Shown here: one piece after another, positions 1 through 64,000 of the stretch
Layout: every line of letters begins with the position of its first letter
Numbering within the stretch: position 1 is the stretch's first letter
Source: Cinnamomum chago
Taxonomy: Eukaryota > Streptophyta > Magnoliopsida > Laurales > Lauraceae
Reading direction: 5' to 3'
DNA length: 64,000 nucleotides
NCBI GenBank assembly: GCA_038049695.1
Contig: CP142458.1
Coordinates: 61,723,501 to 61,787,500 of the forward strand
Notes under the pieces: model-generated
Databases searched by the model: none
Told to the model about the DNA's origin: nothing
The model's input: only the letters and a program-made list of their open reading frames with translations
Translations under genes and position numbers: made by a program

Positions 1-149
1 GGGATGTAAAGGAGATGAGGCAAGCCAAGCGTATCCCATCTTGAGCTTCGCTTGAACATGAAACTAGCCACCTCGTGTTCGAGGCAAGTCTGGTTAGCCC
101 AGCTTGACCCTGGCTTTAACCATGCCGGGCTGTTTTGATGTTATAACAA
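1..149. other. Intergenic DNA at window edge
   Basis: No gene is seen. The first bases (GGGATGTAAA) and the 'aagcttg' rich text resemble the ends and body of the hAT-like element in the receptor-kinase intron at 2931-3342, so this may be the tail of a related element cut by the window edge. Confidence 0.25.
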
Positions 150-1135
150 TGTCCAGCTATTCTCATGGAATTTTTGCCAAGTACCTTTCACACAACTGCT
201 AAAATAAATAATTCACTTCACTCTTTTATTTGTATATGCAGATACTAGAGTTAGCTCCAATGTAAATTTTAATTCATGGAATTTTTGCCAAGTACCTTTC
301 ACCCAACTGCTAAAATAAATAATTGACCTCACTCTTTTATTTGTATATGCTGATACTAGAGTTAGCTCCAATGTAAATTTTAATTCATGTACCAAAAATG
401 ACAATTCCTTCAAAGATAGCTGCATAAGCTTACATGGCAATCCGAAGAGTGTCTAAGAATATCTCAAACCAAGGAAATATAAGTGTTCCATTAATTTTGT
501 TTTCTTTTGTGTTTTTTTGTGCCCCTCCTGAATTTAAGAATAGATAGAACTATAACATGGAGCAGTACCAAGCCCTCACCAATTATAAGTAACTAGAACA
601 TGTTTCTATCAAACTCCTTCCACCTTGAAGTCGGAACGTCAGTTTGAATCAGAAATCATAAAAATCACATAAATAATGAATGACTAAATTTTCAATTGAA
701 CTAGTCCTCGAAATGAATGACTCTGTAGATAGTAGAAAGATTGGTACCTCCATATGTGTGGCCTCTGTTGATACCATGGTTGAAATGATATCACTGTAGC
801 AGGACCAGATACTCTGCCATGCAATTAAGAACCAACTTGTGTAAATAAGGACTACTATTAACAGTCAGTAGTGCTGGTGGAATGCTACATTGTTTTCAAT
901 GGATTTAATTGATGGATTCTTCTATAGTCATAATTAATTTCTTCTTTAGTACATGTATGTGCTCGTGTTATACTGGTTTTATGCATATTTATATAGATTT
1001 TGCCACTTGGTTCTATGATACTAGATTTGCCGCAATGTCGATTTTCATTGTTGCAACTCAGCCTGCAAGTTAAAAACATCAACAAAATTTTTTTGGAATA
1101 TGACTATCAACACTCCGAAGAGTATATCAAAGGTT
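150..1135. repeat. Segmental duplication copy A (3' flank of receptor kinase)
   Basis: This roughly 1-kb stretch lies just downstream of the minus-strand receptor kinase and is repeated at about 22918-24540. Shared landmarks in the same order are the 'cctttcacccaac' and 'tactagagttagctcc' blocks, a T-rich run, 'aatagatagaact', the '(g)aaatgaatgactctgtag' block, the 'gtgctggtgg' block and 'ggaatatgact'. This copy lacks the two transposons found in copy B and so acts as the empty-site reference. No coding potential was recognised. Confidence 0.8.
163..384. repeat. Tandem duplication, 2 x 111 bp
   Basis: Two direct copies of a 111-bp unit, 163-273 and 274-384, differ at only a handful of positions. 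Each starts TCATGGAATTTTTGCC and runs to 'tgtaaattttaat'. Copy B of the larger duplication has a single such unit, so the doubling occurred at this locus after the larger duplication. Confidence 0.9.
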
Positions 1136-1823
1136 GTAGTGCTTTTATTATTTAAGATAAGGTGATGTAGGTGCTTTTTTAAAATAAAAAAAAATTGTTT
1201 TGGGTTTCCTTTTGTAGGAGAATTTTGTAATTGGGTCATTTATCTGTTGCTAGTGAGTGGTGTTTGTGCCAGAATTGGATTTACAACAGTTTGAAGAAAT
1301 AAAGTTAAAAGACTCCATCTTTGTGACACTACAAAACTCTAATTGGAGCAGACAATGACAACCAACTGAGATTTCGTTTTCAGAGAGAGCTTGAAAGACT
1401 ATATCTTGTTTGAGCATTTTGAGAAGAGTGAGGAAAGAGATGTAGAACTGCTCAAATGAATCAAGCTCCTGAGAATATCCTCTACAATCATTCCAGTTTC
1501 ACCACCAGATATACTCAAGCAATGAAGCTTTTCTTTTCTCTTTTTTTTTTTTCTTTTTAATTAATGTGGTGTAGAGAGAGAATGTCGGCCATTCAGGCCC
1601 CACAGAGCTGTGTAGAGAAATTTTGATGCAGGACATTTACTCTCTTTTACAATAAGTTAACAGATAACTATGATTGGAATAACATTTTGTCCAATTATAA
1701 AATACGATGAAACTTATTTTGAGCAGTTTGGATTTCAAAGGTGGACACCACCCATGGATTTCTAGTGTTGGGCTCAAAGAATTCTTCTGGTTTAGATATG
1801 AGAGGATCCAAACTACACAAGGA

Positions 1824-1882
<59 letters not shown>

Positions 1883-2070
1883 CTTCATTCCTAGATGACA
1901 AAGCAAATACATGGAAAGCAAGCAACAGTAGATTAAAAAAAAAAAGGAGAAAAAAACTCACTCCTAAAGATGACACTTTCTACACTCTCATCATGGAAGC
2001 CAACAAAACCTCAATATAACAAAGAGAAGAAGAAAAGCATTCACAATGAGAGTCTATTATGTGAAACTTA
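1136..2070. other. Receptor-kinase downstream flank without recognised gene
   Basis: AT-rich sequence between the duplicated block and the stop codon of the receptor kinase. It probably holds the 3' UTR and terminator of that minus-strand gene, but no polyadenylation signal stands out. It contains a compound microsatellite at 1824-1880. Confidence 0.5.
1824..1880. repeat. Compound microsatellite (TA)n(GA)n
   Basis: An uninterrupted run of about 11 TA units is followed by about 17 GA units. A similar TA/GA compound repeat occurs at 37789-37820. Confidence 0.95.
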
Positions 2071-5000
2071 CTACTTTTCAGCACTGAGATAAAAGTCCCT
2101 AACTTTATGCAGTTCAATGACAACATCTTTCATCTCCATTCGCTCTCTTGGGGAATCATTGGAACAAGATACACCTATTTTCATCAATGAAACTAGGGTT
2201 TCATGCATTATGCTTCTGGGTTTGTTGTGAATCTCACTCTGTCTAATGACTTCATTTTCATGTGAGAGCAAATGACGATCTATAATTTCCATCACGCGTT
2301 CAGGCAAGGCCATCTTAGCAAATTGATGAAGATTGAGATTGTTTTCAAACATATCATCAGAAGGTCTTTTTCCGGTGAGCATTTCCAATAAAAGGATCCC
2401 ATAGCTGTACACATCCCCATATGTAGATGGATTAGCACCCATGCCATACTCTGCAATTCATATATGTTATGTTTTCAGTAAGCAAGAAGTGAAACTTTTA
2501 CTAGCTCAAATAAACTAATGATCAAGACTTTCATATTTTTTGTTTATTCATTCAAATAAAACAAGGGGATTTGACATATGAATGACCCTTAAACAGTGTT
2601 GTCCCAAGTTTATGACCGAAAGTAAGCTAATTTCACTAGAGTCCCTTGACTCTGGTCTCCCCTTTTTTTTTTTTTTACTTTTTTGCCTTGGATCCCATGA
2701 TATCATGGGATCCAAGGTCAAACGACTATGGTGACATTTAGTGACTTTTAGTCATGAATTTGGAAATTGAGTATCTAAAGGGCATTGAATTATCAAATCC
2801 CCATAAAACAATAACTAGCATTACTATGAAAAGTATTTCACCCTTGCTTATAGATACATGATATGAGTATTTATGTCACCAATGATATAAAATGCTCTTG
2901 GGACATAAGATTATAGCTCTCATGTATAAGCAAAGATGTCAACTGAGTTGAGCTTGCGTTCTCTTGATTAGCTCACAAGCTAAGCTTGCGCTAACACCTG
3001 CTTTGCTTGGCTGCTCAAGCTCAATTCAGCTTGTTTGAATTTGAATTATATATGTTTTATTTAATGATTCACATTATCATATGTATGATTCAATATATTC
3101 ATATATGTAAATAATATATTAGTGGTATTCACATATGATACAAACATACTTATAACCTTACATTTTACTTTTATGTATTGTGAACGCAAATAGGAAAATA
3201 AAGAAAGAAATCACGCCAAAATCAAGGTTAACTTACCATGGCTTTGTTATGGTTGAGCTTGAACTTGAGTTGGGCATGTCAAGCTTGATTGGAGCTAGAG
3301 ATTGAGCTTGGTCAACTTGTCTCAACTCAATTTACATCCCTATGTAGAAGACCCTAACAATTGATCTTATGAACTATCTTGCGCTAGCCTCATATTAGAA
3401 ATTAAGGCCATCAAACCCATAAGTCTATGTTAGGGCTTGACCACTACTAAGCTTAATAATCCATCCTCCATCCATCTATTGCTATCTCACTAGGATGCCT
3501 TCTTAAATGATGATATGTACAAGTATCAACATACTTGCTATAAAGAAACTTTTTGAACTTGTATCACTTGAGGCTGGGACTCACCAAATTGGTGAAGCTT
3601 CCAATTAGGATGTGGCACACTACCCTTCTTGTATATTTTTAACAGGTTATTTTCTTCAAAGTACATATTAACTAACGTGCCCCATATATTTTGTGGGACA
3701 CAAGCTCACAAAAAGCAGAGGCTTCTTTTATTGTCCTAAAGCTTGAGGGTAGGATAGGGCCGATTTTAAAAAACCCACGACCTAGAGGGCGGGCCTTTTG
3801 TCGATTAATATATAATATATATACTATATAAATAAATGTGTGTAGATATGTATTCCATTCAATCCGAAAACAGACCCATGTCAAAATGAATTACTATGTA
3901 TACAAATTCTACCCAAATATTTACTTCCTATGTTTTTCAATTATATGCAAACAAATCAGCCCATCAGAGTAAATTAATTCGTAGTATTCCAATTTCGTGC
4001 AAATGAACAAGCGAATTCCATCAATGAATTCCTACATTTCCAATTCCATTCATAGAGATAAGTCTATTTGATAATAAATTCCTATTTATTCCAATTTTAT
4101 TGGAAACAAATAGGTCTATTTGACATTGAGTTCTCATGAATCCAGTTCCATACAAACAAATGATCCTTCTAGTGTTGTGCCACAAATGAGCCCATCTAAA
4201 TGCATAGATAAAAAGGGGAAAGCAAAATTGTTGCAAACCTATCGTGAGAGACGAAGGAGCTCTCTACACCGGTGCCAAAGAGAGGTGAATCTTTTACATA
4301 TATATAAATGAGTGTTACATGTGTAAAATTTACATATGTAAATGCATTTTATACCATGTCATTTTTTTTTCTTTCTAGTGGCATCCTGATCATAAACTAT
4401 CGTTCAAATACTCATGTACCCAAATGGCTGAGCTACAATATTCACATACTCTGCACAAGCTTGGAATTAAAGCTCAACTTCAGCTTATTTGCAAAAATAC
4501 GTGTATGCCTTTGTGCTAAAGATGTTAGGCCAGGTAGAACCAAGAGGTTGCAGACCTCTGCAAAGTCCATTTAAATATTGGCCAAGAAAAATGGCTCAAG
4601 TTAATCACATGGGCCTTGAGGCCCACTTAAAACCAGGTCTGTCTAACTTGAATGTAATTTCTAATTTATTGAATTATGGTTTTGTTGAGGTCCGTTTGTT
4701 ATATTTAAGGAACTAAAAGAATAAAAGGACTATGCAAAAGAGCCAAAGACTAAAAGAACAGGTTAAAGGATAAAAATGTTACCTGGAGCAACATATCCAA
4801 TAGATCCCCTTATAGCAAGCGAATTGGTTTGAGTCCGAGAATCATTGATATCATCTGAAAGTATCCTTGCTAAGCCAAAATCACCAACGCGCGCTACCAT
4901 GTCATCATCAAGAAGTACATTGCTTGGTTTGAGGTCACAATGAAGAATTGTTATCGGACAATGATGATGAAGATAATCCAATGCACAAGCTACATCAATG

Positions 5001-7705
5001 GCTACATTTAGCCTCTGAATAAGGCTTACAAATCTCAATTGGTGGTATTCATTTGCATTTTGATGCAGCCAATTGTCTAAACTCCCATTAGACATGTATT
5101 CAAGAATTAATGCCTTGAAATCATTGCCAGAAAAATCCATGCTTGAGCAGACAGTTAAGACTTTGACAATATTCTGGTGACAAATGCTACTCAAAGCTCT
5201 ACATTCTGCTGTAAAGCTCTTAGAAGCTCTTCTTTGTTGTAAATTAAGAATCTTTATTGCAACAATAATCCTCTCCATGCAATCTATAATTCCCCTATAC
5301 ACAGAACTATAACTTCCCTCACCAATCAAATTGGACGATGAGAACCCATCGGTCGCTTTAAAAAGCTCTCCGTAAGTTACTTGCAAGTAACTCTTTCTCA
5401 TGGAAGACCTAGAAGCAAGTTTCTCCCTCAACTTCTTTGATGGGATTGCAAGGAAGCATACTAGTGTAAATGAAAAGAGGATAGCAGCAGCAACAATTAT
5501 GATAATTACTCTTCGTGAACAAGGCCTATGTTGCTTCTTGAAATCCGGTTTGGGGCATTTAGGCAATTGTAATTTGGGAATTCCACCACAGAGCTTGGCA
5601 TTTCCAAGGATTGATATTGCAGATGAATTTTGGAAAATTCCATGTTCTGGCACTTCACCCTCCAAATTATTGAAGGACAAATTTAAATATTGTAGAGAAA
5701 GAAGTCGGACCAAGTTGCTAGGGATATGCCCAGTTAACTTATTGTGTGAAAGATCAAGCGCTTGTAGAGCTATTAAAGCATTTAAGGAAGGAGGAATTTC
5801 CCCTGACAACCTATTATTAGAAATGTTCAGCCAGACAAGATTTTTAGATTGACCGATATCCAATGGTAAGGTGCCAGTCAAATGATTCATGCCTATATTA
5901 ATCTCCAACAGGGTGGGAATATCTAGAATTTGATTTGGTATTGTCCCACTGAGGTTGTTGTCATTTAGATATAAGTGTTCTAGATGCTGACAGTTTCCAA
6001 AACTCAAAGGAATTCTTCCCTGTAGATCATTTCCGCCTAAATCAAGTATGGATAATTGAGTGAGATTTCCAACGGAAATTGGGATTTTCCCTGAAAGTTT
6101 GTTTCCATTCATAGAAATCCCTTGCAACCTTTTAAGCGTCGTAAGATGGATGGGAATAGTACCCGTGAAAAGGTTTTGCCCCAAGTTCAGTAGAATCAAG
6201 TTGGCGAGGTTTTCAAGTCCTCTTGGGATGGCTCCGAAAAACTGGTTTCTATATAACAATAACCCTGTTAGCTGGGTCGAGAGATTAGCTATTGAGTTGG
6301 GCAGTATACCACTGAATTGATTAGAGGATAGATATATATATTTTAAGCCACTGCAATTGGTTAAAGAAGTGATGAAAGTGAATTCTTCATTATTCTCATT
6401 GACGAGTTGGTTTTCAAATGCGCTAAGCCATACAAGGCCCTTTAGCCTTCCCAGATTCATTGGCAGGGACCCACTAAAGTAGTTATCACCGAGCGCGAGA
6501 AGGAGAAACCTTGAAGCATTGCCCAATGAAACTGGTATGAGTCCCGTGAATCTATTGCCTCCAACATAAAGATCTTCAAGATTTGGAAAAATGAGGCCCA
6601 ACTCAGGTGGAAGGCTCCCATTTAGACGGTTTGATCCGACATCAAGGATACGAATCAATGAGAGATTATAAAGAGAGGAAGGAATCGTACCTGAAAGCTT
6701 ATTTGCGGCAATCATAAGATTTTTTAGGTTCACCAATCGGCCTAGGTCTTTCGGAATTCTTCCATCCAAACTATTATCACTCAGAAAGAGATATGTAAGC
6801 AATGAAAGGTTCCCAAGCGGTGGAGGGATGTGGCCAATGAGGTTGTTTCTCCCAAGACTAATATAATCGAGCTTTGAAAGAGAGCCAATATCTGACGGGA
6901 TTTTGCCAACAAGCTTATTATTATACAAGTTTAGGACTCTGAGTTGCAAACACCGGGTCAAATTTTGGGGAATCTCCCCATCGAAAGAGTTGTCGCCGAG
7001 ATAAAGATATTGTAGTTTTGCCAGTCGGCCTACTTCTTGAAGAATGATTCCATCCAAACTATTGTCATATAGATAGAGATCTGTTAGCGATGAAAGGTTC
7101 CCAAGCGATGGAGGGATGTGGCCTATGAAGTTGTTTTTGGAAAGACTCAGCCAATACAACTTTGACAGAGAGCCAATATCCAACGGAATATTACCAACAA
7201 GCTTATTACCACGCAAGCTTAGGAATCCAAGTTGTAAACACCGAGTCAGATTATTTGGTATCTCTCCAATCAAAGAATTATTGAGAAGCGAGAGATACCG
7301 AAGCCTAAAGAGACGACCTATTTCTTGTGGAATGTGTCCTTCCAATGTGTTATTGTAAAGTGCAATAGTCCTGAGGAAGGAGAGGTTACCAATGTGGGGT
7401 GATAAGGAGCCCCCCAAGCTTTGATAAGAGAGGTTCAGGGCCATGACCCTTTGAGGATGTTGTCTGCTACAAGTGACTCCATCCCACATGCAGAAATGGA
7501 AAGAATTGTTCCAAGAGCTCAAGACTCCGTTGGGATCATAAGATATCCCATCTTTGAAGGCGAGCAGCGAGAGATGATCACTCTCGTTTTTTAAGAGAGT
7601 CATAGATTCTGCAAAGCATATAAGGTTGATGGAGGTAAGGAGGACCAACAACCAAACCAAAATCACACAATTATCACTCATGGGTATGGGTGGCAGCAGC
7701 TTCAT
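2071..7705 (-). CDS. LRR receptor-like kinase, subfamily XII type (non-RD), two exons
   Basis: Plasma-membrane pattern-recognition type receptor kinase (EFR/Xa21-like class). Exon 1 is 7705-4783 and exon 2 is 2450-2071. The donor after CCAG is GTAACA, the acceptor is ATTGCAG, and the intron is 2332 bp. The junction restores the APEYG motif in frame, giving 1100 aa. In order: signal peptide (about 1-34, ending near CFAES), LRR N-terminal cap with CMWDGVTC, 25 LRRs (about 86-687), a transmembrane helix (about 733-754), and the kinase from about 794. The kinase shows GEGSYSSVY, VAIK (Lys 818), HCDLKPSN (Asp 924; Cys before it makes it non-RD), DFG (Asp 942) and APE. An upstream in-frame ATG at 7861 would add 52 residues, but the signal peptide favours 7705. 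LRRs 3-6 and 7-10 are a tandem duplication, which raises the count above what I expect for this subfamily (about 20-21). It looks intact. The ligand is unknown. Family members typically sense microbial peptides or proteins. Confidence 0.93.
2565..2802. mobile_element. Mutator-like MITE in intron, 238 bp
   Basis: Terminal inverted repeats start GGGGATTTGA and continue imperfectly for roughly 95 bp. The element is flanked by a perfect 9-bp target-site duplication ATAAAACAA (2556-2564 and 2803-2811), the size typical of Mutator-like elements. Its centre is a perfect 32-bp palindrome at 2686-2717. It has no coding capacity. Confidence 0.85.
2931..3342. mobile_element. hAT-like non-autonomous element in intron, 412 bp
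   Basis: The ends CAAAGATGTCAACTGAGTTG and TCAACTCAATTTACATCCCTA form an imperfect inverted repeat. The flanks TGTATAAG (2923-2930) and TGTAGAAG (3343-3350) are an 8-bp target-site duplication with one mismatch, as expected for hAT. The body is rich in 'caagct/agcttg' text. It has no ORF. Confidence 0.65.
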
Positions 7706-8039
7706 TGCAGTTACTAGGAGGGTTATCAGACCACAGAACAAGTGAATGCAATGCTCCATTATCGGCACCATAACTCTCATATTTATTGTAGTCAGTAACG
7801 CACAATACATTGATGAAGAAAGAAAGAGAGGGACTGCTTCATCTGTTAATGTTGCTGTCATGAGACCGAGTCTTGTAAATTCATCAATTAGGCTAAATTA
7901 TTAGTTATGTAAAAATGAATGAAAGCAGGGCAGAGGCCGTTACAAGCCTATACAATTCCAAATATGAAAACCATTTAACAAATCGTCAATTCCTAACCCG
8001 AGCCCATTTAAAAGGTGGGTCAGAGCTGCTGACCTGTCT

Positions 8040-8420
8040 TAACTCAGCTTCTTGCGGTCCTTGAATGGTAGTGGCTGTTGACCTTTAAATTCAAGAGTCA
8101 ACTAACAGAGTCGTTGTCTTTCTTGAATGCTTTTAAACGACCAACTGTGGGATTTATGATGGGGTGACTTTAGGTGAATGAAGTTGCCACAAACTGGGAT
8201 CAGATTTTTATCTTTTTTTTATTAAAAGAAAAATGCCGCACAAACTAAAATAGTTTTAATAAAAAGAATGCTAAGAAAACGTGTTGAGAAATTAAGAATA
8301 TAATCCAACAAACTACAGAGATTTTGGTCCCCTGTTTTGGTCCTTCCTTTTGTTAGTGCTCCCAGAGTCCCAGGGCGTTGTTGTTTGTTTGCAAGCTTTT
8401 CAAATGTTTGTATAGCTGGT
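8040..8420. repeat. Receptor-kinase upstream flank, duplicated block 1
   Basis: About 160-560 bp upstream of the kinase's longest reading frame. It shares with 9105-9445 the blocks 'cagagtcg', 'ttcttgga/aatg', 'gtgggatttatga', 'aaaagaaaaat(g/a)cc', 'caaactacagag' and 'ttttggtcccct', in the same order. The two are diverged and differ by indels, so this is an old local duplication. Confidence 0.65.
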
Positions 8421-9104
8421 TGTATGGATTTTATAAGATTTAAGTAAATTTTGTTTTGAGAAAGTATAATGGGGCTGTCCATTATTAATCTCAGATTAAT
8501 TTTGCAACTGCAGTTGGTTTTGAGCATTTTAACATCCACCTAAAGCTATTGCCACTTTGTTGGATCTATTGTACACTTTGTTGTTGGTTTTGTTTGAGAA
8601 GTGGTGAGGTTGGTTACAATTTTTATATTTGGTAGTACTTGAAAATATTTTGATGATGAGAATGGCTCCTTATTTTAGTAAGTGGAGGCTGTTATGCCCT
8701 GACTATCCAAGATTTGAATCTTGAATATACAACGTCTTCCTGCATTTGTGCGAGATCCTTTGAAGTAAGAATTGTGATATTATTGTAAAAATTTTCCAAG
8801 ACATCGATTACATACTTATATGATCTTTTTTTTCAAGCTAGAAATAGGACCTAACTAAATCCGGTGCTTTAATGCGATTCTCATTTGAAAGGAAAAGATT
8901 TTACTAGAAGTCCTCCTTACAAGAAGCCATCGCCGACCCTACCCATTTGTGACAAGGCAATTGTCCTCCTCAGATGCCGTGGTTCTCACGTCTTCATTAA
9001 TGAATGTGAAGTAATTGTCAAAAGCACTGACGCGTAATTAACATGTGGTTTACAAAGGGCTAAAAGTATTTAGCGTCCTAGAACTACCATGGCTATATAT
9101 AGAC
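8421..9104. other. Intergenic DNA between duplicated upstream blocks
   Basis: AT-rich spacer with no recognised gene or transposon end. Confidence 0.5.
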
Positions 9105-9445
9105 CTTAAAATTCAGTCAACAAAATAAAGCAGAGTCGTGTCACACAGATGAGAAGATATCCTCTCATCACATTTGTTGTTCTCTTTCTTGGATGTTTTT
9201 GGACAATAAACCGTGGAATTTATGAGTAGGGGACTTTTCGTAGCTCACAAACACCAACAAGTTATTAACACATGTTCACGGTGGGATAAAATTTTCTTCT
9301 TTTTCGTCTAAAAGAAAAATACCATATAATTAAAATAACTTAAAAATGAAAGAATACTAAAAAATATATGTTGAAAAATTAAAAAAATAGAATTCTACAA
9401 ACTACAGAGTTTTTGGTCCCCTATTTTGGGCCATGAGTTAGTCCA
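9105..9445. repeat. Receptor-kinase upstream flank, duplicated block 2
   Basis: Diverged direct copy of 8040-8420, offset by about 1.03-1.06 kb. The region may contain promoter-distal sequence of the receptor kinase or of a lost duplicate. No second kinase reading frame was found beside it. Confidence 0.65.
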
Positions 9446-9714
9446 TTATTTAAGTGCTCCCTCATACCTGGCTGTTACTTGTTGTCAAGATTTTCCAATC
9501 TTTTTTATAGCTCATTGTTTCATTGTGTTGCACCGATGTCGGTTTTCATCTTGGCCTTTTTTTTTTTTTTTTTTTTAATACAACCTCCTGCAGCGTACTG
9601 AGGAAAAAAAAAGGAAAGAAAATTTAGAAAAATAATGTGTTAATACCATATTAAAATAGCATTCTCTCATTCTCTCATTTTCTTATTATATTTTCAATTG
9701 ATCGTGATCTTAAT

Positions 9715-10075
9715 TGGAAATCCAAATGGGCTTCAAGCGGAATGTAAAGGCACTAGTAAATTTTAATATAGGTTGAGTTGAGTTGACTCGTGTTAATTGT
9801 TTAGATACTATAGAGTAAATGTTGTAGAAAATGAAACTCATTTTGGTGTAAGAACAAATCATAAAAATAGTGTCAACTATTTTATAGATTTTCTCTATTT
9901 CATGCAATACCATTCATACGTTTTCTGATCATGTTGCGATTCTCTGATTTCTCAATATCTAAAAATATCTCAGTAACATTGGGAGAATATTTTTTAAGCA
10001 ATTATTTGCAAAAAACCAATACAAGATTTATAGATGGACACTGGGGACAACTTTTCCCACTGAGGATTGAGGAAG
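9715..10075. repeat. Dispersed repeat R1, copy 1
   Basis: Member of an unnamed repeat also seen at about 24570-25000 and 27650-27905. Shared blocks in order are 'aaatttt(a/g)atataggttga', 'gtgtaa..caaatcataaaa', 'gattttctctattt', 'gatttctcaatatct', 'aacattgggagaatat' and 'atggacac/tca'. There are no terminal inverted repeats or coding region, so the class is unknown. Confidence 0.7.
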
Positions 10076-10101
10076 GAAAGGATGCAATTTGTTAGTGCTT
10101 G

Positions 10102-10654
10102 CAGGGGCGGATCCAGGACTTCTAATTTGGAGGGGCTACACTTAGTGGCAAATCCAAGATTTAAAATCACTGGGGATACGATTAAGTAGTAGGGGGTCCG
10201 GGGGCAACGCCCCTGGAAATTTTTTTTGGGTTATTTATATGATTGCAAATGATTTTTTCTTCTTTTTTCTTCATGCTTGAGAAAAAACAATACACAAAAA
10301 AAGTAGTGAACCTTTTACATACACTATCAGTAACTAATACACAGAAATGTGCATTCAAATACAAGTAGTTTACAGATTTCCACTGCATTACAAATCATGC
10401 CTAGCAAGGACAAATAGTGTGCAGATTTACCCCAAACCTTTTATATGGAACAAATATAATATAATAATTTCAAGCAATAAAACAAGACATATTTATTTAT
10501 CACAACTGTTCTCTACGAGTTTTCATTGGAGAGCCTGGTTCAATGTCACTGGCGGCCTAATTGATTTGGGCCTAACTTAGTATACATAATTTTTTTTCCC
10601 AAAAAGTCACTTGGGGCCCAGCCCCCCAGTGACTATGAACTGCATCCGCCTCTG
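10102..10654. mobile_element. hAT-like non-autonomous element, ~553 bp
   Basis: The left end CAGGGGCGGATCCAGG and the right end, read inverted, CAGAGGCGGATGCAG are terminal inverted repeats of the 'GGGGCGGA' hAT type. The flanks GTGCTTGC and GCCCTTGC match at 6 of 8 positions, a decayed 8-bp target-site duplication, so the exact boundary is uncertain by a base. No transposase frame. Confidence 0.55.
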
Positions 10655-11209
10655 GCCCTTGCAGGAGACTGAGAACGCGGTGATGCCACAAGAAAGTGAT
10701 TAAAACAATCAAAATTGGAGAGGACAAGAATATGAAATATTTGAAGTTAATATTGGGCTACAAAAATCCATTGGGGGCCCAAAAAATTCATTGGGGGCCT
10801 TATGGAAAAAATTAGTGGGCCCCACCAAAATTAGAACTAAAGTTTAAAAATCCACTGGGGGCAGTGGTAATACACTGCATCCGCCTCTGGCTGCACTGAA
10901 GTTACATTAAAAAAATAAGAACAATGTCTCACCAAAAACTATAAAAAATAGCAACAATGTCCCACCAAAAAGTATCTATGTTCTATCTTCATAATTCATT
11001 TTCGACAAGCATCATACCAAAAGAGTGATTATTTTTATTATACTACTCATAATCAACAAAAAAATGTCTTCACAATATATCTGGACAAGTATGACAAAAG
11101 ACAAACAAAAGGTTTGTCGTAATTTACTGGGCCCCAAAACTCAAAATTTAGTTTTTTTTATTTTGGCTGAAAAATCACCCCCCCCCCCCCCCGATTTGAT
11201 GTGGAATTG
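10655..11209. other. Intergenic DNA with a second hAT-like right end
   Basis: A second copy of the right-end motif 'ctgcatccgcctctgg' occurs at 10875-10890, preceded by the repeated text 'ccattgggggcc'. This looks like the 3' part of a sister element, but its left end was not found. The remainder is AT-rich with a T-rich stretch and a C run at 11169-11182. Confidence 0.4.
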
Positions 11210-11400
11210 CATGGGAGACTCGACTCGACTCGACTCATCATGGCCAAGAGGTAGGGCCACAAAAATGCCATATGCTCCAAGTTGTCCTGAGTCTGACCTA
11301 AGTTGTCTTATGCTAGAGGGGACCAAAGTCAGACTCAATAAAACTTGAAGCTTACGACGTTTTCACGACCCAAGTTCTCACAAAGAAATGCCAGGAAGGC
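11210..11400 (-). repeat. Diverged copy of the 247-bp satellite family, inverted
   Basis: Read on the minus strand, the text around 11245-11275 gives 'gactcaggacaacttggagc', then 'atatggcatttttgtggccc'. These match the core of the satellite monomer at 15.5-17.05 kb. It begins with a short CTCGA/CTCGA tandem run at 11218-11237. No ORF is credible here. Confidence 0.55.
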
Positions 11401-13059
11401 GAATGTACGAACAAAACGAAAGCACCACACAATTTAAAGGTTGCATGTGTTTTTGGCGTTAAATCTCCGCAGAAGGACCTGCCTTTGTGTGATCTGAATC
11501 GAAAAGAGTGAAATCCATGGTAATATCAAAGAGGCCCGTCACGTACGCTCATCCATCGAGCATAAAAAAAAACATGTGGGGACCACTTGGGTACCCACCG
11601 GGGAGGGGGGGATCGAAAGATCCAGCCCCAGCTACCTGTTTATCGTGATGGAAGCTCAAATGATGATCCTAACGTCTTGATTAATAAGCAATAAGATTTC
11701 ATTGTCTAAAATGAGTGCATAGTCGATCCAAAGGTCTCGGTCCATTTAGATTGGTGCCAAATCCTACGATCAGTGACTAATAGGGTGTTCCTATTTTATG
11801 GTCCACTCAGATGGATTATAAGGTAACCCCACTAACAGGTGATGGTGTGCTCATGTGTGTAACAAAGGATTCTCCATTATCATTTTGCCCCCTCCTCTTT
11901 TTTTTTGTGCAAACCTGAGGAAAAGTAGTTTTTTACTTTTTATTTTTTCCTTACGGAATAGCGTTGCAAAAATTCGTTAAAAAATAGTGAGTAGAGAAAA
12001 ATAAATTTCTTTGCTACATTTTTTTTTAAAGATTTGATGTTGCATAAATAAGCCTTTAGAGGATAGAAAATCATTATTAATTTCTAGTGGAGTAAAGAAA
12101 ACTCCCAGAACAAAAAAAAAAAAAAAAAACCCTCTTATTTTACAAATACAACCTAAAATAAAATTTGTGCAATACTAAAGCTTCCAAATAGTTTGACAAA
12201 CATTTTTTTTGTATATATCCATTTTAAGGTTGTTTGCTTGCTTCTACATGAAAAACAAAAAGTTTTGCCCCAATGTTTTGTGATAGAAAAGAAAACTCCT
12301 ACCACCAAACGCTAGCTAATGTACATCATATTTACGAGTTTCCATTATAATAAATTCCCGTTACAAATTATGTGACTTTAGATGTATTTCTAGCAAAAAT
12401 CTCTCATGTTGGGGATTTCACATTGATATGACAAATATCCCCTCGGAACTCAAATACCATATTTCATAGCTAGAGTTCTAAATTCTAACCCTCTAAAAAG
12501 TAAAAAAAAAAAAAAAGACTTTAGGGCAAGTTTACTTGCTTTGAAATGCATATGAATCAATTAGAATTGATACCATTATTAGTTACCAAACAAAAGTTAA
12601 CTAAAAATGAAGATCAAAAGATCATTTTCCAAAATGAGCATTACATAACCCTTCCTATTAGAAACATAGAATTAAGAGTTTTTTTCTTCTATTTTCTTAA
12701 AAAGAATGGCTATTTCATGCTCATTTTTTAAATTAATATGTGATCATCTTCTTAATAACTTATGGTTTGAATTATATGTATTCAATTGTAATGTAACATA
12801 ATGCAAATAAAATGACCCTTTGAAGATTCTGACATTTCGAATGCTGGATGGGCCATGAGGATTTGGAGCAACCGCATGGAATGCAAAGGGGTTGGAATTC
12901 TCCCAATTTAAAAGGCCATTTGTGATATTTCAGGTGGGTTGAAATTCAAATTTTCTTCTATAAAACATAGTATTTTGAACTATAAGTGACAATCGTCATC
13001 TTAATGTTAGATATTAAAATTGTAGAATATTTCTATTTAACATTGATATTGGAGAATCA
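11401..13059. other. Intergenic AT-rich DNA, nothing recognised
   Basis: I see no gene, RNA gene or well-supported transposon. There are A-runs at about 12112-12129 and 12501-12514. Confidence 0.5.
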
Positions 13060-13835
13060 TGCTCCAGAAAAACTGGAGAATATGACATCTAGTGGTTCAA
13101 AACTTCTGTGGTACAGTTAAGTTTATGATGCCAGCTTTTAGTAACCAGAACCTCCCCTCCCCCTCTGATCCTGCTTTGAAAACGCTTATCGCCGTTTTCG
13201 GAGCGGATTTTTCCTCGGAGCGCGGTTCGACCATCTTTGGAGTGCGGTTCAAAGATGCTTGAAGTGCAAATCAGCAGAATATAAAGCGAACCGTGCGGAA
13301 TCTTTAGTTTATGTGTATTTCCTTTTTCTATAAGATTAACACTTATCTTTCAAATGAAGAATTTTTTTTTGACTTATTAATTATTGTCTATTTTATATGA
13401 TAAAATTGTAAAGTTAATTTTTTTCTCCATTTTTTATATTTAAATATATGAATAAGATATATTTATATATATATATAAATTAATTATATATAAACTTATA
13501 AACACTATATTATGTAGGCGCTATATAATATATAATTATTTTAAAATTTAAGGTTTCCCGGCTCCCACTCTTCGCTGTGGGCAGTTAGTGCCATCCACTC
13601 ATTTGTTAGCATCACATCAAACAATTGATCAGTTATGTCCTTTCTTTCAGATGGCCACCAACCGGCACTAAAATAAAGCATGTTCTTAGACATAAGTTCT
13701 TACCAACGGTTAAAGAAAAGGTCGATCGTATGGGCTTGACAAACATTACGTACATCATCTTGTCTTTCTCATTTTGTTGGAGAGGATTGACTCAAGAAAA
13801 ATTGAAGCATAGGACATTTCTGCAAGAGGATAAGA
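13060..13835 (+). repeat. Diverged satellite-family copy, interrupted
   Basis: Pieces of the 247-bp monomer are recognisable at 13070-13145 ('aaaaactggagaatatgaca', 'caaaacttctgtggtac') and at 13605-13830 ('gttagcatcacatcaaac', 'ttctta..caacggtta', 'ggagaggattgactcaag'). The middle, about 13150-13600, is an unrelated AT-rich block with an internal ATATAT run and may be an insertion. Boundaries are approximate. Confidence 0.5.
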
Positions 13836-13843
13836 CTTGCTTA

Positions 13844-14370
13844 TAGGGTGCTTATAGGGTGTAACGGTTCGGTTAATCGATTAATTTAGAAAAATCGTTA
13901 ACTGAACTGTAATTGCGGTTTTCTGTCTTTAAAAACCGTAACCGTAACTGTATCCACAAAAACTGTGAAAAACCGTAACCACGGTTAACCGTATTAAATG
14001 GTTCAGTTACGGTTAATAACCGTGGAATGCCTTCCTCACATAAAGGGATAAATGTGAATGTTGAAGGTAAAATGACACATAATGAACAATTAAATAAGAT
14101 AAGAAATATTTCATTCAACTCCCTTATTTTTTCTTTTATTTGTAAACGATACGGTTAACCGCATACGGTTAACCGAACCGTATAATACGGTTCGGTTCGG
14201 TTAATAACCGTGAATTATTACGGAAAACCGTAACCGAACCGAACCTTGCGATTTTTTTATTTCATTAACCGTAACCGTAACCGAACTGTGAAATACGGTT
14301 ATTAACCGTGGATCGGTTCGGTCTGGTTCGGTTCGGTTAGATGGTTTTCCGATTTTTTTTTACACCCCTA
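13844..14370. mobile_element. hAT-type non-autonomous element, 527 bp
   Basis: The ends TAGGGTG and CACCCCTA are inverted repeats. The flanks CTTGCTTA (13836-13843) and CTTGCTCA (14371-14378) form an 8-bp target-site duplication with one mismatch. The body is extremely rich in AACCGT/ACGGTT and CGGTTCGG words in both orientations, so either strand can fold on itself. The left end contains a short repeated TTATAGGGTG. No ORF of note. Confidence 0.8.
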
Positions 14371-14565
14371 CTTGCTCATGTAACAGCCAGTAGGGATCAG
14401 AACTTTTGGGTGCAACTGATAATGCCATTATGATTTTTTTTTTACATGCATGTGCCTTGAGACTTGACTTTTGCCGCAGAATGATGTACTTTTAAAAAAA
14501 TTCCCACAAAATGTTTCGTTGAACAAGGATGTAGATGAGAATTTTTCCTTTATCTAATATATATC

Positions 14566-14708
14566 GAGAGATGCTCTTCTCTAACCTTACTATAAAAAGA
14601 CAAATATGGGGCCCTTATATTTAAGTTATTGTCATTAGATATGGATGTAAGGGCCCTCATCCTATCTTTTGTAGTAAGGTGAGAGATTCTTTCTTACGAG
14701 CATCTCCC
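14566..14708. mobile_element. Mutator-like MITE, 143 bp
   Basis: Terminal inverted repeats start G(A/G)GAGATGCTC and extend imperfectly over about 60 bp. The 9-bp direct flanks ATATATATC occur at 14557-14565 and 14709-14717. The paralogous segment at about 17370-17410 lacks the element. A related end, 'ttcttacgagcgtctccc', occurs alone at 17081-17098. Confidence 0.85.
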
Positions 14709-15002
14709 ATATATATCATATGCCTATAGTAACTATAGGATATCTAATATCATACATACTGATGATGTAGGTCATCATGTAAAACTATGGGCAAATTTGT
14801 GTACTTCTCATTGCATTTTAGTGCACATGCCCCTCTACAGAAAACTTTTAAATGCCAAATGCTATGAGGCAAAAAAGACACTTCGAGGTCACAATCTCTT
14901 TTCGTTTTTGGTAATTAAGCAGTTTTAAGTCAGTTGTTTCACCCATTTCTTGCATAAAAAAACAGTCTTAAAATATTGTAATTGAATGAAAGAAATTTAT
15001 AT

Positions 15003-15230
15003 ATATATATATAAATATTTGCTAACGGAGGGTTCCCAATCTTTTGGGCTGGACTATTCCCTCCGGGTCCAGAGAGAAGTTGGGTAAAACCCCTGTGGCC
15101 CTATGTGATAGCACAAGTAGACTGAACCTTCAGTTCCTGAAGAGGGGAGAACTGGGAGACGATACCAAGACTTCTAATTCTGGAAGAGGGAGGAACCGTG
15201 GTCTTGACGACTTGGCCAACCCCTTGTGGT
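15003..15230 (-). mobile_element. SINE-like insertion, 228 bp, minus orientation
   Basis: A 16-bp direct repeat TGAAAGAAATTTATAT flanks it (14987-15002 and 15231-15246). On the minus strand the 5' part contains TGGCCAAGTCG, a perfect match to the Pol III A-box consensus TRGYNNARNNG. A clear B box was not found; 'ggttcctcc' is at best degenerate. The 3' end is an AT repeat. The paralogous segment at about 17655-17690 is unoccupied. It is too short to code for a protein. Family unknown. Confidence 0.75.
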
Positions 15231-15529
15231 TGAAAGAAATTTATATTGGCTTGCAAATGGGAACATTTGAAAGACTCTTTTTTTTTTCAAAAGTAACATT
15301 TGAAATAATTAAGTCTCATGAGCATGTCATATGTCTTTGGAGTTGTTTCTCACTGAGAAAAGGGTCATGGACTCATGCCCAAGAAAAGTTGGAGTATATG
15401 GCATTTTTGTGGTACAAAACTTTGGGGGCACTATTAAGTCTATAATCCAATCACAAGTTAGCATCACATCAAACAATTGACTAGTTATGTCCTTTCTTCC
15501 AATTGGTGACCACCAAAAGGCCCTAAAAA

Positions 15530-17047
15530 CAAAAACTATTCTTTCATGCTGCATATATGTTCTTAGAAGAGACGTTCATTGATAGAAGTTTTTATTAAAA
15601 GTTAATTAGAAGGTCGATCACATGGGATTGACAAATGTGTCATCTGTCTTTCTCATATAGCTGTCTTTCCCTGGAGGGGACTGACTCCAAAAAAAAAACT
15701 GGAGCATATGCGATATTGACCTAAGAAAAATGGGAGCATGCGACATTTTTGTAGCCCCAAACCTTTCAAATACAGGTAAGTCAAGTCACTCACTTGCTTT
15801 CGTAAATCTATAGCCATCAATCGTTTGATATAAGTTCTTATCAAAGGTTAATTAAGAGGACGATCACATGGGACTGACAAACAAGTCTTCTGTCATTTTC
15901 ATATAGTTGTCTTTCATTGGAGAGGACCGACTCAAGAAAAACTGGGGCATATGCGACTTTGGCTTAAGAAAAATGGGAGCATGCGACAATTTTGTAGGCC
16001 CAAAACTTTCAGTCAAGTTTGAGCAAGTCAAGTCACTCACTTTCCTAAATCTACGGCCATCAATCGTTTGATATAAGTTCTTATCAAAGGTAAATTAGAA
16101 GGTCGATCACATGGGATTGACAAACACGTCATCTGTCTTTCTCATATAGTTGTCTTTCTTTGGAGAGGATTGACTCAAGAAAAACTGGGGCATATGCAAC
16201 AGTGGCTCAAGAAAAATGGGAGCATGCGACATTTTGGTAGGCCTAAAACTTTCAATCAAGTTTGAGCAAGTCAAGTCACTCACTTGCTTTCCTAAATCTA
16301 CGGCCATCAATAATTTGATATATGTTCTTATCAAAGGTTAATTAGAAGGTCGATCACATGGGATTGGCGAACACGTCATCTGTCTTTCTCATATAGTTGT
16401 CTTTCTTTGGAGAGGATTGACTCAAGAAAAACTGGGGCATATGCAACATTAGCATAAGAAAAATGGGAGCATGCGACATTTTTGTAGGCCCAAAACTTTC
16501 AATCAAGTTTGAGCAAGTCGAGTCACTCACTTGCTTTCCTAAATCTACGGCCATCAATCATTTGATATAAGTTCTTATCAAAGGTTAATTAGAAGGTCGA
16601 TCACATGGGATTGACAAACACGTCATCTGTCTTTCTCATATAGTTATCTTTCTTTGGAGAGTATTGACTCAAGAAAAACTGGGGCATATGCAACAGTGGC
16701 TCAAGAAAAATGGGAGCATGCGACATTTTGGTAGGCCCAAAACTTTCAATCAAGTTTGAGCAAGTCAAGTCACTCACTTGCTTTCCTAAATCTACGGCCA
16801 TCAATAATTTGATATAAGTTCTAATCAAAGGTTAATTAGAAGGTCGATCACATGGGATTGGCAAACACGTCATCTGTTTTTCTCATATAGTTGTCTTTCT
16901 TTGGAGAGGATTGACTCAAGAAAAACTGGGGCATATGCAACATTAGCATAAGAAAAATGGGAGCATGCGACATTTTTGTAGGCCCAAAACTTTCAATCAA
17001 GTTTGAGCAAGTCAAGTCACTCACTTGCTTTCCTCAATCTACGGCTA
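15530..17047 (+). repeat. 247-bp satellite array with A-B dimer structure
   Basis: Six full monomers and a partial one, using 'gagcaagtcaagtcactcac' as phase mark: starts near 15530, 15774, 16021, 16264, 16511, 16758 and 17005. Spacings are 243-247 bp. From 16021 the units alternate. Type A has 'gattgacaaacacg' with 'aacagtggctcaag'. Type B has 'gattggc(g/a)aacacg' with 'aacattagcataag'. The result is two 494-bp dimers that are nearly identical. Weak short reading frames on the minus strand recur with the repeat and are not genes. Confidence 0.93.
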
Positions 17048-17149
17048 TCAAATATACAAAACTCTTATTCCCTACATTATTTCTTACGAGCGTCTCCCGT
17101 AATATTTTCTTTTGGGAGGATCAGACTCTCAGAAAAATATTAAAATAAA

Positions 17150-17745
17150 ATTAGGGCATCTCATGTAAAATCCTTGTGCGCTCAAACTTTTGGGTGCAAG
17201 TGAGCTCTATAGTCCTTACCATTTACAACTTTTTTCTTTTTTGATAGGTGCCTTGCCTTACTATTGCCTCACAATGATTGACATTCGAAAAACTTCTTCA
17301 AAACGATTTGTGCAACAAAGGATAAAATGAAAATAAGGGCAAATTTGCAAACTTGTCATCGTATAACTTTACTCCATCCAATATCTTAAATTTGTAGGAT
17401 ATCATACATGCGGATGTAGGATATTGTATAAAACAAAGGGCAAATTTGACAACTTGTCGCTTTATTACTTTATTGCACTAACCATTCCATACGAAAATTT
17501 TAAATGTCAAATGCTATTAGGCAAAAAATAGGTTAGGAGACTGGTACGGTGAAAATATCTTTTCCTTATTGGTAAGCATGTCCAAGTTAGAATCACCCTT
17601 TCATTGATTTAGAAAAAAAAAAAAAAAAAACCCTATCTTAAAATGTTATCATTGAATGAGCAAAGTTTTGTATTAGTTTGCAAATGTGTCCAACATTTGA
17701 AACTTTCTTTTTAGAAACGCAACATTTGAACCTATTGAGATAACT
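17150..17745. repeat. Segment S, copy 2
   Basis: Diverged direct copy of 14371-15325 on the other side of the satellite array. It is shorter because it lacks the MITE and SINE of copy 1. Its empty sites support both insertion calls. Confidence 0.75.
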
Positions 17746-18497
17746 TAGTGATATTTTCAAAATATTGTTGTGGTGTTTCCAAAAATCACTAAATTAGAAA
17801 TTTTGTGACAACTTTAGAAAACTTTGGCAAGATAATGGAAAAAAAATGAGAAAAATCTAGCAAAATAGCTTTTAAATATATTTTTTAATATTTTTTGTAC
17901 TTGTATAAAGATTAAGTCAAATTCTAAAATGTTAAAGAAATATCGATGGGAAATACAACTTTAAAATATCTTGTGCATTGTGGAGAAAACTTATCATTGT
18001 GAAACTCCGCTGATAGAGCTCTATAACCATTGTTTTTTTTTTTTTTTTTGAACTCCAACAAAGTGGGGTTGGCACCCATGAGACCTACTAATGTGGGGAG
18101 AGCATTCCCACAAGTAAGCTTTTCAAGTTTAAAAGTGCTAAGACCGTAAAAGTAACTAGTAATAAACTTCTAAGTTTTCTAAAACTTCTAGATATTTTCA
18201 ATTGTGATTTTTACTAAAAAATTATGAAGAATCTTACTAAATGCTAATTAGTGATAAGGATTAGAAATCTTGCCAAAAAGATTTAACTGTAAGTGAAGGG
18301 GTTTTTCCTTCTCTTTTTACTCCTTCATTCTCTTCTTACTAGCATTTTAACTCAAGAAAAAATAAAGCGCAAGAAACTCACAAGCCTTCTCTCCTTTTTA
18401 GCATTTTATAACGGAGACCGTTATGCTCCATACTCAAGTTATATATAATCCTTCTTATATAACTATCAACATGCATAAAAGGGATAGCTGAAGTGGG
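17746..18497. other. Intergenic AT-rich DNA
   Basis: No gene seen. A T-run at 18031-18050 is followed by 'gaactccaacaaagtgg', which resembles the tail of a retroposon but has no flanking duplication that I could find. Confidence 0.45.
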
Positions 18498-18654
18498 CAA
18501 TGGCGGACCTAGGGTTGTCATTTGGGTGGTGCGGGAAATGGTCAAGTTAAGAAGTCAAATAATAAAATAAATCTTTTTCAAGTCTTCGTTAAGGAGTTTC
18601 TTGGATCTCATGGGTGTGACAGCACTCGCGTAGCAAGACTTAGGCCCGCCCCTG
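18498..18654. mobile_element. hAT-like MITE, 157 bp
   Basis: The left end CAATGGCGGACCTAGG and the right end, read inverted, CAGGGGCGGGCCTAAG are terminal inverted repeats. A perfect 8-bp target-site duplication GAAGTGGG flanks them (18490-18497 and 18655-18662). Confidence 0.85.
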
Positions 18655-18867
18655 GAAGTGGGCCCTATATTTTGCTGACAGACCATAGCCATGGAATCAA
18701 AACCTTGCTAGTGGAAAAAAATTACTATCTCCCTTCATATTGTTTATTCCACTTACCTGTTCTTATCGTTGTAATATGCCATATTCCACACTTAATCCAA
18801 CCCTCTACCAAGTCCCTGCACAAAAATCTAAAAGATACAATATACATAGCTTGAATCTTTTAGATCT

Positions 18868-21087
18868 TAGCCAAAATCCTCTCCTCCAGACTCTCTTCAA
18901 TTATCCCCAGCCTAATCTCCCCCCATCAAGCAGCTTTCATCAAGGACAGATCCATCCAGCACCATACAGGACTGGCTTTTGAACTATTTCAAAAACTGAA
19001 CTCCAAGTTAGCTAAAGGCTCCTTTTGCTTAAAGCTTGATATCTCCAAAGCATTTGACAAGCTGAATTGGGCCTTTCTTTTTTCAGCTCTCAAGTTCTTT
19101 AACTTCTCTGATGCTTGGATCTCCCTCATAAAAGAGTGTGTTTGCACAACTAAGTGTTCAGTGCTCCTCAATGGCAGGCCCCAAGGATTCTTTAGTTCTT
19201 CTTGTGGCATTAGACAGGGTGATCCACTGTCTCCATATCTTTTTATCCTAGCAGAGGAAATTCTGAGCCTCCACCTCAACAGCCTCCAGCTCCAAGGTCA
19301 CCTCCTTCCTCTCTCCTCTGTCCCCTCTACTCCCTGTCATTTGCTATACGCAGACGACATCCTCATTTTTATGAAAGGGGCGGTTTCCAGTGTCTCTATC
19401 CTTCAAGATCTCCTGGAGTCATATCAACTGGCAGCATGCCAATTTTTCAACCTGCAGAAGAGTCAACTCTTTTTTGGCAAATGCAGCTCAAGAAGGAAGA
19501 GAAGCATCAGCTCCACCCTCGGTATTCAAGAAGTCTCTTCACACCTCAAGTATCTGGGTACTCCAATCTGTTTCGGGTCCCCAAGAAGGAGACACTTCCT
19601 CCCCTTGCTAGATGTGGTTCAGACAAAACTCTCAGCATGGAAAGCTAAATTGCTGTCTTTTGCAGGAAGATTAATTCTCATCAAGCATGTCATCTCTAGT
19701 CTTCCAGTCCACATGGCAGCTATAATTCCTTTGCCAGTTTCAGTTTGTAACGAGATTGATCGTCGGATGAGGCAATTTCTCTGGTCTGGGAACGACAGCA
19801 ACCGCAAAGTTAATTACGTCAGCTGGTCTACAGTCACTCTCCCTAAGGCTGAAGGTGGATTGGGTATCAGGAAAGTTACAGAGGTGAACACAGCAGCTTT
19901 TCTCAAACTTGGCTGGCAAGCCTCTACCTTAAACTCTCTTTGGTCAAATTGGTTTAAGAACCGATACTTCAAATACCGATCAATATGGAGTCCGGAAAAC
20001 TCAGGATATGGTTCTTGCATCTGGAAGAAAATTCGCAGAGTAGCCCACATAATTCACCAAGGAAGCTCTTGGATCCTTGGAAACGGACAGAGTATCAATG
20101 CCTGGCACGACTCTTGGACAGACAGTGCTCCAATTTCTTCAAACTTCCCTGGTTATAATTTCCCTCGAGACCAACGGCTCTCTTCTCTTCACCAATCAGG
20201 CTCTTGGGTCCCTCCAGAGCATATGCCGAGCCCCATTCAGCAGTCCCTTCTTCTCCTCCTCAAGGATCAAACTCTTAATCCTGTCTCTAGAGACTCCCTT
20301 AGATGGAGATTTACTTCTGATGGCAAGCTTTCCATGGGCTCCGCTTGGCAGAGGATTAGGCATAGTGCTCCTCGTCTTCCCTGGCCTAATCTGGTTTGGA
20401 ACTCACTTCTCTCTCCAAGAGTCTCCTGCTTTGGATGGCGCCTGATGCACAACAAACTCCCTTCAGACACATGGCTTAATCGGTTGGGTATCTCCTTAGC
20501 CTCCAGGTGTAGCCTATGTAGAGCTGCTGAGGATTCAGTGGGTCATCTCTTCTTCAGCTGTGATATAGCTAAAGCTACCTGGTCCTGGATGCTCCAAGCG
20601 GCAGCAGTTCCCCCCCTTACCATCTTCTCAGCCTCCTCCCTTTGGTCGTCCTTTTCCAAAGGCTCTGATGCAAATGGCATCAGACTCATGGCAGCAATCT
20701 TCATCACCGTTGGCTACTACATTTGGAAAGCCCGCAATGAAGCAACCTTTGAAGCTCGCACGCCCTCCCTCCACATCATCCAGGCCTCCCTGCTAGAAGC
20801 TTTCTCCTTCTCTCTCAAGAACCTGAACTCTCCTTTTGTTAGCCCTCACCTTCATGCATTGATCGCCTCGCTGAGCATTCTGCCTGTGGATTGCTAGCTG
20901 AGTCTCCAAGTCTGGAGTGCCCTGCTCCTTCCATCGGCTTTAGAGTTTTTTGTTGTCTTTTTCTCCCTTTCTTGGTTCTGTTTTCAGTTTCCTGTTGCAA
21001 TTCATTTTGGGGGTCTTCTTAGACCTTTGTATTCTTTTTTCCCTCCTTCTCTCTTTCAATACAATTTACCCTTAAAGCAAAAAAAAA
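18868..21087 (+). mobile_element. 5'-truncated L1-type LINE, ~2.2 kb
   Basis: Flanked by a 14-bp target-site duplication AATCTTTTAGATCT (18854-18867 and 21088-21101) and ending in an A-run at about 21079-21089, the signature of target-primed reverse transcription. The 5' end is truncated within the reverse transcriptase region. The remaining frame is open to the natural stop at 20897, and a 3' UTR of about 190 bp follows. The endonuclease and ORF1 parts are absent because of the truncation. The clean ends and open frame point to a fairly recent insertion. Confidence 0.92.
18870..20897 (+). CDS. Partial LINE ORF2: reverse transcriptase plus zf-RVT domain
   Basis: About 675 codons, open from the truncation point. 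In order: the RT finger start (LAKILSSRLSSIIPSLISPHQAAFI), motif A region KLDISKAFDKLNW, GIRQGDPLSPYLF, the catalytic LLYADDILIF, the thumb/connection region (LSFAGRLILIKHVISSLPVHM), and a C-terminal zf-RVT domain with CSLCRAAEDSVGHLFFSC. There is no native start codon, because the 5' half was lost at insertion. There is no RNase H domain that I can see. It is unlikely to be expressed as a functional protein. Confidence 0.9.
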   Translation, partial: AKILSSRLSSIIPSLISPHQAAFIKDRSIQHHTGLAFELFQKLNSKLAKGSFCLKLDISKAFDKLNWAFLFSALKFFNFSDAWISLIKECVCTTKCSVLLNGRPQGFFSSSCGIRQGDPLSPYLFILAEEILSLHLNSLQLQGHLLPLSSVPSTPCHLLYADDILIFMKGAVSSVSILQDLLESYQLAACQFFNLQKSQLFFGKCSSRRKRSISSTLGIQEVSSHLKYLGTPICFGSPRRRHFLPLLDVVQTKLSAWKAKLLSFAGRLILIKHVISSLPVHMAAIIPLPVSVCNEIDRRMRQFLWSGNDSNRKVNYVSWSTVTLPKAEGGLGIRKVTEVNTAAFLKLGWQASTLNSLWSNWFKNRYFKYRSIWSPENSGYGSCIWKKIRRVAHIIHQGSSWILGNGQSINAWHDSWTDSAPISSNFPGYNFPRDQRLSSLHQSGSWVPPEHMPSPIQQSLLLLLKDQTLNPVSRDSLRWRFTSDGKLSMGSAWQRIRHSAPRLPWPNLVWNSLLSPRVSCFGWRLMHNKLPSDTWLNRLGISLASRCSLCRAAEDSVGHLFFSCDIAKATWSWMLQAAAVPPLTIFSASSLWSSFSKGSDANGIRLMAAIFITVGYYIWKARNEATFEARTPSLHIIQASLLEAFSFSLKNLNSPFVSPHLHALIASLSILPVDC

Positions 21088-21101
21088 AATCTTTTAGATC
21101 T

Positions 21102-22917
21102 CAAGAGTATTGTTGTTACTCTGAAAGTGTATTGACTCTCTCCACGGTAAAAAGGTAAAAGCAGACAGGGCTTTGGGTCTATTGAGACTTGAGGTAAAAT
21201 GGTAGAAATAGAGAAGGAACAAAAGGGACTTTGGCGTCGGAAAAAGGAAACCTGTGCAACTTATGGGCACTTTATATATAAAAAAAAAAAAAAAAAAAAA
21301 AAACCTTGATTTAATCTTGTGACTTGTCCCCCTTTGGCAAAAATTCTAATCCCTGTTACTAATAAGTGTTTAGTAAAACTCTGACCCAAAGGGCTGGGAC
21401 ACCCTTCATTATCAGAAAAAAAGGAAAGTGTTTAGTAAAACTTTTTATAATATCTTGGTAAAAGCCCCTTTTCAAATTTTTTTTACCTAAAATGACCAAA
21501 ATATAAAATAATAGTTCAAGGCCAGTAATAAGCCCATCTGTAAATATTTGACATTTTTTTTGGGTACAGCGGTCTGAAATTGGGAATTTTTGTAGACTAT
21601 CTCATCTCAGAGTCCAGAGTCTTTGAATCTGTGAGTGATTATTCAATTCTGGTGACTTAAATCATTTAAAAATCTATTTTCAAATCCTCTTCCAAACCAA
21701 AAAGGAGAAGATGGTTCCAACTTGACACAAGTAGGATCTGGATACTATTCATCTGTGCACGGATTTTGATAATTTCTATTACTTTACGAAGAAACTGTTA
21801 CAGTGTATTAAGCTAGTATGGGGTACAATTCACACGTGTGTTTTTTTTTTTTTTTTTTTTCTTCTTCTGGTTTGGAAGATGATTTTTTCGACCAATGTTT
21901 TAGGGAGAAAAAGGGGATCAACCATTGAACTGGTGAAGTCTAAGGTTAAAAGTCATTCTTCCAACAGTGATCTCAACATGACATCATAGTTATTTAATCA
22001 ATAAATAACTAAACTAAAATAAGAATAAAATGAAGATAAATTATAGAAAAATCTGAAAATGTTTAAAATAGAGATAAAATTTAAATATGAATGGCAAAAT
22101 GGGACAAGTGAAAGTCAAACCTTTTTCTAATATTAGGAAATATAAAACTAGTTCTTAAGTTATTACTTATATTTTAAATGGAAATATTCTAAGTGAGAAC
22201 CGATTCACACGGGCCACCTATCTCCAATCCAACCCATTCGCAAACAAGAAACGCCTCCTCCCCCCTCCGCCCACCCAATCCTGTGTTCACTGATCCCGGA
22301 GTTTGGCACCCATTTAAATGGACTGAACAATTGGATAGATGATTGGGTTTCTTTTAATATAAAGCTATTAAACTTGTGGCCTGCGGATGAAGGGATAGGA
22401 TATGAGATTTGGGTTAAACTTGATACATGGGGCAGTCACACATGGATCTTTCCATCCCCAGATGGGACCCACAGCCGGTTCGCATGGAAGGTTGGCATGG
22501 GAAGCTCGCACTTGAACATTTCCCTATTTTAAAAGAGTGGATCCTTTGAGTGGCTCAAAGAAAAGAAGAACTCCATAGTGGGTCCCACTTTACTGAAAGT
22601 CTATAAGATTGAACATATGATTCATGATCTTTCATATAAGTACCACTAAAGACATGTTTAATATAAAACAATGAGGCCTGATCTCTAGTGGGATGAATTC
22701 TTATAAAAGAGTGGGGGCGGGTTTTGCAATTTTAGGAATTTAGATTTTCAAAAGGTGGGCCCGAGCGGAGTTCCACTTTTCTCATTTACAGAAAGTGTGA
22801 CTGAGCAGGGTATTTAAAATTTTTTTGGAGCGGATTTCAATCAAGCCCTTGGCCAAAGTTGAGCTATTCTCACGGAATTTTTAAAAGAGTGTCAAGAACA
22901 TCTCTAACATCTATAAC
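21102..22917. other. Intergenic DNA, nothing recognised
   Basis: AT-rich with A-run 21282-21303 and T-run 21841-21860. Short tracts such as 'gtgggtcccac' and C-rich text near 22256-22275 were seen, but no gene, RNA gene or paired transposon ends. Confidence 0.5.
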
Positions 22918-23152
22918 CATGTTGAGCTATTCGCACGGAATTTTTTCAAAGTACCTTTCACCCAACCGCTAAAATAAATAATTCACTTCACTCTTTTATT
23001 TGTATATGCAAATACTAGAGTTAGCTCCAATGAAAAATTTAATACATGTACCAAAAATGACAATTCCTTTATAGATAGCTGCAGATGCTTAAAAGATACA
23101 TGGAAATCTGAGGAGTGTCAAGAATATCTCAAACCTAGGAAATGTAAGTGCT

Positions 23153-23188
<36 letters not shown>

Positions 23189-23501
23189 TGTCCCTCCTGA
23201 ATTGAAGAATAGATAGAACTAACTAGAACATGTTTCTATCAAAATCCTTCCACATTGAAGTCAGAACGTCAATTAGAATCAGAAATCATAAAATTCACAT
23301 AAATAATGAATTACCGCAAATTTTCAATTGAACTAGTCCTTGAAATGAATGACTCTGTAGTTTGTGTGGCCTCTGTAGATATATGTGTGGCCTCTGCAGA
23401 TACCATCGTTGAAATGATATCAATATGGCAGGAACACATACTTCTGCCATGCAATTAAGAACCTACTTGTGTAAATAATGACTACTATTTATTAACAGTC
23501 A

Positions 23502-23706
23502 CACTACACCAAAAATCGAAAATTGGAACGGAAAAGCGTTCCTAATCCTCCCGTTCCTAATTCGTTAAACCGTTCCAATTTCCGTTCCAATTTGGTACCA
23601 ACCGTTCCTAATCCAAATTGGAACGGAAATTGGAACGGTTTAACGGATTAGGAACGGGAGGATTAGGAACGCTTTTCCGTTCCAATTTCCGATTTTTGGT
23701 GTAGTG
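23502..23706. mobile_element. CACTA-type foldback MITE, 205 bp
   Basis: Starts CACTACACCAAAAATCG and ends with its inverse. TCA target-site duplication at 23499-23501 and 23707-23709. The two arms of about 95 bp are inverted copies with about two mismatches around a loop of about 17 nt, so the whole element folds into one hairpin. The arms are built from GGAACGG/CCGTTCC words. The matching site in copy A, near 866, is empty. Confidence 0.93.
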
Positions 23707-23794
23707 TCAGTGCTGGTGGAATGTTACACTGGTTCGATGGATTTAATTGATGGATTTTTTTGTAGTCATAATTAATTTCTTCTTAGTACATGTA

Positions 23795-24382
23795 CAGGGC
23801 CGGCCCTGGGCAAGGGCTGTAAGTGCCCTTGCCCCGGGCCCATTTTTTGAGGGGGCCCAAAATCCCCAAAATCCCTTCTACTTTTTTTTTTTTTTTTTCC
23901 AATCATTTGGTGAGGGCAGGGTTCATCCAATGGATTCCATCGTCCTGGGCATCAATAGACTCATCATCAAATCATCTGAGAGTGCTTATTACATCACTTA
24001 TTTGAGCATCCATCAGAGGGGCCCACCAATGAGATTTTATATTTAATGGCTGAAATTCTGGGAGAATCTGGTCTAGTGTTGGGATGATTTAGGGCTTTTT
24101 TTTTTTTTACAAATAGATCATCAAGCCTTCAGCTCTACACCCGTTCTTCTCATTTATCAGTGGGGCCACCAATGATTTTTAATTCTCCATATATGATGCT
24201 TAAATTCTGGTCTGAGCTTTCTTTCTTCTCTTTTTTTTCAAATAGTTATACTTGGGCATCATCAACCCATTGCCAATTTTTCACATCAGTGGGACCAATC
24301 AATGATATTATCATATATGATGGCTGAAGAGGCCTAACTTTTACTTTTGCCCTGGGCCCTGAAAAATTCAGGACCGGCCCTG
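23795..24382. mobile_element. hAT-type non-autonomous element, 588 bp
   Basis: The ends CAGGGCCGGCCCTG and CAGGACCGGCCCTG form terminal inverted repeats. A perfect 8-bp target-site duplication TACATGTA flanks it (23787-23794 and 24383-24390). Copy A has the single, unoccupied 'tacatgta' near 950. No transposase. The T-rich interior has no credible gene. Confidence 0.92.
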
Positions 24383-24569
24383 TACATGTATATCATCTAT
24401 ATGTGATTTTGACACTTGCTTCTATGATGCTAGATTTGCTGCAATCAATTTTCGTCGTTGCAACTTAACCTGCAAGTTACAAACATCAACAAATTTCTTT
24501 TGGAATATGACTGTCAACACTCTAAAGACAAGTCCAAGGTGAATTGTTTGTAGATAAACCTGAACTTGA

Positions 24570-25000
24570 ATCCGACCTGTATAATGTCCAATCGAGCTTC
24601 AAACGAATTGTAACGGCCCTACTAAATTTTGATATAGGTTGACTTGAGTTGATTTGAGTGAATTCTTTGGATATTACAAAATAAATGCCGTAGAAAATAA
24701 CTACTTTTGGTGTAAACCAAATCATAAAAAATAGTGCCAACTATTCTAAACATTTTCTCTATTTTTGAATGAAAATATATTTTTAGATGAGATATTTTCA
24801 CCATTTATACCTTTTCTAATTATGTTGCAATTTTTTTGATTTCTCAATATCTACAAGTGTCCCAATAACATTGGGAGAATATATTTTAACTAATTACTTT
24901 GACATTTACAGGATTATTTCAAGATACGGGCAATAATTTCAAAACTAATACAAAATTCATACATGGACATCAGTGACAGCGTTTTCCACTAAGGATTGGA
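24570..25000. repeat. Dispersed repeat R1, copy 2
   Basis: Collinear with 9715-10075 (see that entry for shared blocks). It follows directly on the end of duplicated copy B. Class unknown. Confidence 0.65.
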
Positions 25001-25378
25001 GTTGATGCTAGTGGATTCCATTTGTTTGTCCCAAGTGTGTTTGTTACGCAAGAAGGAGAATAAAATAATACATGATGTGCCATAAAATTTTACTTCATAA
25101 TATTTGGATAGAAGAAATAAAAGGAGAGTAAAAAAAAGTGATATTGCAATTATATCGAATTGGAGTTGATGCAAGTGGATTCCATTTGTTTGTCCGTAGG
25201 GAGAGAGAAATATTGCAATTATATCGAATTGGAGTTGATGCTAGTGGATTCCATTTGTTTGTCCCTAATGTGTTTGTTTCACAAGAAGGAGAATAAAATA
25301 ATACATGATGTGCCCTAAAATTTTACTTCATAATATTTGGATGGAAGAAATAAAAGGAGAGTAAAAAAAACGTGATAT
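24997..25378. repeat. Tandem duplication, ~230-bp period
   Basis: The block starting 'attggagttgatgctagtgg' and running to 'aaaaggagagtaaaaaaa' occurs at about 24997-25138 and 25228-25370. A partial third start lies between them at about 25160-25196. The copies are highly similar, so the duplication is recent. Confidence 0.85.
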
Positions 25379-25904
25379 GATTGTTTTATTTCATTATTAT
25401 TTCAATTGAAAACGAGGAGGATGGAGTAGCACTCGATGAGACATAAAGAGCCTTTTACCCAACTTTTCACCAATTTGTTTTACTCCCCCCAAGTGTAGCA
25501 GTACTTGGTTAATTTAACAACAATATCAGGGTTTAGCATTCTAAAAATATAGTTAGTTTCATGAATATATCATGGATAAAGTTAGTTCTAATTGGTGCCA
25601 ATGTTCAAAAGTAGTTATAAAACCCCACATGGCTAGGGTCTCCACTCTATCTAATTGGTTTTTAATTTTTTTTGTAAATATTTAAATAAAAGCGTTGTGC
25701 GGTATAGTAGTTAGATAAGTTACTTTAAAAATAAGAGATCATGAGTTGGCCTGGAATTCATCTCGCATCTCCTCTTGTTAATTTGAATTGGCTGCATTAG
25801 GTTCAACCTGCATAACCCCTGAATGGGTTGGGTTAGTGTTAACTTGCATATATATTTGAACCCTCTCAACCAACGAAACCCTCTCAACCAATTTGTTGTG
25901 CTCT
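25379..25904. other. Intergenic DNA, nothing recognised
   Basis: AT-rich. No gene or transposon ends seen. Confidence 0.5.
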
Positions 25905-26517
25905 AGCTACAACAAATTGCATATTTGCCGACGAAACTTTCCGACGCAGTGTAATTACGTCGCAAAAAACTGGTTTAGCAAACGCACCACGGCGTTGGCA
26001 AAATAATTACGCGACGCTACCTTCTGCGCGTCGGAAAATCTCATCGGTAAAGAGGATGGCGCCATTAGGGTCTTGGAGTGAATGTTTTCCCGACATGAAT
26101 TAGATTGTTCCCGATGCACTATAGCATCGGGAAATAATTGTTCGGAAAGGCGACGCACTAACCACGTTGGGAATTATGAATAACTAGTTGCCGACGTTGA
26201 GATGCGTCGGCAAATATTATTAACAATAATTAACGACGCGCACGTTGTGCGTTGGGAATGTGTTTTAACCTAAACCATGGGATTAATAACCTAATTAAAC
26301 TCAAAAACGTGCAACACAACTGTTCATCTTCTCTTTCACAACTATTCATCGTCTCACGTTGACGCTAAACATTAATACGTCGGGAATAGTTTAGCCGGCA
26401 TCTGGTAGCCGACGCAGTGCCGACGCTATGCAGTGCGTCGGTAAAACCTTTCCCGACGTGGAGTTTGAAATGGTCGACGCGGATTGTACATCGGCAAATA
26501 TGCATTTTGTTGTAGTG
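25905..26517. mobile_element. CACTA-type non-autonomous element, 613 bp
   Basis: The right end read inverted is CACTACAACAAAATGCATAT. The left end is AGCTACAACAAATTGCATAT, with a decayed terminal CACTA. The 3-bp flanks are TCT (25902-25904 and 26518-26520). The body is packed with CCGACG/CGTCGG words in both orientations, the expected subterminal repeats for this superfamily. No ORF. Confidence 0.82.
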
Positions 26518-26520
26518 TCT

Positions 26521-27649
26521 AATGTTTAGTTACTTAGAATAGTCTTTTTTACACCAAATGAGAAAAGCTTTGTTGGGTATTTTTTTTTGGCTTGCAACTT
26601 AACTCAAATAGAGCCTTAATATTTGAATAAGATGGGGTTTGGATGAAGGTTCTATAGGTTGTGTTGGGTTGAATAGGTCACCTGTATTGAACGCGGGTTA
26701 TTTAGGCTGTTGTTAGACAACTGTATTGAATACGGATTATGTAGGTTGTGTCCTGATGATCCACGTCTTTCCGGGTTGTTAATTATGTAGGTTGTGTCAC
26801 GATGATCCACATCTTGTGCGGGTTATTCTTACTTGATCAATTTTAAAGATATATGGAATACACATGCTGTACCTCAACTATCCTACGCAACTCGTTTGCC
26901 ACCCCTAAATTTGAAACCGAACAATGTTGTTTCCAACCGGGTCAATTCAGGTCTCTGATATGATCCAACACATTTCCAAGCCCACGCTAAAAAATAGATA
27001 GGAATTCATGACATATGTAGTTAAGAACAAATATCAAAGGTATATGAAAATCACCATCAAATGACCTCCCTATTAATACAAAGTAAATCAAGGGAAGAAG
27101 GAACATTTTACCCAGCCACCCTAGTAATTTAGGTCCTAAGAAAGTCAAGGTCATTTTTACATCCGTAAGATAGATCCTTCCCAGTAAAAAATGATTGAGA
27201 CACTAGGAGATGCATAAAAAAGGAAGAAAATAATTGGGAAAGGGAATATATATGACGTCACAATCGTGCTACAGAAACCATTGAAAATGCAGCCGTAAGA
27301 ATCCTCATATTTTACTCACTCTCCTTAATTTGAATTACGTGACTAAAGAGTTTAGATTCGATCGACCCCATCTAAAATCGAAACAATGATGGGATTGCAC
27401 GAGATAAGGGATGGAAGGTTTAGATGACGGGTTTTTTAATCTCACATCAGATAAGATTTGCTTGCCTAGTGTATTAGATAAAAGAAATCTAAATATGCAT
27501 TGGTTGATTAGATACTGTGGAAGATTAGACTCTTTAAAATTAAATTCTCTTTGGATTGGCCTCTTTATTTAGATGGCTAAAAATCCAGAATCTCTCCCTC
27601 AAGTCAGAATAGGGTTAAAATCAAAATTGCCATTGAGCTCCGATTTCTC
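26521..27649. other. Intergenic DNA, nothing recognised
   Basis: Contains a short imperfect repeat of 'ggttatt/aggttgtgt' text at 26650-26830. No gene or RNA gene seen. Confidence 0.5.
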
Positions 27650-27905
27650 AATCAATTGTAAAATTGAATCATACCCTTTTCATATATAATAATAGTGTCA
27701 CAAATAATTTATAAATTTTCTCTATTTCTTACATTACCATTCATAAGTTTTCTAATTATCTTGCAATTTTTTTTATTTTCTCAAGATCTAGAATGATCAC
27801 AATAATGTTGGGACAATATAGTTTTAAGTAATTATTGTGATATTAACAAGATTATCTCATGATACCAGCCACATTTGTAAAACAAATACAAAACATGCAT
27901 GTACA
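27650..27905. repeat. Dispersed repeat R1, copy 3 (partial)
   Basis: Shares 'aatagtgtcac/a', 'attttctctatttc', 'ttctaattat.ttgcaatttttt', 'cacaataatgttgggacaat' and 'acatgga' with the other R1 copies, in the same order. The left part is missing. Confidence 0.6.
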
Positions 27906-27989
27906 TGGATGTAACCGACGAATGCTTTTGAAGTGATGTTGGCCTGGGAATGACTTGCAAGGTAGACTTTACTTGACTGGACTTGAGTT

Positions 27990-28760
27990 ATATCCAAGAG
28001 TAATGGCCACAAAAAATGTTGTCTCTTGCTAAAGGTGATCAAACTCCGGAAAAATTGAAGTCTGCTATCTTTTCGTGGCCCCAAACACAGGGGCAAGTCT
28101 AGTCAAGTATATAATGCCCGGCTACACCACTCAAGTCAAGTATATAACACTATTTTTTGGGAAGGGGGAGGGGAGGGAAAGTTAATTTTACCTCATAGTA
28201 AAAAGTGAAAAAGTATAATTTAGTTTGTTTGTGAGATAGATAACAATTACCATTTTATCCCTACTTTTGTAAAAAAGATAACGAGAGACAAAGGGCAGTT
28301 TTGTAATTTTTCCAAAATTCCCCTCTTTGCCCCTCATTTTCCCCCCATTTTTTAAGAGAAAAATTTTGGAGTGGGCCCTACACTCATTTTACCCCCAAAT
28401 TTTCATCCCCCACTTTTCCTCCCTCCTTCCCCACCCTCACTTTCAACATTCCCTTCATTTTTCCCTCCTTTTTTTTTTTCCTACCCCACATTTTACCTCC
28501 TTCCCAAATAGACCATAATGCACGTTTTTATCGACCCAAACTTAGGTACGAGTCAAGTCAAGTCTATAATGCCCAACTACTCCACTCTAAAAAGAAAAAA
28601 AAGGGTCCAAGAGCGTTTTTATGTGCGGAACAAGTCGAGTCAAGTCTATAATATTAAACCACTCCACTCAAGCAAAATTGAAGCCTACAACGTTTTCATG
28701 GGGCCAAACTAAAATACGAGTGGTTCGGGTTTATAGACTTGACTTGACTTGACTCTCTCC
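27990..28760. repeat. Scattered, partly inverted satellite-family fragments
   Basis: The 'caagtcaagtctataatgcc' type end of the satellite family occurs at about 28094-28145, 28552-28575 and 28632-28655. It occurs inverted at about 28730-28758. A monomer-core fragment lies at 28030-28090. Between them, 28150-28515 is a C/T-rich block. Its ends 'ttttttgggaaggggg' and 'cctccttcccaaatag' are loosely inverted and may mark a separate small element. Confidence 0.5.
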
Positions 28761-29626
28761 CAAATTAACATCACATATTCCGCGAAAAACTCAAAAAGTT
28801 AGCACCACATTAGCATTGGATTGTTACGTTCTTTTCTTGATATGTGAACCACCAAATTAAGGGAACTTTTTTGTGAAGATTTTAAAAATTTATAAAGCTT
28901 TTGGAGGACGAAGGAGGGAGAAGAAAGGTAATATGTGTTGTGGGGAGGATGATAAGACGAAAAGAAAAAAAATTGTCAGGGGGCATTTTTGTCATTTTAT
29001 AAATTTTTTTTATGGAGAGGACTTGTTTATAAGAAATACGAAAAACTTTCTTTTACAGAATAATTCCTGCAATTTTTCTTTCTTTGGGGATTTTATGGAA
29101 AATTTTCCAGATGGCCGTTGCATGAAATAATTTTCCAAAGGTTAGCAGTACAAACGGAGTCCATTAGACCCGTGACGCTACCGCTACATCTAGGCTTGAG
29201 GCGTCTCTCTTCTCAAAATCTATCTAAACGAAAAACAAATCACTTTTTCTCTTTTTCAGCTTCATCTTCATCTTCTTATTTGTCTCCGGCAAAATGACCA
29301 TCACCTGCTAAGAAGAAAATGCAAGAAAACAATAAAGAGGGAGTTTCTAGCGACTCCTCTTCTTAAAACCTCTCAACAATTTCAGATCATGGTTTGGCCT
29401 CGACATCGTCGCAGCTGCGAGAAGACACATCTCCTTTCTTAGAATGATTGCGAATTTTCCTTGGCTCCATCACCTGCGCATGCCTTTGGATGGCTTTGAT
29501 CGCCAAAGGTGCCCATGCTTTTGGCCCGGCCCGATCGATAAGCAGTGGATCTGGCACTGTCATTGCTTGAATCTTGTAAAAGAGAAAAATCAAAAGAAAA
29601 CGATCCATCTCTTGTTTTGAATTTTT
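28761..29626. other. Intergenic DNA with UTR-like tract
   Basis: 28761-29150 is A/T- and purine-rich. 29160-29400 contains pyrimidine-rich text ('tcatcttcatcttcttattt') like a plant 5' UTR, upstream of the weak ORF at 29627. Not conclusive. Confidence 0.35.
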
Positions 29627-30151
29627 TTGAAACCCAACAACTTAAATCTGAAATATCGGCAGTACTGTGTGTCAAGATTCTCGAAGCTTATACAGAAACC
29701 AGCCATCTTCGACGATGAGAACGAAGATTATGCTTTGACCAGATGCATGGAGGTTTGGTGCCTTACATACCCATCGGAGCCTTTCAATCTCGAACCCATT
29801 TCCGATGTAAATGACACAAGCTTTCACGACAAGGATCTTTTCCAAGCAGTCTCCAAATACCAATCCTCTGCAATGGCCGGAGCTTTGAAGACGAAGAAGA
29901 CGAAGCTCCAGCCATGGAAGAGGCTGCAGCTCGTGGGAGATGGATCGCATCCATCAGAAACGAATGACGCTCACGTCGTTACTCTCAATATTTTAAAAAC
30001 AAACTACGTGGCACTCTTTCGTGCTGCCCGAGCTCTTGGAAACTTTTTCGTGCAACAGCAATGTTCTTGGAATTTTTTCATAAAATTCTTGTTTTTTAAT
30101 ATTCATGTTGGTTCTATGTTTATTTTGTGCATAGTTTATGGTTGGAAATAG
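29627..30151 (+). CDS. Hypothetical ORF, 174 codons, possible gene fragment
   Basis: I do not recognise this protein. The first about 125 residues look protein-like (acidic DDENEDYALTRCMEVW, then a basic KTKKTKLQPWKRL stretch). The last about 50 codons read into AT-rich, intergenic-looking DNA. The opposite strand is also open over part of the stretch, which lowers confidence. It has no signal peptide or membrane segment. It could be one exon of a decayed or mis-bounded host gene, or a chance frame. Confidence 0.2.
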   Translation: MKPNNLNLKYRQYCVSRFSKLIQKPAIFDDENEDYALTRCMEVWCLTYPSEPFNLEPISDVNDTSFHDKDLFQAVSKYQSSAMAGALKTKKTKLQPWKRLQLVGDGSHPSETNDAHVVTLNILKTNYVALFRAARALGNFFVQQQCSWNFFIKFLFFNIHVGSMFILCIVYGWK

Positions 30152-31390
30152 TGATTATTGCATGCATTACATATGGTGGAATCTCTTGCATGTTTAAGTG
30201 GATGGAGAATCTAGTTAAAAGAAAATGATTTGAATGGTGAAATTCAGCCAAACATAGTGCTAAATCTCAGATCAAGCATATAAACAAAACTTTTTGCACA
30301 GTTTCAGCGAAACTGCAGAAACAATTTTTGGTAAAAAAAATTCAAAGTGAGTAGACCAGTCAAATCATGGTATTTTTCTGTGAAATTTGGGGAAATTGAA
30401 GTTAAACACGTGGTCTCTCATGTCCCAGAATTTTATATCAAAAAGTTTTTGGAAAGATGGTGAACCAGTTTTTACACAATTTTTGTTTTTAGATCATGTT
30501 CAGCACTCCTATCTTATTCGTTTTAAATCATTTTTTCGCTTGCATCTTTTTCGTTTGATTCATACATCAAACTCGTTTTAATTCCAGCCATTAAACTTAA
30601 TTTTAAGTTATATTAGGATAGACGAATTCATGCATAATAGTCCCCCGCATACTAGTCTTCCAAACTTGGAGTTTTTCAGCATTTCCTGGCATACATTGCA
30701 TTACTAAATTTCTAACGTTAGGTTTAGTTTTTAGTTTGTTTTTATTTTTTATTTAAAAGATCTTTCTAAACTTTTTTTATGTGAAGATCTTAAAAATTAG
30801 AAAGTTCTTTAGGACTTGGAAAGTTGACTTAGTGTAGTTTCTAACTTTCTAATTTACAAACTTAAGGGCTTTCTAAATTGGGTGAGATTTGAAAATCTTT
30901 GGTTTTAGCAAGTCCTTAACTTTAGGAGAACTTTACTTAGCTAATTTATTAACTTAGGAAAGTAATTAACATAGCATAGTTACTAATTTGGTTTAGGTTT
31001 TAAATTAGGAAAGTTACTATCTCAGGATTTTTAATTTTAAAAAAAAGTTCCTAAATTAGTTGTTTGCTTCATTTTTTTATTATTGGATGTTCTAACTTGT
31101 GTATTATTTTCCAGCAACTTTAGTTTTTAGTTTAGGATTTTTAGATTTAGGAAGTTTTCTTTTTTTTTATTGCAATTAATTTAATTTTTGAAAAGTAGGA
31201 ATGATGGTTGTAATTTTTTTTTTGTTTTTAGCCTAATTTTAGATTTTAAATAGGACAGGTGTAAGTTGAAAAGACCTTAAACACAATGCTTCCTATGAAT
31301 CGACCTGCTCTCACCAATTTTATAACTGCAATCGAAGCTTTGCAGTCGAAGCTTACTATCAATATTTGAAGCCGTCGGTGTTGGCTTGAT
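30152..31390. other. Intergenic AT-rich DNA
   Basis: 30700-31200 is a low-complexity tract built from 'aactttctaa(a)tt' and 'taggaaagtt' words on both strands. No gene seen. Confidence 0.5.
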
Positions 31391-31395
31391 TTCTG

Positions 31396-31874
31396 TGTAA
31401 GGAAATTACTTTTAGGCCCATTACTTGAACCACAAGTCCTTTCCTTTTTAGAAGTGTGGTCATTATAGGAATTCCGTTTTCGTAGGATACATAAGCTATA
31501 ATTACTCAAATATGGTTTCCTAATGAGATAGTTTCCTTAATATTCTCTAACTTGATGGACGGCTGAGATTAAATCTAAAGTAAACCTAACTGGGAATTTA
31601 GTCCTCTCTCCACCTATAAATAAAGTCTTTCGTCCATCACAAAGGCTACACACAAAATCAGCACATTAAGGTTTATAGGCAAGGAGAGAGAAACCGAAAC
31701 CATTCACTCAACCTCTTCTTCGACGGATCTCAACAACAGCGCCAGACAGCAGGATCGGAAAGCTCTCTGCATCAGGATGTCTGGAGGTACTCTTCAATTT
31801 ATTTAAGATTAAATCTTACATGTGATTATCATGTTGTTCACGATCTTAGGATTTATGTTAATAATGGTATAACA
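31396..31874 (+). repeat. Copia 1 left LTR (479 bp)
   Basis: Begins TGTAAGGAAATTAC, ends GGTATAACA. Paired with 48208-48687. 'cctataaataaag' near 31615 is a plausible TATA box for the element. Confidence 0.95.
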
Positions 31875-34794
31875 TGTGGTATCAGAGCATGGTTTTAGAA
31901 CACATGATCGTCCATTAATTATGGTAACTTTGCATCGCCATAATCGGCAAATATATAGATCCGTTTCTGACTCTATTTTGCAAACAATTTATCGATCAAA
32001 CTATTATGGCCTGCATGAATGGTTTAGATCTATGTTATTCCGCATTTCGATTTAACCACGACTGTTTATTCATGATTTACTTAAAGTCTTGATTTTTTTT
32101 TTATTATTCTGCATAAAACTCCTGTGGAAAAAAAAATCGAATCGGGGCTGCCGCCCCGAACCCCTCCTTTATGGTCGGCAGCCTGGAGGGCCAGCCCACG
32201 TCGGGTAGTCTGACAGCTCTTTGGGGCGGCTACAACCCTCCGGGGCTCTGCCTTCTCTATCAGTACCTTTTATATATGGTCTATCATGAATGCATGCAAT
32301 ATATTATGTTTATGTTCATATTAAGCTAATTTTGATCACCAAAGTTGCATACTTATGGTTAGGTCTCACCACAGTGACCCTAACAATTAAACACTGAAAT
32401 TTGCCCTAATAGTACCATCATGATGTTTACATTACATATTGTTCAAGCGCATGAAATATTTAATCGCCCACAGGCGGATTATATTCATACGTTTGAATAA
32501 TAATTAAGGAGTGACTGTTCATAATTAAGAGTAACATCACTCATTAGCACCACCTTGAATATGACGACTTCAGATGGTATAATGTGTAGAAATTATGGTG
32601 ACTACCCACAGGAGTACCTAAATTTTATGTCGTATATATTCATATCTTATGCATGTATTGTCTTCTTTTATAAATTCTTATTGTTGTTTCTCTATTACAG
32701 TTGTTGCACCCACTAATCTGAATTCGCATGCTACCTCTGTCACTAAACTCAATGGAACCAACTTTTCAGAATGGAAAGAGCAAGTTGAGTTGACATTGGG
32801 GGTACTCGAACTGGATATGGCTCTTCTTAAAGATAAGCCAGCTCCACTCACTGAAAAAAGTACCCCTGAGGAAAAGGCCCTCTTTAATGCTTGGGAGACT
32901 AAGCATATCCAGACTAAGCACCATATTTATGCGAATGACTATTGCCACCAACATCAAAACATCACTTCCCACCATATTTATGCGAATGACTATTGCCACC
33001 AACATCAAAACATCACTTCCCAAACCTGAGAATGCTAAGGACTATATGAAGGCCATTAAAGATAGGTTTAAGACTGCAGACAAATCCCTTGCTGGGAAAC
33101 TAATGGCAGATCTTACAACCATGAAGTTTGATGGCACTCGCTTAATGCATGAGCATGTCATTGAGATGACCAACCTTGCTGCTAAACTCAAGAATTTGGG
33201 ATTATCAGTGGATGAGGCTTTTCTCGTCCAATTTATCCTAAATAGTTTACCTCCTCAGTACGGGCCTTTTCAAATTCACTACAACACTATTACGGACAAG
33301 TGGACAGTGAATGAATTGGCTAACAAACTGGTTCAAGAGGAGGCCAGGCTGAATCAACAAGGTATTAAAGTAGCTCATCTCGTTCAAGGAGCTGGACATA
33401 AAGCTGGGAAAAAGAATAATTTAGGCCAGAAAAGGGCACCACCCAGACCTAATGAGGCTAGTCAGAACCCCAAGAAGAAAAAGAAGGAAGAAGAATGCAG
33501 ATTTTGCAAGAAACCTGAACATTTTCAGGCAGACTGCATTAAACGTAAAGAATGGTTCGAAAAGAAAGGTAACCCTATGGGTTTCGTAAGTTATTTCGAA
33601 TCAAATCTTACTTATGTTTCTTCTGGTACTTGGTGGATTGACACTGGTGCTAATGTTCATGTTTCCAATTCAATGCAGGGATTCCTTACGATCCAAACCA
33701 TAAACCCAAGTGAGAACTATCTTTTTATGGGGAACAAAGACAAAGCTCCAGTTGAAGCTATTGATACTTTTCGTCTTGTTTTAGATAGCGGTTATCAGTT
33801 AGACTTATGTCAAACTCTTTATGTTCCGTCTATTTCTCGTAATTTGATTTCTGTAAGCGCACTTGATAAAGATGGTTATTCCTTTGAAGTAGGAAATGGT
33901 AATTTCAGTTCATTTAAAGATTCTAGTCGCATTGGTTTTGGAATATTGATTGACGGGCTATACAAGCTTCATCTTAATAGTCTATTTACTGAAACCCATC
34001 TTACTCTACATTCTAAGGAAACAAAACGAAAGTCATCCAGAAACGACTCTTATTTCTTGTGGCATAAAAGACTGTGTCACATATCCAGTGAAAGAATCAA
34101 ACGATTAGTAAAAGATAGTGTCCTTTCGGATCTAGATTTTACTAATATTACAGTATGTGTGGATTGTATTAAAGGCAAAACAACACAACACACAAAGAAA
34201 GGAGCCACAATAAGTACTCAGCTTCTTGGAATAATTCATACAGACTTTTGCGGACCCTTTGATGTTCCAACCTTTGGGGGAGAAAAGTACTTCATTACCT
34301 TTATTGATGATTACTCACGTTACTGTTACCTATGCTTGTTGCATGACAAATCTCAGTCTGTGGATGCTGTACAAGTATTCATTACTGAAGTCGAAAGGCA
34401 ACTAGATAGAAAAGTGAAAATCATAAGGTCAGATAGAGGTGGTGAGTTTTATGGTAGGTATGATGAAATAGGACGGCATCCTGGACCTTTTGCAAAACTC
34501 CTCCAAAAGCTTGGAATTGTTGCCCAATACACAACGCCTGGTTCTCCATGGCAGAATGGTGTAGCTGAAAGGCGAAATCGTACATACATGGAAATGGTTA
34601 GACCCATGATGAGTCATGCCAACTTACCTATATCCTTGTGGATGGATGCTCTACGCACAGCTGTTTATATCTTGAATAGGGTTCCCAGTAAGGCAGTTCC
34701 AAAGACACCTTTTGAACTGTGGAAAGGATGGAAACCTAGTTTAAGACATCTCCAAATTTGGGGTTGCCCAGCTGAGGCTAGAGTCACTACAAGA

Positions 34795-35395
34795 AATTGC
34801 ACTTTTGCCGGCGCTAAAAAAGCGCCGGCAAAAGTCTATAAAACGCCGGTGAACACCTTTGCCGGCGATTTTCCTTGCGCCGGCAATACGCCGGTAAAAG
34901 GTCGCCAGCATTAGCTTTTGCCGGCGAAAAAAGGTTAGCGCCGGGAAAAATAATACATTAACGGCGTTTTTATTCGCCGGGAAAAGACGTATAAAACGCC
35001 GGGAAAATGCCTTTATTTTTCAATAATAAATTAATTTAAAAACTTTTGCCGGCGTTTTTTTGCATCGGCAAAACATTTATATTTTATGGATTTTTTTTTA
35101 AATTTATTGCCGGCGTTTTTTTTGCGCCGGCAAAACATTTATATTTTATGGAATTTTTTTTCAAAATTTATTGCCGGCGTTTTTTTTTGCGCCGGCAAAA
35201 CATTTATATTTTATGAAATTTTTTTCAAAAATTATTGCCGGCGTTTTTTTTGCGCCGGCAAAACATTTATATTTTATGAAAATTAATTTTCCAAAATTAT
35301 TTGCCGGCGTATTTTGTCGCCGGGAAAACATTTATTTTTTTTAAGTAATTATTTTGAAGGTGTTTTGCCGGCGAAAATGTTACGCCGGCAATCAA
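34795..35395. repeat. Left subterminal repeat array of the large CACTA element
   Basis: Repeated 'ttgccggcg...gcgccggcaaaa' palindromic modules. From about 35040 to 35300 they settle into a tandem repeat of about 65 bp (GCCGGCG, T-run, GCGCCGGC, 'aaaacatttatattttatg'). In characterised CACTA elements such subterminal motifs bind the TNPA-type protein; that is inferred here. Confidence 0.9.
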
Positions 35396-35744
35396 TATTC
35401 ATTTATTGTATTTATTTGATTTTTTAATTTTTTTCCTGTATATGCATCATTACAACTTCGAACCTGTATCGTATGAAACTACTATTCTAGTATTTAAGAC
35501 CAAATCTCCTACACACCCAACATCTATCTATTCCAAATATTCATTCCACTTCATATTAATATTCAAATATCCTTACAATATTAAAAGTACTTTACCATTA
35601 CCATTACAAAATAAAAATCCATAGTAACATTCTACGATTTGCCAACATTCAAATGCCAATGAAAAATTACATCTTCATATACAATCATCTCATTGTTGCA
35701 CCAATCCAACACCTGCAACATTGTTCAAAAAAACTTCATACATC

Positions 35745-36092
35745 CTATTTTAACATATGGCAATCTGTTATGTTATGCTCTTGAGGTAAGCTCCATGTCA
35801 GACCTCCAAGGTTATAGCTTGTGATAGTTAGAGTATTTTGCTTGCAATTGTCTGGACTCAGAATATTGTTGTTGTTCACACACTTGAGCAGATTGCCATT
35901 AGAAGTGTAGCCATTGGAGGACTCCAGTTCCCCCTTTAGTGCTTTGTCATAATCTGATGGATTCATAACTGAACACATGACATCTGCATAATGAAGTACT
36001 GGATACTTGGAACTGCCAAACATTGAAGACTCAACTACCAGTTTTTCTTTGATACTCTGAACAGCATGTGCATATTCCAATCCAAATAGAAC
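35745..36092 (-). pseudogene. Exon-like block C of captured host gene (unidentified)
   Basis: Begins after a good acceptor (GAAATGTAG) and is open for 115 codons to a stop. It reads VLFGLEYAHAVQSIKEKL, continues through a 'YPVLHYADVMCSVMNPSDY' region and ends CHMLK. The composition is protein-like, but I do not recognise the family. Being last in the minus-strand order, it is probably the 3'-terminal exon of the captured gene. The real gene should exist elsewhere in the genome. Confidence 0.5.
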
Positions 36093-37790
36093 CTACATTT
36101 CGGAAAGAAGAAAATGATTATAAAAGATTAAAGAATATCATACCACCCAATAGAATTACATTTTTCAGATGATTGCTAAATTAGAATGAACAACTTTATA
36201 AGGAAGATTCTCTAACTACAGCCAGCAGCATTCAGACCCATAACTTCTTCCTATCAGCAATTCAGACTAAAAAATGTCTCACTAAAAAAAGTAAACAATA
36301 CCCAATTCAATGCAATAGCCTGATTGAACAAGCTGCAAGTCACAAGTGCCGGTTTGTCTTGGTCTCCAAACACAGCAACAGAAACAGAACCATGTCTAGT
36401 CTGTATAACATGTTCCTGATGACACTTACATGAACAGTTCAGAAGAAAGACACAAACTACAAGTAGTCATAGAGCAGATGCATGATTCTGTCAGGCATTA
36501 CTCTCATACAAAAGAATAACAAAGGCTTCTCCAAGTTCAAAAACTAAAAAATTGTTCTGTCTTCTTGATGACCACATCCATCATTACAATTTCAAAAAGA
36601 AAACCAAAACCCATATCCATTAGCTTCATGATAATGAAAAAGTTAGAAAAACCACATGCAGACTAAAATCAAAACCCAACTGATAAAAACCCAATGCCAC
36701 AGAAAAGACACAAGACCAAGGATCACATGGATATCAGGGCCTGGAGTGTGATTTGTATCTCCAGTAAAGAAGTATTGTTGGTCATCTCAATCCTATTGCA
36801 CTGATGTTAGTAACATTAACTGCCATACAAGCATCTGCGTAAAATGTATGAAAGCCAAACATGAGTCATTGGGGCAATCAGGCTTGCCTACAAAATTCTT
36901 ATTTCTAGAGATTTCACATAATTCACCAATGCAACAAGTACTTCATAGGCAGTAGAATGAAGAGGAGTTGTCGGTGTTTTAACCAATTCAACAAGTCTCA
37001 GAAACAGATCCCAAACCACGAAGTCCGTCAACCATGCAAGCAGAAGCACACTCCTGCACTGTTTGATGACATCCCTTCACATACATGGTCAAAAAGCACT
37101 TTGGAGACTGAATTTACACTTTAACAAAGAATTCATGAAGGTATTGAATAGGTGAAGATTTATTGCCATCTTATTTCCCTCCAAGTAATGTCCATTTCTA
37201 CTACCACGTGTCTTATACTGAAAATCACAACAGCCACTGTTATGTGATTGAATATTATTTACTGATGACATCTTTGCCAGTGTGGTCAAAGAGCAAGCCA
37301 CAAGCTAGGCAGTAGGCACCAAGCCCTTTTAAAGTGTAGGAAGCTTGCTGGATACACTTCCGAGGAAAAGCAATACAGATACACACTGTATTGACTTCTG
37401 TGTTTTGGCCTTATGCAACGCCACTATTAACAAAATAAAAGCCATAAATTACTCGTGTCAGCTTAGAAAGCTAATTGAAAGTTTAAAAAATGGCCATTAT
37501 ACAAATTATTGAAACTTAAAATTTAAGCATTTTCAAGAAGTTTCATTACTTCAGCCAACATGTTTTATCCGATGAAAATAAAAATCAGATCAACAAGAAA
37601 ATAAGGTTCAACTAATAAATCCTTCATCAATTAACATTGCAGAAATCCAAACTGCAGATACATAAATCATAATTGTAGTAAAATAATGAGAAAAGAATAA
37701 AAGAATAAAGAGAGGGACAGAGAGCTTGCAGAAATTCCAAAATGGAAAATAAAGAAATAAATATATAAACAGAGAAAGATAGAAAATGAG

Positions 37791-37821
<31 letters not shown>

Positions 37822-38204
37822 ACTAAAGTGAGACATCAGTGAAGTGCATGATTCAAATGCCTTTGGTTGTTCAACATTTCCTTGGAAGGATAGAAGGGAG
37901 ACCAAAACAGGGCCTCATGGAGAAAAGAGTAATCATAGTGTTAGAGATAGTAATTAATCCGCAAACTCATTCACAAGATTCATCCATGAAGCAACACAAA
38001 CAGAGGATTGCATACAACCTTAAAAAAAATGGAGATTAGGATTACAAAGCAAGTGAAAGGAACACTAGATCCAGTTGTGTCATAAATTCAGTAACTGATA
38101 AAAATAATGTGACGAATTTCATTGAATAATACCATGATAACTACGCATCTATAGTTCTATACATGTTCTTTTACTTTTTGCTTAGGGAGGAAACAAAAAA
38201 GTAG
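36093..38204 (-). other. Intron-like DNA of the captured segment
   Basis: AT-rich, no convincing exon. Contains a compound (AT)n(AG)n microsatellite at about 37789-37820. Confidence 0.4.
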
Positions 38205-38389
38205 CTATTGTAAGTTGGATCCACCCTCTCTTAATACCTGCATTGTGCTGGATCCACCCTCTCTTAATACATGCGTTGTGCTGGGTAATGGAATTCCAGG
38301 AGGAAGCTTTGGTGTTTTTCCAGAAATTGACAAGTTTGCCAAATTTGATGACACTTTGTTGTGAAACATTGTTTCCATCCAAGCTAATC
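38205..38389 (-). pseudogene. Exon-like block B of captured host gene (unidentified)
   Basis: Follows a plausible acceptor (CTCTCTGAACAG). One frame reads AWMETMFHNKVSSNLANLSI, then SGKTPKLPPGIPLPSTTHVL, and stops after SNLQ. A 33-bp stretch is tandemly duplicated (about 38215-38247 and 38248-38280), repeating VLREGGS(S/N). Each copy has CAG/GTATTAAG or a near match, so the natural exon probably ended at a donor here. The frame does not follow on directly from block A, so an exon may be missing between them or one border misplaced. Confidence 0.45.
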
Positions 38390-39424
38390 CTGTTCAGAGA
38401 GAACTAAGAACATTTATAAAGAGATTTTAAAGAGATTTTGATTCTCTTACCTCTAAAACATGTATGTTTTAAATTACTGTTATGATAACAAAGATTAACT
38501 TCTGCGGCTGATTCAGTCTCCATTTATGATAATTTTGATACTTGAAACAAACTAAAGGCCTCATGATATGATATAACCGCAATTCTCCAACATATCAAAC
38601 GACAATTCTGAGTCCATCCATCCCCTTCTATACAAAAAAATATATAAATTAATGAGGTGGAAACCTCCCTTCATAGCTATATCCAATAACCCAAATGCAA
38701 TTATAAAGCAAAGAAAGAGACCTGAGCATTAATATTCCAAACTCTATGTAAATCAGACAACTTATCAAGGCAGAACCATCTATAATAATAAATAAAAAAA
38801 AGGAAGGTGTAATACAATGAAACAAAGAACCCCAGAGGGAAAAATTAGCATTTAACTAGATGACATTTTGATGTAAAAGAAACTGGGTATCCTAACAACT
38901 ATTACCATTGATTGGCACATGGAGTCTCTGACTTGGGTTGGTATAGATATTTCATCCTTTTTTGTTTTTCCCCATTCTACCCAAATGTTGTACCTGGGAC
39001 GGGATCTAGTTATGTAATTGGTTTTTTTTTTGGGTTGTCTTTTGCTTTTGATATGTTTGGAAGTTTGGGATTTGTAATATGAATGACTAAGCGGTATAGT
39101 CTTGATACCTTCCGCAGGAGAGGTGGTGGAGGTCTTGGTCTCCCAAATGCCTTGGCCTTCTAGCTGTTCTTCTATCAAAATTCTTAAGTGGATTGGATTT
39201 GGTGGTGATAATGTATATTGGGAATTGGGAGAGGATTTGTAATGGAGCTTTTTGAGGGATTTTATTAACTCAATGGTCTTTACTAGATTGCATTATGTCA
39301 CATAGATGGTTTCTACCAATGGTATTATACTACCAATGGTATCATCACAAATGTAAAACAGATGGTCAGATATTTAAAAATGCTATGGATTGCAAAAGAA
39401 AGTCAATCCCACAATAGGACTTAC

Positions 39425-39538
39425 AAAGCTGTGAAGTGACTCTATCATGCATCCCTGTTCTTCCAACCTCTTCAAAACAACTTCAACTTTGGAAGCAGCC
39501 TCATCTTTATGCTTTTGGAGCTCTTCTTCAAAATTCTC
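39425..39538 (-). pseudogene. Exon-like block A of captured host gene (coiled-coil)
   Basis: A 114-bp exon of exactly 38 codons, bounded by acceptor GACTTTCAG and donor GTAAGTCC, reading ENFEEELQKHKDEAASKVEV then VLKRLEEQGCMIESLHSF. The charged heptad pattern suggests a coiled coil. The open frame, phase and good splice sites make it a credible exon. Family not recognised. Confidence 0.6.
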
Positions 39539-42500
39539 CTGAAAGTCCGTAGATTTAATCTAAGTACAATAACAATGATTTGGCAGCCATTAAAAATCTC
39601 ACAACAATCAATAAAAAAAAAAAGTCAAAAGAGGCTCGTCCCACGAATTTCCTGAAAACATCAAATTACTCCTATATTTAATTTTTTTTATAAAAACATT
39701 GTAATTATCATCTCTATTCCCTATCTGGGTCAATATCAGTTCATATAATCTTGATTTCCATTGGGAAAGTCAAAACCATTAACTGAAAGCAAGGTATCTT
39801 CCATGAAACAAATCCATCTTAATTTCTGGAAGGATCTCACTCCTATTGGCAGCATAAGCTGGAAGATATCTGTGATTTCAGCTCCAACTTTGATAGCAGC
39901 AAGCATCATTAAAATGGTTCATAAAAGCAGAAAAAGAAGAGAAAACAACATCTACTGCAATGAAAATAGGATAACTACAAAATAAGCAGAAAACCAGATT
40001 TGAGCACTGTTCCATGATTAGAAGCTAGAATGCAAGTACAGCAATGCAAAGGCCCCAAAAAATGCAGAAATATGAGCATCTTGGGACTGAAAGCACTAGC
40101 ATGATTTCAAAGCAGAAGCTGGGGCAAAAGAAGAAATGGTCAATGAAGGCTTAGAAACTACATCTTTTGCAAGAAGATTTGCAAACTTCCATTCCATACT
40201 TCCATTCAAACTGCCTTTTAGCTTCAAGTATCCCAAGGGCCATGTGTTGATACTTGATACTCACTGCCTTTTAGATCACTGCCAGCACCAAATCAGTGTC
40301 CTAAATCTACCTAATATTCTAACTGCCAGCTTACACTGCTGGATTCATGAATGAGTGGAGGCTGGACACACCTCTTGCATTTTCTGCCAGAATATGACAT
40401 CAAGACATGGCATGGATGCAACATGGACACACTATGAATATGGCAGGATTAAGATTTTACACATAATGAACGGAGTATCGGATCTGATATGTGACGCGTG
40501 TCATATATTTTTATTATACAAAAAAATAATTTCCTAGTAATTAATGAAACCCCCTTTCCTAGGAATTCAAAAGGCCTGTTTGGATCCCTAGAATCCTAGT
40601 TACCTAGCAAATCAAATTACCAGAAGCTCAGTCACATGTGACGACTAATGAATTAATGATAGTTATAGCTGAGCGGAATTTAGTTAGATCCTCTGTAAAT
40701 CTGAATACTTGGTGAGTTATGGACTTCTTCCCAGATGATCCAACCTTTTTAGAGTATTAGAGTTATGAAATAATTACTGCAATTGAATTAGAGCGAAATT
40801 TAGTTTACACATAAGGGGGATTCTAAAACAGGTAATGGTTTTTCCTTATCTTTTTCTTTAAGGTGATCCTACACAACCACAGTGGGACCCATGAGTTTCC
40901 TAACAACTACTCATTTGAGTTTCAAAATTGTTGTAAAACTTGTTACCCCATAATTAGTTATTCCCTAATTAGTTACAAGCTCCACATCCCAATAAGGAAA
41001 CCTCTAGAGTTTCGAGAACCTTGATCGACTAGAAATCTCATTGGAAGTTAACTAAATAAGTATGGCCAGTCTCTTCTATCCCTTTCAAGTCTCAACTCAG
41101 CAAAGAGGAAGCCATCATCCTTGTTACAAGAGGGAGGTGCATGGGATAAGATTCATCATCTTGAAAATCTGTATCACACTCCCACTCAAGTTCAAGCATG
41201 GATAGAAGCATGCCAGAACTCTAGTATAGTTTGGTTTTTTGTGATTATTTGCTTCAAGATCCCCCATGAGCACTGACTGGATATAGGATTCATAGCAAAC
41301 TAACAGGGATATCCAAATGCCTGAACTCATGATTATGTGTAAACCAAGGTACTTCAACATGATATGCATAAACCCAAATGGGCCTAGAGGGAAATGCCAA
41401 ACATGCCCTGAGGATGATGAAACAGAATGAGCAGGATAAGGATCCATTTCAAAATTGGCTTGAGATAACAAGTGAAGACTAAACTGCAACAGGCTGGTAA
41501 TTGAAGGGTTTTTTTTTCTGCATTTCCCTAATCAAACTCATATTAGAACATCCAAACATACACTAAATTTTATCGACCACAACAAAACAGAAAAAAAAGG
41601 TAAAATATAATATGTAATCCAGTATTGCCAACAAAGAAAAGTGGGTTGCTTAATATTGCAGTACAACTAGTTAGACTGACATCCATAATTGAAACATGCA
41701 ATCATCATATATATTATTCTGAGCATTAGAAGACAGAATTGGAATCAAACCTGATAATTGCTTGTTTGAGCTTATCCAACTTCTACACTCTACCCAGAGC
41801 TTGCTACCCTACTGAAGGGGTAAAGATCCTGCAATTATAAACCCCATTACATCTAGTTTAGATGACCCTGCACTCAATTTTCAACCTCACCCCCATGCAT
41901 CATTACTTTGTACAGAAAGCTCCCATCAAAAATTAACTTTAGCCTCCTACATGAGAACATAACCATGTAACAGAGGAAGAAGACAAGATAGATCCATTAT
42001 CAAGACAACCAGACCAGCTACCGAGTTGTAGATATGCAAACACATGCTTCCCTAAAAGCACATATAACAGCCCAAATCAACACATAATAAGTAGTGATGA
42101 AAACTTGCAATATAAATAAACAAAGTTAAAATAACTAAGTAGCCACTTTTGCTAGTAAACACGAGGGCATCTGCAAAACTACGACATTCAGCTAATGATC
42201 AGTCGACAACTTCAGTAAATAAGATGAAGTGGTTGCAAACCATTTATAAATTTGTTGGCATTTGACTACTACTACTACTACTACTACTATTGATCTCTCT
42301 CTCTCTCTCTCCCTCTCTCTCCCTCCATATAATGCATTATGCACTTCACTTAGCCATCAAAAAGATCCTCCATTAAGTGCCCCCACATGGTACGAGGTGA
42401 GAAAAGAATAAAAGGCACTATTCATGTGATGTGCAAAGTGGAACTTGGGGTTGGACATCCTTTTGTTTAAGGAGGCTAGTTAGAAAGCAACCAAATAAAT

Positions 42501-44759
42501 AATAAAGAGCCCATATCTACTGCCGAAATGGATGAAAAATCCAAGTACTAGGTTATGAGGTATGCGGACGTGTTCCTATTGGTGAGACACTCATGGAAGT
42601 TTTCTCAGTAGATTAGATATAGAAAGCATCTTTGAAGGTTAGAACAGTTAAATGTAATTAAATTGAAAATGAAAGTAGCAAAGATAAATATAATTCGGGT
42701 AAAATATATAGAAGAGAGACAAGACACTTAGGATAGGAGATCGACTTGGGTTTTGCATTGGCTGTTGATTTGTTTAAGGGAGGTTGAAAGAGAACATTAT
42801 CTCCATAAAGTAGTTGTAAATGTAATTATCAAGTAAAATTTTAGTACTAAATAGAAACTTCTTGTGTGCTCTGCTGCTTTTGATGAATAGCTTACAGACG
42901 CCTCATTAGATTATAAGATTGCCATAGATTGGAATAGGAGAATTTGCCTGCATGATTGAGATTCCCTTGTAATGTAATTGGGGCAAATAGAGAACAATGA
43001 ATAATTGGGGAAACAGAGAACAATGAATAAAGCCTTCTTTTCCTATAGTTGTGTATGCTGGAATCAGCTAATAAGGCCTAATTACCAAGTACCATATAGA
43101 TTGGTTGATCCTACAGAACAGTAGATTCTTTTCGTGAACTCTGCTCATCATGTTATATAAGGATTAGCTACTCAGGCCACAAAATCCTAACAGAAAATGA
43201 AATCACTATAAAATCATGTAAGTTGAAAACAAATTGATTACAAATCCCAAATCCAACAAAAGATTATCACCAAAACAAAATCTGCTTATCAACAAACAAA
43301 TCTAAAGTCAACAAGTGAAATCCTCAACTGAGAAATCAAGCCACAAATACCACACAGCATTACTTCCTTGGAAGATCAAATTCTCGAAGCTCAATGGAAG
43401 CCCGAAAATCTACATTGCATTAAGAAGTCAACTGCACAAAATCAAATCGAAAGCCAACTGATTAAAAGGAAAATGCAACAATCCCAACCCAATGCAGAAA
43501 TCAAAGAATGGAATGCACAGAGGGGAACAATAATTAGACTTGCTCTCTTCCACAGAGTTGAGTATGATAAAATGAAGAAGGAACTAAAATACCTGTTCTA
43601 AAATAGATGTGTAGAATTACAAGGGAACATGGATAGAATTAAGAGAAACCTATAAGAGTAGAACCACCATAAGAGAAAATCATGAGATGAAAAAGAAATA
43701 GTTAACACACACATAGAAATAGATTTCAAACAACATTATATATAAATAATTGGAGCTTTCCAAGTTCAAGACAATAACAATTTTAAAAATAAACATAATA
43801 AAAAAATAAATTTGAGGTCCCTCACAAGAACATGCACTGGTTACCAATTCTCTTCATACACTTTTTTAAAAGTATGAAAAAAATATATATGCCTGCATCT
43901 ATGAATATCATCATCAATATCCTAACTTCCTCCAATCAATCAGGAGTTAGCTTAAAAAAAAAAAATTGGGTCTACATTGGGTCTACAGTGAATGTAAACT
44001 ATTAAAACAAAGTGAAGAGAAAGGGAAACATCTACATAAATCAAATTCCATGTTTCATTTCACACTTTTTCACAAACTTTGGAAGTAAATTAACTCAAAA
44101 AGCTATCAGAATCCCTGGGAAAAGGCAAACGTGCATCACGAGATTTCAACATCAATAAAGCTAAAGTCAACATCATCCAAAACTCACAAATTCTACCAAA
44201 AAGCACCGGCCTTTTCAGCTCGGACAGCCATTAAACACCAGAATTGAGAAAAGAAGCCATGAAAATGCTTCAACGAAAGCTCCAGAAAACAAAAACCAAC
44301 CCTAATCCAGATAAAGATGCTCTGTATCATATTCAAAGCTTCCAAACAGCTCTCACAAAGGAAAAAAAAAACCATCATTAATCTCAAACACCAAAACCTA
44401 ATGAGAAAAACACACACAAACGGTCATGAATCGATTAATTCGAACAAAGATCAGTGAACTGAACAAACTAACATCGGATTCTTCAAAATAAATCGAATCA
44501 TTTCATTTGGACAAAGATCAGTGAACTGAACTCCAAACCAGCAAAGATAACATCAGATTCTTCCAATCAAGCTTCAAAACCAAATCTTTAGCTAATTAGA
44601 AGAGAGAAAAACGGAGATGAGAAATCAAAACGCATCTTGAGTAAAATCTCACCTCAAGAAATCTACAAAAGGCTTGGAAACCAGATCGAGAAAAAAAGAC
44701 TGGAAATTGCAAGATCAGAGGAAGAAGAAGCTGAATTCGAAGCTTACCTCGAACAATCT
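39539..44759 (-). other. Intron/UTR-like interior of the large CACTA element
   Basis: AT-rich with no convincing further exon. The near end (44700-44860) reads on the minus strand like a plant 5' UTR: a purine/pyrimidine-rich 'cttcttcttctgcagaag' tract followed by donor-like GTTCGAG/GTAAGC at about 44749-44755. The captured gene was therefore probably taken with its first exon. Microsatellites: a CTA/ACT run at about 42268-42289 and a CT run at about 42294-42321. Confidence 0.4.
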
Positions 44760-44977
44760 TCTTCTGCAGAAGAAGAAGAAGAAGGAAGGGAGGAATCGCT
44801 TTCGCTTCGAAGAATCTGGAGATGGAATTGTGTGTGTGTGTGTGTGTTTTTTTTAGCTGCTTTTCAAGGAAATGTGATTTTATGGAGGGAAGGACGGACA
44901 AACGTCTGGCGAGTAAAAAGCAGAGATGGGCGATAGATGTTTGTGGCTGGACGAGACAGAGATGGGCGATAGACGAG

Positions 44978-45300
44978 GCGAGATGGGCCAGGGACCGAGA
45001 GGGAGGGAGATACAGAGAGATGGGGTGATGGGTGCTGGAAGAGGCGAGATGGGCCAGGGACCGAGAAGGAGGAAGATGCAGAGAGATGGGGAGATGGGCG
45101 CTGGAAGAGGCGAGATTGGCCAGGGACCGAAGGGGAGGGAGAGGCAGAGAGATGAGGGAGATGGAATAGGCGAGATGGGACAGGGACCGAGAGGGAGGGA
45201 GATGCAGAGAGATGAGGGAAATGGGCGCTGCGAGATTGGCTGGACGAGGCAAGATGCAGAGAGAGGAGGGAGATGCAGAACGGGTTTGAAATGAGGGAGG
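44978..45300. repeat. 60/66-bp minisatellite inside the CACTA element
   Basis: Units start GCGAGATKGG at 44978, 45044, 45110, 45170 and 45230, so the period is 66, 66, 60 and 60 bp. They are purine-rich on the plus strand ('gggaccgagaggga', 'gatgcagagagatg'). Long frames over this array on either strand simply translate the repeat. Confidence 0.9.
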
Positions 45301-45374
45301 GAGATGCAGAACGGCGCTATATTTGCTTTTTTGTTTTTTGTTTTCTTTGGGTATAAGCAGAGGGATTGTTTTAT

Positions 45375-45802
45375 GATAACAATCCCGGCGCATTATTCGC
45401 GCCGGGAAAACTAATTACAAAATCCCTCACCCAAATAAACGCGCGATGCCCAAAAGAACGCGCGAACGGTGGACATTTGCCGGCGAAGTGGGCAGAACGC
45501 CGGAAAAAATAAACCTTTGCCGGCGAAAAAACAAATGCGCCGGCAAAAAACTATACCATGACTGAAAACGCAATTACCTTTGCCGGCGAAAAAAATTAAA
45601 ACGCCGGGAAAAAGGACCTTTGCCGGCGAAAAAAATAAATCGCCGGAAAAAAGCAGACTTTTGCCGGCGATAATATGACGTCGGAAAAAATCATTTTTTT
45701 CCCGGCGAAAAAGCTGTTTTCGCCGGTAAAAGTTATACTTTTTCCGGCGTTTAATGCTTGCGCCGGGAAAAAACGCCGGTAATAATGCAAATTGTTGTAG
45801 TG
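45375..45802. repeat. Right subterminal repeat array of the large CACTA element
   Basis: Repeated 'tttgccggcgaaaa' and 'cgccgg(g/c)aaaa' modules facing the left array, ending in the TIR at 45802. Confidence 0.9.
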
Positions 45803-48207
45803 AGTCTACAACCCACATGAAAAGAAATTAGACCCTAAAACGATCAGTGGTTACTTTATAGGTTACCCAGAAAAGTCCAAAGGATTTAGGTTTTACTGCC
45901 CTAACCATAGTACGAGAATTGTTGAAACCGGTAATGCTAGATTCTTTGAAAATGGCGAAATCAGTGGGAGTAATAAAACTCAAGATATGATCATTCAGGA
46001 AATCAGGGTACCTATCCCTTTACCCTCTATTCCGAAAGATGTTGGAAATCCTCCCGTTGTTGAACCCTTTAACAATGAGGAAAATCCAATAAATGATCAA
46101 CAACTCCATAATGAGATTGTCACCAATGAACATATGGATGAAGCACCAGAGGGACCAGCATTAAGAAGGTCTCAAAGACAAAAGAGATCAGCTATTTCCG
46201 ATGATTACATGCTTTACCCAGTAGAATCTGAAGAATGGACAATTAAAGACCCGGTTTCTTATTCACAAGCCATTAAGGATGTTAATTCTAGTAAATGGAT
46301 TGATGCCATGAATGATGAATTGAAATCTATGGATGAAAATCAAGTATGAGAAGTTGTTCAATTGCCTCCAGGACACAAACCAGTTGGCTGTAAATGGGTC
46401 TTCAAGATCAAACGCGACTGCAGAGGCAATATTGAACGACATAAAGCCAGACTTGTTGCCAAAGGTTTTAATCAGAAAGAAGGCATTGAGTATACTGAGA
46501 CTTTTTCCCCTGTGTCTAGGAAGGATTCTCTTAGAATTATCATGGCATTAGTAGCTCACTATGACCTTGAGTTACATCAAATGTATGGGAAAACTGTCTT
46601 TCTTAATGGAGACTTGGAAGAAGAAGTCTACATGCGTCAACCTGAAGGCTTCATAATTGAAGGTTAGGAATACATGGTCTGCAAACTTAAGAAATCAATA
46701 TATGGACTGAAGCAAGCTTCGAGGCAATGATACCTAAAGTTTCATGAAATCATTACTGCCTTCGATTTCAAAGAAAACATAGTTGACCCTTGCATATACC
46801 TCAAGATCAGTGGGAGTAAGTTCATATTTTTGGTTCTGTATGTTGATGACATATTACTGGCTAGTAGCGACCTTGGTTTGTTACATGAAACAAAGGATTA
46901 TCTCTTTAAAAACTTTGAAATGAAAGATATGGGTGAGGCTTCCTATGTGATAGGAATAGAAATATTCCGTCACAGGTCACTTGGTATTTTGGGATTGTCT
47001 CAGCAAGCATATATTGACAAAGTTCTAGAGAGATTTGGCATGATGACATGTTCCTCTAGTTCTGTTCCACTGCATAAAGGAGACAAGCTTGATCTTACGC
47101 AGTGTCCACAGAACGAATTGGAACGTAAAGAAATGGAAAAATATCCTTATACTTCTCTTGTAGGAAGTTTGATGTATGCACAGGTCTGTACAAGACCTGA
47201 TATTAGTCATGCTGTTGGCATGCTGGGTAGATTTCAAAGTAACCCAGGAATCGCTCATTGGAAAGCTGCAAAGAAAGTACGAGATACCTCAAGGGAACAA
47301 GGAATTATATGCTCACATACAGAAAATCAAGTCACCTACAGGTGACTAGTTATTCGGATTCAGATTTTGCTGGATGTCCTGACACCAGACTTTGCACTCT
47401 TGGCTATGTGTATCTCTTATGTGGATGAGCAATATCATGGAAAAGCCAGAAGTCCGAGTTGCTTTACACATCCACCATGATGGCTGAATATGTGGCATGT
47501 TATGAGGCTGCAATCCAAGGAACGTGGTTGCGTAATTTTATCACTCAGTTTGGAGCTTTGAGTTTCATCTTTAAGCCATTAACTATTTACTGTGACAATG
47601 ACGCTGCAACCTTTTTCTCCAAGCATGACAGGATATCTAAGGGATCCAAACACATGGACCTTAAATATCTATCACTGAAGCAAGATGTTAGATTACAGAA
47701 ATTTGTCATTGAGTCTATACGTATAGATTTCATGGTCGCAGACATATTCACGAAAGGACTACCTCCAAAGACCTTTCAAGGACATACTGAAAGCATGGGT
47801 CTTCAAGATAGTTCTTAATTATTATTTTCTGCCTTTTTATTTCTGTACTTGTATTTGACATTTATTGAGCTCTTAATGCAACTCTACATCTACTATTTCT
47901 GTTTTTCCATTGTGTACATAATTATGTTCGGATAAATGATAAACAGAAACAATCTTTAAACAAAGGCATTATGAGACCATTATGTAAATCTCATCTTATG
48001 GTCTAGTTATGACGGATGTAAATGACGTAGTACATGGAAGTAAACATGTTGCAAAATAATATGTGCACTCCATGACTCTCATTAACAACCGAATTAGCCA
48101 ATACACTTATGCTAACCGACTAAAGGAGTGTTTAGCATATAATGCGTGCTTTATGATTCGTAAAAATGAAAACATTAATGGATCTTCCTATTGACCAAGT
48201 GGGAGAC

Positions 48208-48687
48208 TGTAAGGAAATTACTTTTAGGCCCATTACTTGGACCACAAGTTCTTTCCTTTTTAGAAGTGTGGTCATTATAGGAATTCCGTTTTCATAGGAT
48301 ACATATGCTATAATTACTCAAATATGGTTTCCTAATGAGATAGTTTCCTTAATATTCTCTACCTTGATGGACGGTAGAGATTAAATCTAAAGTAAACCTA
48401 ACTGGGAATTTGGTCCTCTCTCCACCTATAAATAAAGCCTTTCGTCCATCACAAAGGCTACACACAAAAATCAACACATTAAGGTTTATAGGCAAGGAGA
48501 GAGAAACTGAAACCATTCACCCAACCTCTTCTTCGACGGATTTCAACAACAGCGCCAGACAGCAGGATCGGAAAGCTCTCTGCATCAGGATGTCTGGAGG
48601 TACTCTTCAATTTATTTAAGATTAAATTTTACATGTGATTATCATGTTGTTCACGATCTTAAGATTCATGTTAATAATGGTATAACA
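48208..48687 (+). repeat. Copia 1 right LTR (480 bp)
   Basis: Pairs with 31396-31874. Preceded by the purine tract AAGTGGGAGA. Followed by TTCTG. Confidence 0.95.
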
Positions 48688-48692
48688 TTCTG

Positions 48693-50337
48693 TTCATATG
48701 GGCATACAGGTTTAGGAATGTATGATTCGCCACTGTTGTCTTTCGTTTATTTCCTGATTCTCTATAAACAAGTAGTGATAGGTGCAGACTTTGGCACTTG
48801 TCATCCCATCTTATGAATATGGAATGATGGAAAGAAGTTCATAAAGTTATATATAAAGGTTTTAAATACCAACTTGTGAATGATGGAAGTTGTACATGCA
48901 ACCTTAATCACCAGGTTTTAAGTTTTGTCGGTCATTTGCAAATAGATGGTGGTGTGCTTGATTAACTATAAATGGTGGTGAATGATAAACTGTAAATGCG
49001 TTGCCCTGTTGAAATGAGAGTTGAGAAGTATAAACTTAATGGACAACAAGCACATTTTTTATGATGCATTTGAATAATTTGATCACTTTTAAATTGGATT
49101 TGAATACATGAGGTATTGTGCTCCTCTTGGTTGATAGTCTTGTATTCTGATTTTGCGATTTGTCTGGGTAAGCCAGAACCGGGGTTCAAGGTCAGTAATT
49201 GTATTGGGGTTTTCTTGGGACTTAGAGGCGAAGAAAGCGGGGATTATGCATATAATATAGTCTATAATCTTAACATAGATCAAGAGGGAGGAATGATACA
49301 CTGAGGTTTCCCTTTATTTCCCATGGACGTAGGCAGTGTTACACAAAAAACAGAGGAACTTGACTCACAGCCACCGTCGGAGATTTATCATAGATCAGAA
49401 CTGGTTCCGGTGTTGACGCTCGCAGAGGGGCTGGGTCTCCTGGTGCAGAAACAAGGTAATCGAACCGGGGAGGAGGCCGGTTCGGGTCCGGTTCATTTTG
49501 GATCGAGTTCGACCCAGTCCTTGAGCAGCTCAATTGCCCAATCAGCAAGCTAACGTCAACTGGGGCCAGTCATGTTCAACTATCAGATTCGACCGAAATT
49601 GACGGTTAGATCGATAGGTCCTTTCCCAGCTGGTGCCTGAGGTGGACCCCACAAGTGTTGCGCTCAATAAACATGAGTGTCGACGCTCAGCTGAGGGGGG
49701 CTCAGCTCTCATTCATATATGTAAAAATTATATAAGAGTTAGAGATTAATTTTCTCTCTTTGCAAGGAATTTGAGAAGTAATAAACAAATTAGAATAAAT
49801 TAATTATTCATAAACTTAAAATCTCATAATTTAGCTATTTAAATTATCCTTAAAACAATAAAAATACTGAACTTGTACTGCTCTCCACATCCAACAATAT
49901 TAAATAATGGTCCCAGACTACAGAAGAATTGAAAATTGCATGATTTTAACAAATTTACCAGTAAACACATTATTATAAATAATTAAGCTCAAATTAAATA
50001 ATTTTCTTAACTGTCATAATATGGCTTTGATAATCACTTTATTCAAATATAATTTACTTTTTAATTATTAATCCTATGTAGATGTATATGTATGTGACAT
50101 TAATATCATCATTATAGATTTTATAAGGCTAGGACGGGAAATTAAAATTTGAGGACATCACATTGCAAGGATGGGAAATCCATCTTGAGAGAGTCGGATT
50201 TTCATTAAGTGAGATGCAATGTGGGTTCCACTCCCTGCACCTGCGTGAGGGAGTAGCATATCACTTATTGTGTTTGGGCTTTTGACAAGAAGTAAATAGG
50301 TAGAGAAAGAAGAAAGGGGAATAATTGTAACCATTAT
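48693..50337. other. Intergenic DNA, nothing certain
   Basis: 48.7-49.3 kb is plain AT-rich sequence. 49.32-49.70 kb is GC-richer ('ccggttcgggtccggttc', 'gtcgacgctcagctgagg') and recalls leader or LTR sequence of an old retroelement, but no paired ends were found. No gene supported. Confidence 0.4.
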
Positions 50338-51160
50338 TTATAATATATTAAGCTAAGAGGTTTTGGATCCAATTTTAACCGTCGTTTATAAATTTGACTG
50401 ATAGTTATGTAACTACTCATGCAACTACCCACTCATTTTTCCATCAAACCACTCATATTTGAGTTATTCTTATGTAACCATACCCTTTTTACTCCAATTT
50501 CTCTATTTTTATTTTATCCAACTTGTCTTATGGAAAGAAGTAATTTTGTTTTAATATGCGATTATTTATTTTGCAGTGTAGGGAGATATCATGTTGAGCA
50601 CGGGTTATTAGGTTAGTTATATAATATATTAAGCGAGAAGGTTTTAGATTCGATTTTGACCGGTGATTAGAATTTTGACCGACGGCTATACTATTTTATT
50701 TTAAATATTTTATCTTCTCTCCCCACTTACCAGCTCTTCCCTATTTATCTCACACCACGTCCTACTTTTATCTTTTCATGCAACACTATAATTGTTCACT
50801 CATATAACTACATATTACGATGCATTTGTAATTAAACATGCTTGTCTTCTTATACAGAAGATGAAAATGTTAGTGTCCTTAGCTTCTTTGTCCTTGAAAA
50901 AAATGATGATGAAGATCAATAGTACGTAACTACTCATTCAACTACCCACTCATTTTTCCATCAAACCACTCATGCTTGAGTTATTCCTATATAACTATAC
51001 CCTTTGTGCTATATATAATTTTTCTATTTCTATGTTATCTAACTTGTCCTATAGAAAGAGGAATTTTTTTTAATATGTGATTATTTGTTTTATTGTGCAT
51101 GGAGATATTGCGTTGAGTACGAGTTATTGGGTTAGTATAATTATTATATAATATATTATT
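50338..51160. repeat. Tandem duplicated AT-rich repeat
   Basis: The block 'tataatatattaag.(t/g)a(a)gaggtttt' starts at about 50338 and 50620. The block 'gtaactactcat.caactacccactc' starts at 50409 and 50926, each followed by 'tttttccatcaaaccactcat' and later by 'ttgagcacgggttatt' or its variant (50593, 51113). This gives two units, the second longer by about 240 bp (roughly 50700-50920). The class is unknown; it could be derived from Helitrons. Confidence 0.6.
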
Positions 51161-51974
51161 ATTATATTATATTATGAAGCCCACTGATTCCAATTGGGAA
51201 ATCGGTCTGGATTTCGATTAATTGATTTTGACCCTTCTCAATTTGTTTTGATTCCTAATGCCTCCGTCACTTTCCACACACCCCTATTAACTCGTGAAAG
51301 AAATACGCCGTTCTTTCCAGCACGTTAACATGCATGCTTTTACCTCTTCATCTTCTGTCTTCTTCCAACGAAAACGCCCAAAAGAAATCTAACCGTTGTC
51401 TCATGCACTCTCATCAATGCCTCTTTCTTTCAACTCCCCTCTGATTATCTAACGTTGTCTCAATCATTCCTCTCTCTCAAGTCTCAACCCAGTTCAAATT
51501 CATTAATCCAAAATCCTCACCCACAGTGCCTCAATCTCTCATCTCCACTGCCCCATCTTTTGATCTCCTTCTCAGTTAATGCATCCTTCCTCTATTTGCC
51601 ATATCTCCTTTAGCTTTTCTTCGTTGTTTGTTGTTATTGTTTTCTTCCTTTTATTTTTCATGTACTTTTCTCTGCATATGTATATGGTGTTTGACAAAAT
51701 GCCACACTGAGATTTGATGCCATCCATTTCTGTTGTACTGTTTTTATTTTTTACCTGGTTCTATGTACTTTGGGTTTGGATTTGCAAACTGCGTTTGGAA
51801 ACAACACCTAAATTTAATATTGGTATTCACCTCAAAATTCTTTGGCCGTGTTATGCAGGGAAGTGCCCATTATTTGAACAGTTCATCACAAAGTTTGGCC
51901 TCATGTACAAATCGTTCGTAGGATTCAAATCATGGTAAGATGACACATTGCATCCTCTCCACTTGTAGTTGTAC
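51161..51974. other. Intergenic DNA next to GIP1-like fragment
   Basis: Pyrimidine-rich text at 51340-51570 resembles a plant 5' UTR. A short methionine-initiated frame at 51714-51938 has no family likeness. Nothing firm. Confidence 0.35.
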
Positions 51975-52446
51975 CCGCTGAGAGCCATAATGGTTGATGT
52001 CTTTGTACTGAGAGCTTATAACCTCTTCCTGAGCAATTGTGGCGATTGAAGAGGTAGTTGAAGGTTTCCGAAAGCTTACAGGGATGTTAGTTGAACATCC
52101 AAAGCCTCCATATATAGCCTGAAGCTAGAGAGGCAGGCCGAGGTAAACTACCAATTGAAAAATTGTTCTTGTACTGTGGTAGTGAGTTCTTTATGCCAGT
52201 GCTCTGCACTGTTGCTGGAGATTGATGGTAAACACCGTTGGCAGCATATACTTGTTGGAAAGCAGATGGCACATTCATATAGCTCTGATGCAGGAATGGA
52301 TTTGTAATCATGTTGGCAAAAGGAGTTGGTCAAGAATAAGGGTGAATTGCTAGATGTTGAGGAATTGTAGGGCTTGTTGGAATCATAGCACTGGGCAATG
52401 TCTTGAGGGTTGGCCGAGGTGTGGTAAAAACACTAAGCTTCATGGC
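51975..52446 (-). pseudogene. GIP1-like (DUF1296, GBF-interacting protein) exon fragment
   Basis: Read on the minus strand after an acceptor (AATGTAG): TLPSAMIPTSPTIPQHLAIH and PYS, then an in-frame TGA, then PTPFANMITNPFLHQSYMNV and PSAFQQVYAANGVYHQSPAT, and SLPQYKNNFSIGSLPRPASL. A frameshift at about 52097-52105 follows, after which another frame continues YGGFGCSTNIPVSF and VISSQYKDINHY. This order matches the C-terminal half of plant GBF-interacting-protein-1-like proteins, which bind G-box factors in the nucleus. The stop, the frameshift and the lack of the N-terminal UBA-like part mark a decayed partial gene copy. Retained splice borders argue for DNA-level duplication rather than retroposition. 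Confidence 0.72.
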
Positions 52447-54877
52447 CTACATTACATTACAGGAGGGTCACAAGAATAAAAAATAATGATCCATAACATT
52501 TTTTGTGGGGTCTTTAAACTCTGATTTCTTGCACATAGCAGAAAAGCTCAATCTAGGGACTGGAGCAGGCCAAAGAAACAAAACCTGCCAAATCCAAGTC
52601 ACTTCAGTTCCAATTAGGATATTCTCACTTTGTTTCGGCAGTTCCTGTCAGTTCTATAGTCTTCAGTTTTGCCCAGTACCAAGTCACTTCAAAATCATTT
52701 TTTTAATTCGTTCAAATCAGGCAAATAGGAAATGCCAGCTGATCTTATGACTATGTCAAGCTCAGCAGCTGAATCACCAATTGCCAGGGCCAAATGAAAT
52801 CAGATGAGTTAAGACACAGCCGAATCAGGGCCAAATTAAATCATTTTTAAAAATAATTTGTCTGGATAGGAAAGTGTTCTGTAGCCTTCGTGTTTTTTTA
52901 TTCTTTTTGTTTTAAAACATGGTACTTCCATGGATGGAATTGGAGAAAGCCTAAAACAGTGGATTACTCATTAAAAGCTCATGAGGTGATATTCATGTCC
53001 AAAACCACCCACATGTCAAAAAAACATTTGAAGTTGTTACATGACTGTTTCAGGCATTCGCAAATTTCACTATTAAAACTGATGTGTCAATCATAAAATA
53101 ACTGTTTCAGCAGGCATAAAAAGTAGTATATTAAAACTATTGTTTGCATAATGTCTTCAAGCCTTCATGTGTTGATGTGGGGATGAGAATTGGTAATATT
53201 GATTTGGTTGGCCAAGTGAAAGTGAAAGGTTGTTTGGATGAGACAAAGGTTGAAAAATTGTCAGACTTTGCATGCTTATGTAGACCCTAGGTTCAAGTGT
53301 GTTGCAAATGGTGAAATTGGTGTTTTTATGTCGATAAGATAGAAATGTTATGACTTATGCTTCATGCTTGAATTTGTGAATGTAGATTTTGAAGGGATAT
53401 ATTTGAGAAATAGCCAAGTGGATCGATCATCTACAAAGAGCACAAGTGGGAACAACACAAAGAATGAGGTATAATTAAAACCCATTGTTTATAATTTATC
53501 CAGTAAGCATGAAATTCCTGCTTAGGACATTCATCTATTTTTATTCATGTCAGAATCAACTTCTTTGCTCATTAGTATTATTAGTCTTATTGTAAATTTT
53601 CCTCAAAAGTCGTCATTATTTGCCATAAGCATTTATTATTGCAATTTAGAGCATTTAATATGTGAAAAGAAATTGAATTTCTAGAAATTTATGGTCAAAT
53701 GGTCTCCAACAAAAGAACATTAAAGATGTGAGGGGTGGTCGAGATAAGGTGGAGCTGTAGATGGGACACTTGAGCTTGCTTTACTAGGGAAATGAACTGT
53801 TTTCAATTTGAAATGAGCTAATCTATTTTGACTGCCTTCGGATTTTGACGATCTTTAAAACATCCAATTAACCTACCGTTTCATGTACTAATTCATTCAA
53901 CTCAACTCCTCTGTAACTCCTCCCATATTTCTCAAGCAGATGTATTTCTTCCATTCCAGTAACTCCTGGAAAATCATTGAGAATAACTCGATCGTCCCCA
54001 CTCTGCCATTTACTCCACTTCTCCTTCTACTATCCATCATCTCCAAACCCACAATCAATGCGGGCACCGACTTGGCATCTCCAACGATCGCACTTGTTAG
54101 GGCATAGGTATTGAATCCTCTCTCTCTCTCTCTCCTGATTTCTCGTAGATGTTCTTCATCTCTTTGAATCTCCATCTCTCTTTGTCGTTGCCTAGAAATA
54201 GAAATGTCGATGCTTCATGCAAATCTACGATCGTAAAAGTTGGATTTTCTATCAGATCCAATCCCAAACGGATTCCTATGGCCAATCTTCTGCCTCCAAT
54301 CTCCTCATCCATGGAATTCGCCCTCCTTCAAGGCTCTACAACCCCACTGTCTCTGATCCCCACTGTCACATCCTGGACCCAAGAATTCCCTAGGTAGGGT
54401 GGTTTCCGAGGTGTAACACGTGCACTTCCGTGAGCTCGCACCTGTTTGGGACCAAGTCCAAATTCGCGAAAGAAAAAATTCCACTTTACACGTGTGAGAA
54501 TTACTCACTGACACATGTCAATGAACATTTATTTGCGGAAGCATGTATGTCATCAATAACAAAGCCATGAGCAGTCTATTAATCAAACTGTTATATAATA
54601 ATTAGTCTATAACAAGGCTAATAATTTAAACTTTCAATGCATACTTAAACTAAGTGCCAGATTAATTATCTAATCTCAAGTCATAATTACCACACTTTAA
54701 TGTACTCCGACGGTCAAAGCTAACCATTAACCTTACCAATCAAATCTCTAGTCTGAGGGGTTATTAGTTATTCTCTTTGGTATCCTGGATCCCTGTGAAA
54801 CCAAGTGTAGTAGCATGAATACGAAGGTTCAGCAATATATATGAGCAATTAAGATATATCACATATTATAACAAATT
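52447..54877. other. Intergenic DNA, no gene supported
   Basis: AT-rich. 54100-54370 contains a CT microsatellite (54116-54133) and a short plus-strand frame (54149-54397) with a serine-rich, transit-peptide-like start that I cannot assign. From 54364 the text 'tgtcacatcctggaccc' looks like the start of an LTR, but no partner end was found. Confidence 0.4.
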
Positions 54878-55074
54878 TGTTATAAATAGTATGAGACAAG
54901 AGAAAGAAGATTAGGAGGGAGAAGAGAGAGCTTTTCTGTTATCTCATTATCTATGTACAAATACAATAGGAAGATGCCTACTTATAGGCAAAGTAGTCTC
55001 ATAATAGAGAAACCCTAAACTTAACCCTAACTCATCATAAGTGGGCATCCACCCAAGATCCATATCTTATAACA
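54878..55074 (-). repeat. Copia 2 LTR (3' LTR of the minus-strand element)
   Basis: 197 bp, nearly identical to 60162-60358. Confidence 0.95.
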
Positions 55075-58000
55075 CTCCCCCTTGGATGACCACCATTCAA
55101 TGACAGTTGCCTCATTAAAAATCTTGCTAAGGAAAACCCAGTGGGAAAAAACCAAAGCGAAGGGAAAAAGAGTACAACATTCTTCAAGACCATTGAACTG
55201 GTGTTGGATGTGCATAGTGCTGCCTCATTAAAACCTTAACTAGGAAAACCCAGTGGGATAAAACCTAGAGAAGGAAAAAGAGTACAGCGCACAAATGTCC
55301 ATAGGTAGCATACTTCAAGATGCTCCCTGATAAACAACTCCCCCTGATGAGAATAACCATTTTACATAGTTTGATTATGAACTCTGCGTATGCCAATCTC
55401 ATATACAAACTTCTGGAATATTGATTTTGGAAAATATTTTGTAAACAGGTCAGCCAGATTGGTACTCGAACGAACTTGCTTGACTTCAATTTCATTGTTC
55501 TTCTGAATTTCATGAGTGAAGAAGAACTTTGGTGCTATATGTTTAGTCTTGTCTCCTTTAATGAAACCTTCTCGAATCTGTCTTATGCATGCTTCATTAT
55601 CGTCATAGATAATGTTTGGAATACCTGCAAAAAAAAAGCAATTGACCAGAACTATGAACATGCTGAATCAGAGATTTTAGCTATACACATTTCCGACTGG
55701 CTTCATAAAGAGCCAAAATCTCAGCATGGTTGGAAGAAGTAGCTACCAAAGTCTCTTTGGTAGAACGCCAAGAAATGGCGGCATTACAATTTAAAAACAC
55801 ATAACCTGTCTGTTGCCGACCCTTATGCGGATCAGAGAGATAACCTGAATCTGCATATCCTACTAAACTGAAATCTTTATGATCGTAAGCATAAAATATT
55901 CCCAAATCAGTTGTTCCACGCAAATATTGTAAGATATGTTTAATACCAATCCAGTGCCTTTGAGTTGGTGCGGAGCTATACCTGGCAAGTAGATTCACAA
56001 AAAATGCAATATCTAGTCTAGTGCATTGTGCCAAGTACATCAAGGCTCCAATAGCACTTAGGTATGGTACTTCGGGACCCAATACCTTTTCATTCTCCTC
56101 GATGGGACGGTATGGATCTTTCTTTATATCAAGAGACTGGACAACCATAGGGGTGCTTAATGGATGTGCTTTGTCCATACCAAATCGTTTTAAAACCTTC
56201 TCGGTATAATTAGATTGATGAACCAACATCCCATTAGAATTTCTCTCGATTTGCAATCCGAGACAGAATCTCGTTTTTCCAAGGTGTTTCATTTCAAATT
56301 CTTTCTTTAAATAATTAGCAGTTTCTTCGAGCTCTTCTGGAGTCCCTATTAAATTTATATCATCAACATAAACTGCTAATATTGCAAATCCCTTCAAGAA
56401 TTTCTTTATAAATAGACACGGGCACATGAGATGGTTTTCATACCCCTTTTTGGACAAGTATTCACTAAGACGATTGTACCACATTCTTCCGAATTGCTTC
56501 AGGCCGTACAATGATCGCCTTAATTGGATTGAGTACGTACTCCTTGGCTTTACTTCAGGCAAAGGAAATCCTTACAGATTTTTTATGGAATTTTCATGTG
56601 AATTTCTGTGTCTAAGTCCCCATATAAGTAAACAGTTACAGCATCCATGAGTCTCATTTCTAGATTTTGAGAAACTGCTAAACTTATCAAATATCTGAAT
56701 GTCGTTATATCCATAACGGGGGAGTATGTTTCCTCATAATCAATCCTAGGTTTCTACAGGAAACCTTGTGCCACTAATCGTGCCTTATATCTGGTAATTT
56801 TAATCAACTCATTCCTTTTTCTTACAAACACCCACTTGTAACCTACAGGGTTAACATCTTTTGAGGTTTGTATAATAGGTCCGAACACACCACGTTTGTT
56901 AAGAGACTCTAACTCTGTTTTGATGGCACTTTCCCATTGTGGCCAATCCTTTCTTTGTCGACATTCATTTTTAGAACACGGTTTTGTGTCCCAATCATCA
57001 TCATCATCATTTTCCTTTGATATTTGTATAGCTACCGCATATGCAAATGCTTCATCGATGATAATCTCATTTCTCTTCCATCTCTCTCTTGAATAATTGT
57101 AAAGTATAGAGATCTCTTCATTTCCAGTACTAGTGCCTCTTCAGGGGCTTTCAAAGTTTCACCAGGGACTTCCATTAATCTAGAGAGAACGGATTTTGCC
57201 ATAACCTCTTCAGGAGCATTATGTGCCTCTTCGGGAGGAATCTCTTCAGGAGCGTTGCATGTCTCTTTGAGAGGATATGATGATGATTGCTCATTTCTCC
57301 TTTTCCGCGGAGCTGAGTCCTTTGAACCTATAGGTCTGTCACGCTTCTGGCGTATCGCAGATTTTTTTGCTGCCGTATTTTGACTTCGTCCTACAGGGAC
57401 ATTAATCTTGGCAGGTGCATTCATAGCTGGCACATGTGACTTTGTCACCTTTGTTGCATCGTTAAATGCATCAGGTAATTTGTTTGCAATTTCTTTCAAG
57501 TGCACAATTCTCCGAACTTCATTCTCACATTGTGAAGTTTGTGGATCCAGATGAGACAGAGTGGAAGTATTCCATGTTAATTCTCGCCGTTCTTCAGGAA
57601 CGGGTTGTTCTACAGGAACAATACGTTTCAGGAACAATCTAATTATCTCCCCCTAACGGCGGGAAAATTGTCTCATCGAATTTACAATCGAGAAAACGAG
57701 CAGTGAAGACATCTCCTGTCCTTGGTTCTAAATATCGAATAATCGAAGAAGAGTCATAACCTATATATATTCCCAATCTACGTTGTGGTCTCATCTTAGT
57801 ACGCTTTGGAGGTGGTATTGCGACTTGAACTGCACAGCCAAACTTGCGCAAGTGAGAAATATTTGATTGATGCCCTGATATAAGTTATGTAAGAGATTAT
57901 TGATGATAGGCCGTGGGTCGAAGTTGAATTAACATTGCTGCATGCAACACAACATGTCCCCAAGCACTAACTGGTAATTTGGACTGCATCAGTAGAGTCC

Positions 58001-59099
58001 TAGAGATAAATTGGATGCGCTTGATCATGGATTCAGCTAAGCCATTTTGGGTGTGGACATGGGGGATAGGATGTTCGACTACAATGCCTATAGACGAACA
58101 AAAATCATAAAAAACCTGGGATGTAAATTCGCCTGCATTATCAAGTCTTATAGACTTAATGGGATAATCAAGGAAGTGAGCCCTCAGTTTAATTATTTGA
58201 GTTAATAGGCAGGCAAATGCTATGTTCATAGTTGAAAGTAGACAAACATCCGACCAACGGGTGGAGGCATCGATCAAAACCATAAAATACTTAAAAGGTC
58301 CACTAGGTGGATTGATGGGTCCACAAATATCACCTTGTATCCTTTGTAGAAAGGATGGGGATTCAGATGCAACTTTAGTAGGAGAGGGTCGGGTGATCAG
58401 TTTCCCTTGTGAACATGGAGTACATAAGTACCCACTAGGTATGGTCAATTGATGGTTCTCTAAGGAATGCCCAAAAGAGTTATCAATGATTTTTCTCAAC
58501 ATAGTAGCCCCAGGGTGACCTAACCTATCATGCCAAAGCTGTAAAGCCTTAGGATCACTGAGCTTCGGGCTCGACTTTGTTGTTTTACTCGTAACGGAAT
58601 GTGATTCAACATTGGAGATTGTTGTGTAATATAATCCTGAGGAGAGTGTACTTAGTTTTTATAGTATTTGCTTCTGGCTTGATCCAATACTAGCAATGAT
58701 GCATAAGTATTCCTTGTTACCTTCACTTACAGTTTCAATGTGGTACCCATTCATTCTGATGTCTTTGAAACTAATCAAGTTTCTTCGGGAACTTTTTGAG
58801 AACAAAGCATCTTTAATAAATAGATGGGTACCATTTGGTAACATCATATGGGCTCTTCCGGAGCCTTCAATTATCTGTACAGGTCCAGCTATGGTGGATA
58901 CCTGTCGTGGAATGAACATCAATTCTGAGAAAAATTTCTGATTTTTCAGAATGGTGTGTGTTGTAGCACTATCTATCAAACAAAGATTGTCCTCAGTTCC
59001 ATGATCCATACCTTAAACAAAAATAATAAAACATCATAACTATGCAATCTCATGATTAAGATTGAAATAATTAAAAACATTCACCATAAATTAGGACAT

Positions 59100-59560
59100 T
59101 AATGAAGTTTTCTATCAAAACTTCAGGTTTTAATTGAGAATTTCAGGTTCATATAATTGAGAATCAGAACTGCTGGTTCTGTCAAGACTTCAGGCTTGAT
59201 TTAAAACTTCAGGGTTCATAACATTGAGAATCAGAACTGCTGGTTCTGTCAAGACTTCAAGCTTGATTTAGAGCTTCAGGTTCATAACACATGAGATTAG
59301 AACTACAGGCTCTGTCAAATTTTCAGGTTTAAAGTAGAACTTCTGGTTCTAATAATTGATCAGAACTTCTAGTTCTATCAAAATTTCAAGTTTGAAGTAG
59401 AACTTCTAGTTCTAAAAATTGATCAGAACTTCTAGTTTGATTACATGGCTTTATAATTTTATGGATATGAATCTGCAGGTTCATATCATTATTCCAACTT
59501 TTAGGACTTCTGGTCCATAGATCAATGAACTTTATGTTCAAATTTAGAACTTCTAGTTCT
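59100..59560. repeat. Degenerate tandem repeat in copia 2 leader
   Basis: Repeated 'cagaactgctggttctgtca', 'agacttcaggcttgat' and 'aacttctggttctaa' phrases with a period of very roughly 60-90 bp, between the protease region and the right-hand LTR. The text is built from GAACTTC/GTTCT words. The composition is unlike the rest of the element. Confidence 0.75.
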
Positions 59561-60161
59561 ATTTATAAATTCATAAATTTAAATTTAAAAGAAAGAATAA
59601 ACTATGCAAGAGGATAAACAGTAAATAAAATACTATCAACAAGCATTATAAATCGATTTTATGCATTCTAATAAATTTTGACTATGGTTTAGATACCACT
59701 CACTGTAATCGCAGTTCATAAAAAATTTATTACCTTTGAAATTTTGATCTGTTGCGTATATTAAATCCGGTGCTCGTCGCAAGGTGGAAGAGAGGATTTC
59801 TCACGATGGATTTTCAACAGAATCACCAGAAGACTTTTCACAATGATTTTTTTTTAAAAAACCCGACGCTTGTCACAATGATTTTCCAACTTTCGTACAC
59901 AAGTTCTGTTTGGTGTAAGACATGATTTTCCAATGTGTTATATTCGGTCTTGGCGTTGTCTTCTTGCCTAACGAGAACAGTAACGCATCGAACAATAGAA
60001 CTTGGGTAGGGAAGGAAAGGAAAAAAAAAAAGAGACACTAGCAGGAGTTGCTTCGTCGGTTTACATGCACCATAAAAGAGAACAAAGTTGGCTTTGCAAA
60101 ACGAGGCAGGCTTTGAGTTTCTATTCTTTACACATAAATCAAGGGTATCGTGCTGATAACG

Positions 60162-60358
60162 TGTTATAAATAGTATGAGACAAGAGAAAGAAGATTAGGA
60201 GGGAGAAGAGAGAGCTTTTCTGTTATCTCATTATCTATGTACAAATACAATAGGAAGATGCCTACTTATAGGCAAAGTAGTCTCATAATAGAAAAACCCT
60301 AAACTTAACCCTAACTCATCATAAGTGGGCATCTACCCAAGATCCATATCTTATAACA
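60162..60358 (-). repeat. Copia 2 LTR (5' LTR of the minus-strand element)
   Basis: 197 bp. On the minus strand it is followed by 'acgttatcagcacga', the likely primer-binding site. Confidence 0.93.
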
Positions 60359-60363
60359 AAATT

Positions 60364-61413
60364 TGAATTGACAGAAGATTAGACGATGTCAAATAATTGG
60401 AAACTAGGCACATTGTGCGTTTAAGAATAAATCACGTTTTATCGAATCACAAAACAATACTTACACTCTAATTGGCTACTACCTTTGCTCAATCCTCCCT
60501 TAATAGAGAGCACGCGTTTTGGGATGTCACCAGGGGCCCGGCCAAAGGTCCTCCTGGCTACTCAGGTTCTGGAGTTCTGGTGCTCTAGGCTGTCTACTGC
60601 AGTGACTTACACAAATCTAAACCAAGAGTCAACCCCGTCGAGTATCATCCGGTCGAAGCTAAGTAGTGCCGACTCATTCAATTCAATCAATAGGACTTGA
60701 GTAAGACTTTTACACTCAATTCGCTTCGACTCCACTCTATTCATTCAATCAATCTAGTCATATTTACTTAGTCCGCTATTCACATCAATTCACGATACCT
60801 TTATAGAACAGTTGCAATAACACTTAAGTAGTATGAATAATGCATATAAGTAAATCTTGAGACATTTGAGGGCAATAATAGTCAATAACAATATGCAAAT
60901 GCAATTCGATTAATACAAGAAGATTTACTAGCCAAACCTAATCTAATTACCCGCCGTCTCTAACCGTCCATTTCAATGTAGTTTTAGGTAATTCAATGCA
61001 CGTGCTACATTTTATTGGTGTCACATTGTGTGTGTGTGCGTGATGCACCGAAATCCCGAAACCAACACCCATGGGAAGGTGCTAGACAAACGTATACGCA
61101 CATGAGATAATCTTAGGCCAAGATTTCTTATGTGTTACAACTTCCATTGGACTTAGTTATTTGGTTAAGGGTTCCATGTTTAGGGACCTACAAGGTCACT
61201 CCTTTCTCAACCTAAGACCTTATTGGTTTAGTGTTTGTGTCACAATCATCCTCGGTGATTGATTATAAACGTTTTAGTCCATGGGTTCCAAATCTGGGGT
61301 CCAAACTAGAATTAAAGTCTCTTTTCCCCAAAGAGATAGGGGCCCGGTTTAATTGTCCCCATATCAACTTTATCTCCCAATCTTCGATCAGTAGGATGTG
61401 TGTACCATTGGTT
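60364..61413. other. Intergenic DNA, nothing certain
   Basis: No gene seen. Short GT run at 61028-61039. The sequence may continue the unit interrupted by copia 2, but I could not define its ends. Confidence 0.4.
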
Positions 61414-62190
61414 CACTACAAGAAATTTAGGCTGTTATGACGAAATCTGAAGACGAATTTTTTTTTGTCTTAAAAGAACACCAAAAGGGGACGAAATATA
61501 AATTTTGTCTTCTATTTTCATTTTTTTCAAAAGTATTGGAGACGAAAACAAAATTTCGTCTACAAAAATATGGCGCCAACTTGTTTTGTGTTGGCGCCAA
61601 TTATTTTAGCTCATTAGAGACGAAAACTGTTGTCACAAAATATATATTTTTTTTGCGACGAACGTAATTCGTCACCAATAAGGATAAGTTATGGAAGACG
61701 AACATATTTCGTCACCAAAATAAGGCGCCAATTTCATTTGCTTTTGTCGCGAATTATTTTAACTCATTGGAGACGAACATTTTTGTCACAAAATATAATT
61801 TGTTTTTGTGACGAACTTAATTCGTCACTAATAAGGATAAGTTATGGAAGACGAAAATATTTCGACACTAGAATAAGGTGCCAAATTATTTTAGCTCATT
61901 GGAGACGAAAATTTTTGTCACAAAATATAATTTGTTTTGCGACGAACGTAATTCGTCACCAATAAGGATAAGTTATAGACAGCGAACATATTTTGTCACC
62001 AAAATAAGACGCTAATTTCATTTGCTTTGGCGCGAATTATTTTAGCTCATTGGAGACGAAAATTTTTGTCACAAAATATAATTTGTTTTTGTGACGAACA
62101 TAATTCGTCACTATTAAGGATAAGTTATGGAAGACGAAAATATTTGGTCACCAAAATAAGGCGCCAATTTCATTTGCGGTGACACCAATT
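61414..62190. mobile_element. Left end and subterminal array of a CACTA-type element
   Basis: CACTACAAGAAATTTAGG at 61414 shares its first 13 bases with the left end of the 11-kb CACTA element. It is followed by an array of GACGAA/TTCGTC words. The phrase 'aaggataagtta' recurs at about 61681, 61833, 61964 and 62116 (periods about 131-152 bp), with 'aggcgccaatttcatttgc' and 'ttggagacgaaaattttt' between. No matching right end lies before the window edge, so the element is incomplete here or continues beyond it. Confidence 0.7.
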
Positions 62191-62719
62191 TCGTTCGCAC
62201 TTGAGGCTATTCATCTCTTACAATTATTGCTTTGGAAAAGCCTTTAAAATGACTAAAACGGGCCCCGAAGGCCCTAACGTCCATCCCCCTCCCCCACCCC
62301 CACCCCAATCCAACGCCTCTTTTCCAAAACCCATTTCCCCCTTTGTCCCTCCATCTATCCCCGTCTCTTTTTTCCAAAACCCTTTTCCCCCATTTCCAAA
62401 ACCCTTTTCCAGAAGAGGAGAGAAGAACCATTTTCCCCATTTTCCAAAATCCTTTTCCAACATCTCCCACCCATCATCTCAATTAAGCAACAGCCCCATG
62501 GCTCATTGACCCCCATCAATCATCATCACCCTCCATCAACACAAGCAGTGCAGACCCATCCCTGATCGGTGATCCCTCTCATCTCTACTTCTCTCAGTCT
62601 CTCTCGCCTAGAATTCGCAGATGCAGCCACCATCACCAAACACCATCATTTGTGCCCATTCTCCTCCATCCAGGAGTCTGCCACCGCCAGGTACACCTAC
62701 CTCTCTGAGTCTCTGCTAC
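62191..62719. other. Pyrimidine-rich DNA, possible captured 5' UTR
   Basis: C/T-rich text ('ccccctcccccacccccacc', 'ttttccaaaaccc' repeats), then 'ctctcatctctacttctctc'. It resembles a plant gene leader. It lies inside the open CACTA-type element and may be captured host DNA. Frames here translate low-complexity sequence. Confidence 0.35.
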
Positions 62720-63030
62720 TGTGAGAACTTGGTCCGGGCGGTACCCTTAACCACGAGGCGTAGCGTGTCAACCACGGGCTTCAAACGGTGAGTCTCCGTT
62801 AGCCCACATCAGAAATATTCAAGTCCTGACCTAGGACTTATAAGTCAAACCCTGTATTAACTTAGCGTGAGGCTTTTTAAAACCATGCGTCCTCAGAAAT
62901 CGTAAGAACTTCGAATTTAAGCGTGCTCGGGCGGGAGCAATATTAGGATGGGTGACCTCCTGGGAACTCCTCGCGCGTGCACGTGGGCCAAAGTGGACAA
63001 TTTCATGTTGAGTTGGGCGGGGCTGTGACA
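62720..63030 (+). repeat. Cassandra LTR 1
   Basis: Starts TGTGAGAACTTGG, ends GGCTGTGACA. Includes a 5S-like segment at about 62887-62973. Confidence 0.9.
62887..62973 (+). other. 5S rRNA-like segment within Cassandra LTR 1
   Basis: Matches the 3' two thirds of plant 5S rRNA, including the internal promoter words 'aagcgtgctcgggcg' and 'ggatgggtgacctcctggga'. Equivalent segments lie at about 63244-63330 and 63604-63690, with a partial one at 63961-64000. The 5' third of 5S is not recognisable, so this is not a functional 5S gene. The Pol III promoter elements may still be active; that is known for Cassandra generally and inferred here. Confidence 0.85.
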
Positions 63031-63076
63031 GTTGGTATTAGAGCCGAGGGACGACTCTATTTCTAGTGGGGGAGAA

Positions 63077-63387
63077 TGTGAGATCTTGGTCTGGACGGTA
63101 CCCTTAACAACTAGGCGTAGCGTGTCAATCACGAGCTTCAAACGGCGAGTCTACGATAGCCTGCATCGGAAATATCCAAGTCCTGACCATGGGCTTATAA
63201 GTTAAACCCCGTATTAACTTAGCATGAGGCTTTTTAAAACTGTGCGGCCCCGTAAATCGTAAGAACTTTGAAGTTAATCGTGCTTGGGCGGGATCAGTAC
63301 TAGGATGGTTGACCTCCTGGGAAGTCCTCGCACGTACACGTGGGCCAAAGCAGATAATTTCATGCTGAGTTGGGCTGGGCTGTGACA
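63077..63387 (+). repeat. Cassandra LTR 2
   Basis: 311 bp, starts TGTGAGATCTTGG, ends GGCTGTGACA. Confidence 0.9.
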
Positions 63388-63436
63388 GTTGGTATCAGAG
63401 CCGAGGACGACTCGATCTATTTCTAGTGGGGGAGAA

Positions 63437-63747
63437 TTTGAGATCTTGATCTGGGCGGTACCCTTAACAACTAGGCGTAGCTTGTCAATCACGGGCTTTA
63501 AACGACAAGTCTACGATAGCCTACATCTGAAATATCCAAGTCCTGACCATCGGCTTATAAGTTAAACCCCGTATTAACTTAGCATGAAGCTTTTTAAAAC
63601 TGTGCGGCCCCGGAAATCGTAAGAACTCCGAAGTTAAACGTGCTCGGGCGGGAGCAGTACTAGGATGGTTGACCTCTTGGGAAGTCCTCGCACGTACACG
63701 TGGGCCAAAGCGGACAATTTCATGCTAAGTTGGGCGGGGCTGTGATA
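63437..63747 (+). repeat. Cassandra LTR 3
   Basis: 311 bp, collinear with LTR 2 and sharing its diagnostic words ('aacaactaggcgtag', 'ctacgatagcc'). Confidence 0.88.
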
Positions 63748-63792
63748 GTTGGTATCAGAGCCGAGGACGGCTCTATTTCTAGTGGGGGAAAA

Positions 63793-64000
63793 TGTGAGAT
63801 CCTGGTCCTGGCGGTACTCTTAACCACGGGGCGTAGCATATCAACCATGGGCTTTAAACGATGAGTCTCCGTTAGCCCGCATCGGAAATATCAAAGTCTT
63901 AACCATGGCTTATAAGTCAAACCCCGTATTAACTTAGCATGAAGTCTTCTACAATCGTGTGGCTCCAAAAATCGTAAGAACTCTAAAGTTAAGCGTGCTC
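63793..64000 (+). repeat. Cassandra LTR 4, cut by window end
   Basis: 208 bp visible. Shares diagnostic words with LTR 1 ('aaccacg', 'ctccgttagcc'). Confidence 0.88.

Follow-up and report, generated by a model that had tools for sequence, protein, structure and literature searches.

The analysed window, a 64,000-nucleotide stretch of the Cinnamomum chago genome (contig CP142458.1), contains a CACTA transposon of 11,018 bp (positions 34785–45802), whose ends were read in the sequence and whose existence was confirmed. We consider this transposon to be a non-autonomous Pack-CACTA-type element, in which the transposase region was replaced by a mosaic of fragments of several host genes (probability about 0.9). 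The element is a patchwork copied from several unrelated plant genes, not one captured gene.

The terminal inverted repeats (TIRs) of the element start with CACTA (CACTACAAGAAATTGC at one end and CACTACAACAATTTGC at the other) and are flanked by the target-site duplication AGT. The element has 60 GCCGG/CCGGC words, of which 58 are confined to its terminal ~605 bp and ~420 bp and two are internal. TIRs starting with CACTA, a 3-bp duplication and subterminal repeat arrays are characteristic of the CACTA (En/Spm) superfamily; its transposase tnp2 (Transposase_21) was detected in relatives sharing the left end and was not found in the window copy. The 3-bp duplications match (AGT, GGT, GGA, ATT, TTA and CCC) in six of the seven sister elements whose fetched stretch includes both ends, the sole mismatch being L023, where the flanking words differ. 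The element interrupts a copia retrotransposon with LTRs of 97% identity; the domain search detected gag, pre-integrase and rve to the left of the insertion and an SH3-like domain (profile positions 24–69 of 73) to the right. A 5S rRNA gene, the sole Rfam match, is located elsewhere in the window. An earlier reading, made from the sequence only, had described the matching TIRs, the AGT duplication, both subterminal arrays, the nesting in a copia element and an interior without transposase, and all of these were borne out. Four tnp2 proteins gave no match at 1e-5 in three fetched window-type copies (covering approximately 34785–44500), and Pfam revealed no transposase in 10 selected ORFs of the window, two of which cover 44596–45414. 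Within these ORFs and copies, the element therefore lacks its own transposase, as Pack-CACTA elements do. The coordinates of the features are given in Table 1.

Table 1. Features of the CACTA element and of its insertion site (positions in the window; strand where assigned).
Feature	Position	Strand	Details
Host copia retrotransposon, interrupted by the CACTA element	31396–48688	+	LTRs 31396–31875 and 48208–48688
Target-site duplication AGT, left	34782–34784		Letters flanking the element
Left TIR and subterminal GCCGG array	34785–35389	+	3' end of the family's transcription direction; at least 40 places (40 scored of 590 candidates)
Left common module with 115-aa open block 35745–36092	35390–36633	-	At least 40 copies at 98–100% (40 scored of 66 candidates)
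Module matching L043 (C11:34.99 Mb)	36634–37843		Two pieces, 95.7% and 98.3%; no gene name
GEX2-linked module containing 38205–38389	37959–38545	-	L040 (C6), 94.0%
Last ~8 codons, stop and 3' region of TIA/PABP-type RRM gene	38884–39315	+	L039 (C1), 95.9%; reversed relative to the other named pieces
NUA/TPR-like intron-exon-intron (exon 39425–39538) and tail of a LINE-like stretch in the intron	39324–40182	-	L042 (C6), 95.0%
Module(s) common to other loci	40193–41729		L041 carries 242 extra bp between 40263 and 40272
Module matching L034 and L035	42013–42979		L034 94%; L035 97–98%, two pieces
Module; part 43505–44036 matches L036	43168–44061		90.9%; at L036, SDR exon on one side and RRM exon on the other
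HDS (ISPG) locus piece upstream of coding exons	44069–44919	-	L033 (C12), 95.7%; no coding sequence
Right arm: G-rich tandem repeat, subterminal GCCGG array, TIR	44920–45802		5' side of the family's transcription direction
Target-site duplication AGT, right	45803–45805		Letters flanking the element

To find relatives, the window's own assembly (1.06 Gb, 14 contigs) was searched; only the best candidates were scored, and the copy counts are therefore lower bounds. The left end (654 bp) and the block 35745–36092 recur as given in Table 1, at least 23 of the 40 left-end places also being among those listed for this block, and the right 420 bp were found at at least 40 places (40 scored of 615 candidates). 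Pairing of left and right ends by nearness gave 22 putative pairs, 8.5–17.8 kb apart. For the module at 39316–40192 all 29 candidates were scored, which represents the full set. Among the matches listed, the stretches 38100–39620 (40 of 122 candidates scored) and 42000–44900 (40 of 108 scored) were each found whole at four places only, twice on contig C8 (including the window) and once each on C12 and C1. Four near-identical window-type copies were found, with ends 10,990–11,016 bp apart by end-to-end matches, and such presence of several copies at different sites is a property of Pack-CACTA elements. Twenty copies, 10 kb each, were fetched (ranks 1 and 3–21 of the search with block 35745–36092, rank 2 being the window); having been picked by this one block, all of them contain it. 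Three were of the window type, with 99.2–99.5% identity to the window, and 17 had the same left end but different interiors. One of these 17, L031, nonetheless has 36622–38029 in common with the window. About 54 kb in the 17 sisters were new relative to the window element and the sisters handled earlier, but 10 of the 17 stop short of the right end, so part of this sequence may be flank, and part may be nested transposons. The ends of the family are constant and the interior turns over.

Inside the window element lie about ten modules that form a mosaic; most of them are common to differing sets of sister elements, and their borders are near 36634, 37959, 38584, 38884, 39324, 40193, 42013, 43168, 44069 and 44920. 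Donor loci match the modules at 91–98% identity up to abrupt borders. The donor locus of the module at 44069–44919, L033, contains exons of 4-hydroxy-3-methylbut-2-enyl-diphosphate synthase (HDS/ISPG), and the captured piece, judged by eye, consists of the 5'UTR exon, the promoter side and part of the 5'UTR intron. The 5' UTR-like end noticed earlier near 44.75 kb, where a splice donor was recognised by eye near 44748, does match sequence that precedes the coding exons of HDS, and this piece exemplifies the uptake of a host 5' region without coding sequence. An exon of L033 that we take to be the N-terminal exon of HDS had no family match, and one HDS exon used as a query detected two loci, on C12 (100%) and C4 (91%), with all five candidates scored. 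The donor L042 runs on into more exon-like blocks of a coiled-coil gene, which presumably resembles plant NUA/TPR; three of its exons, when joined, gave no Pfam match and only chance-level PDB matches to pseudouridine synthase. A match to RVT_3 in the LINE-like stretch of this module was weak and below the cut-off. The gene at L039 contains RRM_1, and its best PDB matches are PABP (6e-14) and then TIA-1 (1e-11); UBP1-like is presumably the closer name.

For other modules the source is less certain. The module at 37959–38545 overlaps the edge of a GEX2 Ig-domain ORF, Ig_GEX2_N being detected (8.6e-29) in an adjoining, partly overlapping ORF of L040. Since two ORFs of L040 are nearly identical to ORFs of the sister L018, this locus may itself be a sister element rather than a host locus; ORFs in L018 and L040 are presumably TnpA-like, with no Pfam match. 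The two pieces matching L043 are separated there by ~940 bp absent from the element. Further modules match L034–L037 and L041, where no gene was named. As L034, L035, L037, L038, L040 and L041 may be sister elements, host origin is putative for some modules. Identifiable host donors, expected for a Pack-CACTA element, are those of the HDS, TIA/PABP-type and NUA-like pieces, and host coding sequence is represented by the exon 39425–39538 and the last codons of the RRM gene, the HDS piece being non-coding.

The sequence-only reading had regarded three exon-like blocks with good splice sites, in consistent minus-strand order, as parts of one host gene of ~9 kb captured with its introns in a single event. 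Such an event agrees with the presence, on a single strand, of three open blocks bordered by splice-like sites and with a true gene 5' region, and AG/GT borders were recognised by eye at 39425–39538 and 35745–36092; 38205–38389 is a weaker exon candidate with an internal 33-bp tandem duplication. However, the best donors of the blocks lie on different contigs (C6, C12 and C1) and their copy sets differ: 39425–39538 belongs to the NUA/TPR-like module, 38205–38389 to the GEX2-linked one, and 35745–36092 to the left common module. The proposed check of whether the blocks match different genes was run against the plant's own genome, and the different sources contradict single-gene capture, which was rejected and retains practically no probability. 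What stands is that host sequence was captured and that the order is real, as a shared direction of unrelated fragments. The 115-aa block 35745–36092 itself had no Pfam or PDB match, and no donor was found for the left module, whose at least 40 near-identical copies obscure it. The abundance of this module, including its presence in transposase-bearing copies, suits another explanation, an ordinary defective CACTA element with a degraded interior of its own; the module could be the family's own 3' exon. But the HDS, TIA/PABP-type and NUA-like donor loci contain host exons and named host domains occur in the sisters, which makes this explanation very improbable.

At the borders of the modules, the agreement of window and donor breaks off at a single point. 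The junction of the RRM and NUA-like pieces (39315/39324) contains a short filler that repeats CCAATGGTAT from immediately downstream. No internal TIR core was found in the window element, and for this reason, together with the only two internal GCCGG/CCGGC words among 60, repair copying is favoured over fusion of neighbouring CACTA insertions as the source of the mosaic. Such fusion (transduplication) is a published model for Pack-CACTA, that of Catoni 2019 as it is described in PMC13317346 and PMC8903248. One internal CACTACAAAAA word, present at about the same place in nine of the 20 fetched sisters, is a possible end remnant in its favour, though probably one inherited event, whereas the close spacing of few-hundred-bp modules from different contigs at several junctions, e.g., 8 bp between 39315 and 39324, argues against it. 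Deleted ends could mask remnants under the fusion model. In general, interrupted repair in which the template is switched fits the junctions better than fusion does, although deletion may have erased remnants, and a mainly fusion-derived mosaic appears unlikely. For the Pack-CACTA-type element, the junctions suggest that the cargo probably grew stepwise inside it, through interrupted break repair that copied unrelated loci, and that the copied cargo would have been rejoined with little or no homology. The element would move by cut-and-paste with transposase from larger relatives that have the same ends. A comparison of donor identity (91–98%) with the identity of window-type copies (99.2–99.5%) suggests that capture preceded the spread of these copies.

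The sisters provided 363 new ORFs of at least 50 aa, of which the 150 longest (at least 66 aa) were scanned with Pfam. At 0.001, 15 families were detected in the first 121 and none in the remaining 29. Four of the 15 are linked to transposase; the remaining eleven were found in 11 ORFs, each rescanned singly, and represent nine donors: zf-UBP (SAD1/USP39), Topoisom_I_N (TOP1), ABC_membrane, ABC_tran and ABC_trans_N (counted as one ABCG-type donor), GSHPx (glutathione peroxidase; two ORFs), profilin, eIF3_p135, SAM (two models in one ORF) and mitochondrial carrier. Three host-domain ORFs (the second GSHPx, ABC_trans_N and Mito_carr) were under the Pfam cut-off. Eight of the 11 ORFs are in sisters with both ends; two others are in L024 and one is in L020, in which the motif search found no left TIR.

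Transposase_21 and Transpos_assoc were detected in the sister L030, and also DUF4216 and DUF4218 in L021. With the 480-aa transposase ORF of L030 as a query, 89 of 2270 candidates were scored and 64 showed at least 80% identity. These 64 were compared with a list of 57 left ends: 15 have such an end no more than 18 kb away, and every one of the 15 is on the element-minus strand; for the other 49 the list contains no left end within this distance. Three of the 15 are located between paired ends 17.2–17.8 kb apart, and a fourth, truncated tnp2 between ends 15.2 kb apart. In four of the 15, the module beginning near 36640 lies between the left end and the transposase, and one of these (C5:10.08 Mb) also has the GEX2-linked module. 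Thus, potentially autonomous members of the family carry cargo.

The unusual point is the shared direction of nearly all recognisable pieces. In the window element the HDS, NUA-like and GEX2 pieces are on the minus strand, the 3' end of the RRM gene being the one exception, and all 11 host-domain ORFs of the sisters are on the element-minus strand; the 150 scanned ORFs comprise 68 minus and 82 plus. Of the 13 donors with a name, 12 have the same orientation as the transposase gene (two-sided binomial, 0.0034); the modules of this set are in part related by descent, and one block served to choose all 20 copies. Base composition gives an independent indication of direction: of 112 cargo windows of 500 bp, which include transposase sequence of L021, 89 show an excess of A over T on the element-plus strand, against 50 of 104 elsewhere in the window (Fisher, 2e-6), and 73 of 93 do so when the window element is omitted (2e-5), these windows not being independent. 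The HDS locus, whose sense is known, shows A > T in 15 of 17 windows. The reversed RRM module has a skew of -0.296, and the other 11 window modules are positive. Sisters that are weak by skew are L019 (8/12), L021 (8/13), L018 (1/3) and L030 (1/2). The directional bias of the cargo is a preliminary conclusion that these sequence comparisons suggest. It is possible, and we propose it tentatively, that gene capture in this family is directional, host fragments being gained or retained almost exclusively in the orientation in which the transposase is transcribed. The elements, those with transposase among them, would then be one-way strings of exons and promoters able to make chimeric spliced transcripts. 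Sense bias has been described for maize Helitrons, and literature searches on the orientation of captured cargo revealed no report of it for CACTA elements.

The kind of element is already known, and the window family is a new member of it. Pack-CACTA (Pack-TYPE) elements, as outlined in PMC8903248, have CACTA ends and host gene pieces and no transposase, which holds for the window element too. Compared with that outline, the paired ends of the present family are 8.5–17.8 kb apart, some relatives hold both transposase and cargo modules, and almost all of the named cargo points one way. Tgm-Express1 of soybean is described in PMC1947982 as a 5.7-kb element with five unrelated gene fragments in a gene intron, whereas the window element is 11 kb long, lies in a copia element and belongs to a multi-member shuffled family. 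The Tpn1 family of Ipomoea nil, which has 28-bp TIRs and for which PMC5105172 gives 339 non-autonomous copies and few with transposase, is similar by description in its conserved ends with subterminal repeats and host genic interior. The Chenopodium element Jozin, according to the description in PMC8978399, has captured host gene fragments in coding elements, outside the coding sequence, and in this it resembles the coding relatives found here; however, the fragments there are few and short, and here cargo makes up most of the interior.

The family is a natural record of stepwise gene shuffling, in which the ends are constant, the interiors change, donors can be named, junctions are sharp and some relatives still have transposase. 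Should the bias in direction prove to be genome-wide, it would be relevant to gene capture by DNA transposons, through either transcription-linked copying or selection against antisense cargo.

Comparison of the window type (four near-identical ~11-kb copies, the window element included) with a sister element, L031, revealed that a 2.3-kb stretch of L031, holding TOP1 and ABC transporter pieces and bounded on both sides by 13-bp copies, is missing from the window type. The sequences look as if it had been deleted between these short repeats. In addition, ~940 bp of the donor locus L043 are missing in the captured copy of the window element; the ~10-bp duplicates on either side form a pattern as would be expected for a transposon insertion. 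Within the donor intron of L042, the C6 locus, a weakly matching LINE-like tail was found, which was taken along with the exon.

Outside the window element, three regions of tandem repeats were observed, one containing a 5S rRNA match. By eye, the repeats with CGACGAA/TTCGTCAC words look like subterminal repeats of a different transposon.

Coordinates of the described features
Feature	Position	Detail
Extra cargo	L031:2149-4483	
13-bp copy	window 36622-36634	
Extra donor stretch	L043:981-1923	
Flanking duplicate	window 36976-36985	~10 bp
LINE-like tail	L042:1144-1383	weak RNase H-like match (RVT_3, below cut-off)
Captured tail	window 40096-40182	
Tandem array	window 62720-64000	unit 360 bp
5S rRNA match	window 63594-63692	within 360-bp array
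Tandem repeat	window 15579-17051	247 bp, six copies, 91% match
Tandem repeats	window 61553-62177	131-283 bp, many CGACGAA/TTCGTCAC words
Internal CACTACAAAAA word	element position near 1815-1943	

When the 20 fetched sisters were checked for an internal CACTACAAAAA word, it was found in nine (L014, L016, L018, L019, L021, L022, L024, L025 and L031) and not in the window type. This word is possibly an internal remnant of an element end.
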